This document shows positions 1 through 64,000 of a DNA stretch of 64,000 bases, piece after piece. Each line of letters begins with the position of its first letter. The first letter of the stretch is position 1. The position numbers were made by a program, and so were the translations under genes. Below the pieces are notes generated by a model, which saw nothing but the letters and a program-made list of their open reading frames with translations, was not told where the DNA came from and did no database searches. The DNA comes from Desulfofundulus salinus (GTDB lineage: Bacteria; Bacillota; Desulfotomaculia; Desulfotomaculales; Desulfovirgulaceae), in contig NZ_RBWE01000001.1 in assembly GCF_003627965.1 (NCBI RefSeq), positions 1,040,588 to 1,104,587 of the forward strand, read 5' to 3'.

Positions 1-315
1 ATGCGTTCGAAGTTCTGCCTGGCCTTCCTGCCGGACGGTACGCCCCCCGCAAAACTGCGGGTGCTGGATTATGAAAACTTTCCCGAAGCAAAAGATTTAA
101 AGCGCTTAAACAGAATCAAATCGGAGGCGGGAAGTCCTGAACATCCCAGGCTTATATTCGAAGAGCCCGATGTTTGTAATACAACTGTTGCTGAACTTGA
201 AACCTTTACACCTTCTGAGAATCAAATCTCGTACGATGCCTCCAGCAAAACGGCAATAAAAGGAGAGGAAACAACGGGTGCGTCCGGTGCCGTGCGGGCC
301 GGGGTGCCCTGGTAG
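1..315 (+). CDS. Unknown protein, possibly cut by the window edge
   Basis: An open frame of 104 codons begins with ATG at the first base, so the true gene may start further upstream. I do not recognise the family. The product is hydrophilic, rich in charged residues, and shows no membrane segment or clear motif. It lies in the end of the mobile element marked by the serine recombinase, on the same strand and 88 bases before the next small gene, so it is probably cargo of that element. The reading frame could also be fortuitous; confidence is modest. Confidence 0.4.
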   Translation: MRSKFCLAFLPDGTPPAKLRVLDYENFPEAKDLKRLNRIKSEAGSPEHPRLIFEEPDVCNTTVAELETFTPSENQISYDASSKTAIKGEETTGASGAVRAGVPW

Positions 316-402
316 GCATGAGCCGCAGATAGTTTGCGTTTCAAATCGTCGGGACATACTTTATTTCATTCCGGAGACTCTATGCGATAAGGAGGGGATG
401 AT

Positions 403-609
403 ATGTCAAAATTGCCCGGGAAGGTTTTGATAAATGATGTAGAATATATTGTAGAAGAAGGCCTGGGCCACATGAAATTAAGAAGGCATGACCCCGTGTC
501 GGGTATGAAAGTGGAGAATGTTTTCATACCCGTGCCCGATTCCAGGGAACGCATGGTAAATTTCAAGGCTAAAGCGGCCCAACTTATTCTGGAGGAAATC
601 ACGAAGTAG
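403..609 (+). CDS. Small unknown protein upstream of the recombinase
   Basis: A 68-residue product starting MSKLPGKVLIND. An AAGGAGGGG Shine-Dalgarno stretch lies about 7 bases before the ATG, which makes translation likely. The sequence looks like a small beta-rich soluble domain followed by a C-terminal helix; no known motif was recognised. Its stop codon lies directly before the ribosome binding site of the large serine recombinase, so the two are probably co-transcribed and translationally coupled. Small partners in this position can be recombination directionality factors or unrelated cargo; which one applies here cannot be said from the sequence. Confidence 0.6.
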   Translation: MSKLPGKVLINDVEYIVEEGLGHMKLRRHDPVSGMKVENVFIPVPDSRERMVNFKAKAAQLILEEITK

Positions 610-620
610 GGGTGCTTTCC

Positions 621-2339
621 ATGACCATTCCGGTAGCATCATTATACAGGGTATCGACCGCCAAGCAGTTGAAAAATAACGAGGAAGACAGCATACCGCT
701 TCAGGCAAACGTAATACGCGAATTCGTTGCACAACATCCGGAATGGGAACTTGTGAAAGAATACGCGGAGGAAGGCGTATCAGCATTTAAATACAGCAAA
801 GACGACAGAGACATCCTGCAGAACGTTCTTGCCGACGCGTTAATGGGTAAATTTAAGATTCTGCTTGTATTTAAGGCCGACCGCCTCTCACGCAAAAGCC
901 TGGAGTACCCGATAGTCTTATGGCAGCTTCACCGTGCCGGTGTCGAGGTCATCGCCGTCGCCGATGTGCCTGGAGGTAAAAAGCTGGAGCTTAAGGACCA
1001 GTATGACAAGCTCCTGCGGTTTATCGAAGGGTGGCAATCGGAGACGGAAAGTGTGAACACCAGAATTCGCGTGTCTCATGTTATGCGGCAGAAAGCCAAA
1101 CAGGGATGCTGGACCGGTGGCCGCCCTCCATACGGGTTCAGGCTATCCGAGTCCAAAAAAGGTTTGCCGCTGGAAGTGGATCGGGAAGAGGCCGCGGTGA
1201 TTAAGGAAATGTGCAGACTCTACCTGGAAGAAGGCTTGGGAAGCAAAAGGATAGCCGCTGCGTTGAACGAACATGGGTACCGCACCCGGGAAGGCAGGTT
1301 GTGGACCGACACCCGGGTGCGGCAGGTGCTTCAGAACCCAATAATCTGCGGGCTTCCGGCCTATGACAGGACGAAACCGGGAAACACTCCCACTTCCAGG
1401 GTTCGCATCAAAGGATATACGGACCTGAACAATTTCATCATTCCCCGGGATCAGAATGGAAACCCGAAGCCGGTACCCGAATATTCCATTATTCCCCTGG
1501 AAACATGGCAACGGTTAATCCGCAAGATGCAGGAAAATTGTATGTCGAAAACACAAAAAGGAGGAACTCCCAATCCCCGCGCCATGTCCAGCAGTGCACT
1601 CCTGACCGGTTTTCTTGTGTGCGGTTACTGCGGCCGCGGCTTTATCAGCTCCGGCCATAACTGGCGCAAACGTAACGGCAAGGTATACCCCTGTAAAAAA
1701 AGGGTTTACAGGTGTGTTACCCACGCCCGGGTGGGTGGGGGAGAGAAGCTGTGTGAAGGGCAGGGATCGTACTCCCAGAAAAAGATAGACCGAATTTTCC
1801 TCCAGGAACTTGAAAATTTCCTGTCCGGGTTGAATTGTGAAGATCTTTTACAGTATGTTGAACAGAAGCAGGTGGACTACCTGGCTGAAGCGACAAATCG
1901 GGTGAAGGCCCTGGAGAAGGAGTTAAGCAAAAACAGGAAAATCTATAATGCCTGGGTAAGACGGTTGGACGATTATTTCGCCGATCCGGACGGCAGTTTG
2001 TATTCGGAGCAACTGCTGGCTGAGAAAGTGAACGAATACGGCAGGATAGTAGAATCACTAGAAAAGGAGCTTGAAGAAGTAAAGTCGCAGGCGCGCGTGG
2101 AGAAGCATCGGAGAAGCCAGCTGATGGAATTTTCCATGCGTGCCCCTCATTGGTTCAAGCTGTTCATGGAGGCCCCGGTCGAGACGAAAAAGCAGATGCT
2201 CGCCCAGATCATCAGCAAGGTGGTTTTGTACCGGGATAAGATTGAGATTCATTATAATGTCGACCTTGCCGAATTCCTGGGGCGGGAAGAAAAACTGGAG
2301 CAGGAAAGGTTCGAACTCAAGGTGCTGGCAACGTTTTAA
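621..2339 (+). CDS. Large serine recombinase (SpoIVCA/integrase type)
   Basis: Site-specific recombinase of about 572 residues, the size usual for large serine integrases. The N-terminal resolvase catalytic domain has the motif SLYRVST near residue 8 (nucleophile Ser) and KADRLSR near residue 87. A recombinase domain follows ([10 protein letters not shown], then RTREGRLW). Next come a zinc-ribbon with paired cysteines (CGYCGRG and a later CEG) and a C-terminal coiled coil. I chose ATG at 621 over the in-frame GTG at 612 because AGGGG at 608-612 is spaced 8 bases from it. The stop lies 47 bases before a truncated tepA, which is where an integrase gene sits relative to its attachment site. It probably catalyses integration and excision of the element whose end is seen here. 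Confidence 0.93.
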
Positions 2340-2374
2340 CGGGGCGGAAAGTTTCCGTCCTTCGCTCTTTATCA

Positions 2375-2400
2375 GGGGGTAGCGACATGGGCAGCATCGG
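2375..2400. other. Inferred element/chromosome junction (att site) in tepA
   Basis: Sequence similar to tepA begins here: the frame reads MGSIGVP, matching the family's GGGHSIGVP region, while the bases before it cannot be tepA's own 5' part. The crossover core should be a few bases within roughly 2380-2397. The other junction, carrying the 5' part of tepA, lies outside the window, so the exact core cannot be fixed. Confidence 0.6.
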
Positions 2401-2761
2401 GGTGCCCATAGCCGTCGCCGCCCGGTATAGTTTCATTGCTGAAACAGCCAGCATGACCATTCATCCCATTCGTTTAAATGGTCTGGTTATAGGTGTACCC
2501 CAAACCTACGAGTATCTGGACAAGATGCAGGACCGGGTGGTGCGCTTCGTAACCCAGCATTCCCGCATCAGCGAAGCCTCTTTTCGCGATCTAATGTTTC
2601 GCACGGGGGAACTGGCCCGGGATATTGGGACAGTTCTCATAGGGCGGGAAGCGGTAGAAAAGGGCCTGATCGATGAGGTGGGAGGAGTAGGGCAGGCGGT
2701 AAATAAGCTTAAGTTAATGATTGAGGAATGGAAACTGCGAAATGGGGTGCCGGTACAGTGA
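2387..2761 (+). CDS. tepA: 3' part of tepA, ClpP-like protease, interrupted by the element
   Basis: The 124-residue frame matches the C-terminal half of TepA/YmfB, a ClpP/crotonase-fold serine protease reported to act on small acid-soluble proteins in spore outgrowth in B. subtilis. Recognisable stretches are [38 protein letters not shown] and GLIDEVGG. The N-terminal half, including the oxyanion region and probably the catalytic serine, is missing. There is no Shine-Dalgarno sequence before the ATG at 2387, so this is unlikely to be an independent gene. The following gene, ylzJ, is the usual partner, which supports orthology. Excision of the upstream element would restore the frame if the left junction carries the missing part; otherwise this is a pseudogene. 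Confidence 0.85.
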
Positions 2762-2991
2762 TCTTATATACTCCCATGCAGTTAGAGTTAGTTTTTGAAG
2801 GCCTGGAGGAAATGCAGCATGCTCCCACCAGAGAGGTAAACATTGATGGCGTGCCTGTGTTGGTTCAGGACACCGGGCCCGGAGAGGGCAGGGTGGTACG
2901 CCTTTTAAGTACCGATCCCCTGGATTATCTCAGAAGCGATCTTTATCCCGGCGTAGTAGTAAAGTTATTTAGATGTACCCAGACGGGCTGA
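2758..2991 (+). CDS. ylzJ: YlzJ-like protein
   Basis: A 77-residue protein beginning [13 protein letters not shown], the characteristic start of the YlzJ-like family. The GTG start at 2758 overlaps the tepA stop (GTGA), a typical coupled arrangement; the ATG at 2728 is 30 bases further upstream and lies within tepA. Function is unknown in the family. In Bacillus the gene lies between tepA (ymfB) and spoIIIE, and here the same order holds once the inserted uppP and lactate genes are ignored. If tepA is broken, translation of ylzJ by coupling would also be affected. Confidence 0.8.
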
Positions 2992-3141
2992 CATTCGTGA
3001 AAGGCCGGGTTTTCCACCGGCCGGGGGCGATGCCAGCCCTAATTGTTTTGTAGGGAGAGGCTTTTGGCCCGCCTTAGCGTCGCTTTACAATTTGATATGT
3101 CAACTTTTTGAACATCTATCTAGCCATATATTTTACCATTA

Positions 3142-3150
3142 TGCTATAAT
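3142..3150 (+). promoter_or_regulatory. Extended -10 promoter before uppP
   Basis: TGCTATAAT is a perfect extended -10 element 51 bases before the uppP start. No convincing -35 hexamer lies 17 bases upstream, as is often the case for extended -10 promoters. This would uncouple uppP from ylzJ. Confidence 0.45.
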
Positions 3151-3201
3151 GATAGAGTTAGTGTTGTATAACTGGAAGCAATTACACACGGGGTGATTTA
3201 A

Positions 3202-3990
3202 TTGAGCTTGTTTGAGGCCGTAATCCTGGGCGTAGTCCAGGGAGTCGGTGAGTTTTTGCCCATTTCCAGTTCGGCCCACCTGGTGCTTGTTCCCTGGTTG
3301 ATGGGCTGGCATTATGCGGGATTAACTTTTGACGTGGCGCTGCATGTGGGTACTCTGGTGGCCGTGGTGGCTTTTTTCTGGAAGGACTGGTTAATTTTGA
3401 TGCACGATGGTTTGCTGCGGCGCCGTACCACCGAAGGCCGTTTGTTCTGGTATTTAGTGGTCGCCACCATTCCCGGTGCGGCCATTGGTTACATGTTTGA
3501 GGAACAGGCGGAAACAATTTTCCGGGAGCCCCTGGTAATTGGGATCATGCTCATAGTCATGGGGGTAATCCTTTATCTGGCTGATACCCGGGCTCCCGCT
3601 TACAAGCGATTGGAAGAGGTTGGTTTGGGGGAAAGCCTCTGGATCGGCCTGTCTCAGGCTTTGGCGATCATCCCGGGAGTTTCCCGCTCGGGCATCACCA
3701 TGGCCGTGGGGCGCATGGCCGGCCTGGATCGGGAAACGGCAGCCCGCTTTTCTTTTCTCATGTCTACGCCTATCATTTTCGGGGCTGGAGTAATGCAGTT
3801 GCCCAAATTAACTCCCGCCGACCTGAACCTTTCTTTTTTAGTTGGCGTGGCTGTTTCGGCGGTGGTGGGTTTTATTTCCATTAAATTTCTTTTGCGTTTT
3901 CTCACCCGCCATAGTTTCGGCATTTTTATCTGGTACCGCCTGATCCTGGGGGCGGCGGTAATAGTCCTGGCTCTTGCCGGAGTCAGATAA
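3202..3990 (+). CDS. uppP: Undecaprenyl-diphosphate phosphatase
   Basis: Integral membrane enzyme (BacA/UppP family) that dephosphorylates undecaprenyl diphosphate to recycle the lipid carrier for peptidoglycan synthesis and that confers bacitracin tolerance. The 262 residues match the family length. The two signature motifs are present: GEFLPISSSAHL near residue 16 and PGVSRSGIT near residue 155, with about eight hydrophobic segments. The start is TTG, preceded by GGGGTGA at a good distance. The gene has its own promoter and sits between ylzJ and the lactate regulator, so it is not obviously part of either unit. Confidence 0.95.
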   Translation: MSLFEAVILGVVQGVGEFLPISSSAHLVLVPWLMGWHYAGLTFDVALHVGTLVAVVAFFWKDWLILMHDGLLRRRTTEGRLFWYLVVATIPGAAIGYMFEEQAETIFREPLVIGIMLIVMGVILYLADTRAPAYKRLEEVGLGESLWIGLSQALAIIPGVSRSGITMAVGRMAGLDRETAARFSFLMSTPIIFGAGVMQLPKLTPADLNLSFLVGVAVSAVVGFISIKFLLRFLTRHSFGIFIWYRLILGAAVIVLALAGVR

Positions 3991-4009
3991 AACATTGGGG
4001 TAGGAGCAA

Positions 4010-4750
4010 ATGAAGGCCGAATTTAAACCAGTAAAAACTAAACGCACTTCTGAAAGCATTCTGGAACAGATCAAGAAACTGATCATTGAAGGCCAGCTGG
4101 CACCCGGTGATAAATTACTTACGGAAAGGGAGCTTTCCGAACGGTTACAGGTGAGCCGGGCCTCGGTGAGGGAGGCTCTTTCCGCCTTGAACCTGGCCGG
4201 CATTCTGGAAATCAGGCATGGAGAAGGGATTTACATCAAGCGGCCTGCCTCCAACGCCGTTATTGAACCCCTCACCTTTATTTTGCTGCTGGAAAAAGAC
4301 AAACTGCAAAATATTCTGGAGGTGCGCAAGGCCCTGGAAGTAGAGGCCGCCGGCCTGGCTGCCGAAAGATGTACTCCCGGACTGTTGCAGGAACTGAAGG
4401 CAGTGGTGGAAGAGATGGAAGAAGATCTCCCCGCAGGAGAGAAAGCCGAGCAGCTGGATTTGCGCTTTCACCTTGCCCTGGCCGAAGCCAGCCAGAACCC
4501 CTTGTTAAGCCGCTTGATGAATACCGTTCAGGAGATTATCGGTCAAACGTTAAAGGTGACCCGGGCGCTTTGGCTTTCCGCCACTTCCGGCACCGCCCGG
4601 CGATTATTTGAAGAGCACCGGGATATTTACCTGGCCGTTGCCGCGCGGGATAGGTACCGGGCCAGGGAATTAATGTACCAGCACCTGTGGAAGGTGGAGG
4701 TGGAACTGCTTCGGGTCAACCTGCATAAGCTTCGACAAAATCAAAATTGA
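4010..4750 (+). CDS. FadR-subfamily GntR regulator, probably of the lactate genes
   Basis: A 246-residue transcription factor. Residues 1-75 form a winged helix-turn-helix typical of GntR proteins (PGDKLLTERELSERL, then SRASVREAL), and residues 95-235 are an all-helical FCD ligand domain, as in FadR, LldR and GlcC. Such proteins usually sense a small organic acid and bind TGGT-N-ACCA type operators. Two such sites (TGGTCAGGCCACC) lie in the intergenic region between this gene and the lactate permease. I infer that it controls the permease-lut operon and perhaps itself. It starts 19 bases after uppP with a TAGGAG ribosome site. The ligand, lactate or another hydroxy acid, is inferred from context only. 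Confidence 0.88.
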   Translation: MKAEFKPVKTKRTSESILEQIKKLIIEGQLAPGDKLLTERELSERLQVSRASVREALSALNLAGILEIRHGEGIYIKRPASNAVIEPLTFILLLEKDKLQNILEVRKALEVEAAGLAAERCTPGLLQELKAVVEEMEEDLPAGEKAEQLDLRFHLALAEASQNPLLSRLMNTVQEIIGQTLKVTRALWLSATSGTARRLFEEHRDIYLAVAARDRYRARELMYQHLWKVEVELLRVNLHKLRQNQN

Positions 4751-4775
4751 TATTTTTGCAAAAATTTAATTCGAC

Positions 4776-4806
4776 AAGTCCCCCTTTTTAGGGGAACTTT
4801 TTTGCG
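4776..4806 (+). terminator. Terminator after the FadR-type regulator
   Basis: AAGTCCCC and GGGGAACTT form an imperfect stem around a TTTTTA-rich loop, followed by a run of T. It would end the regulator transcript, leaving the 480-base gap 4751-5230 for control of the permease. Confidence 0.6.
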
Positions 4807-4861
4807 AAAATTTCGTTATCCAGAAGGATTTTATTAGCCTGCATAGAATAATTTTGAGAAT

Positions 4862-4874
4862 TGGTCAGGCCACC
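4862..4874. promoter_or_regulatory. Upstream operator candidate, TGGTCAGGCCACC
   Basis: This 13-base near-palindrome (TGGT-N6-ACC) is repeated exactly at 5072-5084. Its half-sites resemble FadR-family operators. The distance between the copies is 210 bases, close to 20 turns of B-DNA. Confidence 0.55.
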
Positions 4875-5067
4875 GACTGTTAAGATATACTGATTTTCAT
4901 GTGATGCTTTTCCTGGCCTTTATGTTGCTGTGAGAGCCGCGGCCTGGTGTAATTGTGGAGGTGAGTCATTCTCTATCACTGTCGCTTTTTTAAAAATAAA
5001 CGTGATTTTCGGGAAAGAAAAAGATTGTCGAAGAAGGAAAATTTATTATCTTCTAGAATTATAAATC

Positions 5068-5096
5068 TTGATGGTCAGGCCACCATATTATATGCT
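5068..5096 (+). promoter_or_regulatory. Sigma-A promoter of the lactate operon with an embedded operator
   Basis: TTGATG (5068-5073), a spacer of 17 bases and TATGCT (5091-5096) form a good sigma-A promoter. The second operator copy, TGGTCAGGCCACCA at 5072-5085, fills most of the spacer, so a bound regulator would block RNA polymerase. The leader to the permease start is about 130 bases. Confidence 0.65.
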
Positions 5097-5230
5097 GGCA
5101 CAGACTTCAAAAATATGATGAAAGGGTGGTGGGAGTTATAAAGGACTGATAATTAACATGTATCACTTCAAGTCGAGTTTTCGGACTAATCACTTTCTTG
5201 TAAAACTTATTAATAAGGAGGAATTATGCC

Positions 5231-6991
5231 ATGACGTGGACACAGGCAATCAACCCCCTGGGCAACCCGGGTCTTTCGGCTCTGGTAGACGCCCTGCCCA
5301 TCATCTTTTTGTTCTGTGCCCTGGCCATATGGCGGATGAAAGGGTACATTGCCGGTCTTATCACCCTGTCCCTGGCCTTAGTATTGGCCATAGTAGTTCA
5401 TGGCATGCCGGCAAACATGGCGTTTTTAACCGCCCTTTACGGCGCGATGGTGGGACTTTTCCCCATTGGCTGGATAGTGGTTACGGCAGTTTTCCTGTAT
5501 AACCTTACGGTGAAAACCGGCCAGTTTGAAATAATCAAAGATTCCATTGCTTCCATTACTGAAGACCGCCGCCTGCAGGCGCTGTTAATTGCCTTTTCCT
5601 TCGGTGCCTTTCTGGAGGGGGCGGCTGGCTTCGGAACACCTGTGGCCATTACAGCGGCCATGCTGGCCGGCCTTGGTTTCAACCCCCTTTATGCCGCCGG
5701 TATTTGCCTGATTGCCAACACTGCCCCGGTGGCCTTCGGCGGTATCGGTATTCCCATCATTACTGCCGGTGCGGTAACCGGTATCGATGCCATGGCCATC
5801 AGCCAGATGGTCGGCCGTCAGCTACCCTTCCTTTCGGTCTTTGTACCTTTCTGGCTGGTCTTCATCATGGCCGGGTGGAGGGGAGCTATGGAAGTCATGC
5901 CTGCCATCCTGGTCAGCGGCGTTTCCTTTGCCGTGGCCCAGTGGTTTTCTTCCAACTATATGACGCCCATGCTGCCGGACATCCTTTCCTCCCTGGTTTC
6001 CATAGTTGCCCTGGTTTTCTTGCTCCGGGTGTGGAAACCGAAGAAAGTCTGGCGTTTTGCCGATGAGCCCCAGGCCACATTGAAAGTGAAAAAGCATTCC
6101 GCCGGGGCGGTGCTCAAGGCCTGGTCTCCCTTTATCGTGTTGACGGTGCTGATCAGTGACTGGGGTCTGAAGCCGGTCAAGGCGGTCCTGGATACGGTAT
6201 CCATCAAAATTGTATTCAGTGGCCTGGATCAGGCCATCATTGCTGGCGGTAAGCCCATGAGCGTGGTGTACAACTTCAACTGGCTCTCTGCCGGTGGGAC
6301 GGCCATTTTGATTTCGGCCATCATCAGCGCCATGATCCTGCGGATCGGCCCCGGCCAGTTCCTGGAGGTCTTTGCAAGAACCTTAAAGGACCTGCGCTTT
6401 GCCCTGTTGACTATCGCTTCCGTACTGGGCTTTGCCTTTGTGGCCAACTGGTCCGGCATGACCCCCACCCTGGGGAAGGCCTTCACCGTAACCGGCAGCT
6501 TCTTCCCCTTTGTGGCCCCCATCCTGGGCTGGCTGGGAGTGGTGATAACCGGTAGCGACACTTCCTCCAACGCCCTGTTCTGTAAGATGCAGCAGATTAC
6601 CGCCGAACAAATCGGAGTAAACCCGGTACTTACCGTGGCGGCCAACAGCAGCGGCGGAGTGGCCGGCAAGATGATTTCGCCCCAGAGTATTGCCGTGGGA
6701 GCGGCCGCTACAGGCCTGGTGGGTAGGGAAGGCGACCTGTTCCGCTTTACCCTGGCGCACAGTATCTTCTTTGCCCTGATTATCTCGATGATCACCTACC
6801 TGCAGGCTTACGTTCTAACCTGGATGATACCGCCACTGACCATGGCCAGTACGGCTGCGGCGACAGCCAAGGCGGTTAGCGGAGGGACAACCATCCTCAT
6901 GGTTACGGGAATATTCATAGTGATCCTGGGATTGGTCGCTTCCCGGCAGAGGAGCTCTCTGGACGCCTTGAACGGTCGCCGGAGTGCATAG
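5231..6991 (+). CDS. lctP: L-lactate permease (LctP family)
   Basis: Membrane carrier of 586 residues with about 13 hydrophobic segments, matching the lactate permease family in length and in stretches such as EGAAGFGTPVAI, GGIGIPIITAG, TGSDTSSNALF and NSSGGVAGKMISPQSIAVG. It should import lactate, or glycolate, with protons. The ATG is preceded by AAGGAGG at ideal distance. It is the first gene of an operon with lutC and a lutB-lutA fusion, under a promoter with an operator for the neighbouring FadR-type regulator. The context suggests lactate as electron donor and carbon source. Confidence 0.95.
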   Translation: MTWTQAINPLGNPGLSALVDALPIIFLFCALAIWRMKGYIAGLITLSLALVLAIVVHGMPANMAFLTALYGAMVGLFPIGWIVVTAVFLYNLTVKTGQFEIIKDSIASITEDRRLQALLIAFSFGAFLEGAAGFGTPVAITAAMLAGLGFNPLYAAGICLIANTAPVAFGGIGIPIITAGAVTGIDAMAISQMVGRQLPFLSVFVPFWLVFIMAGWRGAMEVMPAILVSGVSFAVAQWFSSNYMTPMLPDILSSLVSIVALVFLLRVWKPKKVWRFADEPQATLKVKKHSAGAVLKAWSPFIVLTVLISDWGLKPVKAVLDTVSIKIVFSGLDQAIIAGGKPMSVVYNFNWLSAGGTAILISAIISAMILRIGPGQFLEVFARTLKDLRFALLTIASVLGFAFVANWSGMTPTLGKAFTVTGSFFPFVAPILGWLGVVITGSDTSSNALFCKMQQITAEQIGVNPVLTVAANSSGGVAGKMISPQSIAVGAAATGLVGREGDLFRFTLAHSIFFALIISMITYLQAYVLTWMIPPLTMASTAAATAKAVSGGTTILMVTGIFIVILGLVASRQRSSLDALNGRRSA

Positions 6992-7016
6992 AAGACATTA
7001 AAAAGGAGGTATTTGA

Positions 7017-7044
7017 CCCGGCCGGATGGAATGATCCGGCCGGG
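7017..7044 (+). other. Strong hairpin between permease and lutC
   Basis: CCCGGCCGGAT (7017-7027) and ATCCGGCCGGG (7034-7044) are perfectly complementary over 11 bases around a loop of 6. No T run follows, so this is not a simple terminator. It sits after an orphan AAGGAGGT (7003-7010) and just before lutC, and may stabilise or separate the upstream and downstream mRNA. Confidence 0.7.
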
Positions 7045-7071
7045 ATCTTCCGAGAAAGGGATGAATAGCCC

Positions 7072-7671
7072 GTGGCTTTAAACAAAGCGGTATTGCCGGA
7101 TGCTAACCGGAATCTGGAGCAACTATACGAGGAATTTGTTACCAGGGCCCGGGCCTTGGGAACTGAAGTTTACCGGGTGCCCAATCTGGCTAAAGCCAGG
7201 GAACTGGTGGGTAAGCTGGTTCAGGAGATGGGTGTGAGAAAGGTCGCCCTGTCCGAATCACCTCTTGTAACCGCCCTTGACCTGGCGGCAGCAGTAGCCG
7301 GGGCCGGAGCGGAAGTTACCGGCGGTAACCCCCGGGAGCGGGCCGAGGCGGCAGACCTGGGTATTTCGTCCTTTGAAATGGCCATCGCGGAGACGGGGAC
7401 GCTGGTGCAGGACGCCACTGAGATTAACCGGCGGCTGGTGTCCATGCTTCCTCCCGCACACCTGGCCCTGGTATCCACCAACCGGCTGGTGGGTACTCTG
7501 CAGGAAGCAATCAATAACCTGGCGGCCCGGGGTCAAATCCCCGGTTACCTGGCCTTTGTTTCCGGCCCCAGCCGTACGGCGGATATCGAGCGCGTGCTCA
7601 CCATTGGCGTGCACGGGCCGGGCAAAGTGGTGGTCATTTTTATTGACGAGGGAGGGGATGCCGGTGAGTAA
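7072..7671 (+). CDS. lutC: LutC-type LUD-domain protein of lactate oxidation
   Basis: A 199-residue protein of the LutC/YkgG family, one of three parts of the iron-sulfur lactate dehydrogenase LutABC/LldEFG that oxidises L-lactate to pyruvate. The LUD domain is seen in the C-terminal half, with SSFEMAIAETGTLV, LPPAHLALV and ISGPSRTADIE-like text (here VSGPSRTADIE). It starts at GTG 7072 after a weak AAAGGG. An ATG at 7061 is in another frame and stops soon. The 3' end overlaps the next gene by several bases, which indicates translational coupling with the LutB-LutA fusion. Confidence 0.9.
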   Translation: MALNKAVLPDANRNLEQLYEEFVTRARALGTEVYRVPNLAKARELVGKLVQEMGVRKVALSESPLVTALDLAAAVAGAGAEVTGGNPRERAEAADLGISSFEMAIAETGTLVQDATEINRRLVSMLPPAHLALVSTNRLVGTLQEAINNLAARGQIPGYLAFVSGPSRTADIERVLTIGVHGPGKVVVIFIDEGGDAGE

Positions 7672-9829
7672 GGCAGCCTTGCGGCAGGCGACCCGGGAGG
7701 CCCTGGCCAATACAAATGTTTGTTCCGCCCTGGGAAAGTTTGCCGATAACTATGTCATTGCCCGGGAACAGGCTTACCGGCATAAGGATTTTGAGGGACT
7801 GCGCCGGGAAGTAGCCCGGATTAAACGGGAAGCGGCGGAACGCATGGAAGAGCTGGCCGCACAATTTACCCGGGAGGCTACCCGTCGTGGCGCCACTGTT
7901 TTCCGGGCGGCTACCGCCCAGGATGCCCGGGAGTACATTGCCCGGCTGGCCAGGTCCAGGGGCATCAAGACCATCGTCAAGTCCAAGTCCATGGCCAGCG
8001 AGGAGATCCATTTAAACAAATATTTAAAGGAACAGGGTTTGGATGCCGTGGAAACGGATCTGGGTGAGTGGATCATCCAGCTTGCCTGTCAACGGCCTTC
8101 CCACATGGTCATGCCGGCCATTCACATGAGCCGGAACGAAGTGGCTGAAATTTTCAGCCGGGAAATTAAAAAGCCGGTAGAACCGGAGATTTCCTCCATG
8201 GTCCAGCTGGCCCGCAGGGAGCTGCGCAGGAAATTCCTTTCCTCCTGGATGGGCATTTCCGGTGCCAACATTGCCGTGGCCGAAACGGGTACCATCGTCA
8301 TGGTCACCAATGAAGGCAACGGGCGGTTGACCACTACCCTGCCCCCGGTGCACGTAATCATCGTCGGCCTGGAAAAACTGGTGCCCTGCTTTACGGACAT
8401 AGCACCCATACTGGAAGTGCTGCCGCGCAGTGCCACGGCCCAGCACATTACCACCTACGTGACCATGATTACCGGTACTGTGCCCGCGGTGGACCCCGAT
8501 GGTAATTACCACGAGAAAAAGGAACTGCATATCATTCTTCTGGATAACGGCCGCACCCGGATGGCCGCCGATCCCGTTTTTAAAGAAGCCCTGCAGTGCG
8601 TGCGCTGTGCCGCCTGTTTAAACGTCTGTCCCATTTACCAGCTGGTCGGGGGGGTGTTTGGGGATGTTTATACCGGCGGCATTGGGACCGTGCTCACTGC
8701 CTTCTTCACCGACCCGCAAAAGGCGCAGCAGGTGCAGAACTTGTGTTTGGGTTGCGGGCGCTGCCGGGATTACTGTTCGGGCAACATTGACCTGCCTGCC
8801 CTGATTAGCGAGCTCAGGCGGCGAACGGTTGAAAGGGAAGGCCTGGGCTATGTTGAGAAAGTAATTTTTGAAAGGGTGCTGGTCAATCGAAGGCTATTCC
8901 ACAGGCTTCTTAAAACGGCTTCCCGGTTGCAGAAACCCTTTGCCAGGGGAGGGAAAATACGTCACTTACCCCTCTTCCTTTCCGGTTTAACCGAAGGACG
9001 CACTTTGCCCGCCATTGCCGACATTCCCTTCCGGGATCGGGTTGGTACCCTGCCCCGCCCGGACAGGGCAACCGGCCGCGTAGCTATATTTTCGGGATGC
9101 CTGATTGATTTTGTCTACCCCGGTATTGGTGAGTCGGTAGCTAAAGTCCTGGCGGCCCTGGGATTTGAAATCGTTCACCCGGAACAACAAACCTGCTGCG
9201 GGTACCCGGCCAAACAGGCCGGTTTGACGAACATTTTTGCCGAGCTGGCACGGCAAAATATTGCAGCTTTTGCGGGTATAGATGCCGGGCATATCCTTAC
9301 CGCCTGTCCCACCTGTGCCGAAGCCCTGAAGTTCTTGTATCCGGAACTTCTGGCCGGTGATCCGGTTTGGAGCAAACGGGCCAGGGCGCTGGCGGAAAAA
9401 GTAACGGATTTTTCCTCTTTTGTTTTTGCTCACAGGGAAAAGCTGGTTACGTTCATGATACCCCTGAAGAAAAAGGTTACTTACCACGATTCCTGCCACT
9501 TGAAGCGCCGCCTGCGGGTAACCGGTGAACCGCGCCAGTTGCTGATTGACGCCGGGGCGGAACTGGTGGAAATGACTCCCGCTGATCTCTGTTGTGGTTT
9601 TGGGGGGTCCTATTCCATTAAGTTTCCGGAGCTTTCCAGATCTGTCCTGGACCGCAAGCTGCAGGCCGTACTGGGCAGTGGGGCAGAGGTAGTGGCACTG
9701 GACTGTCCGGGTTGCCAGATGCAGATTGGCGGCGGTATGGACCGCCAAAATCCGCGCGTACAGGTCATGCATACGGCGGAGATACTGGCCCGGTGCCTTG
9801 CCGGTACGGGCCGGGTGCAAAACGGGTAG
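7658..9829 (+). CDS. LutB-LutA fusion, iron-sulfur lactate oxidation protein
   Basis: About 723 residues joining two proteins that are usually separate. Residues 1-300 are a LutB-type LUD domain (AVAETGTIVMVTNEGNGR). Then come two 4Fe-4S motifs, CVRCAACLNVC and CLGCGRCRDYC. The remaining part, from about residue 460, is LutA-like, with two CCG domains (TCCGYPAKQAG and LCCGFGGSYS, plus HDSCH and CPGCQMQ). The complex should oxidise lactate to pyruvate in the cytoplasm and pass electrons onward. ATG 7658 is given; GTG 7664 has the better spacing from GAGGGG and may be the real start. Gene order lctP-lutC-lutBA under one promoter supports the role. Confidence 0.92.
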   Translation: MPVSKAALRQATREALANTNVCSALGKFADNYVIAREQAYRHKDFEGLRREVARIKREAAERMEELAAQFTREATRRGATVFRAATAQDAREYIARLARSRGIKTIVKSKSMASEEIHLNKYLKEQGLDAVETDLGEWIIQLACQRPSHMVMPAIHMSRNEVAEIFSREIKKPVEPEISSMVQLARRELRRKFLSSWMGISGANIAVAETGTIVMVTNEGNGRLTTTLPPVHVIIVGLEKLVPCFTDIAPILEVLPRSATAQHITTYVTMITGTVPAVDPDGNYHEKKELHIILLDNGRTRMAADPVFKEALQCVRCAACLNVCPIYQLVGGVFGDVYTGGIGTVLTAFFTDPQKAQQVQNLCLGCGRCRDYCSGNIDLPALISELRRRTVEREGLGYVEKVIFERVLVNRRLFHRLLKTASRLQKPFARGGKIRHLPLFLSGLTEGRTLPAIADIPFRDRVGTLPRPDRATGRVAIFSGCLIDFVYPGIGESVAKVLAALGFEIVHPEQQTCCGYPAKQAGLTNIFAELARQNIAAFAGIDAGHILTACPTCAEALKFLYPELLAGDPVWSKRARALAEKVTDFSSFVFAHREKLVTFMIPLKKKVTYHDSCHLKRRLRVTGEPRQLLIDAGAELVEMTPADLCCGFGGSYSIKFPELSRSVLDRKLQAVLGSGAEVVALDCPGCQMQIGGGMDRQNPRVQVMHTAEILARCLAGTGRVQNG

Positions 9830-9839
9830 AGTAAATGTT

Positions 9840-9994
9840 CAAGTCAACCTGCTTTAGGCACGGCGTTGTCCAGAGCGAACGATTTTGTGGAGCGCCGGTA
9901 ACAGCACCCCTTGAGCTGAGGTTGCCGGCTCGGCTCTCGAGGACGCCAACTTAGGAAGCAAGGCAGTCCCCGGAAAAATCCGGGGGCTTTTTTA
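9840..9994 (+). ncRNA. Structured RNA candidate ending in a terminator
   Basis: Between the lut genes and spoIIIE lies a segment with three nested helices: CCTGCTT with AAGCAAGG (9848-9854/9956-9963), GGCG..GTCC with GGACGCC (9862-9871/9941-9947), and GAG(CG)CCGGTAAC with GTTGCCGGCTC (9890-9902/9921-9931). A rho-independent terminator follows directly. I recognise no Rfam family. It could be an independent small RNA or a 3' untranslated structure of the lut mRNA. I saw no clear promoter before it. Confidence 0.45.
9968..9994 (+). terminator. Terminator of the lut operon / RNA candidate
   Basis: CCCCGG-AAAAAT-CCGGGG followed by GCTTTTTTT is a canonical intrinsic terminator. Confidence 0.9.
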
Positions 9995-10108
9995 TTTGTT
10001 GATTTACCCGGGAGATAACAAGCCCATGTTCTTTTTCGTGGTAAAATATAGATAAAATGCAGCACATTACCATTTAATGTGATATAATTAGGACGGAGGC
10101 TGGTTTGA

Positions 10109-12307
10109 GTGAAAGTAAGACCGGTAAAAGACCTGCAAAAGTACGAACTTGCCGGCATTGGTTTAATTTGTATGGCCCTTTTGGCCTTGATCAGCCTGGC
10201 AAACCCCGACGTAGGACTGGTCAGCTGGGGGGTAGAGCGGATGCTGCGGGGAATAGCCGGAGAGGGAAGATATCTTTTCCCCCTCCTGCTCGCTTTTTGG
10301 GGCTTTAGACTGATCCGGGGAAAGGCCTACGGGAGAGCCGCTGGCCGGCGATTTTACGGGGGTGTCCTGCTCTTTGTGGTGGCCCTCACTCTGTTACACA
10401 TGCTGGTGCCACAGGATTACTCCCTTGAGGCCGGTCTGGCCGGGGAGGGGGGGGGCCTGGTGGGGGCGGTTTGCTTTTTCCTTCTGGAGCGTTCCTTCGG
10501 TTTTACGGGCACCTGCATTGTCCTGGCTACTTTGACTTTGATGGGAGTGCTTTTGAGCAGTAACGTTTCTTTAAGTACATTGTTAGCCAGGCTAATGGGG
10601 GTTCTTAAAAATCTCTACGAGCGCGTTGGGGGTTTGTTATTCACGGAAGCGGAAGAGATAGTGGAAGAGCCCGACCCCAGGCCGGTGATCATTGATCAAA
10701 GCGGGCCGGGGATATCAACCGGGGAAGCAGCCAGCCCGGAAGTGACCGGTGAAAAGCCCGGTAACAGTAATGCAAGCAATACGGGTATGACCCGGGCTTT
10801 GTGCATTGTTCCTTCTCCCGTTTCCCCATCCGGCGGAACCGCCGGGGAAAAGGAGGTTTCATCCGGCTCTTTCCCTTACCAGTTTCCTCCCTTGAGCCTG
10901 CTTTCCAAACCGGTACGGCCCAAAAGCATCAAGAATAGCAGGGATATTACCGAAAATATTCGTATACTGGAAGAAACTCTAAGCAGCTTTGGGGTAAAAG
11001 CCAGGGTGGTGCAGGTTTCCCGGGGACCGGCCATTACCCGATATGAGATTCAGCCTCCGGCGGGTATCAAAGTCAGCCGTATTGTCGGCCTGGCCGATGA
11101 TATTGCCCTGTCCATGGCAGCGCCGGACGTGCGGATTGAGGCACCCATTCCGGGCAAAGCGGCCGTAGGTATTGAAGTGCCCAACCGGGAGGTTTCCATG
11201 GTCTATTTAAGGGAACTGCTGGAAACGCCCGATTTCCAGCAGGCGCCTTCCCGGCTCACCGTGGCCCTGGGCAAAGATATTGCTGGCAACCCGGTAGTGG
11301 CCGACCTGGCCCGCATGCCCCACCTGCTTATCGCCGGCGCAACAGGTTCCGGAAAAAGTGTCTGCCTGAATACCATCATTGCCAGCATTCTTTTTAAGGC
11401 CACGCCCGGCGAAGTAAAGTTTTTAATTATCGACCCCAAGATGGTGGAACTGGCCACCTACAACGGGATTCCCCACCTGGTATCGCCTGTGGTTACGGAC
11501 CCCAAAAAGGCGGCCACCTCCCTGCGCTGGGCCGTTAAGGAAATGGAACACCGCTATGAACTCTTTGCCGCGGCCGGGGTAAGGGATATTACCCGTTACA
11601 ATGATCTCTGCCGCAGCCAGGAGACGGGTACGGGGACACGGGGACCACTCCCGTTGATTATAATCATCATCGATGAACTGGCTGATTTAATGATGGTAGC
11701 GCCGGCCGATGTGGAGGACGCGGTTTGCCGCCTGGCCCAGATGGCCCGGGCCGCAGGCATCCACCTGGTAGTGGCCACCCAGCGCCCTTCAGTGGATGTC
11801 ATAACCGGCCTGATCAAAGCCAATATTCCATCCCGGATTTCTTTTGCCGTGTCTTCCCAGATTGATTCCCGCACCATCCTGGACATGGCCGGGGCGGAAA
11901 AGCTTTTGGGAAAGGGGGACATGCTCTTTTTCCCGGTGGGGGCGCCGAAACCCATCCGGGTCCAGGGAGCCTATCTCTCCGATCAGGAAGTGGAAGCGCT
12001 TGTTTCTTTCCTGAAGAAACAGGCCGCCCCTCACTTTGAAGCACAGGTCGTTCATGAGGAAGGCCATGGAGAACAGGAAGAGGAACTGGAAGATGAGTTG
12101 TTGCCCCGGGCCGTAGAAATTTTTATTGAAACGGGCCACGCATCCATTTCCCTGTTGCAAAGACGCCTCCGGGTGGGGTACGCCCGGGCGGCCCGGTTAA
12201 TGGACATTATGGAAAGGAAGGGTATCGTGGGAGGGTACGAGGGCAGTAAGCCCCGGTCCGTGCTCATTACCCTGGAGCAGTTCAAGCAGACTTTCAAAAA
12301 AAGGTAG
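10109..12307 (+). CDS. spoIIIE: DNA translocase SpoIIIE/FtsK
   Basis: A 732-residue DNA pump. Residues 10-165 hold about four membrane segments, 170-260 a low-complexity linker, then the motor with Walker A GATGSGKS and Walker [14 protein letters not shown]. The C-terminal 65 residues form a gamma winged helix that reads polar DNA sequences ([31 protein letters not shown]). It moves chromosomal DNA through the division or sporulation septum. The tepA-ylzJ-spoIIIE order known in Bacillus points to SpoIIIE rather than the second copy at 43972-46242. It starts at GTG with GGAGG 9 bases upstream; TATAAT at 10083-10088 may be its -10 element. Confidence 0.92.
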
Positions 12308-12460
12308 GTTAAAAATTCGTGGTTCGAAAGGAAACCGGCGTTAAGTGTAGAAAAACACTTTGTGGATTACGCCAAAGACACGCCCGGAATAGCATAATGC
12401 GAAAGGAAAGTATACTAGGGAAAAGTAATAATTGTGGCCAGTACGACGTAAGGTGACATT

Positions 12461-13591
12461 ATGGTTAAAGATATCAACGTTGCCGAAGCCCTGTCTTTGT
12501 CGGATGTTCTGGTAGTAGATGTGCGTTCGGAAGGTGAGTACAGCGAGGCAACCATCCCGGGGGCAGTAAATGTTCCTCTGCTGGATAATGTGGAGCGGGC
12601 GCTGGTCGGAACTGTCTATAAGGAAAAAGGGCCAGCAGAGGCCCGTAAATTGGGTTTGGAACTGGTTTCTCCCCGCCTTCCCCGTTGGGTCGAGACTGTA
12701 GAACGTCTGGCCCGCGGCAGACGGCTGGTCCTCTTTTGCTGGCGGGGAGGGTTGCGCAGTCAATTTGCCGCGGCCATCCTTGATGTCATGGGCTTTGCCG
12801 TCTACCGCATCCTGGGTGGTTATAAGGCCTACCGCCGCTTTGTCAACTCTTACCTGGGGGTAGAAGAACTGCCTGTAAAGGCAGTGGTAATCCACGGGTT
12901 GACGGGGGTGGGCAAAACCACTTTGCTTCGCCGCCTGGCGGAACAGGGTCTGCCCGTGTTAGACCTGGAGGGCCTGGCCCGGCACCGGGGTTCGGTTTAC
13001 GGCAAGATCGGCTTGCCCCCTTCCCCCAGCCAGAAAATGTTCGAGGGTCTTATTGTCCGGGCCTTGATGGCGGCAGAGGAAAAAGGGGTATTCGTTGTCG
13101 AATGTGAAAGCCGCCGCCTGGGCAATCTGCTGGTCCCGGCGGTGGTGTTAAGGGCGATGGAAAAAGGGTACAGGGTACTGCTCTATGATTCCCTGGAAAA
13201 CCGTGTAAGGCGTATCCGCCAGGAGTATACCAGTGGTCCCCAGCAAAACATTCCCGCTTTGCAGGAGGCCACCTCTGCCCTGGCAAAGTATCTGGGAGCA
13301 CGTCGCGTGGCGGAGCTGAACCAGTTGCTGGCCGGGGGGGAATTTGACCAGGTTTTTTCCTATCTTTTGACCAAATATTATGATCCTCTCTACGGGTATC
13401 CAGGTGAGCCCAGCCCGGATTATGACCTTTGTGTGAACACGGCTGATATGGACGAGGCAGTTAACCGGGTGAGGGAGTGGATTACAGGCCTGCCCGAATA
13501 TGGTCGGGTAGAGGGAGGTGAACCCGATGGATATAGGAAACATACTACGGGAAGCCCGCCAGGCCCGGGGGTTGTCCCTGGAGCAGGCTGA
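12461..13591 (+). CDS. mnmH: tRNA 2-selenouridine synthase
   Basis: MnmH/SelU/YbbB replaces the sulfur of 2-thiouridine at the wobble position of certain tRNAs with selenium, using selenophosphate. Residues 1-130 form a rhodanese domain with the catalytic Cys near residue 93 (FCWRGGLRS). A P-loop follows near residue 146 (GLTGVGKT). At 376 residues it is slightly longer than the E. coli enzyme. The last 21 codons overlap the next gene and read as a glycine/proline-rich tail that is unlikely to be conserved. Presence of the gene implies that the organism makes selenophosphate. AAGGTGAC precedes the ATG. Confidence 0.93.
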   Translation: MVKDINVAEALSLSDVLVVDVRSEGEYSEATIPGAVNVPLLDNVERALVGTVYKEKGPAEARKLGLELVSPRLPRWVETVERLARGRRLVLFCWRGGLRSQFAAAILDVMGFAVYRILGGYKAYRRFVNSYLGVEELPVKAVVIHGLTGVGKTTLLRRLAEQGLPVLDLEGLARHRGSVYGKIGLPPSPSQKMFEGLIVRALMAAEEKGVFVVECESRRLGNLLVPAVVLRAMEKGYRVLLYDSLENRVRRIRQEYTSGPQQNIPALQEATSALAKYLGARRVAELNQLLAGGEFDQVFSYLLTKYYDPLYGYPGEPSPDYDLCVNTADMDEAVNRVREWITGLPEYGRVEGGEPDGYRKHTTGSPPGPGVVPGAG

Positions 13592-14303
13592 GGAACAAAC
13601 GAAAATCCGCCGCAAATACCTGGAGGCGCTGGAGGAGGAAGCCTTTGATGTGCTGCCCGGACGGGTTTATGTACGGGGTTTTCTCCGGAATTACGCCAGG
13701 TTTTTGGGGCTGGATGCCGAGGCCCTGGTGGCCCGGTTTGAGGAAATGTTCCCTCTGGAGGAGACACAGCCTGTCACGCAGCCGCTTGCCGGAGTCGAGA
13801 AAAAACTGCGGCTGAGCTGGCCCTCTGGCCGCCTCGCTTACGTGGCAACGGGACTGCTCCTGGCCGTCCTGCTCTTATGGGGTGCCGGGTGGCTCGTTGG
13901 TCTCACCCGGGATACGGCTTATGATGTCGTGTCCCAGGATAAACCCGCCGGTACACCCGGTAGGTCGTCCCCAGGGAACACCGGTCATACGCAAAACCAG
14001 GACGCTCCTTTCCCCGCACCAACTTCAACCGGAACCGATAACCGCACGCCGGAAGGGGTTCACCTGGTGCTCAACGTTACCGACGAAACCTGCTGGATGC
14101 GGGTGGTGGTTGATGGTAAAACCATGTTTACCGGTGAGGTGGCGGCCAACCAATCCAAGTCCTTCCAGGCCAGGGAGCACATCTGGGTTAAGCTGGGCAA
14201 TGCCGGTGTGGTAAATGTACAGGTAAATGGCCGGGATCTGGGTGTGCTGGGCGATCGGGGACAGGTGGTGAGCCGGGAGTTTTCTGCCTCTACCCAGGGA
14301 TAG
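13527..14303 (+). CDS. rodZ: RodZ-like helix-turn-helix membrane protein
   Basis: 258 residues: an N-terminal cytoplasmic HTH_25 domain (ILREARQARGLSLEQAEEQT, then LEALEEEAFDVLPGRVYVRGFLRNYARFL), one membrane segment around residues 110-130, a Ser/Pro/Thr-rich linker, and an extracellular beta domain of DUF4115 type (residues 170-258). RodZ links MreB filaments to the cell wall machinery and maintains rod shape. ATG 13527 is chosen because GGAGGTG lies 7 bases upstream; it overlaps mnmH by 65 bases. In Bacillus ymfM/rodZ also lies just before pgsA, so synteny supports the call. Confidence 0.88.
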   Translation: MDIGNILREARQARGLSLEQAEEQTKIRRKYLEALEEEAFDVLPGRVYVRGFLRNYARFLGLDAEALVARFEEMFPLEETQPVTQPLAGVEKKLRLSWPSGRLAYVATGLLLAVLLLWGAGWLVGLTRDTAYDVVSQDKPAGTPGRSSPGNTGHTQNQDAPFPAPTSTGTDNRTPEGVHLVLNVTDETCWMRVVVDGKTMFTGEVAANQSKSFQAREHIWVKLGNAGVVNVQVNGRDLGVLGDRGQVVSREFSASTQG

Positions 14304-14314
14304 GAGGGCTTGTG

Positions 14315-14638
14315 ATGGGTTCCTTTATCTGTGACTCCTGCGGTCAAGAGGTCGGCCTGTATGATGGCGTTCTTTCCTGGTACCGGGAAGGGCGGGAACT
14401 GGGCAACTTCGCCATTACCCACCGTCCCGGCCAGCACTGTTTGGGGCAGCTAAACAACAACGTGTACCGTGATCTTTTCCGGGTGGCTTCGGTGAAAGGC
14501 TATCTTGCCTTTGTACAGTACCTGATCACCCGGTGGAGTGAGGGTTACATTCTTAAGGATTTCCCTTCCTTACAAAAAACTATTGCTCAGATCAACTCCC
14601 ATATCCATGAAGGAATGGCAAACTTGCTGGGCGAATAA
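14315..14638 (+). CDS. Conserved small protein with N-terminal CxxC
   Basis: A 107-residue soluble protein starting MGSFICDSCGQEVGLYDG. The single CxxC pair near residue 6, and another Cys near residue 42 (HRPGQHCLG), suggest metal binding, but too few ligands are visible for a full zinc ribbon. I do not recognise a family. It starts 12 bases after rodZ with AGGAGGG before the ATG, so it is in the same operon, and a strong terminator follows. Function unknown. Confidence 0.75.
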   Translation: MGSFICDSCGQEVGLYDGVLSWYREGRELGNFAITHRPGQHCLGQLNNNVYRDLFRVASVKGYLAFVQYLITRWSEGYILKDFPSLQKTIAQINSHIHEGMANLLGE

Positions 14639-14655
14639 ACCCGGTTTTTGCCCGG

Positions 14656-14683
14656 GCGGCCCTCGCGGGCCGCGCCTTTTTTT
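14656..14683 (+). terminator. Terminator after the rodZ unit
   Basis: GCGGCCC-TCGC-GGGCCGC followed by GCC and seven T. The T run merges into the -35 box of the next promoter. Confidence 0.9.
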
Positions 14684-14711
14684 GACAGGGCCGTTTTTTT
14701 TGAGTTATACT
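14682..14711 (+). promoter_or_regulatory. Sigma-A promoter of rimO-pgsA
   Basis: TTGACA (14682-14687), spacer of 18 and TATACT (14706-14711), 27 bases before the rimO ATG. Its -35 box begins inside the T run of the preceding terminator. Confidence 0.8.
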
Positions 14712-14737
14712 GAACCTGGGTTGGTGAGATAGAGAAA

Positions 14738-16063
14738 ATGTCGTACCGCGTTGGTATGGTCAGTCTGGGTTGTGCGAAAAACCTGGTGGATACGGAACTA
14801 ATGTTGGGGCAGCTGAATGCGGCCGGATTTATCATTACGCCCCGTCCCGAAGAGGCGGATGTCCTGATCGTAAATACCTGCGGGTTTATTACCCCCGCCA
14901 AGGAAGAATCCATCGACCAGATCCTGGACCTGGCGCAGTACAAAAAAAGCGGGCGCTGCCGGGTGCTCCTGGTGACCGGCTGCCTGGCCCAGCGTTACCC
15001 CGGGGAATTGCTGGATGAAATGCCCGAAATCGACGGTGTTTTAGGTACTGGAATGGTCAACCGGGTGGTGGACGTGGTCCGGCGGGCTCTGGCCGGCGAG
15101 CGGGTTTTAGCCGTAGGGGAGCCCGGTTTTGATTATAATGCCGACCTGCCCCGGATTAGAACCACGGGGGGGTATACGGCCTATGTAAAAATTGCCGAAG
15201 GCTGCAGCAACTGCTGTACTTACTGTGCCATTCCCTCCATCCGGGGTCCTTATCGCAGCCGCACCATGGAATCCATCCGGCAAGAGGTGGAAGCCCTGGC
15301 CGCTGGGGGGGGTAAAGAGGTTATCCTGGTAGCCCAGGATACTACCCGCTATGGTCTTGATCTTTACGGTGAGCGGAAGCTGGCCCCGCTGTTGCGTTCC
15401 CTGAACGGGATATCCGGCATACGCTGGATCCGCGTGCTTTACGGCCATCCCGACGGGATTACCGATGAGTTGATCGATGTTTTTTCATCTTGCGATAAAG
15501 TCTGCCGCTATATCGATTTGCCCCTGCAGCACGCCAGTCCGGCAGTGCTGGCCCGCATGGGGCGGGGCCGGAGTGCCTCCAGGTTACGAGAGCTTGTCTG
15601 TAAACTGCGCCGGGCTATTCCCGGATTAACCCTGCGCACTACTTTCTTGGTTGGTTTTCCCGGAGAAAGGGAAGAAGACTTTCAACAGTTGCTTGACTTT
15701 ATGCGCGAGATGCATTTTGAAAGGGCGGGAGTATTTAAATTCTGTGCCGAGGAAGGTACACCGGCTGCTGCCATGACCGATCAAGTGCCGGAAGAGGTTA
15801 AAGAAGAGCGCTACCACAGGGCCATGGCTTTGCAACAGCAAATATCCCTGGAATATAACCGTTCTCTTGTGGGTAGCCTCGTGAGCGTTCTGGTGGAAGG
15901 GAAAAAGGGCAGCCGTTATTTTGGCCGTACCGAGGCCGATGCTCCCGAAATAGATGGTCGGGTGTACTTTACCGCCGGTCGTATGACTCTTAGCCCGGGT
16001 GATTTTGTGGTGGTAAAGATTACCCGGGCCAGTGAGTACGACTTGATGGGGGAGCTCGCATGA
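14738..16063 (+). CDS. rimO: Ribosomal protein uS12 methylthiotransferase
   Basis: Radical SAM enzyme of 441 residues that adds a methylthio group to an aspartate of ribosomal protein S12. The order is the family's: N-terminal UPF0004 domain (VSLGCAKNLVDTE with cluster Cys, later VNTCGFI and VTGCLAQRY), the radical SAM core with CX3CX2C (GCSNCCTYC), then a C-terminal TRAM domain. MVSLGCAKN distinguishes RimO from MiaB. It ends with an ATGA-type overlap with pgsA (start 16060), so the two are co-translated. A dedicated promoter lies 27 bases upstream. Confidence 0.96.
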   Translation: MSYRVGMVSLGCAKNLVDTELMLGQLNAAGFIITPRPEEADVLIVNTCGFITPAKEESIDQILDLAQYKKSGRCRVLLVTGCLAQRYPGELLDEMPEIDGVLGTGMVNRVVDVVRRALAGERVLAVGEPGFDYNADLPRIRTTGGYTAYVKIAEGCSNCCTYCAIPSIRGPYRSRTMESIRQEVEALAAGGGKEVILVAQDTTRYGLDLYGERKLAPLLRSLNGISGIRWIRVLYGHPDGITDELIDVFSSCDKVCRYIDLPLQHASPAVLARMGRGRSASRLRELVCKLRRAIPGLTLRTTFLVGFPGEREEDFQQLLDFMREMHFERAGVFKFCAEEGTPAAAMTDQVPEEVKEERYHRAMALQQQISLEYNRSLVGSLVSVLVEGKKGSRYFGRTEADAPEIDGRVYFTAGRMTLSPGDFVVVKITRASEYDLMGELA

Positions 16064-16605
16064 ATTTGCCCAACCGTTTAACCCTGGCCAGGATATTTTT
16101 GGTTCCTATTTTTTTAACGGTGGTATCCCTTCAGGTGCCCTACGGGGATTACGTCGCTGCTGCCGTTTTTATTTTAGCCGCCAGCACCGATGGTTTGGAC
16201 GGCTACCTTGCCAGAAAGCGCCAGCTGGTTACCCGGTTGGGCAAGCTAATGGATCCCCTGGCAGACAAGCTTTTAGTTTCCAGTGCCTTGATTTCCCTGG
16301 TTGAACTGCACCGTTTACCCGGTTGGGTGGCCATGATCATTATTGGGCGGGAATTTGCCGTTACAGGACTGCGCTCTTTAATTGCCGCTGAGGGTACCGT
16401 TTTGGGGGCCAGTATCCTGGGTAAGCTCAAAACCATCACCCAAATTGTAGCTATTGTAGCCCTCCTTTTACAGGACTCTCCCTTTAGCGTTGCCCGTTTA
16501 ACCCCCGGGAATCTGGCCATGTGGATAGCCATTGCTTTTACCATCTGGTCGGGGCTGGACTACCTTAATCGGGGCTGGGCGGTACTGAAAAAGGGCGGTT
16601 TTTAG
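16060..16605 (+). CDS. pgsA: CDP-diacylglycerol-glycerol-3-phosphate 3-phosphatidyltransferase
   Basis: Membrane enzyme of 181 residues committing CDP-diacylglycerol to phosphatidylglycerol synthesis. The CDP-alcohol phosphatidyltransferase motif DGX2ARX8GX3DX3D is complete (DGYLAR, then GKLMDPLADK), following the N-terminal NLPNRLTLARI typical of PgsA. About five hydrophobic segments. It overlaps the rimO stop by 4 bases. In Bacillus pgsA stands between rodZ and cinA, as here apart from the inserted rimO, an unknown gene and an FtsH-like gene. Confidence 0.95.
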   Translation: MNLPNRLTLARIFLVPIFLTVVSLQVPYGDYVAAAVFILAASTDGLDGYLARKRQLVTRLGKLMDPLADKLLVSSALISLVELHRLPGWVAMIIIGREFAVTGLRSLIAAEGTVLGASILGKLKTITQIVAIVALLLQDSPFSVARLTPGNLAMWIAIAFTIWSGLDYLNRGWAVLKKGGF

Positions 16606-16680
16606 CCGGATTTTTCCTGACATACAGGCCTTCTTCTTCGTGTTATATTTAAACTGAAAATCATTGAAGGGATCAGGTAT

Positions 16681-17226
16681 ATGCAGTGGTACGGATGGCG
16701 TATTCCAGTTATATTGGCAGCACTGCTGGTTGGCCTTTCTTTTTTCTTTGCAGTTCAGTGGCTCTATAACCGTTATAACTATCAGGAACCCCTGATCCGG
16801 GTTTTGGAGGCTGATGGGGCGGTTCAAGCTTTTTCCATTGAAAAGCAGGATCGCGTTTTTAAAATTGCCGTGCAGTTAAAGGATACGGTTGATCTGGGGG
16901 AAACCTACCGGAGGTTGAAAAAATCAATTCAGGGGGTTCTTGGTCGCCAACCCTTTGCCCTGGAATTAGAGGATAACCGGGACCAGGAGCTAAAAAAAGC
17001 TTTTTATTACAGCCAGTTTGCCCTTTATGAGGCCCAGATACGGGGCAATTACCGGGAGATGGTGCGTTATATTGAAGACCGGGCAGCGTCAGTAGGGGTT
17101 GAAGCCATTATTTCCCTTGATGAAGAAAATATCTACGTGCACATGAAACACCGGGACCGCCACCTCTATGAAGTGATCCCCCGCAGGGCCGTTTTAAACC
17201 CCGAAACCGCTGGCGTACCCCGGTAG
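16681..17226 (+). CDS. Membrane-anchored protein of unknown function
   Basis: 181 residues with one N-terminal membrane segment (residues 8-28) and an extracytoplasmic or cytoplasmic remainder without cysteines. The middle (residues 40-105) resembles a small alpha/beta domain with LKDTVDLGETYRRL, and the end is charged. I do not recognise the family. The gene starts with ATG 75 bases after pgsA and lies in front of the FtsH-like protease; the shared location may mean a role at the membrane, but this is conjecture. GGATCAGG is a weak ribosome site. Confidence 0.7.
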   Translation: MQWYGWRIPVILAALLVGLSFFFAVQWLYNRYNYQEPLIRVLEADGAVQAFSIEKQDRVFKIAVQLKDTVDLGETYRRLKKSIQGVLGRQPFALELEDNRDQELKKAFYYSQFALYEAQIRGNYREMVRYIEDRAASVGVEAIISLDEENIYVHMKHRDRHLYEVIPRRAVLNPETAGVPR

Positions 17227-17292
17227 GCATGGCGTTATCACGCCCACTCCAATTGTGGCATAGATTACCTGGACCGGTCATCCCCTTTAGTA

Positions 17293-17301
17293 TGATATAA
17301 T
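17293..17301 (+). promoter_or_regulatory. Extended -10 promoter before the FtsH-like gene
   Basis: TGATATAAT is a complete extended -10 element 59 bases before the ATG at 17361. No good -35 hexamer accompanies it. Confidence 0.45.
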
Positions 17302-17360
17302 GAAAATGCTCTGACCAAAAAACTTGCCGGTTAATCAGCTGATTGAAGGGAAGGTATTTC

Positions 17361-18839
17361 ATGTTGAAGGAAATTGGCCTGGGTCTGGTTTTGGCCGGTA
17401 TCCTTTTCCTGCTCATCAACGGCCATGATGTAACTCCCCTGATCTTTGTGGGCGCGGCCGGGGCGGGTTTATATTATGTGGCCCGGTCCCGCGGCCTGCT
17501 GGCCCGCAACTTTGCGGGTGAACAGGTGATTTCCCGGCAAGAGATTTCCTTTGCCGATATCGGCGGTCAGGCGGCAGCCATTCAGGAATTGCGCGAGGCC
17601 CTTGATTTTATTAAAAACTATCACCATATCCAAAAGCTGGGTATCAGGCCTTTAAAGGGCATTTTGTTGACGGGGCCGCCTGGCACAGGGAAAACCCTGC
17701 TGGCCCGGGCGGCGGCCAGTTATACCGATGCCGCCTTTGTGGCCTGCAGCGGTTCGGAATTTATCGAAATGTATGCCGGGGTAGGTGCCCAGCGGGTAAG
17801 GCGCCTCTTCCAGGCGGCCCGGGAAAGTGCGTTAAAGCAGGGCAAGAAGCATGCCCTGATCTTTATTGACGAGATCGATATTCTCGGTGCCAGGCGGGGA
17901 CAAACCACCAGCCACCACGAATATGATCAGACCCTTAACCAGCTGCTGGTGGAGATGGACGGCCTGAAGGTGGATGACAAGGTGCAGGTACTGGTGGTGG
18001 CGGCCACCAACCGGGTGGATATGCTGGACCCTGCCCTGTTAAGGCCCGGTCGCTTTGACCGCCAGGTAAGGGTGGATTTGCCGGACAAGCAGGGAAGACT
18101 GGAAATTTTAAAGCTGCACACCAAAAATAAACCCCTGGCCGGTGATGTTTCCCTGGAGGCTCTGGCCAAGGAAACCTTTGGCTTCAGCGGTGCCCATTTG
18201 GAGAGCCTGGCCAATGAGGCAGCCATTCTGGCCATGCGCGAGGGTTGCGAAGTCATCCACCAGCGGCATTTCCACGAAGCAGTGGATAAGGTCATGATGG
18301 GCGACCGGCTGGATCGCCGGCCCGCCCCGGCCGAGTTGAGGCGGGTGGCCATCCACGAAACCGGCCATGCCCTCTTAAGTGAGCTGGTGAGAAGTGGTTC
18401 CGTATCCACCCTGACCATTACTCCCCGGGGGCAGGCCCTGGGTTACATGCGCCAGATCCCCGAAGACGACACCTATTTGTACACCAGGGACTACCTGGAG
18501 AATCAGATTGCCGTCATGCTGGCCGGAGCAGTGGCCGAGGAATTGATCCTGGGCAATCGTAGCACTGGCGCGGGCAACGATTTCCGGGAGGCCACCCGCG
18601 TGGCAGAGCAGATTATCAGAAACGGCATGTCCCGTCTGGGTGTGGTGGATGTGGAAAGTCTTCCCGGCGGTTTACGTTACCGGGTGCTTACGGAAATTCT
18701 GCGGGAACAGGAGGAACGGGTACGTTCCTACCTGAGTGAAAAGCGGAGTGTCCTGGAACGGGTGGCCCAGTTGCTTTTAGAGCAGGAAAAGGTTACCGGC
18801 GAGGAGTTCCGTAGATTGATCGACCCGCCGGCTGCATAA
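17361..18839 (+). CDS. FtsH-like AAA+ zinc protease with short membrane anchor
   Basis: 492 residues. Two closely spaced hydrophobic segments (residues 5-45) replace the usual FtsH external domain. The AAA+ module follows with Walker A GPPGTGKT, Walker B LIFIDEIDILG and second region of homology TNRVDMLDPALLRPGRFDRQ. The M41 protease has zinc motif HETGH near residue 340 and a later conserved acidic residue in GNDFREATRVAEQII. It is probably an ATP-dependent membrane protease, but shorter than housekeeping FtsH (about 600-650), so it is likely a paralogue. ATG 17361 is preferred over TTG 17343 because AAGGGAAGG lies just before it. Confidence 0.9.
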   Translation: MLKEIGLGLVLAGILFLLINGHDVTPLIFVGAAGAGLYYVARSRGLLARNFAGEQVISRQEISFADIGGQAAAIQELREALDFIKNYHHIQKLGIRPLKGILLTGPPGTGKTLLARAAASYTDAAFVACSGSEFIEMYAGVGAQRVRRLFQAARESALKQGKKHALIFIDEIDILGARRGQTTSHHEYDQTLNQLLVEMDGLKVDDKVQVLVVAATNRVDMLDPALLRPGRFDRQVRVDLPDKQGRLEILKLHTKNKPLAGDVSLEALAKETFGFSGAHLESLANEAAILAMREGCEVIHQRHFHEAVDKVMMGDRLDRRPAPAELRRVAIHETGHALLSELVRSGSVSTLTITPRGQALGYMRQIPEDDTYLYTRDYLENQIAVMLAGAVAEELILGNRSTGAGNDFREATRVAEQIIRNGMSRLGVVDVESLPGGLRYRVLTEILREQEERVRSYLSEKRSVLERVAQLLLEQEKVTGEEFRRLIDPPAA

Positions 18840-18869
18840 CAGGGGAGACAAAGGGGTAAATTTGATGGA

Positions 18870-18894
18870 GGGGAGGTCGCCTTCTGACCTCCCC
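18870..18894 (+). terminator. Hairpin between the FtsH-like gene and cinA
   Basis: GGGGAGGTC-GCCTTCT-GACCTCCCC is a perfect 9-base stem, with a weak T run (ATTTTT) starting 8 bases later. A terminator is likely but not ideal. Confidence 0.5.
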
Positions 18895-18996
18895 GTACTA
18901 CATTTTTCCGGCGGCGGCAGGGTTTCGAGGGGGCCTGGCGAAAAGATAAATGAAGGAGAGGCAAGCAGGGATAGGAAAGGGCAGGGAAGTGAGCAT

Positions 18997-20238
18997 ATGC
19001 AGGCCGAGCTAATTTTCACCGGTACCGAACTGCTTTTAGGAGAGGTGCTGAATACCCATGCCCAGTATCTGGGCCGGCAAATGGCGGCCCATGGGATTGA
19101 GGTTATCCTGCACACCACTGTGGGCGATAACTGGGACCGTCTGGCCCAGGTTCTAAAGGCCGCCCTGGAAAGGGCGGATCTGATCATTGTTACCGGCGGT
19201 CTGGGTCCCACCACTGATGACCTGACCAAGGATACGGTAGCCCGGGTGCTGGGGTTACCCATGGTACTCGATGAGCCAACGATGCAGTGGCTCCGGGAGT
19301 TCATGGCCCGGCGGGGGACGCCCGTGTCCGAGAGTATGGCCAGGCAGGCCTACTTCCCCGCAGGGGCCAAAGTGTTACCCAATCCCGCAGGTACCGCCCC
19401 GGGGGCCATGCTGGAACACCAGGGCAAGGTGGTCATCCTCCTTCCCGGACCGCCGCGGGAACTAAAAGCCATGTTTGAGACCTCGGTGGTTCCCTACCTG
19501 GCCTCCCTGGGCAACCCGGGGATGGTTACCCGCACCAGATTGCTCAAGGTGACCGGTATCTCTGAATCGGAGGTCCAGGAGCTCATCGGCGACCTGGGGG
19601 GACAGGACAACCCCGGAATAGCCTACGTGGCCAAGCCCGGCGAAGTGCATGTGCGCATTAGTGCCCGGGCTGCCGACGGTGCTGTCGCCGAACAAATGAT
19701 AACCGGGTTGCTGGAGAAGGTGCGGGAACGCCTGGCCGGTTACCTGTTTGGGATGGATGACGACGTCCTGGAGGAGGTGGTGGGACGGTTGCTGGCTCAA
19801 AATGGCTTGACCTGCGCCCTGGCGGAATCCTGTACCGGTGGATTGACCGCCGCCCGCTTAACCTCCGTACCCGGCAGTTCCGAGTATTTTTTGGGCAGTA
19901 TCGTGGCTTACGATAACCGGGTTAAGGAAAAAGTCCTGGGTGTCCCGGCCGAGACTCTTCAAGCCCATGGTGCCGTAAGCCAGCAAACTGCCGTGGCCAT
20001 GGCCGAAGGAGTGAGATCCCTTGCCGGAGCACATTTGGGGCTGTCCATTACGGGTATTGCCGGGCCGGGCGGGGGCACCCCGGCCAAACCGGTAGGGCTG
20101 ACTTATATTGCCCTGGCTGCCCCCGATGGTACCAGGTGCCGGGAATTTCACTTTCCCGGCCACCGTCAGGCGGTGAGACAGGGGGCGGCCAACGCCGCCC
20201 TGAACATGATCCGCCTTTATTTACTCACCCGGTTCTAG
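18997..20238 (+). CDS. cinA: CinA, nicotinamide-nucleotide amidase/competence-damage protein
   Basis: 413 residues. The N-terminal MoaB-like (COG1058) domain shows FTGTELLLGEVLNTHAQYLG and TGGLGPTTDDLTKD. The C-terminal CinA domain (from residue 255) shows LAESCTGGLTAARLTSVPGSS and GIAGPGGGTPAKPVG. CinA proteins hydrolyse ADP-ribose and deamidate NMN, recycling pyridine nucleotides. An open frame continues upstream to 18862, but ATG 18997 gives the family's conserved MQAELIFTGTE start and has AGGGAAGTGAG before it. The cinA-recA pair is widespread; here azlDC is inserted between them in opposite orientation. Confidence 0.94.
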   Translation: MQAELIFTGTELLLGEVLNTHAQYLGRQMAAHGIEVILHTTVGDNWDRLAQVLKAALERADLIIVTGGLGPTTDDLTKDTVARVLGLPMVLDEPTMQWLREFMARRGTPVSESMARQAYFPAGAKVLPNPAGTAPGAMLEHQGKVVILLPGPPRELKAMFETSVVPYLASLGNPGMVTRTRLLKVTGISESEVQELIGDLGGQDNPGIAYVAKPGEVHVRISARAADGAVAEQMITGLLEKVRERLAGYLFGMDDDVLEEVVGRLLAQNGLTCALAESCTGGLTAARLTSVPGSSEYFLGSIVAYDNRVKEKVLGVPAETLQAHGAVSQQTAVAMAEGVRSLAGAHLGLSITGIAGPGGGTPAKPVGLTYIALAAPDGTRCREFHFPGHRQAVRQGAANAALNMIRLYLLTRF

Positions 20239-20555
20239 TCCAGGGCATTTAAAAGGATCATGGAGGCTACGCCTACCAGCAGGGTGAAAAGTAAGCTCCT
20301 GGTTTTGACGGCCACCAGAAAGGTGGGAATGGCGGCCAGGAGGTTCTTGTTCTCGAGCGTTAGTGCCGGCTTCCCCCCGGCCAGAAAAATTTCCGGGGCA
20401 ATCAGGGCCGCCAGTACGGCTGCCGGTACGTAACCCAGCCACCTGGCCCAGAGCGGAGGGATCTGGATCCGGCTTAAAAGTAAAAGCGGGGTCATCCGGA
20501 ACAGGTAATTTAACGCGGCGATACCGAGGATGATCGTCCAGATGGTTTTTTCCAT
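20235..20555 (-). CDS. azlD: AzlD-type branched-chain amino acid export subunit
   Basis: 106 residues with four hydrophobic segments, starting [27 protein letters not shown], the family's typical opening. AzlD works with AzlC as a two-part exporter of branched-chain or related amino acids. It overlaps the 3' end of azlC by 46 bases. Its stop shares the palindrome CTAG (20235-20238) with the stop of the convergent cinA, so the two genes end on top of each other. Confidence 0.85.
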   Translation of the reverse strand: MEKTIWTIILGIAALNYLFRMTPLLLLSRIQIPPLWARWLGYVPAAVLAALIAPEIFLAGGKPALTLENKNLLAAIPTFLVAVKTRSLLFTLLVGVASMILLNALD

Positions 20556-21223
20556 TTTTCCATCAACACTCCCACCGTAGCGGCCAGGATAGTGGCCACA
20601 ATGATATTCCATCCGCCGCCGATCATGGAGGCCACCACGACCGAAACCAGCCCGGCCAGGCAGGCTACCATGATGGTGACGCTGTTTCTCAACTGCAGGA
20701 TTAACAGGCTAATAAACATGGCCGTGAGGGCAAAATTAAGCCCCCAGCGGGCGGTATCCCCCAGCAGCCTGCCCAGTATTCCTCCCGCCGCACTGCCTCC
20801 TAACCAGGCCATGTGGGCAGTGACGAACAACCCGGTGAGGTACCACTGGTTAGCGGGCTTTTCGCCCATCCGGCCCATAGCCACGGCGTAGGTTTCATCG
20901 GTGATGCCGTGGGCCAGGAAAGAGAGTACGGGAGCGGTCATACGGGAAAGATGGGGTGCCAGGGAGGCACTTAAAAGTATTAAGCGGGAATTGACCAGCA
21001 TAATGGCGGCAATAATGCTGGCCGGGGCCGCCCCGGCTCCCAGCATGCCCACGGCAATAAACTGGGCCGAGCCGGAATAGATCATGAAAGACATGGCCAG
21101 CACCTGGCCAATGGAAAGGTGGCTGGAGCGGGCCAGCACCCCGAAGGCCATGGCCAGGGGGAGGTAGCCCAGCACAACAGGCAGGGCGTCCTTGACCCCC
21201 AGCAGGAAATGTCTTTTGTTCAT
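20510..21223 (-). CDS. azlC: AzlC family branched-chain amino acid exporter
   Basis: 237 residues with about seven membrane segments. The motifs [26 protein letters not shown] and [13 protein letters not shown] are the family signature. With AzlD it forms an exporter (azaleucine resistance in Bacillus, YgaZH in E. coli). The ATG lies 112 bases from recA on the other strand, giving a divergent control region. The last 15 codons overlap azlD. Confidence 0.9.
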
Positions 21224-21335
21224 CTTTTACCTGTCCTCTCCTTTCCGTACGATTATAATCATAATCCATCGCGTTAGTTGTGGCCAGGCCTTTTTGGCCG
21301 AGTCCGGTGACTTCTTTTTTAAGGTGGTGTTGGGA

Positions 21336-22367
21336 ATGTCCAATGAGAGATTAAAGGTTCTGGAAGCGACCCTGAGTAAAATTGAACAGAATTTCGGTAA
21401 AGGGGCCATCATGAGACTGGGCGAGACTGCCAGGCTCAACGTGGAGGTGATTCCCACCGGTGCCCTGTCCCTGGATATTGCCCTGGGGGTGGGCGGGGTG
21501 CCCCGGGGCCGGGTGGTGGAAATCTTCGGTCCGGAGTCTTCGGGCAAGACCACCGTGGCCCTGCATATTATCGCCGAAGCCCAAAAAGCCGGCGGCATTG
21601 CCGCTTTTATTGATGCGGAACATGCCCTGGATCCGGTTTACGCCAAAAACCTGGGGGTGGATATTGAAAATCTGCTGGTGTCCCAGCCCGACACCGGCGA
21701 GCAGGCCCTGGAGATCTGTGAAGCGCTGGTACGGAGCGGTGCTATAGACGTGGTGGTCATCGACTCGGTGGCGGCCCTGGTGCCAAAGGCGGAAATTGAA
21801 GGGGAAATGGGCGAGCTCCAGGTCGGCCTGCAGGCCCGCCTGATGTCCCAGGCCTTGCGCAAACTAACCGGTGCCATCAGTAAATCCCGCACTACGGCCA
21901 TTTTTATTAACCAGTTGCGGGAAAAGGTGGGCATAATGTTTGGCAACCCGGAGACCACACCCGGCGGCAGGGCGCTAAAGTTTTACGCTTCCGTACGCCT
22001 GGAGGTGCGCAAGCTGGAAGCATTAAAGCAGGGTTCGGACATCATTGGCTGCCGGACCCGGGTGAAGGTAGTCAAAAACAAGCTGGCTCCGCCCTTCAAA
22101 CAAGCAGATTTTGATATCATGTACGGTACGGGGATTTCCAGGGAAGGGACGCTTTTGGATCTGGCCACAGAGATGAAGATCGTCACCAAAAGCGGCACCT
22201 GGTATTCTTACGGAGAGGAACGGCTGGGACAGGGCCGGGAGAATGTGAAGGAATACTTGCGGGATCACCCGGAGGTAGCCCGGGAAATTGAGCAAAAAAT
22301 CCGCCAGCAACTGCAGATGGGCGGCATTAAGATGGCTTCAGCAGGCGATCAGACCACAGAGGAGTAA
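21336..22367 (+). CDS. recA: Recombinase A
   Basis: RecA (343 residues) binds single-stranded DNA, drives strand exchange and triggers LexA cleavage. Walker A is GPESSGKTT near residue 66, and the ATP-binding and L1/L2 stretches ([22 protein letters not shown]) are intact. ATG 21336 is selected because [23 protein letters not shown] fits the family start and AAGGTGG precedes it; the longer open frame upstream is not coding. I found no CGAAC-N4-GTTCG LexA box in the 112-base gap to azlC. Confidence 0.98.
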
Positions 22368-22431
22368 TTTTGAACTGCTGGGATGTTAACAACTACCAGT
22401 TGTGTTACCCGTTGCCAGTGAGGGATGAACC

Positions 22432-22460
22432 TTGACATTCTCTAATAAAATATATAGAAT
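22432..22460 (+). promoter_or_regulatory. Near-consensus sigma-A promoter
   Basis: TTGACA (22432-22437), 17-base spacer, TAGAAT (22455-22460). It is one of the best promoters of the window, yet no gene begins within 270 bases. Confidence 0.85.
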
Positions 22461-22466
22461 TATCGT

Positions 22467-22651
22467 TGGGAGAAAATAGAATTGGTTACTACTGGTACGG
22501 GTTTGAAATAGATACAACCTTCCCAAAAGGAAGGAACATAACCTCAAGATTGACCTCTGAAAAAGGGGTTTAAGGGGTTTTTCTGCCCGTGTCCGAAAAC
22601 AAAAAGTAGTACCGATTCTTTTTCTACCGAGTTTGACTCGGTCTTTTTTTT
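22467..22651 (+). ncRNA. Small RNA candidate, 6S-like
   Basis: A transcript of about 185 bases is defined by the promoter above and the terminator at 22626-22651. Its ends pair in a long closing helix: AGAATTGGTTACTAC (22478-22492) with GTAGTACCGATTCT (22606-22619), with one bulge. A GTACGGG/CCCGTGT helix continues inward past an asymmetric bubble, and CCTTCC/GGAAGG forms an inner hairpin. Length, own strong promoter and closing-stem-plus-bubble form fit 6S RNA, but the primary sequence gives no proof. It could also be an attenuated leader of rny, whose start lies 85 bases downstream. Confidence 0.5.
22626..22651 (+). terminator. Terminator of the small RNA
   Basis: ACCGAG-TTTGA-CTCGGT, C, then eight T. 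Confidence 0.88.
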
Positions 22652-22736
22652 GTATACCTGTAACATCCCGGCAGGCCCGGCGGGCTAAAAAGCTGGGGAT
22701 ACCTGCAGGGAGCATGCGTTAAGGAGGTGAGATAAT

Positions 22737-24275
22737 TTGCAAGCCATTACCGTAGTCGTAACAGTGATCGCCGCAGTGGTTGCTTTTGCCATTGGGTATC
22801 TGGTTCGCAAATACCTGGTAGAGGCCAAGATTGCTTCGGCCGAAACTGAAGCCAGGAAGATAATAGAAGAGGCAGAAAAGGCTGCAGAGGCGAAAAAACG
22901 GGAAGCTATCCTTGAGGCTAAAGAAGAGGTCTTGCGGTTACGGAATGAGATGGAGAGGGAGAACAAGGAGCGCCGGTCCGAGCTACAGCGCCTGGAACGG
23001 CGACTGCTGCAAAAGGAGGAAACCCTCGACCGTAAAATTGAGTCCATTGAACGCAAGGAAGAAGCCCTTAACCGCAAGGAGGCAGAGATTGAAAGTCTAA
23101 AAGCGCGTTTAAGCGAGATTTATCAACAACAGGTTAGCGAACTTGAACGGATCTCGGGGCTAACTTCAGAGGAAGCACGTCAGCAGCTACTTGCCGGCAT
23201 TGAAAAGGAAGTGCAACACGAAGCGGCCCTGATGATCAAGGATGTGGAAAACAAGGCCCGGGAGGAGGCGGAAAGGCGCGCCCGGGAGATTATTTCCCTG
23301 GCCATTCAGCGGTGTGCCGCAGATCACGTCACCGAAACTACGGTGGCGGTTATTCCCCTGCCCAGCGATGAGATGAAGGGGCGCATCATTGGCCGGGAAG
23401 GGCGCAACATTCGCGCTTTTGAAACTCTAACCGGGATCGATTTAATTATCGACGACACTCCGGAAGCAGTAATTCTATCGGGGTTTGATCCCATCCGGCG
23501 GGAAATTGCCCGTATTGCCCTGGAAAAGCTCATCGTTGACGGGCGCATTCACCCCGCCCGGATTGAAGAAATGGTTGAGAAGGCCCGCAAGGAAGTGGAA
23601 GCCCAAATTCGCGAGGCCGGGGAACAGGCCACCTTCGAAACCGGGGTGCACGGTTTGCATCCCGAGCTAATCACCCTTTTAGGACGTTTAAAATTCCGTA
23701 CCAGCTACGGGCAAAACGTCCTCAAACACTCCATTGAAGTGGCTCACCTGGCCGGACTGATGGCCGCTGAACTGGGCGTGGACGCACAAATAGCCAAACG
23801 GGCCGGTTTGTTGCACGACATCGGCAAGGCGGTGGACCACGAGGTAGAGGGTCCCCACGTATCCATTGGCGTGGAGCTGGCCAAAAAGTACCGCGAGCAT
23901 CCCGAGGTAATCAACGCCATTGCCGCCCACCATGGGGATCAGGAAGCCCAGACCATTACTGCGGTGCTGGTACAGGCGGCCGATGCCATATCGGCGGCCC
24001 GACCGGGAGCCCGGCGGGAAACCTTAGAGGCCTATATCAAGAGGCTACAGAAGCTGGAAGAGATCGCCGGCTCCTTTGAGGGTGTGGAAAAATGCTATGC
24101 CATCCAGGCAGGGCGGGAGATCAGGATTATGGTTAAGCCAGATAAGGTTGATGACCTGGGAGCCGTCCGCCTGGGTCGGGAAATTGCCAAGAAAATCGAA
24201 AAAGAACTGGACTATCCGGGTCAGATTAAGGTGACCATTATACGGGAAACCCGGGTGGTGGATTACGCGAAATGA
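22737..24275 (+). CDS. rny: Ribonuclease Y
   Basis: Membrane-anchored endoribonuclease of 512 residues that starts mRNA decay in Gram-positive bacteria. One N-terminal membrane segment (residues 3-22) is followed by a long coiled coil (30-175). Then come a KH domain ([15 protein letters not shown], near residue 220) and an HD domain with [10 protein letters not shown] near residue 360 carrying the metal-binding His-Asp pair. Start is TTG with AAGGAGGTGA, a perfect ribosome site, 7 bases upstream. The recA-rny-ymdB-spoVS order is as in Bacillus. Confidence 0.97.
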
Positions 24276-24383
24276 CCCCGTACAGGGGTCATTTCCCTTC
24301 CATGGAATAAATTTTTTTTTGAACTACCTCCGGAAAGAGGCAGGAACTCGCCCGATAAAACCGAATTTAAACGTATTGCTGGT

Positions 24384-24920
24384 ATGAGGGATAAAAGGAA
24401 GGTGAATTTTTTGGTTACGGGCAGGGAAGACGTTACAGATAGTGTGGGATTGTTAATTTCCATCCTGGTGCGTTACCCCGAGGTGGCCACCATTAATTTT
24501 GATCCCGGCAGGCAGGTTTTGAAGTTTACCTTCATTGCTTCCCGGGTCCTTAATCGCCGGGAGATAGCAGCAGTAAAAGAAAAGCTGCTTGATAGTATAG
24601 AGGTTTTCAGCATGCTGGAAGGCAAACAGACCCGGGTTAGCCTCATCGACCATCAAATCTGCGACCACCTGACCATGATTGAGGTTCAGCGTGATGTGGA
24701 AACCCTGGTTCAGGAAGAAATAGCCCTTATCGTACAGCTTTTGCGCCAGCTTCTGAACGATAACCTGGTTGCCGAAGCCAATGATTCCCTCTTTGAAGAG
24801 GATCTGCTGATCCAGGAAGAAATTATTGAACACATGCTTGACAGCATGCGCGCTGCAGCCGAAGACAAGCATCTTTTTGCCTTTCGTGAGGACGGTCGCG
24901 TACTGGTTTTTAACAAGTGA
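24384..24920 (+). CDS. Unknown acidic protein between rny and ymdB
   Basis: 178 residues from ATG 24384. A TTG at 24411 is perhaps the real start, as AAGGAAGGTG (24396-24404) is well placed for it, giving about 169 residues. An alpha/beta N-terminal part (TDSVGLLISILVRYPEVATINFD) is followed by a long helical acidic region rich in Glu and Leu. I do not recognise the family. It sits 108 bases after rny and ends at the GTG region of ymdB, so co-expression is likely. Nothing indicates a catalytic function. Confidence 0.75.
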   Translation: MRDKRKVNFLVTGREDVTDSVGLLISILVRYPEVATINFDPGRQVLKFTFIASRVLNRREIAAVKEKLLDSIEVFSMLEGKQTRVSLIDHQICDHLTMIEVQRDVETLVQEEIALIVQLLRQLLNDNLVAEANDSLFEEDLLIQEEIIEHMLDSMRAAAEDKHLFAFREDGRVLVFNK

Positions 24921-24937
24921 CCAGGGGGAAACCTCCA

Positions 24938-25717
24938 GTGCGTTTGCTTTTCATCGGCGATATTGTAGGCCGCCCCGGCAGGCGGGCTTTAAAAGAAAAC
25001 CTGCCCGGGCTGCAGCGGGAACTGGACATCGATTTTATTGTGGCCAACGGTGAAAATGCCGCCGGAGGTAACGGCATTACCCGGGAAGTGGCCAGGGAAC
25101 TTCTGGCCAGCGGCATTGATGTCATCACCATGGGCAATCACGTTTGGGATCACAAGGAAATCTTCGACCTTATCGAACAGGAAAAAAGGATCTTGCGCCC
25201 GGCCAATTATCCTCCCGGGGTACCGGGGGCGGGTTTTTACGTATATGAGACCGGGCGTAATGGAAAGATAGCCGTTTTAAACCTGGCCGGACGCGTTTTT
25301 ATGTCCGAACTTGATTGTCCCTTCCGTAAGGCAGACCAGTTGCTCGCCCAGCTGGGGGGGGTAACCAGGGTGATCCTGGTGGATTTTCATGCCGAAGCTA
25401 CCTCGGAAAAAATGGCTATGGGCTGGTATCTGGCCGGACGGGTATCGGCAGTTTGCGGTACCCATACCCACGTCCAGACGGCCGATGAACGCATTTTACC
25501 CGGTGGCACGGCTTACATTACCGATGTGGGCATGACCGGTCCCCGGGATTCGGTGATTGGCGTTAAAAAGGAGCTGGTGCTGAGCAAGTTTCTCACCCAG
25601 TTGCCCCGCCGCTTTGAGGTAGCCTCCGGGCCCTACCAGTTCAATGCGGTGGTCATTGACATTGATGATGAAACCGGTGAAGCGCGGGAAATCAGGAGGA
25701 TACAAAATTACGAATAA
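24938..25717 (+). CDS. ymdB: YmdB-type metallophosphoesterase
   Basis: 259 residues of the TIGR00282 family, phosphodiesterases acting on 2',3'-cyclic nucleotides that affect biofilm and motility decisions in Bacillus. Metal ligands are seen in FIGDIVGRPG (Asp), VANGENAAGG (Asn, Glu), TMGNHVWDHKE (Asn-His), and in DFHAEATSEK and GTHTHVQTAD (His). I chose GTG 24938 because VRLLFIGDIVGRPG is the family start. A GTG at 24917 overlapping the previous stop would add seven residues. Its product may work with RNase Y, the gene two places upstream. Confidence 0.92.
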   Translation: MRLLFIGDIVGRPGRRALKENLPGLQRELDIDFIVANGENAAGGNGITREVARELLASGIDVITMGNHVWDHKEIFDLIEQEKRILRPANYPPGVPGAGFYVYETGRNGKIAVLNLAGRVFMSELDCPFRKADQLLAQLGGVTRVILVDFHAEATSEKMAMGWYLAGRVSAVCGTHTHVQTADERILPGGTAYITDVGMTGPRDSVIGVKKELVLSKFLTQLPRRFEVASGPYQFNAVVIDIDDETGEAREIRRIQNYE

Positions 25718-25758
25718 TCAGAAGTTAGAAAAAAGATTCCGAAAGGGTGCGTCATAAA

Positions 25759-25787
25759 AAAGGAATTTTTTTGACCTTAGCGAATAT
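25759..25787 (+). promoter_or_regulatory. spoVS: Sigma-H-type promoter of spoVS
   Basis: AAAGGAATT (25759-25767) and GCGAATAT with GAAT at 25782-25785, separated by 14 bases between AGGAATT and GAAT, fit the early-sporulation sigma-H consensus (AGGAWWT, GAAT). A sigma-A-like pair, TTGACC (25771-25776) and TATGAA (25794-25799), overlaps it. In Bacillus spoVS depends on sigma-H. Confidence 0.55.
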
Positions 25788-25851
25788 ATAATTTATGAAC
25801 TGCAGCAGGTGCCGGAAAAATATTTCCACAGAAGAAGGAGGTCTTTGGCGC

Positions 25852-26112
25852 ATGGAAGTATTAAAAGTTTCAGCAAAGTCCAACCCAAATTCTGTCGCTG
25901 GAGCCCTGGCCGGGGTTCTCCGTGAGCGTGGCTGTGCGGAAATACAGGCCATCGGTGCCGGTGCCCTTAACCAGGCCGTAAAAGCGGTAGCCATTGCCCG
26001 AGGATTCGTAGCGCCCCATGGAATGGACCTGATCTGCATACCTGCCTTCACCGATATTATCATTGACGGGGAAGAAAGAACAGCCATCAAATTAATAGTA
26101 GAGCCCAGATAA
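25852..26112 (+). CDS. spoVS: Stage V sporulation protein S
   Basis: An 86-residue Alba-like protein, nearly invariant in the family: MEVLKVSAKSNPNSVAGALAG at the start, then GCAEIQAIGAGALNQAVKA and CIPAFTDIIIDGEERTAIK. It is needed for progression of sporulation past stage V and affects septation; a nucleic-acid binding role is suggested by its fold. ATG 25852 follows an AGAAGGAGG site at 25831-25841 at somewhat wide spacing; an open frame reaches 25795 but is not part of the family. A terminator follows. Confidence 0.96.
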   Translation: MEVLKVSAKSNPNSVAGALAGVLRERGCAEIQAIGAGALNQAVKAVAIARGFVAPHGMDLICIPAFTDIIIDGEERTAIKLIVEPR

Positions 26113-26142
26113 AAATTGAAATAGTAAATTTTTTGCAGGCGG

Positions 26143-26177
26143 CCTGTTTATTCCGTCGACGAATAAACAGGTTTTTT
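26143..26177 (+). terminator. Terminator of spoVS
   Basis: CCTGTTTATTC-CGTCGAC-GAATAAACAGG, an 11-base perfect stem, then TTTTTT. Confidence 0.93.
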
Positions 26178-26186
26178 AGTTCGCTT

Positions 26187-27209
26187 ATGGGAGTGAATGG
26201 ACGGGTGGACTGGTCATCCCTGCACCACCACAGCCTGGTGGTAGATGCCCATTGTGATGTGCTCACGGCTATGGAGATTCAAAACCGTCATTTATCGGAG
26301 GAGGGAAAGGGCGGGCATGTGGATTTAGGCCGTTTGCGCCGGGGAGGCGTAGATGTGCTGTTTTTTGCCGCCTTTATTGCCCCGGTCCACCGGGAGCGGG
26401 CCGTTGTCAGGGCCATGGCACTTCTCGACAGGTTTTATAGTGAACTTGAGGCCAACCGGGAAGAATTAATGCTGGTTACCTGTTTTGACGATATTGCGGC
26501 GGCCCGGGCTTCAGGTAAAATCGGTGCCCTGCTGGCCATAGAGGGTGGGGAGGCCCTGGGGGGTCGTCTCGAGGTGCTGCGCATGTTTTACCGCCTGGGG
26601 GTGAGAAGCCTCACCCTGACGTGGAACGGGCGCAACGAACTGGCCGACGGGGTGGCCGAAGAGGAAACCCGGGGTGGTTTAACCCGTTTCGGCCGGGAGG
26701 TGGTGCGGGAAATGAACCGGCTGGGGATGCTGGTGGATGTCTCCCATTTATCCGAGGCCGGTTTCTGGGATGTGCTGGAAGTATCCACCCGGCCCGTGAT
26801 TGCCTCCCACGCCAACACCAGGCATGTTTGCAATCACCGCCGCAACTTGAGCGACGACCAGATCCGTGCCCTGGCCGCCCGCGGTGGAGTAATAGGGCTG
26901 TGCTTTTGTCCCGAATTCGTCCATCCCTCGGAGCCCTCGCTGGACAAACTGCTGGATCATGTGGATCACATGGTTGCCCTGGGCGGGGTGGGCTGTGTGG
27001 GGATAGGTTCCGACTTTGACGGTATTAAAAATGTTACCCCGGGACTGGAAGACGTCTCCCATCTGCCCTCCTTAACCCGGGCCCTGTGGCAACGGGGATA
27101 CCGGGCCGAAGAGATTTCTGCCATCCTGGGGGGTAACTTCTTGAGGGTATTGCATCAGGTTTTGCCCAAGCAGGAACAACCGCCAGCAGCATCGAATGAG
27201 GTGAAATAA
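26187..27209 (+). CDS. Membrane dipeptidase (peptidase M19)
   Basis: About 340 residues of the renal-dipeptidase family, zinc enzymes hydrolysing dipeptides, often with D-residues. Metal ligands are visible: VDAHCDVL (His-x-Asp), AIEGGEAL (Glu), DVSHLSE (His) and ASHANTRHVCNHRRNLSDDQI (His); GIGSDFDGI carries the later Asp. I start at ATG 26187 because the open frame before it runs through the spoVS terminator. GTG 26193 is an alternative. The next gene follows with no gap, so the two are co-transcribed. The true peptide substrate is unknown. Confidence 0.9.
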   Translation: MGVNGRVDWSSLHHHSLVVDAHCDVLTAMEIQNRHLSEEGKGGHVDLGRLRRGGVDVLFFAAFIAPVHRERAVVRAMALLDRFYSELEANREELMLVTCFDDIAAARASGKIGALLAIEGGEALGGRLEVLRMFYRLGVRSLTLTWNGRNELADGVAEEETRGGLTRFGREVVREMNRLGMLVDVSHLSEAGFWDVLEVSTRPVIASHANTRHVCNHRRNLSDDQIRALAARGGVIGLCFCPEFVHPSEPSLDKLLDHVDHMVALGGVGCVGIGSDFDGIKNVTPGLEDVSHLPSLTRALWQRGYRAEEISAILGGNFLRVLHQVLPKQEQPPAASNEVK

Positions 27210-28040
27210 TTGCCCTGTGACCTGCACGTACATACCACCGCTTCCGATGGTACCGACGCTCCCGGAAAGGTTGTGGAAAAGGCCCGCAGGGCAGGTCTTT
27301 CTGCCCTGGCCATCACCGATCACGATAACGTTGATGGCCTTCTTCCCGCCCTGGACGCGGGCACAAGGCTTTCTTTTCCGGTTTTGCCTGGAGTGGAGCT
27401 GAGTACGGAGGAAGATGGCCACGAAATACATATCCTGGGCTATCTTTTTCAGATTGATCATTCTGAACTGCTGGCCCGGCTTGCCCTTTTTCGCCAGGCA
27501 CGGGTGGAACGGGTGGTGAAGATGGTGGAACGGCTCCGTTGCCTGGGAATACCGGTGGAGGTGGAACAGGTGCTGGAGCTGGCGGGGGAAGGGGCGGTGG
27601 GGCGCCCCCATGTAGCCCGGGCACTGGTTCAGGTGGGGGCCGTGGCCACGGTGGGGGAAGCTTTTGAGAAGTACATCGGCAAGGACCGGGTGGCCTATGT
27701 GCCCAGGTACAAGTATACCCCCCGGGAGGCGGTGCACCTGCTTCGCCGGGCGGGCGGAATAGCGGTGCTGGCCCATCCGGGCTTGGTCCGTTGCGATCAC
27801 CTCATCCCCCGGCTGGTTGCTGAAGGGTTACAGGGTCTCGAAGTGTTTTACCCGGCCCATTCAGAAGAGATGGTGTGGCATTACAAGAGACTCTGCCGGC
27901 GTTACCGCCTGGTGGCCACCGGGGGCTCTGACTACCACGGTTCGGACCATCGTGAGTATAACCGCCTGGGGGCGGCCACGGCACCGGATGAAGTAATATC
28001 TATATTACAGGAACTGGCCCGGCAAGGCCCGGGAGCTTAA
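27210..28040 (+). CDS. PHP-domain phosphoesterase
   Basis: 276 residues of the PHP superfamily, related to TrpH/YciV (5'-3' exoribonuclease acting on nucleoside bisphosphates). The metal-binding sequence starts at the N-terminus (DLHVHTTASDG), followed by ITDHDNVDG, GVELSTEEDGHEIHILGY, LAHPG and GGSDYHGSDH, giving a complete tri-metal site. It starts at TTG 27210 directly after the dipeptidase stop, with GAGGTGA eight bases upstream. It probably removes phosphate from small nucleotides; the exact substrate cannot be read from sequence. Confidence 0.88.
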   Translation: MPCDLHVHTTASDGTDAPGKVVEKARRAGLSALAITDHDNVDGLLPALDAGTRLSFPVLPGVELSTEEDGHEIHILGYLFQIDHSELLARLALFRQARVERVVKMVERLRCLGIPVEVEQVLELAGEGAVGRPHVARALVQVGAVATVGEAFEKYIGKDRVAYVPRYKYTPREAVHLLRRAGGIAVLAHPGLVRCDHLIPRLVAEGLQGLEVFYPAHSEEMVWHYKRLCRRYRLVATGGSDYHGSDHREYNRLGAATAPDEVISILQELARQGPGA

Positions 28041-28067
28041 ACTTGTTGTCAAAAACGAGGTGGGGAC

Positions 28068-29234
28068 ATGGAAGTAGCTCAGCGCATTAAAGGTTTGGAA
28101 TCGGCCATTTTTAACGAGATGGAACATTATAAGAAACAGGTAGAGGCCCGGGGAGTGAAGGTGATTAATCTGGGTGTGGGCAGCCCGGATCGTCCCCCGG
28201 CCCCCCACATCATTGCCGCCCTGCACCGGGCAATTGATAATCCAGTTAACTACCGTTATCCCCTGGAAGGTCTGCCGGCCCTCCACCAGGCGTTGGCCCG
28301 CTGGTACCGGCGGCGCTTTGGGGTGGAACTGGATCCGGATCATGAAGTGCTGGTATTAATGGGTTCCCAGGACGGTCTGGCCCACATCGCCCTGGCTTAT
28401 ATTAACCCGGGGGATGTGGCCCTGGTCCCCGATCCGGGTTACCCCATTTATGCCTGCAGTATTCTCTTAGCCGGCGGGGAAATTTACCCCATGCCCCTTC
28501 TGGCCGAAAACAATTTTCTGCCCGATTTGTCGGTCATCCCCGGGGAGGTGGCCCGCAAGGCCAGGTTAATGTGGCTCAACTACCCCAACAACCCGGTGGC
28601 CGTTTCGGCCAACCGCGAATTTTTTGAACAGGTGGTCGATTTTGCTCGCCATTATGATATCCTGGTTTGCCATGACGTGGCCTATGCCGAGCTGGCTTAC
28701 GACGGCTTTAAACCCATGAGTTTTCTGGAAGTTCCCGGTGCCAAAGAGGTGGGTATTGAGTTCTATTCCCTGTCCAAGACCTACAATATGGCCGGCTGCC
28801 GGATAGGCTTTGCCGTGGGCAACCGGGATGTGCTGGCCGCCCTGGCCCGCATCAAGTCCAACATTGACTACGGTGTATTCCGGGCGGTTCAGGAGGCGGG
28901 CATTGCGGCCCTGGAAGGACCCCAGGATTGCGTGGAAGAGACGGCTCGCACTTACCAGCGCCGGCGGGATGTGCTGGTGGACGGACTGGCCCGTTATGGC
29001 TGGCATATGCCCAAACCCAACGCCTCCATGTTTGTCTGGGCTCCCCTGCCGGCGGGATATACTTCCTCGCGGCAGTTTGCCCTGGACTTGCTGGAGCGGG
29101 CAGGGGTGCTGGTCATTCCCGGGCTGGCCTTTGGAGCCATGGGGGAGGGCTATGTGCGCATGGCCCTGGTCCAGGAAGAGGAGTTGCTGGCCGAGGCCGT
29201 GGAACGCATTGGCAGGGCATTTTCCTTCCGGTAG
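28068..29234 (+). CDS. Class I/II aminotransferase, LL-diaminopimelate aminotransferase-like
   Basis: 388 residues of fold-type I PLP enzymes. The Schiff-base lysine is in SLSKTYNMAGCRIGF near residue 235, the PLP-contacting regions are LMGSQDGLAHIAL, DPGYPIY and NYPNNPVA, and the arginine for the substrate carboxylate is near the end (YVRMALV). The sequence resembles DapL and related aminotransferases that make LL-diaminopimelate directly from tetrahydrodipicolinate; no other lysine genes are nearby, so aspartate/alanine-type transaminases stay possible. GGTGGGGACATG gives the start. Confidence 0.82.
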   Translation: MEVAQRIKGLESAIFNEMEHYKKQVEARGVKVINLGVGSPDRPPAPHIIAALHRAIDNPVNYRYPLEGLPALHQALARWYRRRFGVELDPDHEVLVLMGSQDGLAHIALAYINPGDVALVPDPGYPIYACSILLAGGEIYPMPLLAENNFLPDLSVIPGEVARKARLMWLNYPNNPVAVSANREFFEQVVDFARHYDILVCHDVAYAELAYDGFKPMSFLEVPGAKEVGIEFYSLSKTYNMAGCRIGFAVGNRDVLAALARIKSNIDYGVFRAVQEAGIAALEGPQDCVEETARTYQRRRDVLVDGLARYGWHMPKPNASMFVWAPLPAGYTSSRQFALDLLERAGVLVIPGLAFGAMGEGYVRMALVQEEELLAEAVERIGRAFSFR

Positions 29235-29302
29235 CCCTTCGTCTATTGCCACCAGGAGCAGCATATACTAAAACCAGACCTGCTGCCTGGGGTGGTGGAT
29301 CG

Positions 29303-29593
29303 ATGGATGTGCTTGAAATGCAACGGCGGATCCAGGAACTGGAGGAAAAGGTGGAACAGCTCCGTTTAAGCCGCCGGGTGTTGATGAATTTAATTGAACG
29401 GATGGAGAAGGAAAAATCCTCCTTTCTGGCCCAGCTGGAAAAGGAGAATAAGCGGCTGCACCGGGCTAATTACCGTTACGCCCGGTCCCTTTTACAAAAA
29501 AATTTACAAATCCTAGAGCTGGAATCGAGACTTAAGGATTACCTGTCCCGGGATTCTGTTGAAGCGAGGCAACCGGATTCTCGCGGCGGTTAA
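29303..29593 (+). CDS. Small coiled-coil protein
   Basis: A 96-residue protein with heptad-like Leu/Ile spacing over most of its length (MQRRIQELEEKVEQLRLSRR and following) and no cysteines. I do not recognise the family; similar small coiled-coil proteins occur in spore formers as assembly or translation-regulatory factors, but no role can be assigned. The ATG lies 68 bases after the aminotransferase, preceded by GGGGTGGTGG. A longer frame running back into the aminotransferase is an overlap artefact. Confidence 0.65.
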   Translation: MDVLEMQRRIQELEEKVEQLRLSRRVLMNLIERMEKEKSSFLAQLEKENKRLHRANYRYARSLLQKNLQILELESRLKDYLSRDSVEARQPDSRGG

Positions 29594-29736
29594 ACCGGTT
29601 TCATACCGCCTTCGCAGCGCCGGCGGGATCCGGTCCGCAGCGGGCCGGGGTGTACATCTTACGTGAAGCACCGGTGTAAGCGGGGACAAGCCCCGTTTAA
29701 GTTGTGTTTAAAACTAAAGGTTTAGGAGCGAATATT

Positions 29737-30153
29737 ATGCGTATTGCTGTAGTGGACGGGCAGGGTGGCGGTATTGGCAAGCATATCATGGAAAGGTTGC
29801 GCCGGGAATTGCCCGAGGATGTGGATATTTTGGCCCTGGGAACCAATGCCCTGGCTACTTCGGTGATGCTCCGGGCCGGTGCTAACGAGGGAGCCACCGG
29901 CGAAAATGCGGTAATCTACAATGCGCCCCGGGTAGACCTGATCGTGGGTCCGGTAAGCATTCTTTTCCCCCACGCCATGATGGGGGAGTTAACACCGGCC
30001 ATGGCCGCGGCCCTCGCCGCGAGCCCGGCAAAAAAAATTTTGTTGCCCCTGGTGCGGGGATCTGTGGAACTGGTGGGATTGCGTGCCGAACCCCTGCCCC
30101 ATCTGATCGAAGAATTGATCCAGCGCGTAAAAGAATACGTAGAAAAATTTTAA
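29737..30153 (+). CDS. DUF3842-like protein
   Basis: 138 residues starting MRIAVVDGQGGGIGKHIMERLR, a glycine-rich nucleotide-binding-like opening found in DUF3842 proteins of Clostridia. Further conserved-looking stretches are ALGTNALATSVMLRAGANEGATGENAV and IVGPVSILFPHAMMGELTPAMA. Function is unknown; the opening suggests binding of a nucleotide or cofactor. TTAGGAG lies before the ATG. It directly precedes the cobalamin riboswitch, but as that element controls the following genes, a corrinoid link is not proven. Confidence 0.75.
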   Translation: MRIAVVDGQGGGIGKHIMERLRRELPEDVDILALGTNALATSVMLRAGANEGATGENAVIYNAPRVDLIVGPVSILFPHAMMGELTPAMAAALAASPAKKILLPLVRGSVELVGLRAEPLPHLIEELIQRVKEYVEKF

Positions 30154-30206
30154 CTGTGAAGAGGATTTTCTTTTAAAATAGCGAATTAGCCAACAAAATA
30201 ATTTTC

Positions 30207-30362
30207 CTGGCCCGCAGGTGCCCCAACGGGGAGAATAGGGAATCAGGTGAAACTCCTGAGCGGTCTCCGCCACTGTAACCGGGAAGCAGCCCTGCAATGC
30301 CACCGCCAGGGAAGGCGTAGGGCAGGTGATGATCCGGGAGCCAGGATACCTGCCTGCGGGTG
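30207..30362 (+). ncRNA. Cobalamin riboswitch
   Basis: An AdoCbl-type aptamer. Stem P1 is CCCGCAGG (30211-30218) with CCTGCGGG (30353-30360). The conserved core includes GGGAATCAGGTGAAACTCCTG, GCCACTGTAACCGGGAAG and the B12 box GCCAGGATACCTGCC near 30340-30354. It lies before the late corrinoid genes, starting with cobU. Binding of coenzyme B12 should favour the terminator at 30433-30465. Confidence 0.95.
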
Positions 30363-30432
30363 CCTTTGACCCCTTCGTGAGAAAAGGGGCTTGGCGTATG
30401 TTCGGGGCTAGGGACTGGCCTGGCACAAGTTT

Positions 30433-30465
30433 CCCCGGTCTTTCGAAGGCTGGGGTTTTTGTTTT
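30433..30465 (+). terminator. Terminator of the cobalamin riboswitch
   Basis: CCCCGGTC-TTTCGAA-GGCTGGGG with two G-T pairs, followed by TTTTTGTTTT, 14 bases before the cobU start. It is the likely expression platform. Confidence 0.8.
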
Positions 30466-30478
30466 AAGGGGTGTTGTT

Positions 30479-31081
30479 ATGGCTCTGGTGCTTGTTCTTG
30501 GCGGAGCCAGGAGTGGCAAGAGCAATTTTGCCGAAGAACTGGCCGCTTCTTCCGGTTCAAGGGTTGTTTATGTCGCTACGGCAGCCGCCGGCGACGACGA
30601 AATGGTCCGCCGGATCGTTAATCACCGCCGGCGCCGCCCTGCCGGCTGGCTTGCTGTAGAAGAAACGCACCAGCTGGAAAGGGTTATCAGGGAATACGAA
30701 AGAAAGGCAGACGTCCTTTTAATTGACTGTTTGACCATGTGGGTGACCAATCTCTTGCTGGACGAAAGTCTGCCCGCCTCCGGCGGTACGGCGGAAGATA
30801 AAGAAAGTTTCATCCTGGAACAGGCCCGGCAATTGGGCAGGACTGCGGCCGCTTCGCCGGCCCGGGTAATTATGGTAGCCAATGAGGTAGGATTGGGCCT
30901 GGTACCGGACAATGCCCTTGGCCGTTCGTTTCGCGATGTGGCGGGGCGGGTAAACCAGCTCCTGGCTCAAGAGGCGGAGGAGGTTTACCTGGTGGTGGCC
31001 GGTCTGCCGGTAGAAGTAAAGTCCCTGGCGGTTAAAAACCGCGCCGCGCGCCGGGGTTTCTTTACGACCGAGGGGCTTTGA
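30479..31081 (+). CDS. cobU: Adenosylcobinamide kinase / guanylyltransferase
   Basis: Bifunctional enzyme of 200 residues that phosphorylates adenosylcobinamide and then forms GDP-adenosylcobinamide for nucleotide-loop assembly. The P-loop is at the N-terminus (VLGGARSGKS), the guanylylated His region is NHRRRRP (His near residue 48), and CLTMWVTNLLL and VANEVGLGLVPDNALGR follow. ATG 30479 is used because TAAGGGGTG precedes it and the family starts with the P-loop; the frame open from 30326 crosses the riboswitch. First gene of the riboswitch-controlled set. Confidence 0.95.
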   Translation: MALVLVLGGARSGKSNFAEELAASSGSRVVYVATAAAGDDEMVRRIVNHRRRRPAGWLAVEETHQLERVIREYERKADVLLIDCLTMWVTNLLLDESLPASGGTAEDKESFILEQARQLGRTAAASPARVIMVANEVGLGLVPDNALGRSFRDVAGRVNQLLAQEAEEVYLVVAGLPVEVKSLAVKNRAARRGFFTTEGL

Positions 31082-31129
31082 AGCATCCTTGTTTTATTTA
31101 GTACGGATACTCAAAAAGGAGGGTCTTTC

Positions 31130-32701
31130 ATGCTGGCCAGGACCATTATGGTGCAGGGAACCGCTTCACACGTGGGCAAAAGTGTCCTGGTGGCCGCCCT
31201 TTGTCGCATCTTTTACCAGGATGGCTACCGTGTGGCTCCGTTTAAGTCCCAGAACATGGCCCTGAACTCTTTTGTAACCCGGGATGGGGGTGAAATGGGC
31301 CGGGCTCAGGTGGTGCAGGCCGAGGCTGCCGGGGTAGAGCCGCATGTGGACATGAACCCCATTTTGCTCAAGCCCACGGGACAGGCCTCCTCCCAGGTGA
31401 TTGTCCTGGGCCGGCCGGTAGGAAACCATTCCGCCCGGGAATATCATAACGGCTATGCCCAAAAGGCATGGGAAATTATATGCCAGGCCCTTGATCGGCT
31501 GCGCCGCCGTTATGAGATTGTGGCCATAGAGGGTGCCGGAAGCCCGGCAGAGGTCAACCTCCAGGCTACGGAAATTGTGAACATGCGGGTGGCCCGGCTG
31601 GCGGAGGCCCCGGTGCTTCTTACCGCCGATATAGACAAGGGTGGCGCCCTGGCCGCGGTGGTTGGCACGCTGGAATTGCTTCCGGAAGAGGATCGGCGGC
31701 GGGTGGCGGGGATCATTATCAATAAGTTTCGCGGGGATTTAAAACTTTTCCAGCCGGCGGTGGACTTCCTGGAAGCAAAAACAGGCATACCGGTGGTGGG
31801 GGTAGTTCCCTACTTTGAAGGCTTCCGGGTGCAGGAAGAGGATACGGTTTCTGAGGAAAGCCTGCGCAGAAGTCGGACACCTTCCAGGCGGGAAGTGGAA
31901 ATTGCCGTCATTCACCTGCCCCATATTTCCAATTTTACTGATTTTGATCCCCTGGAGGACGAGCCCGATGTAAATTTGCGTTATATTGGGAAAGGAACTC
32001 CTTTGGGACGGCCAGATCTGATCATCCTTCCCGGAAGCAAAAATACCATTGAGGATCTGGTTTCTTTAAAGCGATCAGGCCTGGCCGGCGAAATATGCCG
32101 GTTGGCCCGGGAAGGAGTACCGGTAATCGGTATTTGCGGTGGCTTCCAGATGCTGGGCAAAGAGCTGGCCGATCCCTATCACACCGAGTCCAGCATTCCC
32201 AGAATAGAAGGGCTGGGGTTGCTGGATATCAGCACCGCCTTTGAGCCGGAAAAGGTGACCACCCAGGTGGAGGCCACAGTTACCGGCAGAGGCCCCCTTT
32301 TATCGCTGGCCCGGGGACAAAGGGTAGTGGGTTACGAGATTCACATGGGACGCACCCAACTGGGGCCCGGGGCCGTACCGGCCTTTCACATCCACCGGCG
32401 TTCCGGGGAAGCGGTGGATTGCCCGGATGGGGCACAGGATGAACGGGGACTGGTCTTTGGAACCTATATCCACGGCCTGTTTGACGACGATGGATTTCGC
32501 CGGCAGTTGCTTAACGCTTTGAGATTGAAAAAGGGGCTGGCTCCCCTGGAGCAGGGAGGTACCAGCCACCTGGAGCAGCGACAACGGGATTATGACCGGC
32601 TGGCTGCGGTAGTGCGGGGAAGCCTGGATATGGGCATAATTTACCAGCTCCTCGGTTTGCCGGGACCCAAGACCAGGGGCCCCATGGCCGGGGCGGTATG
32701 A
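31130..32701 (+). CDS. cobQ: Cobyric acid synthase
   Basis: 523 residues. Amidates cobyrinic acid a,c-diamide at positions b, d, e and g using glutamine. The N-terminal dethiobiotin-synthetase-like ATP domain shows GTASHVGKS and PFKSQNMALNS. The C-terminal class I glutamine amidotransferase domain has the nucleophile Cys in GICGGFQMLG and the His in GTYIHGLFDD. AAGGAGGG precedes the ATG. It follows cobU by 48 bases and is presumably under the same riboswitch. Confidence 0.97.
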   Translation: MLARTIMVQGTASHVGKSVLVAALCRIFYQDGYRVAPFKSQNMALNSFVTRDGGEMGRAQVVQAEAAGVEPHVDMNPILLKPTGQASSQVIVLGRPVGNHSAREYHNGYAQKAWEIICQALDRLRRRYEIVAIEGAGSPAEVNLQATEIVNMRVARLAEAPVLLTADIDKGGALAAVVGTLELLPEEDRRRVAGIIINKFRGDLKLFQPAVDFLEAKTGIPVVGVVPYFEGFRVQEEDTVSEESLRRSRTPSRREVEIAVIHLPHISNFTDFDPLEDEPDVNLRYIGKGTPLGRPDLIILPGSKNTIEDLVSLKRSGLAGEICRLAREGVPVIGICGGFQMLGKELADPYHTESSIPRIEGLGLLDISTAFEPEKVTTQVEATVTGRGPLLSLARGQRVVGYEIHMGRTQLGPGAVPAFHIHRRSGEAVDCPDGAQDERGLVFGTYIHGLFDDDGFRRQLLNALRLKKGLAPLEQGGTSHLEQRQRDYDRLAAVVRGSLDMGIIYQLLGLPGPKTRGPMAGAV

Positions 32702-32719
32702 AATTCTCTACAAGAATGA

Positions 32720-32761
32720 GTTTGGCCCGCGAGGCTCACCGGAGCGAGCGGGAGCCAAAAC
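32720..32761. repeat. Palindromic intergenic repeat, copy 1
   Basis: GTTTGGCCCGC...GCGGGAGCCAAAAC is an imperfect hairpin whose core, GCGAGGC..CGGAGCGAGCG, is nearly repeated at 60852-60891. It lies between cobQ and cbiB. Confidence 0.5.
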
Positions 32762-32852
32762 AGGGTAGTTGGAAAGTGGGGATAACTCAGACGAGAATGC
32801 ACGGAAAGGGGCGACAGGCCTGGGCGTTTGGATTTGTGCCAGGTAACGGGAC

Positions 32853-33809
32853 ATGCTCGGAGTAGTGGCTGCTTACCTTGTGGACCTGCTGGTGGGAGAT
32901 CCCCACTGGTTTCCCCACCCGGTAGTGATTATCGGTAAAATCATTGCCGGATTAGAAAAAATTTTCCGCCGGGTAGCTAAAAGTCCCCTTTCCCTGCGGG
33001 TTGCCGGGGTGGTCCTGGCGGCCGTGGTGGTGGGGAGCAGTTACCTGGCCACGTACCTTTTGGTCAGCCTGGCTGCCCTTGTGCATCCCTGGCTGGCCCT
33101 GGGACTGGAGGTCTGGCTGATTTCCACCACCTTTGCCGTCCGGGGGCTGGCCGGGGCGGCCCGGGATGTGCTGCGTCCCCTGTCCCGGGGCGAACTGGAC
33201 CTGGCCCGCCGGCGGGTAGGCTTTATAGTTGGCAGGGATACGGACCGCATGGATGCCCGGGAAGTGGCCCGGGCTACGGTGGAAACAGTGGCCGAAAACA
33301 TTGTCGATGGTTTTGTGTCCCCCCTCTTTTATGCCCTGATTGGCGGAGCGCCCCTGGCCATGGCCTACCGGGCGGTGAATACCCTTGATTCCATGGTGGG
33401 CTACCGTAACGACCTGTACCGGGATCTGGGCTGGGCCTCGGCCCGCCTGGACGATGTGGCCAATTTTTTGCCTGCACGCTGGGCGGGGCTGTTGCTGGTG
33501 GCGGCAGCCTGGCTTTCCGGACGCAGGGCTGGGGAGGCCTGGCAGGCCATAAGAAAAGATGCCCGGCGTCATCCCAGCCCCAACAGCGGCATTCCCGAGG
33601 CGGCCATGGCCGGTGCCCTGGGGATATGCCTGGGGGGGCTGAACTATTATGGCGGGGAGGTTTCCTTTCGGGCCTACTTAAACGAATCCGGCCACCCGCC
33701 GCAGATAGATCACATCCGGCAGGCGGTGGACATGCTCTACCTCACCGCCGCCCTGGCGGTGTTTAGCGGTTTAGCGGTGAAATTACTCTTTTTTTACTCA
33801 CTTTTATGA
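32853..33809 (+). CDS. cbiB: Adenosylcobinamide-phosphate synthase (CbiB)
   Basis: 318 residues with several membrane segments; attaches (R)-1-amino-2-propanol phosphate to adenosylcobyric acid. Family signatures are YLVDLLVGDPHWFPHPVVIIGK near the start, RDTDRMDAREVARATVETVAENIVDG and VNTLDSMVGY, HPSPNSGIPEAAMAGAL. The ATG follows a weak GGTAACGGG. The 151-base gap to cobQ contains a palindromic repeat, so it may have its own transcript start. It ends with ATGA overlapping the possible cbiA start. Confidence 0.95.
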   Translation: MLGVVAAYLVDLLVGDPHWFPHPVVIIGKIIAGLEKIFRRVAKSPLSLRVAGVVLAAVVVGSSYLATYLLVSLAALVHPWLALGLEVWLISTTFAVRGLAGAARDVLRPLSRGELDLARRRVGFIVGRDTDRMDAREVARATVETVAENIVDGFVSPLFYALIGGAPLAMAYRAVNTLDSMVGYRNDLYRDLGWASARLDDVANFLPARWAGLLLVAAAWLSGRRAGEAWQAIRKDARRHPSPNSGIPEAAMAGALGICLGGLNYYGGEVSFRAYLNESGHPPQIDHIRQAVDMLYLTAALAVFSGLAVKLLFFYSLL

Positions 33810-33823
33810 GGAGGCAGGACTCT

Positions 33824-35224
33824 TTGAACATACCGCGCCTTTTAATTGCCGCTACCCACAGCGGTGCCGGTAAAACCACTTTGGCCACGGCCCTGATGGC
33901 CGCCTTTACGCAGGCGGGTTTTGCCGTCCAGCCTTTCAAGGTGGGCCCGGATTATATTGATCCCGGCTACCACACCGCGGCCACCGGACGGATTTCCCGC
34001 AATCTGGACACCTTTTTTTTAGGGGCGGCCGGGGTGCGGGAGGTGTTTGCCCGCGCTGCTTCCGGGGCGGACCTCTGTATAATCGAAGGGGTTATGGGTC
34101 TTTACGACGGCAAAGGGACTACGGAGCGGGGTAGCTCGGCGGAGGTGGCTAAGACCCTCGATGCCCCGGTTTTGCTGGTGGTGGATGCCCGGTCCATGTC
34201 CCGCAGTGCGGCCGCCCTGGTCCTGGGCTACCGCCTTTTTGATCCCCGGGTGCGTTTGGCCGGGGTGCTGCTCAACCGGGTGGGCAGCGCCCGGCACTAC
34301 GCTACGCTTAAGGAGGCCATTGAAAAACAGGCCGGTGTTCCCGTGCTGGGTTGGGTTGGCCGCCGGGAGGAAATATCCCTTCCCCACCGGCACCTGGGTC
34401 TGTTGCCGGCGGTGGAAAAGAATGCCCTGGCCGACCATTTGGAGCTGCTGGTGGCAGTCCTGGAGGAAGGGGTGGAGCTCTTCCGCTTGCTGGAGGTAGC
34501 CCGGCAGGCGCCGCCACTGCCCGAAACTCCGCGGGAGATTTTCCCCGCCACACCCCTGCCCCCCCGGGTGCGCCTGGGGGTAGTAAAGGACGCCGCCTTT
34601 AACTTTTACTACCAGGATGGGCTGGAGCTCCTGGCCGCTTTGGGAGCGGAAATCGTTTTTGTCAGCGCCCTTGCCGATCCGGCTTTGCCACCGGAGCTTG
34701 ATGGTATTTACATTGGTGGTGGCTTTCCGGAAATGTTTTTAAAAAGGCTGGCGGCCAACAAAGGGTTCCTTGAAAGTTTGCGCCGGGCCTTTTACCAGGG
34801 TATGCCCGTCTATGCCGAATGCGGCGGGTTGATGTATCTTTGCCGGGCCATTTGCGATTTTGAGGGCAGGGAGTATCCCATGGCCGGTTTGTTGCCTGGA
34901 ATTTGTCGCATGCATTCCCGGCGGGTAGCCCTGGGATATTGTGAAGCCCGGGTACTGGCTGATAATATCCTGGCCCCGGCCGGAACAAGGCTGGTGGGCC
35001 ACGAATTTCACTATTCCTCAATAGAGGGCATGCCCCGGGATTTCCCCCGGGCTTATGTGCTCTACCGGGAAGGGGATAAGGAGGGGTTGCTGGATGGCTA
35101 CGTCCATGGCAACCTGCTGGCCTCTTACCTGCACCTGCACTTTGCCGCCTGCCCGGAAGTTGCCCGGCGATTTATTGACCGTTGCGAGCATTATAAAAGG
35201 CAAAGAAGGGTGATGGGATGCTGA
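33824..35224 (+). CDS. cbiA: Cobyrinic acid a,c-diamide synthase
   Basis: 466 residues from TTG 33824, or 472 from ATG 33806. CbiA amidates the a and c side chains of cobyrinic acid with glutamine and ATP. The N-terminal ATP domain has AATHSGAGKTT and KVGPDYIDPGYH; the C-terminal amidotransferase domain has the Cys in YAECGGLMYL and HEFHYSS. AGGAGG is correctly spaced for the TTG, while the ATG at 33806 overlaps the cbiB stop (ATGA) but has no ribosome site. Its coding end overlaps cobS by 7 bases. Confidence 0.95.
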   Translation: MNIPRLLIAATHSGAGKTTLATALMAAFTQAGFAVQPFKVGPDYIDPGYHTAATGRISRNLDTFFLGAAGVREVFARAASGADLCIIEGVMGLYDGKGTTERGSSAEVAKTLDAPVLLVVDARSMSRSAAALVLGYRLFDPRVRLAGVLLNRVGSARHYATLKEAIEKQAGVPVLGWVGRREEISLPHRHLGLLPAVEKNALADHLELLVAVLEEGVELFRLLEVARQAPPLPETPREIFPATPLPPRVRLGVVKDAAFNFYYQDGLELLAALGAEIVFVSALADPALPPELDGIYIGGGFPEMFLKRLAANKGFLESLRRAFYQGMPVYAECGGLMYLCRAICDFEGREYPMAGLLPGICRMHSRRVALGYCEARVLADNILAPAGTRLVGHEFHYSSIEGMPRDFPRAYVLYREGDKEGLLDGYVHGNLLASYLHLHFAACPEVARRFIDRCEHYKRQRRVMGC

Positions 35225-35973
35225 AAACCCTGGCCATGGCCCTGCAATTTTTAACCAGGTTTTACGTTTACCGGGGTGAATTCGATGAGCGGGCCTACGG
35301 GCGGGCCCCCGTGTTTTTCCCCCTTGTGGGCCTTTTCCTGGGCGCAGCCTGGATGGCTCTTTATTTCGGTCTTTCCTCCATCTTCCCGCCGGCAGTCACC
35401 GCCGCCCTTTTGGTGCTGGGCATGGTTGTATTTAGCGGGGGGTTGCACCTGGACGGGTTTATGGATACCATGGACGGTATTTTCAGCGGGCGGTCCAGGG
35501 AGAAAATGCTGGAAATTATGCGGGATAGCCGGGTGGGAGCCTTTGGCGTACTCGGACTGGCGTGTTTATTGTTGCTCAAGTTTGCACTGCTTTTTAGCCT
35601 GCCCCGGGAGGTTTTGCCCCGCTTGCTTTTAATTGTCCCTGCCATCAGCCGCTGGGGGATGGTTTACGCCATCGCCCGCTTTCCCTATGCCCGGCCGCAG
35701 GGCCTCGGGCTTTTGCAGGTCCGCCATACCCGGGGGCGGGAGCTGGCCCTGGCATCCCTTTTTGCCCTGGGAGCGGCCGTTCTCGGGGGACCGGTTGGCC
35801 TGGTTCTGCTGTTTCTTTCCCTTGTACTGGTTCACCAGTTTGGCCGATACTTAACCGGCCGGTTGGGCGGTCTCACCGGAGATACCTACGGGGCTATCAA
35901 TGAAATACTGGAAGTGTTTTTACTGCTGGTGGCATATCCTTTACTCAATTACCTGCCAGTAACTCTTTGGTAA
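35218..35973 (+). CDS. cobS: Adenosylcobinamide-GDP ribazoletransferase
   Basis: 251 residues, six or more membrane segments. It joins alpha-ribazole(-phosphate) to adenosylcobinamide-GDP, completing the nucleotide loop. Signatures: ALQFLTRF near the N-terminus, FFPLVGLFLG, and GGLHLDGFMDTMDG with the acidic metal-binding residues. Starts inside the end of cbiA (7-base overlap), so translation is coupled. Confidence 0.95.
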   Translation: MLKTLAMALQFLTRFYVYRGEFDERAYGRAPVFFPLVGLFLGAAWMALYFGLSSIFPPAVTAALLVLGMVVFSGGLHLDGFMDTMDGIFSGRSREKMLEIMRDSRVGAFGVLGLACLLLLKFALLFSLPREVLPRLLLIVPAISRWGMVYAIARFPYARPQGLGLLQVRHTRGRELALASLFALGAAVLGGPVGLVLLFLSLVLVHQFGRYLTGRLGGLTGDTYGAINEILEVFLLLVAYPLLNYLPVTLW

Positions 35974-35988
35974 AAGGGGGTGCAAATA

Positions 35989-37101
35989 ATGGGCCTTGAT
36001 GATAAAATAGAAAGGGATTACCAGTCCGTTCCTCCCCACGGCGGCAATCTGGTACGGGCGGCCATGGAATATGGGCTTGGGCCGCGGGATTTTCTGGATT
36101 TCAGTGCCAATATCAATCCCCTCGGTCCCTGCCCGTCAGTCCTGGAAGCCATTAAGGCCAACCTGTGGCAAATCTGCCATTACCCGGATCCCGATTGCCG
36201 GGAGTTAAAAAGTACCCTGGCGGGGCACCTTGGTGTGGATACCCGGTGCCTTCTGGTGGGGAACGGTGCTAGCGAGTTAATTTACCTGCTGGCCCGGGTT
36301 CTTTCCTTCCGCCGGGTGCTCATTCCAGCTCCGACCTTTAGCGAATATGCCCTGGCCGTAAAGGCGGCCGGGGGGGAAGTCAATTATATTTTTTTGGATC
36401 CGTCCCTGGGTTTTCCTTTCCCCCTGGAGGAAGTGTTAAGGCGACTGCCGGGGGTGGATGCTCTTTTTTTATGTAATCCCAATAACCCTACCGGGGGGCT
36501 TATTCCCCGCCGGGAACTGGAGGCTTTGCTGGAAGCGGCCGCCGCATATAAGGTTATGGTGATTGTTGATGAGGCTTTTATGGACTTTGTGGTAGATCCA
36601 CAAAGTCATACTTTGCTTTCCTTGACCGGCCGGAACACAAGCTTAATCCTGCTTTATTCTTTAACCAAGATTCTGGCCATTCCCGGTTTGCGTCTGGGAG
36701 TGCTGGCGGCACAGCCCAACGTGGTTGAGGCCCTGGAGGGGGCGAGGGACCCCTGGAGCGTCAATGCTCTGGCCCAGGTGGCCGGAGTGGCCGGATTGCA
36801 AGAAAAAGAATATATTGAAGCTGCCCGGGATATGGTCGCCCGGGAGCGGGATTTTCTGTTCCGGGAGCTTTCCTCTCTGCCCGGCCTGCGTCCTTTCCCT
36901 GGGGCGGCCAATTTCTTGCTGGTGGATATAACTGGCACTAAATATGCGGCGGGGGAACTGGTCCGCCGGCTGGGATGCCGGGGCATCCTGGTGCGTAACT
37001 GTGCCAACTTTCCCGGCCTGTCGGAGGGATACATTCGAATTGCTGTAAGAAGGCGGGAGGAAAACCTGCGCCTTCTGGAAGCACTGCGCGAGGTGCTTTA
37101 G
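35989..37101 (+). CDS. cobD: L-threonine-O-3-phosphate decarboxylase
   Basis: 370 residues, fold-type I PLP enzyme that makes (R)-1-amino-2-propanol phosphate, the substrate of CbiB. HGGNLVRAAMEYGLGPRDFLDFSANINPLGP is the family start, CNPNNPTGGLIPR and YSLTKILAIPGLRLG hold the PLP-binding residues (Lys in SLTK). ATG 35989 is preferred to GTG 35980 since AGGGGG lies 8 bases upstream. It could be confused with histidinol-phosphate aminotransferase, but the N-terminus and neighbours settle the matter. Confidence 0.93.
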   Translation: MGLDDKIERDYQSVPPHGGNLVRAAMEYGLGPRDFLDFSANINPLGPCPSVLEAIKANLWQICHYPDPDCRELKSTLAGHLGVDTRCLLVGNGASELIYLLARVLSFRRVLIPAPTFSEYALAVKAAGGEVNYIFLDPSLGFPFPLEEVLRRLPGVDALFLCNPNNPTGGLIPRRELEALLEAAAAYKVMVIVDEAFMDFVVDPQSHTLLSLTGRNTSLILLYSLTKILAIPGLRLGVLAAQPNVVEALEGARDPWSVNALAQVAGVAGLQEKEYIEAARDMVARERDFLFRELSSLPGLRPFPGAANFLLVDITGTKYAAGELVRRLGCRGILVRNCANFPGLSEGYIRIAVRRREENLRLLEALREVL

Positions 37102-37116
37102 GGGAGAGAAATTATC

Positions 37117-37740
37117 ATGAGCTGTCGCATTTATCTGGTCAGGCACGGCGAAACAATCTGGAACGCAGAGTTTAGATTTCAGGGTCACAGCGACATCGCC
37201 CTTTCCCCGCGCGGATTGGAACAGGCCCGGGCACTGGCCAGGCGTTTGCGCGGGGAAAATTTCAGTGCTTTTTACTCCAGCGACCTCCAGCGGGCATTGA
37301 ACACGGCCCGCATTCTGGCGGAACCTCACGGCTTGCCCGTCATGGCCCTAAGGGCCCTGCGGGAAATTAATTTCGGTGCCTGGGAAGGACTGACGGTGGA
37401 GGAAATTAAAGCCCGCTACGCCCGGGAGCTGCAACAGTGGTGGCATGACCCTTTGTACACGCGCATTCCCGGGGGGGAAACCCTTGCGGAGGTGGTGGAG
37501 AGGGTGACGCGGGCGGTGCGGGAGATAGTGGAAAGACACCCCACCGGCCAGGTAGTGGTTGTCTGCCATGGAGGCTGTATTCGTACGCTGGTGGGTACGG
37601 TTTTAGGAATGGATTTGAATCAATACTGGCGCCTGGGAGTGAATAATGCCTGCCTTTCTATCCTTGAGTTTTCTTCCTGGGAGAAGGGGATCTTGACCCT
37701 CTTTAACGATTGCAGTCACCTGGAGAAGGGGGCACTGTAG
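37117..37740 (+). CDS. cobC: Alpha-ribazole phosphatase / histidine phosphatase
   Basis: 207 residues of the histidine phosphatase superfamily, with the catalytic motif VRHGETIWN near residue 7, SSDLQRALNTA, REINFGAWEGLT and VCHGGCIRTL (second His). In this neighbourhood the likely substrate is alpha-ribazole-5'-phosphate or cobalamin-5'-phosphate, the last dephosphorylation of B12 synthesis. General phosphoglycerate-mutase-like phosphatases look alike, so the specificity is inferred from context. It follows cobD by 15 bases with GGGGAGAG. Confidence 0.88.
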   Translation: MSCRIYLVRHGETIWNAEFRFQGHSDIALSPRGLEQARALARRLRGENFSAFYSSDLQRALNTARILAEPHGLPVMALRALREINFGAWEGLTVEEIKARYARELQQWWHDPLYTRIPGGETLAEVVERVTRAVREIVERHPTGQVVVVCHGGCIRTLVGTVLGMDLNQYWRLGVNNACLSILEFSSWEKGILTLFNDCSHLEKGAL

Positions 37741-37742
37741 AA

Positions 37743-39833
37743 GTGGCTCCTCCTAAAACTTCCTTTTCCCGACGCCTGGGCATTCTCCTCCTGATAGTGC
37801 TGCTGGCCTTTAGCTACCTGATCGCACGCCTGTTCCTGGTTCAGATAGTATGGGGAGGGCAATTGCGCCAGGAAGCAACCGAGATTCGTACCAGGGACAT
37901 TATCCTGCAACCTAACCGGGGCAACATCTACGACCGCCATCGTAACCTCCTGGTTACCAGCGTTCCTGCTTATTCCATTTATGCCCATCCTGATCAGATA
38001 AAGGATCCTGGGAGCACAGCGGATAAGGTTGCGGCCATTTTGGGTATCCGGCGGGACGAAGTGTATAAAAAACTGGCCGGCCGGGGGCCATTTGTCTGGC
38101 TGGAACACGGGGTGGAATTCGACCGGGCCAGGAAGCTGCAGGGAATCAGCGGCCTTGGTTTTATCGAGTCCAGTACCCGTTTTTACAAGCAGGGTAACCT
38201 CGCCGCGGCCCTGCTGGGCTTTGTGGGGGATGATAACCAGGGCCTTAATGGCCTGGAGAAAAGTTATGACGCGGAATTGCGGGGGACGCCGGGAAAAATG
38301 GTGCTGGAAATTGACGCCCAGGGTCGGCAGATCCCCCAGAGCGAGGTAGTGGTACAGCCTTCGGAAGCGGGAAACAACCTGGTACTTACCCTGGATCAGA
38401 CCATCCAGTACTATGTGGAGCGGGAACTGGACAGGATTATTTCTGCTTACCAGCCGAAGTGGGCGGCCATTCTGGTTATGGACCCCCAAACGGGAGAGAT
38501 TCTGGCCATGGGCAGCCGGCCCACCTTTGACCCCTCCCGGTGGCAGAAGTTCCCCCGGGAAGTTTGGGAAAAGAATCCGGTCACCCTCTATACCTATGAA
38601 CCCGGCTCAACCTTCAAGATGATTACCGCGGCGGCAGCCCTGGAGGAGGGTGTGGTGCGGCCCACAGACTGGTTTAATGATCCGGGTTATGCCGTGGTTA
38701 ATGGGCGGCGCATTTACTGCTGGGATCGCCAGGGGCACGGGCTGCAGTCTTTTGGCCAGGCCGTGGGAAATTCCTGTAACCCGGTTTTCGTCCAGGTAGG
38801 GTTAAAACTGGGCAAGGAGAGGTTTTATAAATATGTCCGGGGTTTTGGTTTTGGAACCCCCACGGGCATTGATTTGCCCGGCGAGGAATCGGGAGTGGTA
38901 TTGCCTGAACAAAGGGCATCGGAGCTGGACGTAGCTACTATGACCATCGGACAATCCATTGCGGTTACGCCCATCCAGCTTTTAACTGCCGTTTCTGCCA
39001 TAGCCAACGGTGGTTATCTCATGCAGCCCCATGTAGTCAGGGCTGTGGAGGATGCGTCGGGAAAAACTATCCGTGAAATACCTCCCCGGGTGATCCGGCA
39101 GGTTATCTCCAGGGATACCGCCCGGCAACTTGCCGGGTTATTAGAAAAGGTGGTTCTTGAAGGAACCGGTAAGCGGGCCCTGGTGGAAGGCTACAGGGTA
39201 GCGGGGAAAACAGGTACCGCCCAGGTACCTGGTCCGGGCGGTTATATGGAGGGGAAGTATGTGGCCTCCTTTGCCGGTTTCGCCCCTGCCGATAATCCCC
39301 GCATTGCCGCCCTGGTGGTGGTTGGTGAACCCCGGGGGCAGGAATATCATGGGGGTGAGGTGGCCGCTCCGGCCTTTGGCGCCGTAGTTCGGGATACTTT
39401 GCGCTACCTGGGGGTCCCTGAAGACCCCGGCCGGAAGAGCCAGCATGCTCCCCAGGAGCAGGGTGATCTGGTTGTCGTACCCAATGTGGTCGGCTTTCCG
39501 GTGGCCGACGCCAGCTGGCTACTGCAGGAGCGGGGATTGCGGCCCTGGTCTCCCGGAAAAACCGGCCTGGTGACCGGCCAGGAGCCGCCGGCGGGCAAAC
39601 GCGTTCCCCCGGGCACTACGGTGAGTTTAAAAATTGCTACCGGCCAGCCTCCGGAACAGCTGGTTGTTCCCGACCTGTCCGGGCTTACGGTAAAAAAGGC
39701 GGGCTCAATCCTGGAGGAGTTGGGCTTAAGATTCAAAGCCTCGGGCAGCGGTGTGGCCGTCCGGCAACGTCCGGAAGCGGGCAGCCGCGTGGCTCCGGGA
39801 ACCACGGTTCTCGTGGAATTCGAACCTCCCTAA
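37743..39833 (+). CDS. Penicillin-binding protein 2 with two PASTA domains (SpoVD-type)
   Basis: About 696 residues. One membrane anchor (residues 13-33), a PBP dimerisation domain (LQPNRGNIYDRHRNLL), a transpeptidase with SxxK in PGSTFKMI, SxN in GNSCNPVF and KTG in VAGKTGTAQ, then two PASTA repeats (from VVPNVVGFPV and VVPDLSGLTV). Class B PBPs of this kind (SpoVD, Pbp2B) make septal or spore cortex peptidoglycan; two PASTA domains fit SpoVD. GTG 37743 directly follows the cobC stop; TTG 37710 inside cobC is an alternative. It is unusually placed behind corrinoid genes rather than in a mur cluster. Confidence 0.9.
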   Translation: MAPPKTSFSRRLGILLLIVLLAFSYLIARLFLVQIVWGGQLRQEATEIRTRDIILQPNRGNIYDRHRNLLVTSVPAYSIYAHPDQIKDPGSTADKVAAILGIRRDEVYKKLAGRGPFVWLEHGVEFDRARKLQGISGLGFIESSTRFYKQGNLAAALLGFVGDDNQGLNGLEKSYDAELRGTPGKMVLEIDAQGRQIPQSEVVVQPSEAGNNLVLTLDQTIQYYVERELDRIISAYQPKWAAILVMDPQTGEILAMGSRPTFDPSRWQKFPREVWEKNPVTLYTYEPGSTFKMITAAAALEEGVVRPTDWFNDPGYAVVNGRRIYCWDRQGHGLQSFGQAVGNSCNPVFVQVGLKLGKERFYKYVRGFGFGTPTGIDLPGEESGVVLPEQRASELDVATMTIGQSIAVTPIQLLTAVSAIANGGYLMQPHVVRAVEDASGKTIREIPPRVIRQVISRDTARQLAGLLEKVVLEGTGKRALVEGYRVAGKTGTAQVPGPGGYMEGKYVASFAGFAPADNPRIAALVVVGEPRGQEYHGGEVAAPAFGAVVRDTLRYLGVPEDPGRKSQHAPQEQGDLVVVPNVVGFPVADASWLLQERGLRPWSPGKTGLVTGQEPPAGKRVPPGTTVSLKIATGQPPEQLVVPDLSGLTVKKAGSILEELGLRFKASGSGVAVRQRPEAGSRVAPGTTVLVEFEPP

Positions 39834-39902
39834 GTAATTACATCCCCTGCAGGAATTTTCAATTTGGTGGCGAAAAAATCCACAAGTCTTCCCTATAGAA
39901 CT

Positions 39903-39931
39903 GCCCGGTAAAAACTTACCGGGTAGGTTTT
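39903..39931 (+). terminator. Terminator after the PASTA PBP
   Basis: CCCGGTAA-AAAC-TTACCGGG, TAGG, then TTTTTT. Confidence 0.85.
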
Positions 39932-39977
39932 TTAATAATTGATTAAACATTAACAGGTATTCCGGAGGGATAACGCT

Positions 39978-40781
39978 GTGAACTGGGGAAAACAGGTAAT
40001 TGCTTTGCGGCAAAAGGTGCTCAAGGAGCGCCCGTTAATACACCATATCACCAATTTAGTTGTGACCAATCTGACTGCCAACGTTACCCTGGCCGTTGGG
40101 GCTTCACCGGTGATGGCTTATGCCCGGGAAGAAGTGGCTGATATGTCTCGCTTAGCCCGGGCCGTGGTGTTAAATATGGGGACGCTCACGGCAGATGAAG
40201 TGGAAGCAATGCTGCTGGCTGGCCAGGCGGCCAATGCAGCCGGTATTCCTGTTATTTTCGATCCTGTAGGGGCGGGGGCTACGCCTTTTCGCACAGCGAC
40301 TGCGCAGAGGATTATCAGGGAATTACATATCGACATTTTACGCGGCAACGCTTCGGAAATAGCTGCCGTCAGTGGTTTCGGCGGGCAGACTAAAGGTGTG
40401 GATGCGGGAGAAATTTCCGTACCCGCCGGTCAAATGGCCAGGCAGGTAGCGCGGGATTTGAGCACCGTGGTTGTGGTAACGGGAGCCACCGATTACATCA
40501 GCGACGGAGAGCGATTGATTGCGGTGGACAACGGACATGCCATGCTCACTGCAGTGACAGGTACGGGCTGCTCTGCCACCAGTGTCATTGCTGCTTTCCG
40601 GGCGGTGGAAGCTGACGGCGTAGCGGCCGGTGCGGCAGCCCTCGCCTATTACGGCCTGGCCGCAGAGCATGCTGCTGCCACCAGCCGCGGGCCGGCGAGC
40701 TTTCAGGTCGCCCTGCTGGATGCCCTGTATAATTTGGAAGGGGAAGAACTGGCCCGGGGTGTAAAAATACGGGAACTGTAA
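39978..40781 (+). CDS. thiM: Hydroxyethylthiazole kinase
   Basis: 267 residues of the ribokinase-like ThiM family; phosphorylates 4-methyl-5-(2-hydroxyethyl)thiazole for thiamine salvage. Visible signatures: HHITNLVVTNLTANVTLAVGASPVMAYA, FDPVGAGATPFRT, LRGNASEIAAVSG and TGTGCSATSVIAAF with the catalytic Cys. GTG start after GGAGGGAT. No thiC, thiE or TPP riboswitch is nearby, so it stands alone between a terminator and another terminator at 40929. Confidence 0.95.
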   Translation: MNWGKQVIALRQKVLKERPLIHHITNLVVTNLTANVTLAVGASPVMAYAREEVADMSRLARAVVLNMGTLTADEVEAMLLAGQAANAAGIPVIFDPVGAGATPFRTATAQRIIRELHIDILRGNASEIAAVSGFGGQTKGVDAGEISVPAGQMARQVARDLSTVVVVTGATDYISDGERLIAVDNGHAMLTAVTGTGCSATSVIAAFRAVEADGVAAGAAALAYYGLAAEHAAATSRGPASFQVALLDALYNLEGEELARGVKIREL

Positions 40782-40928
40782 CTGTGTAATCCAGCTCCAT
40801 TGTTTCTCTTCTGGTTGTCTGTCGCCGATAAGACAAAAAAATAGTCGCTGGGATGACAGAAAAAAAAGTCAGCTTATGTCACAATATAGAAAGCACGCAT
40901 GAAAAACCATATACCTCCTTCTTCCCGT

Positions 40929-40959
40929 TTCCCACTTCTAACCAGTGGGAACTTTTTTT
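40929..40959 (+). terminator. Terminator between thiM and the GNAT-like gene
   Basis: TTCCCACT-TCTAACC-AGTGGGAA, C, then seven T on the plus strand. It lies 147 bases after thiM and touches the end of the convergent gene. Confidence 0.85.
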
Positions 40960-40960
40960 C

Positions 40961-42016
40961 TCAGGGGATGTTCCGCTGGTATACCCGGTAACGTCTCACC
41001 GGTGGATGCGGGGTTATCCTTTTCACCATTTTCAGTACCACTGTGTTATCCTCGTGGATCTGGGACATTTCTATCCGGCTGCGGGGTGGCAGGGCGGCAT
41101 AACAGGTTTCCAGGAGCAGGGCATCTATTCCCCTGTGCCGGAATTCAGGGACCACAGCCAAAAGGGCCAGTCTAAAGGCAGGTTTTCCTTCCGGCCCTTC
41201 CGGTTGGGGTATGCAGAAGCAAATTCCCGCCGGGTGGTGGTCTACCCGGGCCAGCAGAAGCAAGCGGGGATCCGCCACCCTTTGGTAGTGAGTTAAAATG
41301 GCTAAGACTTCGGTGCGGGTCAGGGGAATATAGCCCCAGTTCTGTTCCATGGAGCGGTTCAGGATATAATGTACCGCTTCCACCTCCCGGTTTAAGGGCA
41401 AACCAGGATTTAAAGGACGTACAACCGTTCCCGCGTAACGCCTGGCCCGGCAGGCTGCCCGTTTTATTCCCTCCGGTAAAGCTTCTTTAGCCAGCCATTC
41501 AAAGGCCAGCAGATCTGCCAGTTTTTGATATCCGCAGTTTTCGAAAAGTTCCCGGTAATAGGGGGGATTGTGAGGAAGGACGAAGGCCGGGGGAGCGGAA
41601 AAACCATCAATTAAAACGCCCACCCGCTGGTTGGTGTTTACCATTGCGGGACCGATCATTCTCTGGCATTTCTCTTCCCGGAGCCATTTCCCTGCCGCTT
41701 CCAGTAGAGCCCGGGTTATTTGTTCATCCCGGACTGCTTCAAAAGCACCAAAAAAGCCCGTGTTTTCTTCCCGGCAGTGTTCATCCACTGCACAGGCTAC
41801 CCGACCCACGGGTATGTCGTCTTGCAGGGCCAAAAAAAGGGCCAGGCGAACATGCCGTAGCGCCGGGTTGGCCCGGGGGTCCAACAGGAGAACCGTTTCC
41901 CGCCGGTTGACCAGGGCTACCTGGCTATCCCGGCCGTAAATCAATTCCGCCAACCCGAGGAAGGAAGAAAATTGTGCCCTGTTTTGGACACGAACCACTC
42001 TCAATGACACTTGCAA
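40961..42016 (-). CDS. GNAT-like acetyltransferase of unknown substrate
   Basis: 351 residues. The C-terminal third contains AGICFCIPQPEG..FRLALLAVVPEFRHRGIDALLLE, which fits the acetyl-CoA binding region of GNAT enzymes (VxPxxRxxGxxxxL). An N-terminal GNAT-like part (PVGRVACAVDEH, GFFGAFE) suggests a double-GNAT arrangement as in the YghO-type proteins. The ATG is preceded by AGGAGGGCGGG. The substrate is unknown. Monocistronic by layout, with a convergent terminator at its end. Confidence 0.75.
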   Translation of the reverse strand: MQVSLRVVRVQNRAQFSSFLGLAELIYGRDSQVALVNRRETVLLLDPRANPALRHVRLALFLALQDDIPVGRVACAVDEHCREENTGFFGAFEAVRDEQITRALLEAAGKWLREEKCQRMIGPAMVNTNQRVGVLIDGFSAPPAFVLPHNPPYYRELFENCGYQKLADLLAFEWLAKEALPEGIKRAACRARRYAGTVVRPLNPGLPLNREVEAVHYILNRSMEQNWGYIPLTRTEVLAILTHYQRVADPRLLLLARVDHHPAGICFCIPQPEGPEGKPAFRLALLAVVPEFRHRGIDALLLETCYAALPPRSRIEMSQIHEDNTVVLKMVKRITPHPPVRRYRVYQRNIP

Positions 42017-42127
42017 TTCCCGCCCTCCTTTTTCTTTTCAGGATATGCCGGGGCGGGTAAAAAGGAGAAGGAAATTCCGGGGAAAGGGGGAATCTAAGTA
42101 ACTATAGATGGAAAAGAGGTGGAGTCA

Positions 42128-42388
42128 GTGTCCTTCCGTAATTTGCCCGGCCCTTCAAAGCTTGCCCTGGCCATTCTCGCCTGGGCGCTGATTCTGTGGG
42201 TTTTTACCCTCGGTTATCCCGCTTTTGCCCCGGTAGCCCGGTTTATTTTTGGAGTCCTGGTGCTACCCTGCGCTTTGGCGGAATGGTTAAAGATGAAAAA
42301 AATGGTGGCCGGCAGGGCGGTAAGTGTCCTGCGTCTGACGCTTATTGCTTTTGCCGTGCTCCTCTGGCTGATTAATATTAGAACTTGA
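42128..42388 (+). CDS. Small membrane protein, three segments
   Basis: About 86 residues with three hydrophobic segments (residues 11-30, 34-52, 63-83), resembling YrdB/DUF2568-type small membrane proteins; function unknown. GTG 42128 has AGAGGTGGAG at a good distance; the frame is open from GTG 42119. It is divergent from the GNAT-like gene, and its stop overlaps the end of a convergent small gene by 11 bases. Confidence 0.65.
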   Translation: MSFRNLPGPSKLALAILAWALILWVFTLGYPAFAPVARFIFGVLVLPCALAEWLKMKKMVAGRAVSVLRLTLIAFAVLLWLINIRT

Positions 42389-42539
42389 TGAAATTTCCGG
42401 CTATAAGGCCCAGCCCGAAAGCAACGACACTGCTGGTTAAAACCCAGAGCAACTCCCTTTTTACCCGTTTCCTGAGGTGTTCTATGGATTCCCCCTGGGC
42501 TGTTTCAACGGTACCGGGTTTGTTTTTTTCTTTGGTCAT
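42378..42539 (-). CDS. Short single-span membrane protein, 53 residues
   Basis: Translated on the minus strand from an ATG with GAGGTGG 5 bases upstream. The product starts MTKEKNKPGTVETAQGES, continues with a basic stretch (HLRKRVKRE), and ends in one membrane helix (LLWVLTSSVVAFGLGLIAG) and NFIKF. The orientation is probably N-in. I do not recognise it. It lies 72 bases downstream of gerM on the same strand, so it probably belongs to that transcript. Confidence 0.6.
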   Translation of the reverse strand: MTKEKNKPGTVETAQGESIEHLRKRVKRELLWVLTSSVVAFGLGLIAGNFIKF

Positions 42540-42611
42540 CTTGCCACCTCGCTTTCTTTCTTGTTTAGCCCTTTATCTATCCTCAAGGTACCATTTACCC
42601 GCAAGGATACT

Positions 42612-43481
42612 TTACGGCCAGCGCACGGGTATGGTTACCTTGTTTTCGACGCTGCCGTCCCTGGCGCTGATCGAGTACACTTCCAGGATACCTTTCCCGT
42701 CCTGCGGGGGTTTAAAGTTCAGCCGCATTTCAAAGTCTCCCCGCCCGGGAGCACCCCTGGTGGCGGTGGTATGTGCGCTGACTAAAACGTTGCCCTGGCT
42801 GTCCAGTAGCCTGGCGTTGACAGTTCCTTCGAAAACTCTGGCGCTGCCTTTGACCAGCAGCGGCACACCTATTACCTGATCCGGTGTGGGGTGGGTGACC
42901 CAAATGGCCGGCTCGTAAACCCTGGACAAATCCCTGCGGAAGGGCTGATCATATAACCCCACATGGCCCCACCAGTCCCGGGTGCGCTCATCTACCTTGC
43001 CTTCCACCTGGAACGATACCTGGCGGATTTCCGGGAACTCGGTTAAAGTGTTGACCACGCTTTGGATGCCCAGGGCTTCCCCTTCGGCACCTGCACTGGG
43101 GTGTTCCAGTACCTCCCTGGAGAAGTTAACTGTAGCCAGACCGTCCTTTACCGTTACACCCAGGACTTTGGTGTCGGGGGGGAAAATACGCATGGCTCCC
43201 GGGGTAGAGGGCTCACCGGAAATTAATTCCCGTACAGCTGCCAGGACCGGATCTTTCGTCGGGGTTATCTGGTGGACTTCCCGCACCAAATAGCTTTCCT
43301 GGCCCGTAGATTTTACATAATACACGGCCAGGAATAGGGACTGGGGCGGGGTGGGGTCCGGCGAATGATTTGCCGGTGCCGGTTGCCTGGACCAGGTACA
43401 GCTGGATGCAAACAGCAACAGAATGAAAAAGCTTAAAACCAGAACCGGGACTTTTCGCATGGATTTCCTGATTACTTGCAC
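42612..43481 (-). CDS. gerM: GerM-like spore lipoprotein (GerMN + Gmad2)
   Basis: About 282-289 residues. A signal peptide with lipobox FASSC (Cys near residue 28 of the longer form) predicts a lipoprotein. The GerMN domain follows (KDPVLAAVRELISGEP, VTVKDGLATVNFSREV, SVVNTLTEFPEIRQVSFQVEG), then an immunoglobulin-like Gmad2 domain (IWVTHPTPDQVIGVPLLVKGSARVFEG). GerM acts in spore development and germination in Bacillus, where it supports SpoIIIA-GerM complex localisation. The GTG at 43481 and the ATG at 43460, before MRKVPVLVL, are both possible starts; AGGAAA favours the ATG. Confidence 0.88.
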   Translation of the reverse strand: MQVIRKSMRKVPVLVLSFFILLLFASSCTWSRQPAPANHSPDPTPPQSLFLAVYYVKSTGQESYLVREVHQITPTKDPVLAAVRELISGEPSTPGAMRIFPPDTKVLGVTVKDGLATVNFSREVLEHPSAGAEGEALGIQSVVNTLTEFPEIRQVSFQVEGKVDERTRDWWGHVGLYDQPFRRDLSRVYEPAIWVTHPTPDQVIGVPLLVKGSARVFEGTVNARLLDSQGNVLVSAHTTATRGAPGRGDFEMRLNFKPPQDGKGILEVYSISARDGSVENKVTIPVRWP

Positions 43482-43718
43482 CTGTCATACCCCACTTCCT
43501 GTCATTGCTGCCTTTATCTAAGTATACCACTGAAACTTATGCTTTGTCACCCGCAATCCTGCCTGGCTGCGCATTCCGGGTGAGCAAACGGGTGGAATAG
43601 AAAAAACAGCCTGTCCTTCCCCGGCTATCTAAAATGATAAAAAATGATAAAACGGCCGGAGTTCCCCTCGCTAACATACACGGGATACAACGGCCGCTTC
43701 CTGATGCTTTATTATTGT

Positions 43719-43856
43719 TTAATGACTGTGATGCCCGCTGGCTTTTTCTTCAACCTTTTCCATTATCCGACTGATTGGCCCGGCAAATATAGCCGCCAAA
43801 ACGCCCACGCCAAGAATTATAGCCATACCTGCATAAAATGCCGTCCAGTCAACCAT
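43719..43856 (-). CDS. Tiny membrane protein, 45 residues
   Basis: Minus-strand ATG at 43856 with AAGGGGGCGGG upstream. The product opens MVDWTAFYAGMAIILG and has one membrane helix (AGMAIILGVGVLAAIFAG) followed by a short charged tail ending HHSH. Such proteins often serve as small subunits of transporters or oxidases, but no partner gene lies beside it. It is placed 115 bases downstream of the second ftsK. Family not recognised. Confidence 0.55.
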   Translation of the reverse strand: MVDWTAFYAGMAIILGVGVLAAIFAGPISRIMEKVEEKASGHHSH

Positions 43857-43971
43857 AAAATCCCGCCCCCTTATGTTTTCTTCCAACCTCTATGGCGTTT
43901 TTACCGCGTTTTCCACTGTCGTGCTCAGGTTTTTACCGTTACTAAAAATGTATCACCGGCAGCATTAGAAG

Positions 43972-46242
43972 TCAACCAGTGCGACCGAACATTTGTTGAT
44001 ATTGCTCCATGGTCATTAAAATGGCCCGGGGCTTGCTGCCCTCAAATTTGCCCACGATGCCCCGCCGCTCCATAATGTCGATCAACCGGGCAGCCCGGGC
44101 ATAACCAATATGCAGCCTTCTTTGGAGCATGGAAATGGACGCATTGCCGTTTTCAATAAGTATTTTTACTGCCTGGGGAAGCAGTTCATCTTCTTCCTCC
44201 ACCCTTGCCTCTTCCTCTTCCACCGGCGGTTCTTCCATTACCCGCTGGTCATATACCGGTTGAGCCTGTTCTCTCAGGAAGGACGTAAGGTTTTCCACCT
44301 CCTCATCCGACAGGTAGGCTCCCTGCACGCGCATGGGTTTCGGTGCGCCTACCGGGAAGAAAAGCATGTCTCCTTTGCCCAGCAGTTTTTCTGCCCCTCC
44401 CATATCCAGGATGGTCCGGGAATCCATCTGGGAGGAGACGGCAAAGGAAATGCGGGAGGGAATATTGGCCTTGATTAAGCCGGTGATCACGTCCACCGAG
44501 GGACGCTGGGTGGCTACAACCAGGTGGAGCCCCGCCGCCCGGGCCATTTGGGCCAGCCGGCAAATGGAATCCTCCACGTCGGCCGGGGCGACCATCATCA
44601 GGTCGGCCAGCTCATCAATAATGATCACCACAAAGGGCAAGGGGCCTTCCGGCTGTGTCGTTGTGGCCGTTGCAGTTTCGTCTGGGGGTGGGGCGGCATC
44701 TGTTGCCGGGTTTTCCCCGGCCGTCCGGAATAGATCATTGTAACGTTTAATATCCCTTACCCCCGTGCGGGCAAAAAGCTCATAACGCCGCTCCATTTCC
44801 TTTACCGCCCAGCGTAAAACCCCGGCTGCCTTTTTGGCGTCGGTAACCACCGGAGACACCAGGTGGGGAATGCCGTTGTAAGTAGTTAATTCCACCATCT
44901 TGGGATCGATCATTAAAAATTTAACTTCATCGGGAGTAGCCTTGAATAGAATACTGGCAATTAACGTGTTAATGCACACACTTTTTCCCGAACCGGTAGC
45001 GCCGGCTACCAGCAGGTGGGGCATTTTACCCAGGTCCGCGATCACTGGGGCTCCGGCAATATCACGGCCTAAAACTACGGTAAGGCGGGAGGGGCTTTCC
45101 ATGAACTCCCTGCTTTCCAGCAATTCCCGCAGCTGCACGGTGGCTATTTCCCGGTTGGGCACCTCGATGCCCACGGCTGCCTTGCCCGGGATGGGCGCTT
45201 CAATGCGCACACCGGGAGCTGCCATGGCCAGGGCGATGTCGTCGGCCAGGCCCACAATGCGGCTGACCTTAATGCCTGCCGGGGGCTGGATTTCATACCG
45301 GGTTATGGCCGGCCCCACGGATACCTGGGTCACCCGGGCTTGAATGTTAAAACTGGCCAGGGTTTCTTCAAGAATTTGTTTTTTTTCGGCAATCTCCCGC
45401 TCTAAAATTGAATTATCCCGGGGCCTGGGTTTAGCCAGGAGACCGGTGGGGGGCAGCCGGTAGGGGCGGCCATCGGCCAGGGCGCAAGGGGCTACCTCCG
45501 TCTCCATTAATTCCATTCCGTCTTGCTCCCTGGCGTTTTGCTTGCGCCGTTCCTTTTGCTGCCGGCGGTTTTTGGTGCTCTCTTCCTGTGTTTCCGTCTC
45601 CCCGGCCAGGGCATCTGGTTGCGGCAGGGGAAGGTTGTCCTTTTTTTCGGGAAGGGCAGGGGGACTGGTTTGTTTCCGGGTGCCCGCTTCTTCCACCTCT
45701 TCAAAGAAAAAGTCGGTCAAGCGCTTCCCCAGGCGCTGCGCCGTGCTGCGCACGGCTTGATCTGTAATGCCCAGAAACCTGGCCAGGGATTGGCCGGTGA
45801 GCAGGACAATGCCGGTTATGGTGAGAAAGGCCAGCAGGATATAGCTTCCGGCAACACCAAAACACAGATACAGTAAATAGCTGAAGGCGGCTCCCACCAA
45901 CCCGCCGCCCTGCCCCTGCCAGGCGGCGCGAAAGAACTGGTCCGGCGGTATAAATAAGTGCAAAAAGGTGAGGGTGCTGATCAGCAATATTACCAGGCCC
46001 CAGGCACGGGGGGTTATCCCGTTAACCTTTCGTTCGCGCATAACTTTTATGCCGAAAAAAAACAGGACTACGGGCAGCAGGTAACGGCCGCTTCCGGCGG
46101 TAACCGTCAAACCCCGGGCAAGAAAGTGTCCTACCGTTCCTGCCGCCGGGGTAAATAAGCTGGCCATGCCGAGCAGTGCCAGGGTTATGATGGCCAGCCC
46201 GTAAAGCTCAAATTTAAGCTCCTCCAACCATGGTTTGGCCAC
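43972..46242 (-). CDS. Second FtsK/SpoIIIE-type DNA translocase
   Basis: 756 residues from GTG 46242 (AAGGAGGGG just before it; an upstream TTG at 46260 is an alternative). About four membrane segments in residues 10-160, a long charged and Gln/Glu-rich linker (190-250), and a motor with GATGSGKS and [13 protein letters not shown]. The C-terminal gamma domain ends in FEGSKPRAILMTMEQYQQMF. It is closely related to the copy at 10109-12307, differing mainly in the linker and a Thr/Ala/Pro insert before Walker B. One copy probably serves vegetative division and the other sporulation. Confidence 0.92.
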   Translation of the reverse strand: MAKPWLEELKFELYGLAIITLALLGMASLFTPAAGTVGHFLARGLTVTAGSGRYLLPVVLFFFGIKVMRERKVNGITPRAWGLVILLISTLTFLHLFIPPDQFFRAAWQGQGGGLVGAAFSYLLYLCFGVAGSYILLAFLTITGIVLLTGQSLARFLGITDQAVRSTAQRLGKRLTDFFFEEVEEAGTRKQTSPPALPEKKDNLPLPQPDALAGETETQEESTKNRRQQKERRKQNAREQDGMELMETEVAPCALADGRPYRLPPTGLLAKPRPRDNSILEREIAEKKQILEETLASFNIQARVTQVSVGPAITRYEIQPPAGIKVSRIVGLADDIALAMAAPGVRIEAPIPGKAAVGIEVPNREIATVQLRELLESREFMESPSRLTVVLGRDIAGAPVIADLGKMPHLLVAGATGSGKSVCINTLIASILFKATPDEVKFLMIDPKMVELTTYNGIPHLVSPVVTDAKKAAGVLRWAVKEMERRYELFARTGVRDIKRYNDLFRTAGENPATDAAPPPDETATATTTQPEGPLPFVVIIIDELADLMMVAPADVEDSICRLAQMARAAGLHLVVATQRPSVDVITGLIKANIPSRISFAVSSQMDSRTILDMGGAEKLLGKGDMLFFPVGAPKPMRVQGAYLSDEEVENLTSFLREQAQPVYDQRVMEEPPVEEEEARVEEEDELLPQAVKILIENGNASISMLQRRLHIGYARAARLIDIMERRGIVGKFEGSKPRAILMTMEQYQQMFGRTG

Positions 46243-46379
46243 AAGTTCCCCTCCTTGCAAGTTAAAGCGACCGGGCGTGACAAAAGGTGCCCATTCTCAC
46301 CATATCTTGAGCTTACCATAAAGTGGACAAAGAGGCAAGTTTGCCTTGGTAAGCAGGGTTAGAGGCCTTAGAATAATAA

Positions 46380-46415
46380 AACGCAGCAATGCCTGGCAGG
46401 CTGGGCTGCGTCTAG
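46380..46415 (-). terminator. Terminator-like hairpin of the 46440-46727 gene
   Basis: On the minus strand ACGCAGC and GCTGCGT pair around an inner partly paired loop and are followed by TTTATTATT. Confidence 0.55.
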
Positions 46416-46439
46416 AAAATTTCGTTTTTAAATTAAAGA

Positions 46440-46727
46440 TTAGGCCGGTTTGCGAACTATTGTGCCGTCAGACTGCAACAGGGAACTGGCCACGGCCGGT
46501 CCATAAAAAATACGTGCCTGGAAGTACTCGCTGATACGGTCGGGGTCTATTTGGGGGTTCCTTTTAATATGGGCTGCCAGTTCCCGGGCTACATGTTCGC
46601 CTATGGATATGTAATAGCCCCTGGGAAATTCCGTGCGCAACTGGCCTGTGCCGCTGATACGGGAAACCTTCAGACCGGCGCTTCGCAAGGTTTTGGCAGC
46701 CTCCTCAATGGTAAGATCGTGTGTCAT
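46440..46727 (-). CDS. Small unknown protein, possibly DNA-binding
   Basis: 95 residues. The N-terminal part (LTIEEAAKTLRSAGLKVSRI) resembles a helix-turn-helix opening, and a central GYYISIGEHVARELAAHIKRNP follows. The family is not recognised. It has AGGTTGAA before the ATG, lies between lgt and the second ftsK on the same strand and has a terminator-like hairpin behind it. It may bind DNA or be a small regulatory factor; this is a guess from composition only. Confidence 0.6.
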   Translation of the reverse strand: MTHDLTIEEAAKTLRSAGLKVSRISGTGQLRTEFPRGYYISIGEHVARELAAHIKRNPQIDPDRISEYFQARIFYGPAVASSLLQSDGTIVRKPA

Positions 46728-46848
46728 AAATTCAACCTCCGCATGTAGTCCTTGCGGCCAGTATATAGCACCATTGTTAAAGTTGAAATGTGTAGCGGGT
46801 TAATTTTTTGTTAAAAATCCTCAAAAGGTGGTGTCCGCCTTTGTTCCT

Positions 46849-47652
46849 TTACTTAGAACGGGTACTTTGTTTGGAGCTTCGGGGGATATTGGTCCTGGTT
46901 TTTGCCCGCCCGTACCATATTCCCGTCACAGCCAGCCCGATCAGGAGCAGGCTGACCAGCTGAGCCACCCGGATGGGTCCCAGCATCAGGCTGTCGGTGC
47001 GCAAACCTTCGATAAAGAAGCGTCCTAACGAGTACAGGGCTAGGTATAAAAGGGCTACCTCTCCGGTGAAACGCTTCCTGGGCCAGTACCACATCAGGAA
47101 GGCAAAGACTGCCAGATTCCACAGCGATTCATACAAAAAGGTGGGGTGGTAATACTGGCCATCGATAAACATTTGCCGGCGAATAAAGTCCGGAAAGTAA
47201 GCCATAAACTCCGGGGATACGGGACCTCCGTGGGCTTCCTGGTTGATGAAGTTGCCCCAGCGACCGATGGCCTGGCCCAGGATGACGCTGGGTGCCATAA
47301 TGTCGGCCAGCAACGGGACGGATAGTTTATGCCGGCGGGCATACCACACCCCCGCCAGGGTGCCCCCGAGCAGGCCGCCGTGGATGGCAAGCCCGCCGTG
47401 CCAGATGGCCAGGGCTTCCAGGGGGTTGTGCTGGTAACTGGACCACTCAAAAATAACGTAATACAGGCGGGCACCAATGATGGCTGCCGGGATAATCAAT
47501 GTAACCATATTTAAGATGTGATTGGGATCCATCCTGTTTTGCTGCGCCCGGCGCAAGGCTAAAAAAATGCCGGTTAAAAAGGCCGTGGCCATAATGATGC
47601 CGTACCAGCGTATCTGCAACGGGCCGATCTGGATGGCTACGGGATCGATCAT
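46849..47652 (-). CDS. lgt: Prolipoprotein diacylglyceryl transferase
   Basis: 267 residues, seven membrane segments. Transfers diacylglycerol from phosphatidylglycerol to the lipobox Cys of prolipoproteins; GerM, GerC and others in this window are likely substrates. Signatures: IRWYGIIMATAF, HGGLAIHGGLLGG, GQAIGRWGNFINQEAHGG (family signature with Arg and Asn) and HPTFLYESLWN. Its ATG is preceded by GAGGTGATTC on the minus strand. It lies downstream of the ger operon. Confidence 0.97.
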   Translation of the reverse strand: MIDPVAIQIGPLQIRWYGIIMATAFLTGIFLALRRAQQNRMDPNHILNMVTLIIPAAIIGARLYYVIFEWSSYQHNPLEALAIWHGGLAIHGGLLGGTLAGVWYARRHKLSVPLLADIMAPSVILGQAIGRWGNFINQEAHGGPVSPEFMAYFPDFIRRQMFIDGQYYHPTFLYESLWNLAVFAFLMWYWPRKRFTGEVALLYLALYSLGRFFIEGLRTDSLMLGPIRVAQLVSLLLIGLAVTGIWYGRAKTRTNIPRSSKQSTRSK

Positions 47653-47758
47653 TGAATCACCTCGTTTGCAAATGTATCAAAATAAACATTAGCGGTCAAG
47701 TAAATATTAAAAACATGGATTATACTGCCGGTAACGTTAAACACCAGTACCATACAAC

Positions 47759-47983
47759 CTATTTTAATAATTCCGACACTGGTTTAAACAGGGCCTCGAT
47801 AGCTTTCGTCGGATTTGGTAACTGTACCCCCAGCACCTGGGGAATGCTTAGGGCCATACCGATGGACAGGTACAGCCAGAAGGCTGCCAGTTCCCGCCAC
47901 ATCTTCTTTTTGACCAGGCCCGGCACTTCGAAAAGGATAATGCCGATGAACAATGCGATGAGCAGGGCGATCACGTTTCCCAT
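47759..47983 (-). CDS. Small membrane protein at the end of the ger operon
   Basis: 74 residues with an N-terminal membrane segment (residues 3-22) and a second weaker one (35-50). The gene follows gerC by 30 bases on the same strand with AGGGAGGATGGG before the ATG, so it is likely in the germination operon. Small membrane proteins of this type (GerD/GerE-like extra subunits) occur in other ger operons; I do not recognise the family and assign no specific role. Confidence 0.65.
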   Translation of the reverse strand: MGNVIALLIALFIGIILFEVPGLVKKKMWRELAAFWLYLSIGMALSIPQVLGVQLPNPTKAIEALFKPVSELLK

Positions 47984-48013
47984 CCTCCCTGAAATTTGAG
48001 TTTTTAACCGTAG

Positions 48014-49210
48014 TTACTCTTCCGGCGTACTGGCCCGTCTGGTCAGCAGGCCGATTTCCCTGATATAGGCTTCCACGGCAATGTTAACCTCCGCCCGGGC
48101 GAATTCCTCGTCCCATCGGTCTTTCAATTCACGTCATTCTTTTTTGTACTTCCGGTGGAAAGCGTCGCCAAAGCCGAAGATGTCCACGCCGTACTCCCAC
48201 TGGGCTTTCTCCAGAGCGGCTGCTGCTCTCTTCTTGACCTCCTCGGCCATTTCGCTTTCCAGGGCTTTGATCTTTTCAGGCTTGGCCAGATCCTCGAGGC
48301 TTTGCTGTTCCACCATATCCCCTTCCACTCTTACCAGCACGTCAAGCCGCAGGTGTTTCCCGTCGTATTCCGGTCTGACCTTCGTACTTCCCCGCCGAAT
48401 CTGGATGGAGACCTCTTTATCCGGCTCACCTGGGCTGGGGACAGTGATTACTCCCTTCACAGCCTCACCCTTCAGCCAGAGCAGTCCCCTGGTTTCGTAA
48501 GCGTCCAGCCACCCGATTAGCCTGTCCTCCTTAAATACCGCCACCCCGGAAATTTCCACCTGTTTATGCGCTGGGGACTTCTTATCCTGGCCCTGCTCCG
48601 GGGTAATCCCTGCTTCTTTTTCTTCAACCGCGGTGACCACCGGCTGTACCCCTTTACTGGCCAGCATTTCAGCAAATTCCCTGACCTGAACGGATTTACC
48701 GGTTCTCATCCTGTGCAGAAAGCCGGCGGCCTGCGCCGAGGTTTTTTCCAGATTAGAATAGGTTTCCAGCAAGTCTTTTGCTTCTCCTTTAGCCACCATC
48801 ACCCACATATTTTCCCGGGGTTGCCCGTTGCGCTGAAAAAAGTTTGTAACCATACGTGTTCCCTTTTTGGCCATTTCTTCCCCGAGGATCAGGATAATGC
48901 TATGGCCCCAGTAGATTTCACGAGGGACCTTCATGGCCAGGTATCTTTCGGCCTCCTCAACGGTTTTGCCTTCCGCGGAAACCACCCAGCTGGCAGGCTC
49001 TCTTGCCCTGCTCCCCGCTTCACCGCCGCCGTAAAAAGCACCGGGCCTGGCGATCTGTACGGTCAGCCGGATCCGGCCGTCCGCCGTCCAGTCAACTCCT
49101 GTTCCCAGCACGATGGCTATCTCGGTTATTTCCTTGCGGCTCCAGCAGCCGCCCGTAAGGCCGGTTAGAAGTATCAGCAAGAGGAGGACGGCAATCTTTT
49201 TAACCAACAC
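48014..49210 (-). pseudogene. gerC: gerC (Ger(x)C lipoprotein) with an in-frame TGA
   Basis: GerC-type germinant receptor lipoprotein. Signal peptide with lipobox LTGGC, then the Ger(x)C domains (EITEIAIVLGTGVDW, YLAMKVPREIYWGHSIILILGEEMA, AFHRKY near the end). A TGA at 48134-48136 stops the frame after KYKKE; the same frame continues RELKDRWDEEFARAEVNIAVEAY and ends at TAA 48014. The homologues known to me have Trp where the TGA lies, so TGG to TGA is likely. The truncated product (about 358 residues from GTG 49210) lacks 40 C-terminal residues. GTG 49210 has GGGAGG upstream and overlaps gerB by 11 bases. Confidence 0.85.
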
Positions 49211-50300
49211 TTTTTCCTCCCTTTCCCCTGGCCAGAGCAACAATCAGCAATACCAGTGGCATCCCCACCTCAAAGACGCTTAAGGCGTAGGGTGGCCAAA
49301 CCGCAGCCAGAAAATCAAGCAGCTCTACGATGTTCTTGCAGAGGACCGCCAAGGCCGCCAGGATCACCCCCACCGGTGCCACCAGGGGCCGGTAATCCTT
49401 TAGCCCCAGCCACTGGGCGCTGCCCAGAACGGCGGCATAGTAAAATACTCCGACTTTTGCGAACCCTCCAAACATCCACACCGCCACAATAATAGTATCC
49501 AGCCGTTCCAGAAAATTGGCGATGGAAACCGCCCGGACTGCGTTGTATGTGGGAAAAATCCAGTGGCCCGTGACATTGGGGCCAAAAATCGTTATTGCCA
49601 CCAATATGCTTACTAAAAGGAAGAAGCCGGTAAACAAAGTGGCCAGCGCGGCCACCCGATGGGCTTCCTTTGGCTTGTTAAGAAAAGGAATGATCATGGC
49701 AAAGGCAACAATTTCCCCCAGCCAGCTCGCGGGTGTGGCGGCCCCTTTTAGAATAGCGATAGCACCCTTATCAAAAACCGGCAGCAGCCTGGCCACCTTC
49801 ATCTCTTTGGTGGCTAAAATGAAAACGACAAGCAGCAATCCCAGGACAAGGGGCAGGAACAGCTGGTTGAAGCGGCTTAAAACCTCCAGTCCGTTGCGGA
49901 TCGCGTAGGCCGCCACAGCAATCCCCACAATGAAAAAAACAATGACCGGGGTATCGGGCATTTGAGCGGTACACAGAAAAGCTCCAAACTCATCCATGAT
50001 CAAGGCATTTGTGTGCAGGAACCACCAGATATACATAAGACCGACAATCTTCCCCGGCACCTTGCCTAGAATTTCCTCCGCGTATTCAAACAGGGTTTTT
50101 CCCGGGAAACGGAGGCTCAAGCTCACTACCAGCCGGGCGATCAGCAGTCCTGCCATTGTGGCGACGATGATTGATAGCCAGGCATCCTGTCTGGCGTGCT
50201 TCACGGTAATGGCAGGAACGGTGAGGATGGCCGTGGGGAGAACCAGGCTGATCATCAACAAAATGGCCTGTTTGCTATCAATTTTGCCCTGTTCCAGCAT
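49200..50300 (-). CDS. gerB: Spore germination receptor subunit B (permease-like)
   Basis: 366 residues with ten hydrophobic segments; GerAB/APC-type subunit of a nutrient germinant receptor in the spore inner membrane, the presumed binder of the nutrient. Family-like stretches include DAWLSIIVATMAGLLIARLVVSLSLRFPGKTLFEYAEEILGKVPG and WIFPTYNAVRAVSIANFLERLDTIIVAVWMFGGFAKVGVFYYA. It starts 13 bases after gerA ends, and gerC begins within its 3' end, so the three are co-translated. The nutrient cannot be predicted. Confidence 0.94.
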   Translation of the reverse strand: MLEQGKIDSKQAILLMISLVLPTAILTVPAITVKHARQDAWLSIIVATMAGLLIARLVVSLSLRFPGKTLFEYAEEILGKVPGKIVGLMYIWWFLHTNALIMDEFGAFLCTAQMPDTPVIVFFIVGIAVAAYAIRNGLEVLSRFNQLFLPLVLGLLLVVFILATKEMKVARLLPVFDKGAIAILKGAATPASWLGEIVAFAMIIPFLNKPKEAHRVAALATLFTGFFLLVSILVAITIFGPNVTGHWIFPTYNAVRAVSIANFLERLDTIIVAVWMFGGFAKVGVFYYAAVLGSAQWLGLKDYRPLVAPVGVILAALAVLCKNIVELLDFLAAVWPPYALSVFEVGMPLVLLIVALARGKGGKSVG

Positions 50301-50313
50301 ATAATCAGCTCCA

Positions 50314-51936
50314 TTATCTCTTCGGCCGGGTTTCCGGAGGGGTTGGTTTTAAACCCTGTTCCTGCCTTTTTTGATCTTGCCTCGCGATCAACCGGGGGCG
50401 GGAAAACATGGACCACAACGGTGCCCGGAAGGCCACGTCCTTCAGGTCGACGCCGGTGGTGGGGACTACCGGAGACAGGTAGGGAACCCCGAAGGAGCGC
50501 AGTGTGCACAGGTGGATACCGATGATCGCCAGCCCGCTGATCAATCCGAATAAGCCCAGGGTGGCCGATAATAACATCATGGTGAACCGCAAGAGGCGAA
50601 AGGCAATACTGGCGCTGTAAAAAAAAGTAAAGGAGGCAATGCCGGTAAAGGCTACAACGATGACGGTAGCGGCGGCCACCAGGCCGGCCCGCACGGCGGC
50701 CTCCCCGATGACCAGGGCGCCCACGATGCTTACCGCCTGGCCTATGGGTCGCGGCAGGCGGATCCCGGCTTCCCTTAAGATTTCAAAAGTAATTTCCATG
50801 ACCACCACCTCAATGAAGACCGGGAAAGGGACCGCCTCCCGCTGCGCGGCGACACTCAGCAAAAGCGTAGTGGGGAGCAGCTCATGATGAAAGCTGACCA
50901 CGGCAATATACAGCGCAGGCAGCGTAAGCGATATGATCATGGAAAGAAACCGGATTAGCCGCACGGCCGAGGCGAATAGGAACCGCTCGTAATAGTCCTC
51001 GGAGGCGTGGAGATATTCGATGAACAGGTTGGGTACGGTCAGGGCAAAGGGGGTGCCGTCCACCAGAATGGCCACCCGCCCTTCCAGCAACATCGCCGCC
51101 ACCTTATCCGGCTTTTCGGTATGGTTAACCGTGGGAAAAGGGCTCAAGGGATTGTCCTCGATCAGTTCCTCGATGTAGCCACTTTCCAGAACGGCATCAA
51201 CCTTAATTCTCTCCAGCCGGCTTTTCACTTCTGCCACCAGCTTTTCGTTGGCGATGCCTTCAATATAAGCTATGGCCACATCGGTGTTGGTAACCTCGCC
51301 AAGCCTTAAGATTTCGATTTTCAAGTTGGGGCTTTTTATTCTCCGCCGGATGAGCGATGTATTGACCCTTAAGGTCTCGACAAAAGACTCCCGCGATCCC
51401 CGCACCGTCGGCTCTGCTTCCGGGTCGGTAATGCTACGCCCTTCCCAGCCCCTGGCCCCGTTGATGATGGCGGAGGTGTGCCCGTCAACCAGCAAAACGG
51501 TATCCCCCGACAGAATGGCGTGGATGATATCCTGTAGCTTATCGGTTTCCTTGATCTGGTGTATGCACAGACCCCGCTGTTTGATGAATTCCAGTGCCCG
51601 GGCTTTTGTAATCTCCTGGCCGGGCACGGCCATAGCCACTTCCAGGGCCAGCGCCCGCATGATCTGGTCACTGACCTGCCCTTTGTCTGCCAGACCGTCC
51701 GTATAGATCAGGGCTAGCCTGATCTGCTCATTCTGGACAAAAACAAACTCCCGGTAAATTACGTCGCTGCATTTATCCAGGATGGCTTTAATCTGCTTCA
51801 GGTTAGTTTCCAGGTGCGGGGTCAAAACCTGGTTCTTCCAGGACACGTTGCCAGGGCTGTCTTCCTGGGCTTGATTGACAGGATGTTTGGCCCGGTCCAG
51901 GAATCTTGCTCTCAACGGCTTAATGAATCTGGCCAT
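50314..51936 (-). CDS. gerA: Spore germination receptor subunit A
   Basis: 540 residues. An N-terminal cytoplasmic region (about 1-320) is followed by four or five membrane segments and a basic tail. GerAA-type signatures: GDTVLLVDGHTSAIINGARGWEGRSITDPEAEPTVRGSRESFVETLRVNTSLIRRRI, DNPLSPFPTVNHTEKPDKVAAMLLEGRVAILVDGTPFALTVP, SDYYERFLFASAVRLIRF-like text (here EDYYERFLFAS) and GLISGLAIIGIHLCTLRSFGVPYLSP. First gene of the gerA-gerB-gerC operon. An ATACTA-containing stretch about 45 bases upstream could be a forespore sigma-G -10 element, but the spacing to a -35 is poor. Confidence 0.95.
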   Translation of the reverse strand: MARFIKPLRARFLDRAKHPVNQAQEDSPGNVSWKNQVLTPHLETNLKQIKAILDKCSDVIYREFVFVQNEQIRLALIYTDGLADKGQVSDQIMRALALEVAMAVPGQEITKARALEFIKQRGLCIHQIKETDKLQDIIHAILSGDTVLLVDGHTSAIINGARGWEGRSITDPEAEPTVRGSRESFVETLRVNTSLIRRRIKSPNLKIEILRLGEVTNTDVAIAYIEGIANEKLVAEVKSRLERIKVDAVLESGYIEELIEDNPLSPFPTVNHTEKPDKVAAMLLEGRVAILVDGTPFALTVPNLFIEYLHASEDYYERFLFASAVRLIRFLSMIISLTLPALYIAVVSFHHELLPTTLLLSVAAQREAVPFPVFIEVVVMEITFEILREAGIRLPRPIGQAVSIVGALVIGEAAVRAGLVAAATVIVVAFTGIASFTFFYSASIAFRLLRFTMMLLSATLGLFGLISGLAIIGIHLCTLRSFGVPYLSPVVPTTGVDLKDVAFRAPLWSMFSRPRLIARQDQKRQEQGLKPTPPETRPKR

Positions 51937-52039
51937 GGATGCACCTGCTTGTCCTAAAAATGGAGTAATTACCCTGTTATAGTATTATTTACTAAAAAAG
52001 TACAATTATGCAGTTGCTCATTTTCACATTGCCGTGTGC

Positions 52040-52071
52040 TCAAAAAAAAACCTACCTGTGATGTACAGGTA
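52040..52071 (-). terminator. Terminator of the zinc-ribbon gene
   Basis: On the minus strand CCTACCTGT-ACATC-ACAGGTAGG, then a run of nine T. Confidence 0.92.
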
Positions 52072-52096
52072 GGGTAATGGTCTACGTGTTAAAAAA

Positions 52097-52399
52097 CTAG
52101 CGGAAGCTTGCCCGGCGGTTAACCGCCATGCATTCCCGGCAGTAAACCGGCTTGCGGCCGGTAGGTTTAAAGGGCACCTGGGTGGGTGCACCGCAGGTGG
52201 AGCAGAAGGTATCGTACATCTGCCGCTCCATTCCCCCGGCGTTACCGTTGCTGCGCTGCTTGCGCCGGCGGCGGCAGTCCCGGCAGCGGGTGGGGTCATT
52301 CAGCAGGCCTTTCTCGGCGTAAAAGGCCTGTTCTCCGGCGGTAAAGATGAAATCGGCGCCGCAATCACGGCAGGTAAGCACTCTGTCCTCGTAAGACAC
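52097..52399 (-). CDS. Small protein with two zinc ribbons
   Basis: 100 residues of the CxxC-x17-CxxC type: CRDCGADFIFTAGEQAFYAEKGLLNDPTRCRDCRRRRKQ forms the first zinc site and CSTCGAPTQVPFKPTGRKPVYCRECM the second. Such proteins are common and of unknown function; the basic RRRRKQR stretch suggests nucleic acid binding. GTG start with AAAGGAGAGGAG upstream. An extended -10 (TGATATAAT, minus strand, at 52517-52525) lies about 120 bases upstream. Monocistronic. Confidence 0.85.
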   Translation of the reverse strand: MSYEDRVLTCRDCGADFIFTAGEQAFYAEKGLLNDPTRCRDCRRRRKQRSNGNAGGMERQMYDTFCSTCGAPTQVPFKPTGRKPVYCRECMAVNRRASFR

Positions 52400-52596
52400 A
52401 AATACTCCTCTCCTTTCAGGGACTTACTGGTTCAGGGGCCCAAACACAAACTACCCGCTCCCTCATCCAGGAGAAGAGTATTTGCCGGTAACCACCAACC
52501 AGTTTGATTCCATAAAATTATATCATAACGGTTCTTTGCTGTCCATAGGGGGGCAGTCCAAAATAGCCCGGCGAAGCGTGCTGACTTAGTATGTTT

Positions 52597-54426
52597 TCAT
52601 TGCCCCTTGTGGCGCAATTCTTTCCGCTGCCTGACGGTGGCCTCATGGTCTACCTCAAGATCCGCGGTGAATACGACCCCATACACTTCTTTTGCCGCCC
52701 GGCGGCTGACCAGCCCTTCCAGCACATCCTGCCGCACCTGCTCCGGATTCCGTTCCAGGGGGTGACCGTAACCACCCCCGCCGGCGGTTTGCAGTATAAT
52801 GGTGGTTCCCGCCGGTACCCGGCAGGTAAATTTTCCCTCTTTGAATTCCTGTTTCCCGTTCGTTTCTGTTCCCACTGTTGCTGCCACTGGCAGCCGTCCG
52901 GTAGAGCCCCCGTCCAGGCCCGAGCCTGCAAAGGTGGGGTTTGCCTGCCAGACCACCCTGGCCATCGCCCTCTGTCCCGGCAGACCGCCCGCCAGGCCCC
53001 AGGGGGGCGATTTTGCCCGTTCAGTGCTTACCGCTACTGTGGCTTCTCCCCTTAAGACGGTGATTTCCCGCACCATGCCCAGGCCGCCCCGGTGTTTTCC
53101 GGCCCCACCCGAATCGGGAACCAGGGCGTAGCGCTCCACCCTTAGCGGGTAAGACTGCTCGATTACTTCCACCGGCGTGTTGCGGGTGTTGGTCATGTGC
53201 ACGTGCACCCCGTCCATCCCGTCCTGGTTGTGTTTTGCTCCCTGGCCGCCGCCGCATGTTTCCACGCAGGAATAGTAGGTGCCGGTGGTGGGGTCGACGC
53301 CGCCTGCGGTAAAATTGCTCATGCTTCCTGTTCCCGCTGCCGTTACCCTCTCCGGCACCGCCCGGGCCAGGGCACCCAGGAGCACGTCGGCAATGCGCTG
53401 GGCAGTATTAATGCTGGCGTGGGCTACCGGGGCGGGGAAGACGGGATTTACCAGACTGCCTTCGGGTGTAACTACCTCCACAGCCCGGTTGAGGCCATCA
53501 CTGGAAGGCAAATCGGGGTCCACCACTGCCTTTACTACATAGTAGACACAGGCCAGGGTTACCCCCCTGGTGGCATTAACCGGCCCTTTTACCTGGGGGT
53601 GGGTACCGCTGAAGTCTACCGTAAGCCCTTTATCGTGCCGGGTAACGGCTACCCGGATATTGATAGGTTTTTCTTCCAGGCCGTCTCCTTCCAGGAAGTC
53701 TTCAAACTCATAGGTCCCCGGGGGTATTATTTCTAAGGCAGCGAGGAGCCGCCAGTGGGTGTAGCTGATGATTTGTTCCATATGCTGCTTCAATGCATTT
53801 GCCCCGTAGCGCTCCGCCAGCTCCACAAGCCTTTTTATCCCCCGGTCGTTGGCCGTAAGCTGAGCCTGGATATCACCATGAAACTCCCTGGTGGTCCGCA
53901 GGTTGTGGGACACCAGCTTTAAAAGCTCCTGGTTGATCTTGCCCCGCCTGCGGATTTTAACCGGCGGTATACGGATGCCCTCCTGGAAAATTTCCGTGGC
54001 CAGGGTGGACATGCTGCCCGGGACTGCACCGCCCACATCCACATGGTGGGCTAGATTGGCCACCAGGGCCAGGGGCCTGTTCCGGTAAAAGACGGGGCTA
54101 ATCACGCAGATGTCGGGCAGGTGGGAGCCGCTGATGTAAGGGTCGTTTATGATGACCGCATCGCCGTCCTCAAGCTTCGCCAGGGGATATTCCCGTAACA
54201 CTGCCTGCACCACCGCAGGCATGAGGCCGAGATGAAGGGGAATGTGTTCCGCCTGGGCCACCAGCCGGCCGTCGGCGGTGTAGATGGCGGTGGAACAGTC
54301 GCGGCGGTCCTTGATATTGGGGGAAAGGGCCATTCTGGTAAGGATGGCGCCCATTTCCTCGGCCACCGATTGCAGGGCGTGGCGGGTTACTTCCAGTTGT
54401 ACGGGGTCTATATCTAATTGGGACAT
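52597..54426 (-). CDS. hyuB: Hydantoinase B / oxoprolinase-family subunit
   Basis: 609 residues of the HyuB family, partner of HyuA in ATP-dependent N-methylhydantoinases, oxoprolinases and acetone or acetophenone carboxylases. Signatures: MALSPNIKDRRDCSTAIY, GDAVIINDPYISGSHLPD, ANLAHHVDVGGAVPGSMST, FSGTHPQVKGPVNATRGVTLA, GGGQGAKHNQDGMDGVHVHMTNTRNTPVE and QTAGGGGYGHPLERNPE. It abuts hyuA without any gap. Substrate unknown; no third small subunit typical of acetone carboxylase is visible. Confidence 0.92.
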   Translation of the reverse strand: MSQLDIDPVQLEVTRHALQSVAEEMGAILTRMALSPNIKDRRDCSTAIYTADGRLVAQAEHIPLHLGLMPAVVQAVLREYPLAKLEDGDAVIINDPYISGSHLPDICVISPVFYRNRPLALVANLAHHVDVGGAVPGSMSTLATEIFQEGIRIPPVKIRRRGKINQELLKLVSHNLRTTREFHGDIQAQLTANDRGIKRLVELAERYGANALKQHMEQIISYTHWRLLAALEIIPPGTYEFEDFLEGDGLEEKPINIRVAVTRHDKGLTVDFSGTHPQVKGPVNATRGVTLACVYYVVKAVVDPDLPSSDGLNRAVEVVTPEGSLVNPVFPAPVAHASINTAQRIADVLLGALARAVPERVTAAGTGSMSNFTAGGVDPTTGTYYSCVETCGGGQGAKHNQDGMDGVHVHMTNTRNTPVEVIEQSYPLRVERYALVPDSGGAGKHRGGLGMVREITVLRGEATVAVSTERAKSPPWGLAGGLPGQRAMARVVWQANPTFAGSGLDGGSTGRLPVAATVGTETNGKQEFKEGKFTCRVPAGTTIILQTAGGGGYGHPLERNPEQVRQDVLEGLVSRRAAKEVYGVVFTADLEVDHEATVRQRKELRHKGQ

Positions 54427-56574
54427 CTATCTTCCCCCCACATGGATGATGAGATTGCCCCACTGGTCTACCCGTACGGACGTTCCGGGCCATACCAGGG
54501 TGGTGGTGTCGGATTGCTCAATTACCGCCGGTCCCTTCAGGCTCATCTCCGGTTCCAGATCGTTGCGGCGATAAACCGGTGTGGGTAAGAAGCGGTCATC
54601 AAAGTACACCGGCCGCTCTTCCAGCGGTTCGGGCATCAACCTTGAACCCTTCTTTTTTACGGGGGTGGAAACGGCGGGGCGGGTCAGGTTTCCCAGGGCC
54701 ACCAGCCGCAGGTTGACCACCTCTAAAGGGGCTTCCTCACGGCAAAAACCGTATTCCTGCCGGTGAAGCAGGTGAAAGTTGCGCCGTAAAATGGCCAGGT
54801 CTTCCGGAGCCAGTTGACCGGCGGGCAATGGGAGGGTCAGGGTATAGGACTGGCCCCTGTAGCGTAAATCTGCCTGGCGGGTGATAATGATCTCCGAGGG
54901 GGAAAATCCCTCCTGTTCCAGCTCACGGCGGCCTTTTTCTTCGAGAGGCTTGTAAAGGTCTACCAGTTTGCCGGGCTCCGTGTCGTTTAAAGGCAACAGT
55001 GCCGTGCGTACGTAATCACGGCGCACGTCGGCATAGAGCATCCCCAGGGCGGAGGTAACCCCGGGGTAGCGGGGGATGAGCACGTAGGGAATATTCAGCT
55101 CCCGGGCCAGTTCCACGGCGTGCAGGGGCCCGGCCCCGCCGAAAGCGACCAGGGTGAAATCCCGGGGGTCATGGCCCCGCTGGACTGAAACAACCCGTAT
55201 GGCCCGGGCCATGGCGGCATTTACCACCCGGATCATGCCTGCCGCGGCTTCTTCAACGGTAAGTTTTAAAGGACGGGCAATTTTTCCCTCCAGGTATTTT
55301 CTGGCCAGCCGGAGCTGCAAAGTAAGCGCGGGATTTAAACTCCGGTTGGGGTTGATGCGTCCCAGCACCAGGTTGGCGTCGGTAACCGTAGGCTCCGTTC
55401 CTCCCAGGCCGTAGCAGGCCGGGCCGGGATCGGCCCCGGCGCTGGCGGGTCCCACCCGCAGGGCTCCACCGCCGTCCACCCAGCCAATGCTGCCCCCGCC
55501 CGCCCCGATGGTGTGAATATCCAGCATGGGCAGGCTCAACGGGTAACCGCCAATGGTGCCCTCCGTGGTGTGGCGCAGCTGCTCTCCCTTAATCAGGCAG
55601 ATATCCATGCTGGTGCCGCCCATATCGGCGGTGATTACATTGGGGCGGCCGGTCTGGCGGGCCAGGAACAGCCCGGCTAAAGCCCCGCCGGCGGGACCGG
55701 AAAGAACGGTGCGGGCGCTTTCCCGCATGGCCTGGTCGGCCGTAAGCATACCGCCGCTGGACTGCATGATGAACAAACCGGGTGGCCGTCTGCCTTGCCT
55801 CCCCGGGCCGGTGATGCCCTTTAAACCTTCCTTCAGACGGGCTACATAATCGGCTATCCGGGGCTGAACGAGGGCGTTAATGGCGGTGGTACTGGTGCGT
55901 TCGTATTCCCGGAATTCAGGCAGGATATCGGAAGAAAGGGTCACCCGGGCGGCGGGGTAAACACGGGCAATAATTTCCCGCACCCGCTCTTCGTGCCGGG
56001 GGTTGGCGTAGGAGTGCAGGAAGCTTACGGCAATAGAAAATACCCCGGCCCGGCGGATTTCTTCCACAATGGCCTCCACTTCCCCTTCGTCCAGCGGAAT
56101 GTATACCTGGCCGCCCGCCATGACCCGTTCCGTTACCTCGAAGGTTAAGCGGCGGGGAACAAGGGGGCGGGGTTTTACCGCCCAGAAATCGTAAAGGGCC
56201 GGCCGGTTCTGCCTCCCGATGAGCAAAATGTCCTTAAAGCCCCGGGTAACCAGCAGGGCCACCGGTACGCCCTTGCCTTCCAGGAGGGCGTTGGTGGCCA
56301 CGGTGGTGCTGTGAAGGAGCAATTTTAATCCTGCCGGGTCCAACCCGGCCGCAGCTGCCGCCCCGGCCAGGCCGTCCAGTACGGCCCGGTCCGGATCAGG
56401 GGTGGTGGGTACCTTGGAGATAAATACTTCGCCGGTATCTTCCCGGAGCAGGCAGATATCGGTGAATGTGCCCCCCGTATCCACGGCGGCCCGGTAGGTG
56501 GGGCTCGTTTCCACGCCGGCCTGGTTTTCCGGGGAGGGGCTTTTCTTTCCCGTAAGCACTCTCTTTCCTAACAT
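54427..56574 (-). CDS. hyuA: Hydantoinase A / oxoprolinase-family subunit
   Basis: 715 residues. An actin-like ATPase fold with AVDTGGTFTDICLL near residue 30, LLHSTTVATNALLEGKG, ITADMGGTSMDICLI and FGGAGPLHAVELARELNI. HyuA phosphorylates or activates the amide or carbonyl group with ATP. I use ATG 56574 with AAGGAG 8 bases upstream; the frame is open far into the preceding hydrolase but is not part of the family. It is followed immediately by hyuB. With the neighbouring hydrolase and acyl-CoA synthetase it may form a catabolic unit. Confidence 0.93.
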   Translation of the reverse strand: MLGKRVLTGKKSPSPENQAGVETSPTYRAAVDTGGTFTDICLLREDTGEVFISKVPTTPDPDRAVLDGLAGAAAAAGLDPAGLKLLLHSTTVATNALLEGKGVPVALLVTRGFKDILLIGRQNRPALYDFWAVKPRPLVPRRLTFEVTERVMAGGQVYIPLDEGEVEAIVEEIRRAGVFSIAVSFLHSYANPRHEERVREIIARVYPAARVTLSSDILPEFREYERTSTTAINALVQPRIADYVARLKEGLKGITGPGRQGRRPPGLFIMQSSGGMLTADQAMRESARTVLSGPAGGALAGLFLARQTGRPNVITADMGGTSMDICLIKGEQLRHTTEGTIGGYPLSLPMLDIHTIGAGGGSIGWVDGGGALRVGPASAGADPGPACYGLGGTEPTVTDANLVLGRINPNRSLNPALTLQLRLARKYLEGKIARPLKLTVEEAAAGMIRVVNAAMARAIRVVSVQRGHDPRDFTLVAFGGAGPLHAVELARELNIPYVLIPRYPGVTSALGMLYADVRRDYVRTALLPLNDTEPGKLVDLYKPLEEKGRRELEQEGFSPSEIIITRQADLRYRGQSYTLTLPLPAGQLAPEDLAILRRNFHLLHRQEYGFCREEAPLEVVNLRLVALGNLTRPAVSTPVKKKGSRLMPEPLEERPVYFDDRFLPTPVYRRNDLEPEMSLKGPAVIEQSDTTTLVWPGTSVRVDQWGNLIIHVGGR

Positions 56575-56590
56575 TTTCACACTCCTTGCA

Positions 56591-57370
56591 TCAGGGGACC
56601 GGCTTTTTAAAATACCTGTCCAGCCAGGTAAACAGGGTTTCCCAGACCTGATGATGATGTTTCGCAAACTGGTGATCCCCTTCTTCAATCCAGACCAGTT
56701 CCCTGGGTTCCCCGGCTGCGTTAAAAATGAGCCGGGCGTCTTCGGGCGGAACGACGTCGTCTCTGGTGCCGTGGATGACTAAAAGGGGCCGGGGGGAAAG
56801 GCGCGCTGCATCTCCTGGAACATCATAGAGCTTCAGGTCCTGGAAAAAAGCTTTCTTCAAGTAGATGATGCCGTCTTCTCCTGCAATGGCCACCATTTCT
56901 TCCGGGCCGTCAATGGGCTCGTCGGTAAATGAGGCAAAAAGATCCAGTAATCTGGCCGGTGCAGCCCAGGTGCACACCCCGGCCACCCTGGGATCCCGGG
57001 CTCCCTGGCAGATAACCGTGGAACCGCCGAAACTGCGCCCCACGGTAACAATCCGTTTATACCCCTGTTTGAGCACCCAGTCCACGGTGCAGGTAAGGTC
57101 GTCGATCTGTCCCGAGAGGGTAATGTCCGCGAAGTTTCCCTCGCTTTCACCATTACCGGCAAAATCAAAGACCAGGGTAGACCAGCCACGCCGGCCCAGT
57201 TCGGCACCCAGCTCCAGGGCCCGTCCACCCCCTTCTTTGCTGCCCGTGAAGCCGTGGCAGTGAATGACAATATCACCTGTTTCCTCCGGCGTGCCGTATA
57301 ACAGACCGGCCAGGGTTAACCCCCGGGAGTTCCGAAAAGCAACCTTTTTCCAGATATTATTATCGGCCAT
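56591..57370 (-). CDS. Alpha/beta hydrolase
   Basis: 259 residues. The oxyanion region is HCHGFTGSKEGGG near residue 38, the nucleophile elbow GRSFGG near residue 110, the acid in HGTRDDVVPPEDA and the base His in EGDHQFAKHHH, a complete triad. An esterase, acylamide hydrolase or peptidase of the serine type, cytoplasmic since no signal peptide is seen. ATG 57370 is preferred over GTG 57376. It stands 16 bases upstream of hyuA on the same strand and 30 bases downstream of the acyl-CoA synthetase, so it belongs to their operon. Confidence 0.88.
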   Translation of the reverse strand: MADNNIWKKVAFRNSRGLTLAGLLYGTPEETGDIVIHCHGFTGSKEGGGRALELGAELGRRGWSTLVFDFAGNGESEGNFADITLSGQIDDLTCTVDWVLKQGYKRIVTVGRSFGGSTVICQGARDPRVAGVCTWAAPARLLDLFASFTDEPIDGPEEMVAIAGEDGIIYLKKAFFQDLKLYDVPGDAARLSPRPLLVIHGTRDDVVPPEDARLIFNAAGEPRELVWIEEGDHQFAKHHHQVWETLFTWLDRYFKKPVP

Positions 57371-57400
57371 GATCACCTGTTCCTTTCTACTCCTTTCTAT

Positions 57401-59506
57401 TTATCCTATGGTTATGCGGGCGTCCACGGCCACCGCGCCCTGCGGGCCAACTAAAAGGGGGTTGATGTCCATTTCCATAATTTCGGGCCACCGGGTGACC
57501 ATCTGGCTGAGGCGCAGGAGGCATTCCACCAGGGCGTCGATGTCTGCCGGGGGTTGTCCCCGGTACCCCTGGAGCAACCGGTAGGATCTGGTTTCCCTGA
57601 TCATGTCCAGGGCCTCTTCCCGGTTTATTGGTGCGACGGCAAAGGAAACGTCCCGGAACAGCTCCGTATAAATTCCCCCCAGGCCAAAGACCAGAACCGG
57701 TCCAAAGGAGGGATCGCGCTTGCAGCCCAGGAGTACCTCCACTCCACCGGGCCTGTAGGGCTGGATGAGCACTCCCTTGATGGTGGCGTGGGGTGCCCGG
57801 GCAGAAACGCTGGCTAACATTTCGGAATAGGCTTTTTCCACCGCCCGGGCATCGGTCAAATTAACTCTCACTCCACCCACGTCCGATTTATGGGAGATCT
57901 GCGGGCTGACAATTTTCATTACCACCGGGTAGCCCAGGGCTCCGGCTATTTTTACGGCATCCCCGGCACTTTGCGCCACCCGGGAGGGAAGCACCGGAAT
58001 GCCGGCCGCCTGCAGAATTTCCAGGGCGGTTTCGTTTATGGTTTTGAGCCCTTCCTGCCTGGCTGTTTCAAGGATAGCCTCGATGCGCTCCCCATGGATG
58101 CCGGAAAAGACCGGTGGGGATAAGGAAGTGCGGCTTTTAACTTCGTGCAGGTAGCGGTATAAAGCTGCCAGAGAAGCCATGGCCCGCTCCGGGGATGGAT
58201 AGACCACCACCCGGTTTTCTTTTTCCAACCTGGCCGCCAGTTCCGGGCGGTAACCGCCAAAAATCCACAGGGCCAGGGGTTTTTCCGGGTACCGGGAAGC
58301 CATCCGGTTGATCGTGGGGGAAATGTCCAGGCGCGGGTCTTCTTCGGGATCCAGGTAAGCCGGACTGATCACCAGAACCGCATCCACGCCCGGATCGTCC
58401 AATATTGTATCCAGGGCCAGTTCCAGGATGTCCAGGTATCCCCTGGCCATACCCGCCGGCCAGATGTCCGCCGGGTTATTTACTTCCATCCAGCCGGGGA
58501 AAACGGCTGCCAGCTTTTGCCGGGTTTTTTCGCTGAACTGAGCCACTTCCAGGTCGCAGGCACTGCAGGCATCCACGGCCATGATGCCCGCCCCTCCGCT
58601 GATGGTCACCACGGCCACCCGCTGCCCGGGCATGGAAGAATAAGTGAGGAAGGTTTTGTTCAAGTAGCGCATTTCCTCTACGTCCCGTACCCTGATGATG
58701 CCGCATTGTTTAAAAGCGGCGCTAAAGACGTGATCCTCCCCGGCTAAAGAGCCGCTGTGGGAACTGGCGGCCCGGGCACCCGCTTCGCTGCAGCCGGTTT
58801 TCAGACAAAGCACCGGTTTTACCCTGCTTACCCGGCGGGCCACTTCCATGAACCGGCGCCCGTCCTGAATCCCTTCCATGTGCAGGTTGATGACCTTCAC
58901 CTGGGGCTGTTGTCCCAGGTAGGCCAGGCTTTCGGTAAAACTTACATCGGCCGCATTACCGATGTCCACTCCCAAACCAATGCCCGCGGTAAAGTCAGCC
59001 GCACCCAGCAAAAAGATACCCGACTGGCAAATCATGGCCGTATCGGCCTTTTGCCGCAGGAAACCAATGAAAGAAGTGTTCAGGTTTTCATAAAGGTTTA
59101 CGACACCGATGGTATTGGGTCCGACAATGCGTGTTCCATTATCCCGTACTGTTTCCAACAATTCCTGTTGCATTTGTTTTCCCCATTCATCGGCGTCGGC
59201 AAAACCCTGGGTAATTATGATTATGGCTTTAATGCCTTTGGCCGTACATTCCCTGACCACATCCGGTACAGCCGTGCGGGGGGTGGAGATTACGGCCAGG
59301 TCGGGTGTTTCGGGGATTTCGCTGACCGTGCGGTAAACCGGCAGGCCTAATATGGTCCCTCCCCTGGGGTTAACGGGATAAATGCGCCCCCGGTAGCCGC
59401 CGGCCTGCACCTGCTCCAGTATGTTAAAGGCCTGCAGGCCCGTTTTGGTAGAAACGCCGATGAGAGCTACAGATCGGGGGTGAAAGAAGGGAATGAGGCT
59501 TTCCAT
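57401..59506 (-). CDS. ADP-forming acyl-CoA synthetase (acetate-CoA ligase type)
   Basis: 701 residues fusing both subunits of NDP-forming acyl-CoA synthetases. A CoA-binding Rossmann domain (residues 1-130, PFFHPRSVALIGVSTKTG) is followed by a CoA-ligase domain with the phosphohistidine loop (ASSHSGSLAGEDHVF, His near residue 250), a flavodoxin-like part, and a C-terminal ATP-grasp domain (from about 485, YPVVMKIVSPQISHKSDVGGV; later EMDINPLLV). It interconverts acyl-CoA, ADP and phosphate with acid, CoA and ATP. First gene of the minus-strand cluster; the acyl group is not known. Confidence 0.92.
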   Translation of the reverse strand: MESLIPFFHPRSVALIGVSTKTGLQAFNILEQVQAGGYRGRIYPVNPRGGTILGLPVYRTVSEIPETPDLAVISTPRTAVPDVVRECTAKGIKAIIIITQGFADADEWGKQMQQELLETVRDNGTRIVGPNTIGVVNLYENLNTSFIGFLRQKADTAMICQSGIFLLGAADFTAGIGLGVDIGNAADVSFTESLAYLGQQPQVKVINLHMEGIQDGRRFMEVARRVSRVKPVLCLKTGCSEAGARAASSHSGSLAGEDHVFSAAFKQCGIIRVRDVEEMRYLNKTFLTYSSMPGQRVAVVTISGGAGIMAVDACSACDLEVAQFSEKTRQKLAAVFPGWMEVNNPADIWPAGMARGYLDILELALDTILDDPGVDAVLVISPAYLDPEEDPRLDISPTINRMASRYPEKPLALWIFGGYRPELAARLEKENRVVVYPSPERAMASLAALYRYLHEVKSRTSLSPPVFSGIHGERIEAILETARQEGLKTINETALEILQAAGIPVLPSRVAQSAGDAVKIAGALGYPVVMKIVSPQISHKSDVGGVRVNLTDARAVEKAYSEMLASVSARAPHATIKGVLIQPYRPGGVEVLLGCKRDPSFGPVLVFGLGGIYTELFRDVSFAVAPINREEALDMIRETRSYRLLQGYRGQPPADIDALVECLLRLSQMVTRWPEIMEMDINPLLVGPQGAVAVDARITIG

Positions 59507-59582
59507 AATTTATAAAATTCCTCCTTTGTCCGGGCTGCGGCTATTTCAACTAATCTAAATCTTACCACAATAATCATTATCC

Positions 59583-59591
59583 TGGTATAAT
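59583..59591 (+). promoter_or_regulatory. Extended -10 promoter of the CaiB-type gene
   Basis: TGGTATAAT fits an extended -10 element about 33 bases before the TTG start; no good -35 is seen. The 117-base gap is a divergent control region shared with the acyl-CoA synthetase. Confidence 0.5.
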
Positions 59592-59623
59592 TTTTGTAAA
59601 GCAATGCCGGGAGGCGATAACTG

Positions 59624-60790
59624 TTGTACCGGACTTTGGAAAATATGAAGGTTCTGGATTTAACGCGGCTGTTGCCCGGTCCCTATGCCACCATGATCCT
59701 GGCTGACCTGGGTGCCGAGGTGCTCAAGATCGAGGATCCGGGTGCGGGAGACTACATGCGGGAAATGGGGCCCCGGTTGGGGCGGGAGAGCGTATGGTTT
59801 CACGCCGTCAACCGCAACAAGAAGTCCATGCGCTTAAACCTTAAAGCACCACAGGGGCGGGAAATATTTCTGCGTTTGGTACGGGAATTTAACGTGTTGA
59901 TCGAGAGCTTTAGACCGGGGGTAATGGAGCGCCTGGGCTTGGGTTACGAAATTTTATCTTCCGAGAACCCCCGGCTGGTTTACTGTGCCTTAAGCGGTTA
60001 CGGTCAGGATGGCCCTTACAGCCGGCGCCCGGGCCATGACATCAACTATATGGCCGTTGCCGGTGCTCTCGGTTTAACCGGCCACCGGGAGGGCCCGCCC
60101 GTCCTGCCTGGCGTGCAGGTAGCCGACCTGAGCGGCGGGTTGATGGCGGTAGTTGGCATCCTGGCGGCCTACGTAAAAAGCCTTACGACCGGCCGTGGCG
60201 CTTACGTAGATGTGGCTTTAACTGATACAGTAGTATCGTGGATGGCCCTGTACCTAACCCAGTATCTGGCGGGGGCCGGTGAGCCCCACCGCGGCACGGA
60301 AGAACTGAACGGGGGTCGGGCCTGTTATAACATCTACGCTACCAGGGACGGGTGCTATGTCAGTGTGGGCAATCTCGAGGCCAAGTTCTGGGAGACTTTT
60401 TGTAGCGTTGCCGGGCGGCCGGACCTGCTGCCCCTGCAGCACAGGGAGGACGACGAGGCACGGCAGGCGGTGCAGGAGTTTTTTAGCAGTAAAACGCGCG
60501 CCGAAATCATGGAACTATTTGGTACAGTTGACACCTGTATCGAGCCCGTTCTGGATGTTAGCGAGGTGCCGGAGCATCCCCAGATTAAGGCCAGAAATTT
60601 ATTTATGGAGCTTCCCACCAGGGAAGGGAGTATAACCACGGTTGCCCAGCCCCTCAAGTTGCGGGGTGTGGAGGTAAAAGCCGATTTTCCTGCCCCGGGG
60701 GCGGGGGAGCATACGGCGGAGATCCTGCGCCGCCTGGGCTACCGGGAGCAGGACATTGAAGCCTTGAAGTCCGCAGGGGTGGCGGGGTAG
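59624..60790 (+). CDS. CaiB/BaiF-type CoA transferase (class III)
   Basis: 388 residues. Starts MYRTLENMKVLDLTRLLPGPYATMILADLGAEVLKIEDP, the class III CoA-transferase or alpha-methylacyl-CoA racemase signature. The catalytic Asp is in QVADLSGGLMAV near residue 168. Class III enzymes move CoA between carboxylic acids; racemases of the family look similar. TTG start with GGGAGGCG upstream. It is divergent from the hyuAB-acyl-CoA synthetase cluster and could act on its product, an inference from position. Confidence 0.88.
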   Translation: MYRTLENMKVLDLTRLLPGPYATMILADLGAEVLKIEDPGAGDYMREMGPRLGRESVWFHAVNRNKKSMRLNLKAPQGREIFLRLVREFNVLIESFRPGVMERLGLGYEILSSENPRLVYCALSGYGQDGPYSRRPGHDINYMAVAGALGLTGHREGPPVLPGVQVADLSGGLMAVVGILAAYVKSLTTGRGAYVDVALTDTVVSWMALYLTQYLAGAGEPHRGTEELNGGRACYNIYATRDGCYVSVGNLEAKFWETFCSVAGRPDLLPLQHREDDEARQAVQEFFSSKTRAEIMELFGTVDTCIEPVLDVSEVPEHPQIKARNLFMELPTREGSITTVAQPLKLRGVEVKADFPAPGAGEHTAEILRRLGYREQDIEALKSAGVAG

Positions 60791-60851
60791 GTACCTGTGA
60801 CACATTCAGCGCCACCGACAGAACCCCGCCGGAGTCCGGGGTCGAGCGCTA

Positions 60852-60891
60852 GTTTTGGCCTGCGAGGCGAACGGAGCGAGCGCGTGCAAAC
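60852..60891. repeat. Palindromic intergenic repeat, copy 2
   Basis: GTTTTGGCCTGC followed by GAGGC and ACGGAGCGAGCG resembles the copy at 32720-32761; GCCTGC and GCAGGC (60893-60898) can pair. It lies between the CaiB-type and radical SAM genes. Confidence 0.45.
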
Positions 60892-60958
60892 GGCAGGCAA
60901 GTGCTATGTTCAGGATTAGGATTAAAAAAGGAGCATTGCCTAAAGGCGGTGGAAAACT

Positions 60959-62185
60959 ATGTTGCCTGCAATCCTGCAGCACGGTAAAGGATATCACGAA
61001 ATGGGGCCCATAAGACCCCCCAGCGAGGGCAAAGACCGCTCGCTGCTCATTCGCGTCACCAGAAACTGTCCCTGGAACCGCTGTGAGTTCTGCCGTACCT
61101 ACAAGAACAAAACTTACAGCCTGCGGGGCGTTGAAGAGATCAAAGCCGACATCGATACGGTTAAAGCGCTGGCTGAGGAAATCAAGGCTGCTTCCTGGCG
61201 GCTTGGTTTCCGGGGCGCCATCAGGCAGGAAGTGGTGACCACCTTCATCAACGAAAACCCCGCCCTCTACAGCAGGGCTTACAACGATCCCGAAGCTGTG
61301 GAGCGGCGGTTGGAGAGCCTGGCCAATGTTATCCACTGGCTTTCCTCCGGGGCCAGGACTGTCTTTCTCCAGGACGCCAACGCACCGCAAATCAGGACAG
61401 CCGACCTGGTGGAAATCCTGCGCTACTTAAAGGAAACTTTCCCCACCATTGAGCGCATAACCTCTTACGCCAGATCCAAGACCATTGCTCGAAAGCCGCT
61501 GGAAGACCTGAAGCGGTTGCGTGAGGCCGGTCTTTCCCGGTTACATATCGGTCTTGAATCCGGGTGTGATGAGGTGCTGGCCTGTATCCAAAAGGGAACC
61601 ACGGCGGACGAACATATCCTTGCCGGCAAAAAAACAAAGGAAGCCGGCATCGAGTTAAGCGAATATTACATGCCCGGCCTGGGTGGAAAGAAGTGGTCAA
61701 AAAAACATGCCCTTGAATCGGCCCGGGTTTTAAATGAGATTGACCCGGATTTCATCCGCTTAAGAACCCTTGTTCCCCGCCGGGGTACCCCCCTTTATGA
61801 CAGGATGCTGGCCGGGGAATTTGAACCGCTCACGGAAGATGAAGTGGTGGAAGAAATTGCCCTGTTCGTGGAGCACCTGGACTGCCATGCCTACCTGGCC
61901 AGCGACCAGATGTGCAACCTCTTATGGGAAGTAGAAGGACAGTTGCCCGGCGATAAACCGGCCATTTTACAAACCATTTATGATTACCTGCAAAAGCCCC
62001 TTCATGAAAGGCTCAAGATCCAGCTGGAACGCCGCCTGTCCTCTTACCTGTTCATTGCCGGCCATTTGAACCGGGACCTGGCTGCCGATGTGGAGGCGGC
62101 GTGGGACGCCGTCAACCGGGGAAGCCCCGATGCGCCGGGAAAGGTGCAAGAGGTGCTGGATGCCGTTAAGCCGGCTTTTATTTAA
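60959..62185 (+). CDS. Radical SAM protein of unknown function
   Basis: 408 residues. Iron-sulfur cluster motif CPWNRCEFC, i.e. CX4CX2C instead of the usual CX3CX2C, near residue 38, in the context LLIRVTRNCPWNRCEFCRTYK. The TIM-barrel part includes FLQDANAP, LHIGLESGCDEVL and GLGGKKWSK. No B12-binding domain is visible at the N-terminus. Related proteins in anaerobes are called radical SAM or Elp3/MiaB-like without known substrate. ATG 60959 has AGGCGGTGG upstream. It stands alone upstream of the T-box operon. Confidence 0.82.
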   Translation: MLPAILQHGKGYHEMGPIRPPSEGKDRSLLIRVTRNCPWNRCEFCRTYKNKTYSLRGVEEIKADIDTVKALAEEIKAASWRLGFRGAIRQEVVTTFINENPALYSRAYNDPEAVERRLESLANVIHWLSSGARTVFLQDANAPQIRTADLVEILRYLKETFPTIERITSYARSKTIARKPLEDLKRLREAGLSRLHIGLESGCDEVLACIQKGTTADEHILAGKKTKEAGIELSEYYMPGLGGKKWSKKHALESARVLNEIDPDFIRLRTLVPRRGTPLYDRMLAGEFEPLTEDEVVEEIALFVEHLDCHAYLASDQMCNLLWEVEGQLPGDKPAILQTIYDYLQKPLHERLKIQLERRLSSYLFIAGHLNRDLAADVEAAWDAVNRGSPDAPGKVQEVLDAVKPAFI

Positions 62186-62209
62186 ACTCAAAAAAGACAA
62201 CCAGCCCCC

Positions 62210-62238
62210 TTGCGCTGCCGGAGTTTTTCTTTTATAAT
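62210..62238 (+). promoter_or_regulatory. Sigma-A promoter of the aroF-pheA T-box leader
   Basis: TTGCGC (62210-62215), spacer of 17 and TATAAT (62233-62238). Transcription would start near 62245, just before stem I of the T-box. Confidence 0.7.
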
Positions 62239-62262
62239 AAGGCATAAATTATATCCCTAAAG

Positions 62263-62555
62263 TCGATGAAGGGGAAAAGTAGGCCGGAAACAGTTCTCCA
62301 GGGAGGAGGCGTCGGCGACTGGAAGCGCCTTCAGAACATGACCGGTTGAAGTTCTCCCCGGAGATGCAGGCTGAAACCCGTTACCGCGGGCAAGTAGGCC
62401 GTGCCGTAGTCTTCCCACGTTACCGGGAAGGGGGTATCGGAAAGACACATTCCCGTACCCTGTGTTGAGGTGGGCCGTTTTTGCGGTCAAGTAGGGTGGT
62501 AACGCGGAAAGCAGTATGCTTCTCGTCCCTAAAGGTGCGAGAAGCTTTTATTTTT
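62263..62555 (+). ncRNA. T-box leader of aroF with first terminator
   Basis: Stem I opens with GATGAAGGGGAAAAGTAGG (62265-62283) and its basal pairs GGGGA/TCCCC (62271-62275/62355-62359). The specifier loop strand TTGAAGTTC (62346-62354) suggests UUC (phenylalanine) as specifier, which fits pheA downstream; the frame is not certain. The T-box AGGGTGGTAACGCGG (62493-62507) is followed by the terminator GCTTCTCG/CGAGAAGC (62518-62525/62538-62545) and a T run. Uncharged tRNA should favour the antiterminator. Confidence 0.85.
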
Positions 62556-62583
62556 CCCGTTGCTGTAAGGGGTGTTTGTTTTT

Positions 62584-62690
62584 CCCGTACCCTGCTCGAG
62601 GGGGCCGGGTTTTTCCGGCCAATTGGGGTGGTACCGCGGAAGTCCGCTGCTTTCGTCCCCAGGGATGAAAGCGGCGGACTTTTATTTTTA
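62584..62690 (+). ncRNA. Second T-box antiterminator/terminator module
   Basis: A repeat of the last part of the leader, offset by exactly 132 bases: CCCGTACCCTG at 62452 and 62584, and the T-box GGGGTGGTACCGCGG (62625-62639). Its own stem III is GGCCGG/CCGGCC, and its terminator pairs GTCCGCTGCTTTC with GAAAGCGGCGGAC (62642-62654/62667-62679), ending in TTTTATTTTT. It has no stem I or specifier of its own. Transcription must pass both terminators to reach aroF. Confidence 0.8.
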
Positions 62691-62715
62691 AAATCATGAA
62701 TGGAGGGATTAATAA

Positions 62716-63729
62716 ATGGTAGTAGTTATGGACGGGCGGGCTTCCGCCGAGCAGGTCGAGGCGGTAATTATGCGTCTGGAGGAATGCGGTTTTTCTGCCC
62801 ACCCCATTTATGGGGTCAGGCGGATTGTCATTGGCGCCGTAGGCGACCGGCGCGTACTTAATTCCCTGGGACTGGAAACCATGCCGGGGGTGGAGAGGGT
62901 CGTGCCGATCATGAAGCCTTACAAGCTGGTCAGCCGGGAAGCCAGGGAGGAAAACACCGTTGTCCGGGTAGGTCACGTGGCCATTGGTGGCAGCCAGCTG
63001 GCGGTCATTGCCGGACCCTGTGCCGTGGAAAGCCGGGAGCAGTTGCTTGCAGCAGCCCACATGGTGCAGCAGGCCGGTGCTGCTATTTTACGCGGCGGCG
63101 CTTTCAAACCCCGTACTTCCCCCTACAGCTTCCAGGGGCTGGGGGAAAAGGGCTTAAAACTGCTGGCGGAAGCGGCCCGCCAGACCGGCCTGGCCACAGT
63201 TACCGAAGTGGTGGATGAGCACAGTCTGGAACTGGCCGTTGAGTACGTTGATATGCTCCAGGTGGGGGCCAGGAACATGCAGAATTTCCGCCTCCTGCAG
63301 ATGGTCGGCCGCTCGGGCAAGCCGGTACTGCTCAAACGCGGCCTGTCGGCTACAGTGGAAGAGTGGCTGATGGCGGCGGAGTACATCATGTCCGAAGGTA
63401 ACGGGCAGATAGTCCTTTGCGAGCGGGGTATCCGCACCTTTGAGCATTCCACCCGCAACACCCTGGACTTGAGTGCCGTACCGCTGGTGAAGTCTTTAAG
63501 CCACCTGCCAGTGATTGTGGATCCCAGCCATGCCACGGGGGACCGCCGGCTGGTGGGCCCCATGGCCAGGGCGGCGGTGGCTGCCGGTGCCGATGGTTTG
63601 CTGATTGAAGTGCACCCTGAGCCCACGCAGGCCCTTTGTGACGGTCCCCAGTCCCTGACTCCGGCGCAGTTTGTTTCCCTGATGGAGGAATTGCGGGCGG
63701 TGGCTGCTGCCGTGGGGCGGGCGGCTTGA
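62716..63729 (+). CDS. aroF: 3-deoxy-7-phosphoheptulonate synthase (DAHP synthase)
   Basis: 337 residues. Condenses phosphoenolpyruvate and erythrose-4-phosphate, the first step of aromatic amino acid synthesis. It is the type I-beta form: an N-terminal ferredoxin-like regulatory domain (residues 1-70, VVVMDGRASAEQVEAV) joined to the catalytic barrel with AGPCAVES, RGGAFKPRTSPYSFQG, VGARNMQNF and IVDPSHATGDR. Expression is set by the doubled T-box upstream. GGAGGGATTAATAA precedes the ATG; pheA follows after 18 bases. Confidence 0.96.
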   Translation: MVVVMDGRASAEQVEAVIMRLEECGFSAHPIYGVRRIVIGAVGDRRVLNSLGLETMPGVERVVPIMKPYKLVSREAREENTVVRVGHVAIGGSQLAVIAGPCAVESREQLLAAAHMVQQAGAAILRGGAFKPRTSPYSFQGLGEKGLKLLAEAARQTGLATVTEVVDEHSLELAVEYVDMLQVGARNMQNFRLLQMVGRSGKPVLLKRGLSATVEEWLMAAEYIMSEGNGQIVLCERGIRTFEHSTRNTLDLSAVPLVKSLSHLPVIVDPSHATGDRRLVGPMARAAVAAGADGLLIEVHPEPTQALCDGPQSLTPAQFVSLMEELRAVAAAVGRAA

Positions 63730-63747
63730 AAGAAAGGAGCAAGAGCC

Positions 63748-64000
63748 ATGGACAAAAAAATTGGTTACCTTGGCCCATGTGGTACCTTTTCGGAACTGGC
63801 GGTGCGGCAATACCTGGCCCGGCAGCCGGCAGGGGATGTCCAAATGGTAGCCCTGCCGTCCATATACGAGGTGCTTGCGGCGGTGGTGCAGGGAGAAGTG
63901 ACCGAAGCGGTGGTGCCGCTGGAGAACTCCAGTGAAGGGGCGGTTAACCAGACTCAGGACCTGCTGGCCCATACTTTCCCGGACTTACGCATTAAAGGGG
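63748..64000 (+). CDS. pheA: Prephenate dehydratase, cut by the window end
   Basis: The first 84 codons are present, starting MDKKIGYLGPCGTFSELAVRQYL, with VVPLENSSEGAVNQTQDLL, the prephenate-binding stretch of the PheA prephenate dehydratase domain. It converts prephenate to phenylpyruvate in phenylalanine synthesis. No chorismate mutase part precedes it. GAAAGGAG lies 8 bases before the ATG. Its coupling with aroF under one T-box agrees with phenylalanine-specific control. Confidence 0.93.
   Translation, partial: MDKKIGYLGPCGTFSELAVRQYLARQPAGDVQMVALPSIYEVLAAVVQGEVTEAVVPLENSSEGAVNQTQDLLAHTFPDLRIKG

Follow-up and report, generated by a model that had tools for sequence, protein, structure and literature searches.

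The 64,000-nt window of Desulfofundulus salinus DNA analysed here contains a gerA-gerB-gerC germinant-receptor operon on its minus strand, and the gerC frame of this operon is interrupted by an in-frame TGA (Table 1). The genome has two gerABC operons, the interrupted gerC belonging to one of them, and the second gerC is intact; three GerA-family genes are present. The start of the window gerC probably lies at GTG 49210 or TTG 49207, as judged from an SD-like GGGAGG and from its overlap with the end of gerB. When the operon was compared with that of Desulfofundulus thermosubterraneus, no further internal stops were found in gerA, gerB or the rest of gerC; the search for further broken genes by synteny was confined to the ger operon, since the flanks differ in the relative. 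The small hydrophobic ORF downstream of gerC gave no family match in profile searches and could possibly encode a small D-type receptor subunit. Synonymous divergence (dS) from D. thermosubterraneus was 0.24 for gerB, 0.66 for gerA and 0.61 for gerC, and the lower value of gerB suggests recombination inside the operon.

Table 1. Features of the interrupted ger operon in the window, and loci of the candidate Sec-type GerC in relatives.
Feature	Position or loci	Strand	Basis and remarks
gerA subunit, intact	50314..51936	-	PF03323, 627 bits; no internal stop
gerB, germinant-receptor permease subunit, intact	49200..50300	-	PF03845, TIGR00912; no internal stop relative to D. thermosubterraneus
gerC, Ger(x)C germinant-receptor lipoprotein, interrupted	48014..49210	-	PF25198 and PF05504, TIGR02887
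In-frame TGA replacing a conserved Trp codon	48134..48136	-	Trp in 65/67 other homologues; invariant column
Remainder of the gerC frame past the TGA (39 sense codons, then TAA at 48014-48016), encoding the C-terminal helix and final strand of the GerAC C-domain	48014..48133	-	PF05504 positions 139-167; purifying selection; modelled helix 355-371 and strand 373-384
Hydrophobic 74-aa ORF downstream of gerC	47759..47983	-	Accompanies the operon in D. thermosubterraneus too (77% identity)
Class I, candidate Sec-type GerC	L066/L078, L067/L079, L179/L082, L069/L081, L070/L080
Class II, candidate Sec-type GerC	L180-L189, L192, L193		TGA-TGT (putative Sec-Cys) in the C-domain

Translation of the reading frame placed the TGA directly after ...FHRKYKKE, at codon 370 when numbered from the TTG at 49243, and past it the frame continued as RELKDRWDEEFARAEVNIAVEAYIREIGLLTRRASTPEE up to its TAA. 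The in-frame TGA, the residues downstream of it and the distance to the next stop had all been described in an earlier note on this DNA, and the translation reproduced them exactly. With the TGA read through, the product had PF25198 and a complete PF05504 domain, and scored 308 bits against TIGR02887, which is above the cut-off. PF05504 aligned unbroken over the TGA (all 167 positions, 180.5 bits) as against 138 positions and 142.6 bits for the frame cut at the TGA; because this match spans the TGA, the reading across it exceeds chance. The read-through product also matched the solved GerBC of B. subtilis (3n54) by sequence, and the same structure was the top Foldseek match (E=8.2e-21) of its AlphaFold2 model (mean pLDDT 80.5, 21 sequences in the alignment). 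The two domains and the TIGR02887 match, the gerA and gerB genes in the same operon and the GerBC fold of the read-through model together identify the gene as a member of Ger(x)C. In the model numbering the TGA is residue 358, and truncation there deletes most of the C-terminal helix and the whole last strand, for which pLDDT was mostly >90.

Homologues of this GerC were gathered from 60 relatives and from named genomes, the nearest named one being D. thermosubterraneus (81% identical). The TGA column in 68 distinct sequences had Trp in 65, the window's own stop in one and other residues in two, namely Gln in L074 (26% identical), where a Trp follows one residue on, and Gly in L064 (23%); both are very divergent and their alignment at this column is uncertain. 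The statement of the earlier note that homologues carry Trp here was thus borne out. A TGA at the Trp column was unique to the window genome, and neither Cys nor TGA occurred there in any of the 67 others. The column is one of 15 that are invariant among 21 diverse GerC, and it is also Trp in B. subtilis GerBC (3n54). The stop would have arisen by a lone base substitution, a TGG-to-TGA transition that reads as C to T on the plus strand. Substitution counts against eight relatives gave a dN/dS of 0.15-0.27 upstream of the TGA, and past it a dN of 0.05-0.26 with dS of at least 0.35 (for instance, dN 0.05 and dS 0.86 against L034). Selection on gerA and gerB resembled that on gerC, and the window lineage was no faster than D. 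thermosubterraneus. The low dN beyond the TGA therefore indicates that selection acted on this segment until very recently.

These observations bear on the view that the 369-residue GerC is functional and that this lineage can do without the last 40 residues. Normal translation would leave the N-domain whole and 138 of the 167 PF05504 positions of the C-terminal domain, which speaks for such a product. However, the full-length homologues surveyed all extend past this segment and only fragments do not; the Trp is invariant in the 21 diverse GerC, the lost helix and strand are modelled with confidence, and the segment shows purifying selection. A working shorter GerC is accordingly held to be improbable.

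The decoding of the TGA as selenocysteine was considered, as SelB and tRNA-Sec are present in the genome, together with a Sec-type fdhA whose Sec TGA is followed by a hairpin with a GGTCT loop, and as Sec also appears to be present in GerC from other genera. The region after the window TGA was scanned with criteria modelled on PMC13188914, which require a hairpin with a loop G at a distance of 16-37 nt from the TGA and a minimum free energy (MFE) of -7.5 kcal/mol or lower. No bSECIS was found in this range, whereas the same scan returned hairpins of -6 to -16 kcal/mol in those Sec-type GerC of relatives where it found one. In addition, the 60 nt following the TGA fold no better than shuffled sequences, and the homologues have Trp and never Cys at the column. 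Selenocysteine at this site was rejected on these grounds, and we leave it next to no probability. Reassignment of UGA to Trp was likewise rejected, as an ordinary tRNA-Trp was found and TGA serves as a working stop in this genome, for example at 43972-43974, where it terminates an FtsK-like gene. The tRNA-Trp was examined among pattern matches only, one being found, and the pattern search revealed no dedicated UGA-reading tRNA-Trp in the genome. Frameshifting at the A6 run just upstream of the TGA was inspected by eye and set aside, the -1 and +1 frames both stopping within a few codons.

UGA is the leakiest of the bacterial stops, and the segment past it is still conserved here, so the TGA might be real but leaky, the ordinary tRNA-Trp misreading it at a rate that yields some full-length GerC and leaves the receptor with reduced rather than abolished activity. 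In-frame stops that evolve under purifying selection occur widely among bacterial genes, and readthrough may affect many of them (PMC7918605), which would agree with such leakiness. On the other hand, the stop is present in one genome only and nothing shows that it is maintained, and the tRNA-Trp found has a CCA anticodon on a regular stem of 5 bp, unlike the UGA-reading type, in which the anticodon stem has 4 bp (PMC13092985). We consider a leaky stop quite unlikely. Of the readthrough proposed in the earlier note, the selenocysteine form thus fails for want of a SECIS-like hairpin, and decoding as Trp, for which the search found no dedicated tRNA, would be possible at a low level.

A base-calling or consensus error, with Trp as the true codon and gerC intact, would explain why one substitution stands alone in a gene that is fully constrained elsewhere, in an operon with no second lesion. 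Modern assemblies seldom contain substitution errors, and the 2.86-Mb length of this contig, in an assembly of 10 contigs with 99.98% completeness, suggests good data; an error is unlikely, though it deserves to be kept in mind.

We therefore favour the reading that the window TGA is a very recent loss-of-function nonsense mutation, which we regard as probable because the TGA is unique to this genome, the Trp is conserved, no SECIS-like hairpin follows, the operon is otherwise intact and relaxed selection is not seen. The transition would have put a premature stop into the gerC of this operon, one of two gerABC operons in the genome, and translation would end at residue 369, leaving a truncated C-terminal domain that may misfold or fail to assemble. 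All three receptor subunits have been described as essential for function (PMC13170314), and a receptor with the truncated GerC would have little or no activity; germination could still be started by the second receptor, which is intact. The mutation would be too young for further decay. It has to be weighed against this that, with neither a second lesion nor relaxed selection, the same picture would be given by a sequence error or by a gene that still works in part. The earlier note had offered fresh inactivation, a working shorter GerC or readthrough, and fresh inactivation is the one that fits best. Lone nonsense codons were also found in other gerC, namely a TAG in L017, a TGA at the lipobox Trp in L166 and a TAA in L175, each in one genome, and such gerC lesions are therefore not exceptional; most of the stops flagged by the genome searches sat upstream of the true start codon and were discarded. 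A nonsense mutation in the window gerC is ordinary in itself, and the TGA is mainly a matter of annotation, indicating that the sequenced strain of this thermophile has probably lost the function of one germinant receptor.

Outside the window, 17 gerC of relatives were found with an in-frame TGA that recurs at two sites other than that of the window, and these matter more than the window TGA. Class I comprises five of them, from five genomes in two families of the order to which the window belongs, and in all of them the TGA occupies one and the same column of the N-domain, within a motif resembling TPGxSISxK-U-xxN. At this column one relative has Cys (L085, codon TGC), two have Ser (L083 and L084) and the others Pro or Ala. 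In all five class I genes a hairpin starts about 21 nt past the TGA, its loop being of the GGTC or GGGC type; four came from the simple scan, and the fifth, in G062, has a one-base bulge and -8.5 kcal/mol by RNAfold. These hairpins slip by one base between genera, their single-sequence folding z-scores are unremarkable, and synonymous-codon shuffling gave only 0 to 0.13 for single genes. A Cys at position 159 is found in all five class I proteins and in the Cys homologue, compared with 2 of 12 others, and it would suit a Sec-Cys pair. SelB was present in the four class I hosts that were checked for it. A class I relative with Ala at the site, L089 of genome G009, still has a GGTCG hairpin, perhaps the relic of a lost Sec codon.

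In class II, a TGA followed by a Cys codon occurs in 12 of the 14 genomes with this GerC in the Thermacetogenium class, among them that of Thermacetogenium phaeum, which has been reported to contain tRNA genes for selenocysteine incorporation (PMC3551663). All 12 have a hairpin of 5-8 bp whose loop begins 23-24 nt past the TGA, and the loop is GGTCG in most. The four homologues that lack the TGA have no hairpin at that place. In the Cys relative L190 the codon is TGC, and the hairpin is missing. Covariation in these stems is modest, only one pair (columns 24-34) changing on both sides. In both classes taken together, the loop and the spacing of all 17 agree with the bSECIS model, and the simple-stem energy was -7.5 kcal/mol or lower except in L069 (-6.2) and in L187, L189 and L192 (-7.0). 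Every TGA gerC that is not cut off by a contig end is adjoined by gerB and/or gerA, and tRNA-Sec was found in all the hosts. Both groups also have non-TGA members nested within them in the tree, which would be expected if Sec is lost now and then.

The TGA thus recurs at a fixed column in each class, with Cys there in one relative per class and with tRNA-Sec in the hosts. From this recurrence, from the position of the TGA and from the contrast with the non-TGA homologues, we consider it very likely that the TGA in gerC of some relatives is decoded and that GerC became a selenoprotein in two lineages and at two sites, with Sec opening a strand of the N-domain in class I and forming a vicinal Sec-Cys pair in the C-domain in class II. 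Selenium incorporation into these proteins is inferred. The window TGA belongs to neither class. A 2026 catalogue holds 119 prokaryotic selenoprotein families and subfamilies and lists no germination or spore protein (PMC13188914), and we read the class I and class II GerC as two putative selenoprotein forms absent from it. No report of a Sec-containing GerC was found in the literature searched, most subscription papers lying outside the search, and NCBIfam has generic Ger(x)C models only. Such TGA-containing gerC would normally be annotated as pseudogenes or as truncated. If they do carry Sec, a germination protein would be added to a selenoprotein catalogue that has none, the receptors could be redox- or selenium-dependent, and selenium or redox state would be linked to how strict anaerobes leave dormancy.

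Compared with known systems, the window gerC resembles the Ger(x)C lipoproteins (TIGR02887; GerBC, 3n54) in its two domains, its fold, its GCW lipobox and its place in a gerA-gerB-gerC operon, and differs from them in being broken by a TGA at a near-invariant Trp. Like the bacterial selenoproteins with a bSECIS, such as FdhA, it has an in-frame TGA in a host with SelB and tRNA-Sec; unlike them, it has neither the hairpin nor a Cys homologue, both of which are found for the class I and class II GerC of the relatives. The closest likeness is to the isolated nonsense-interrupted genes and pseudogenes of bacteria, with which it shares one lineage-specific stop, no other decay and a frequency ordinary for the gene family, and among which it is not distinctive, other than in being very young.
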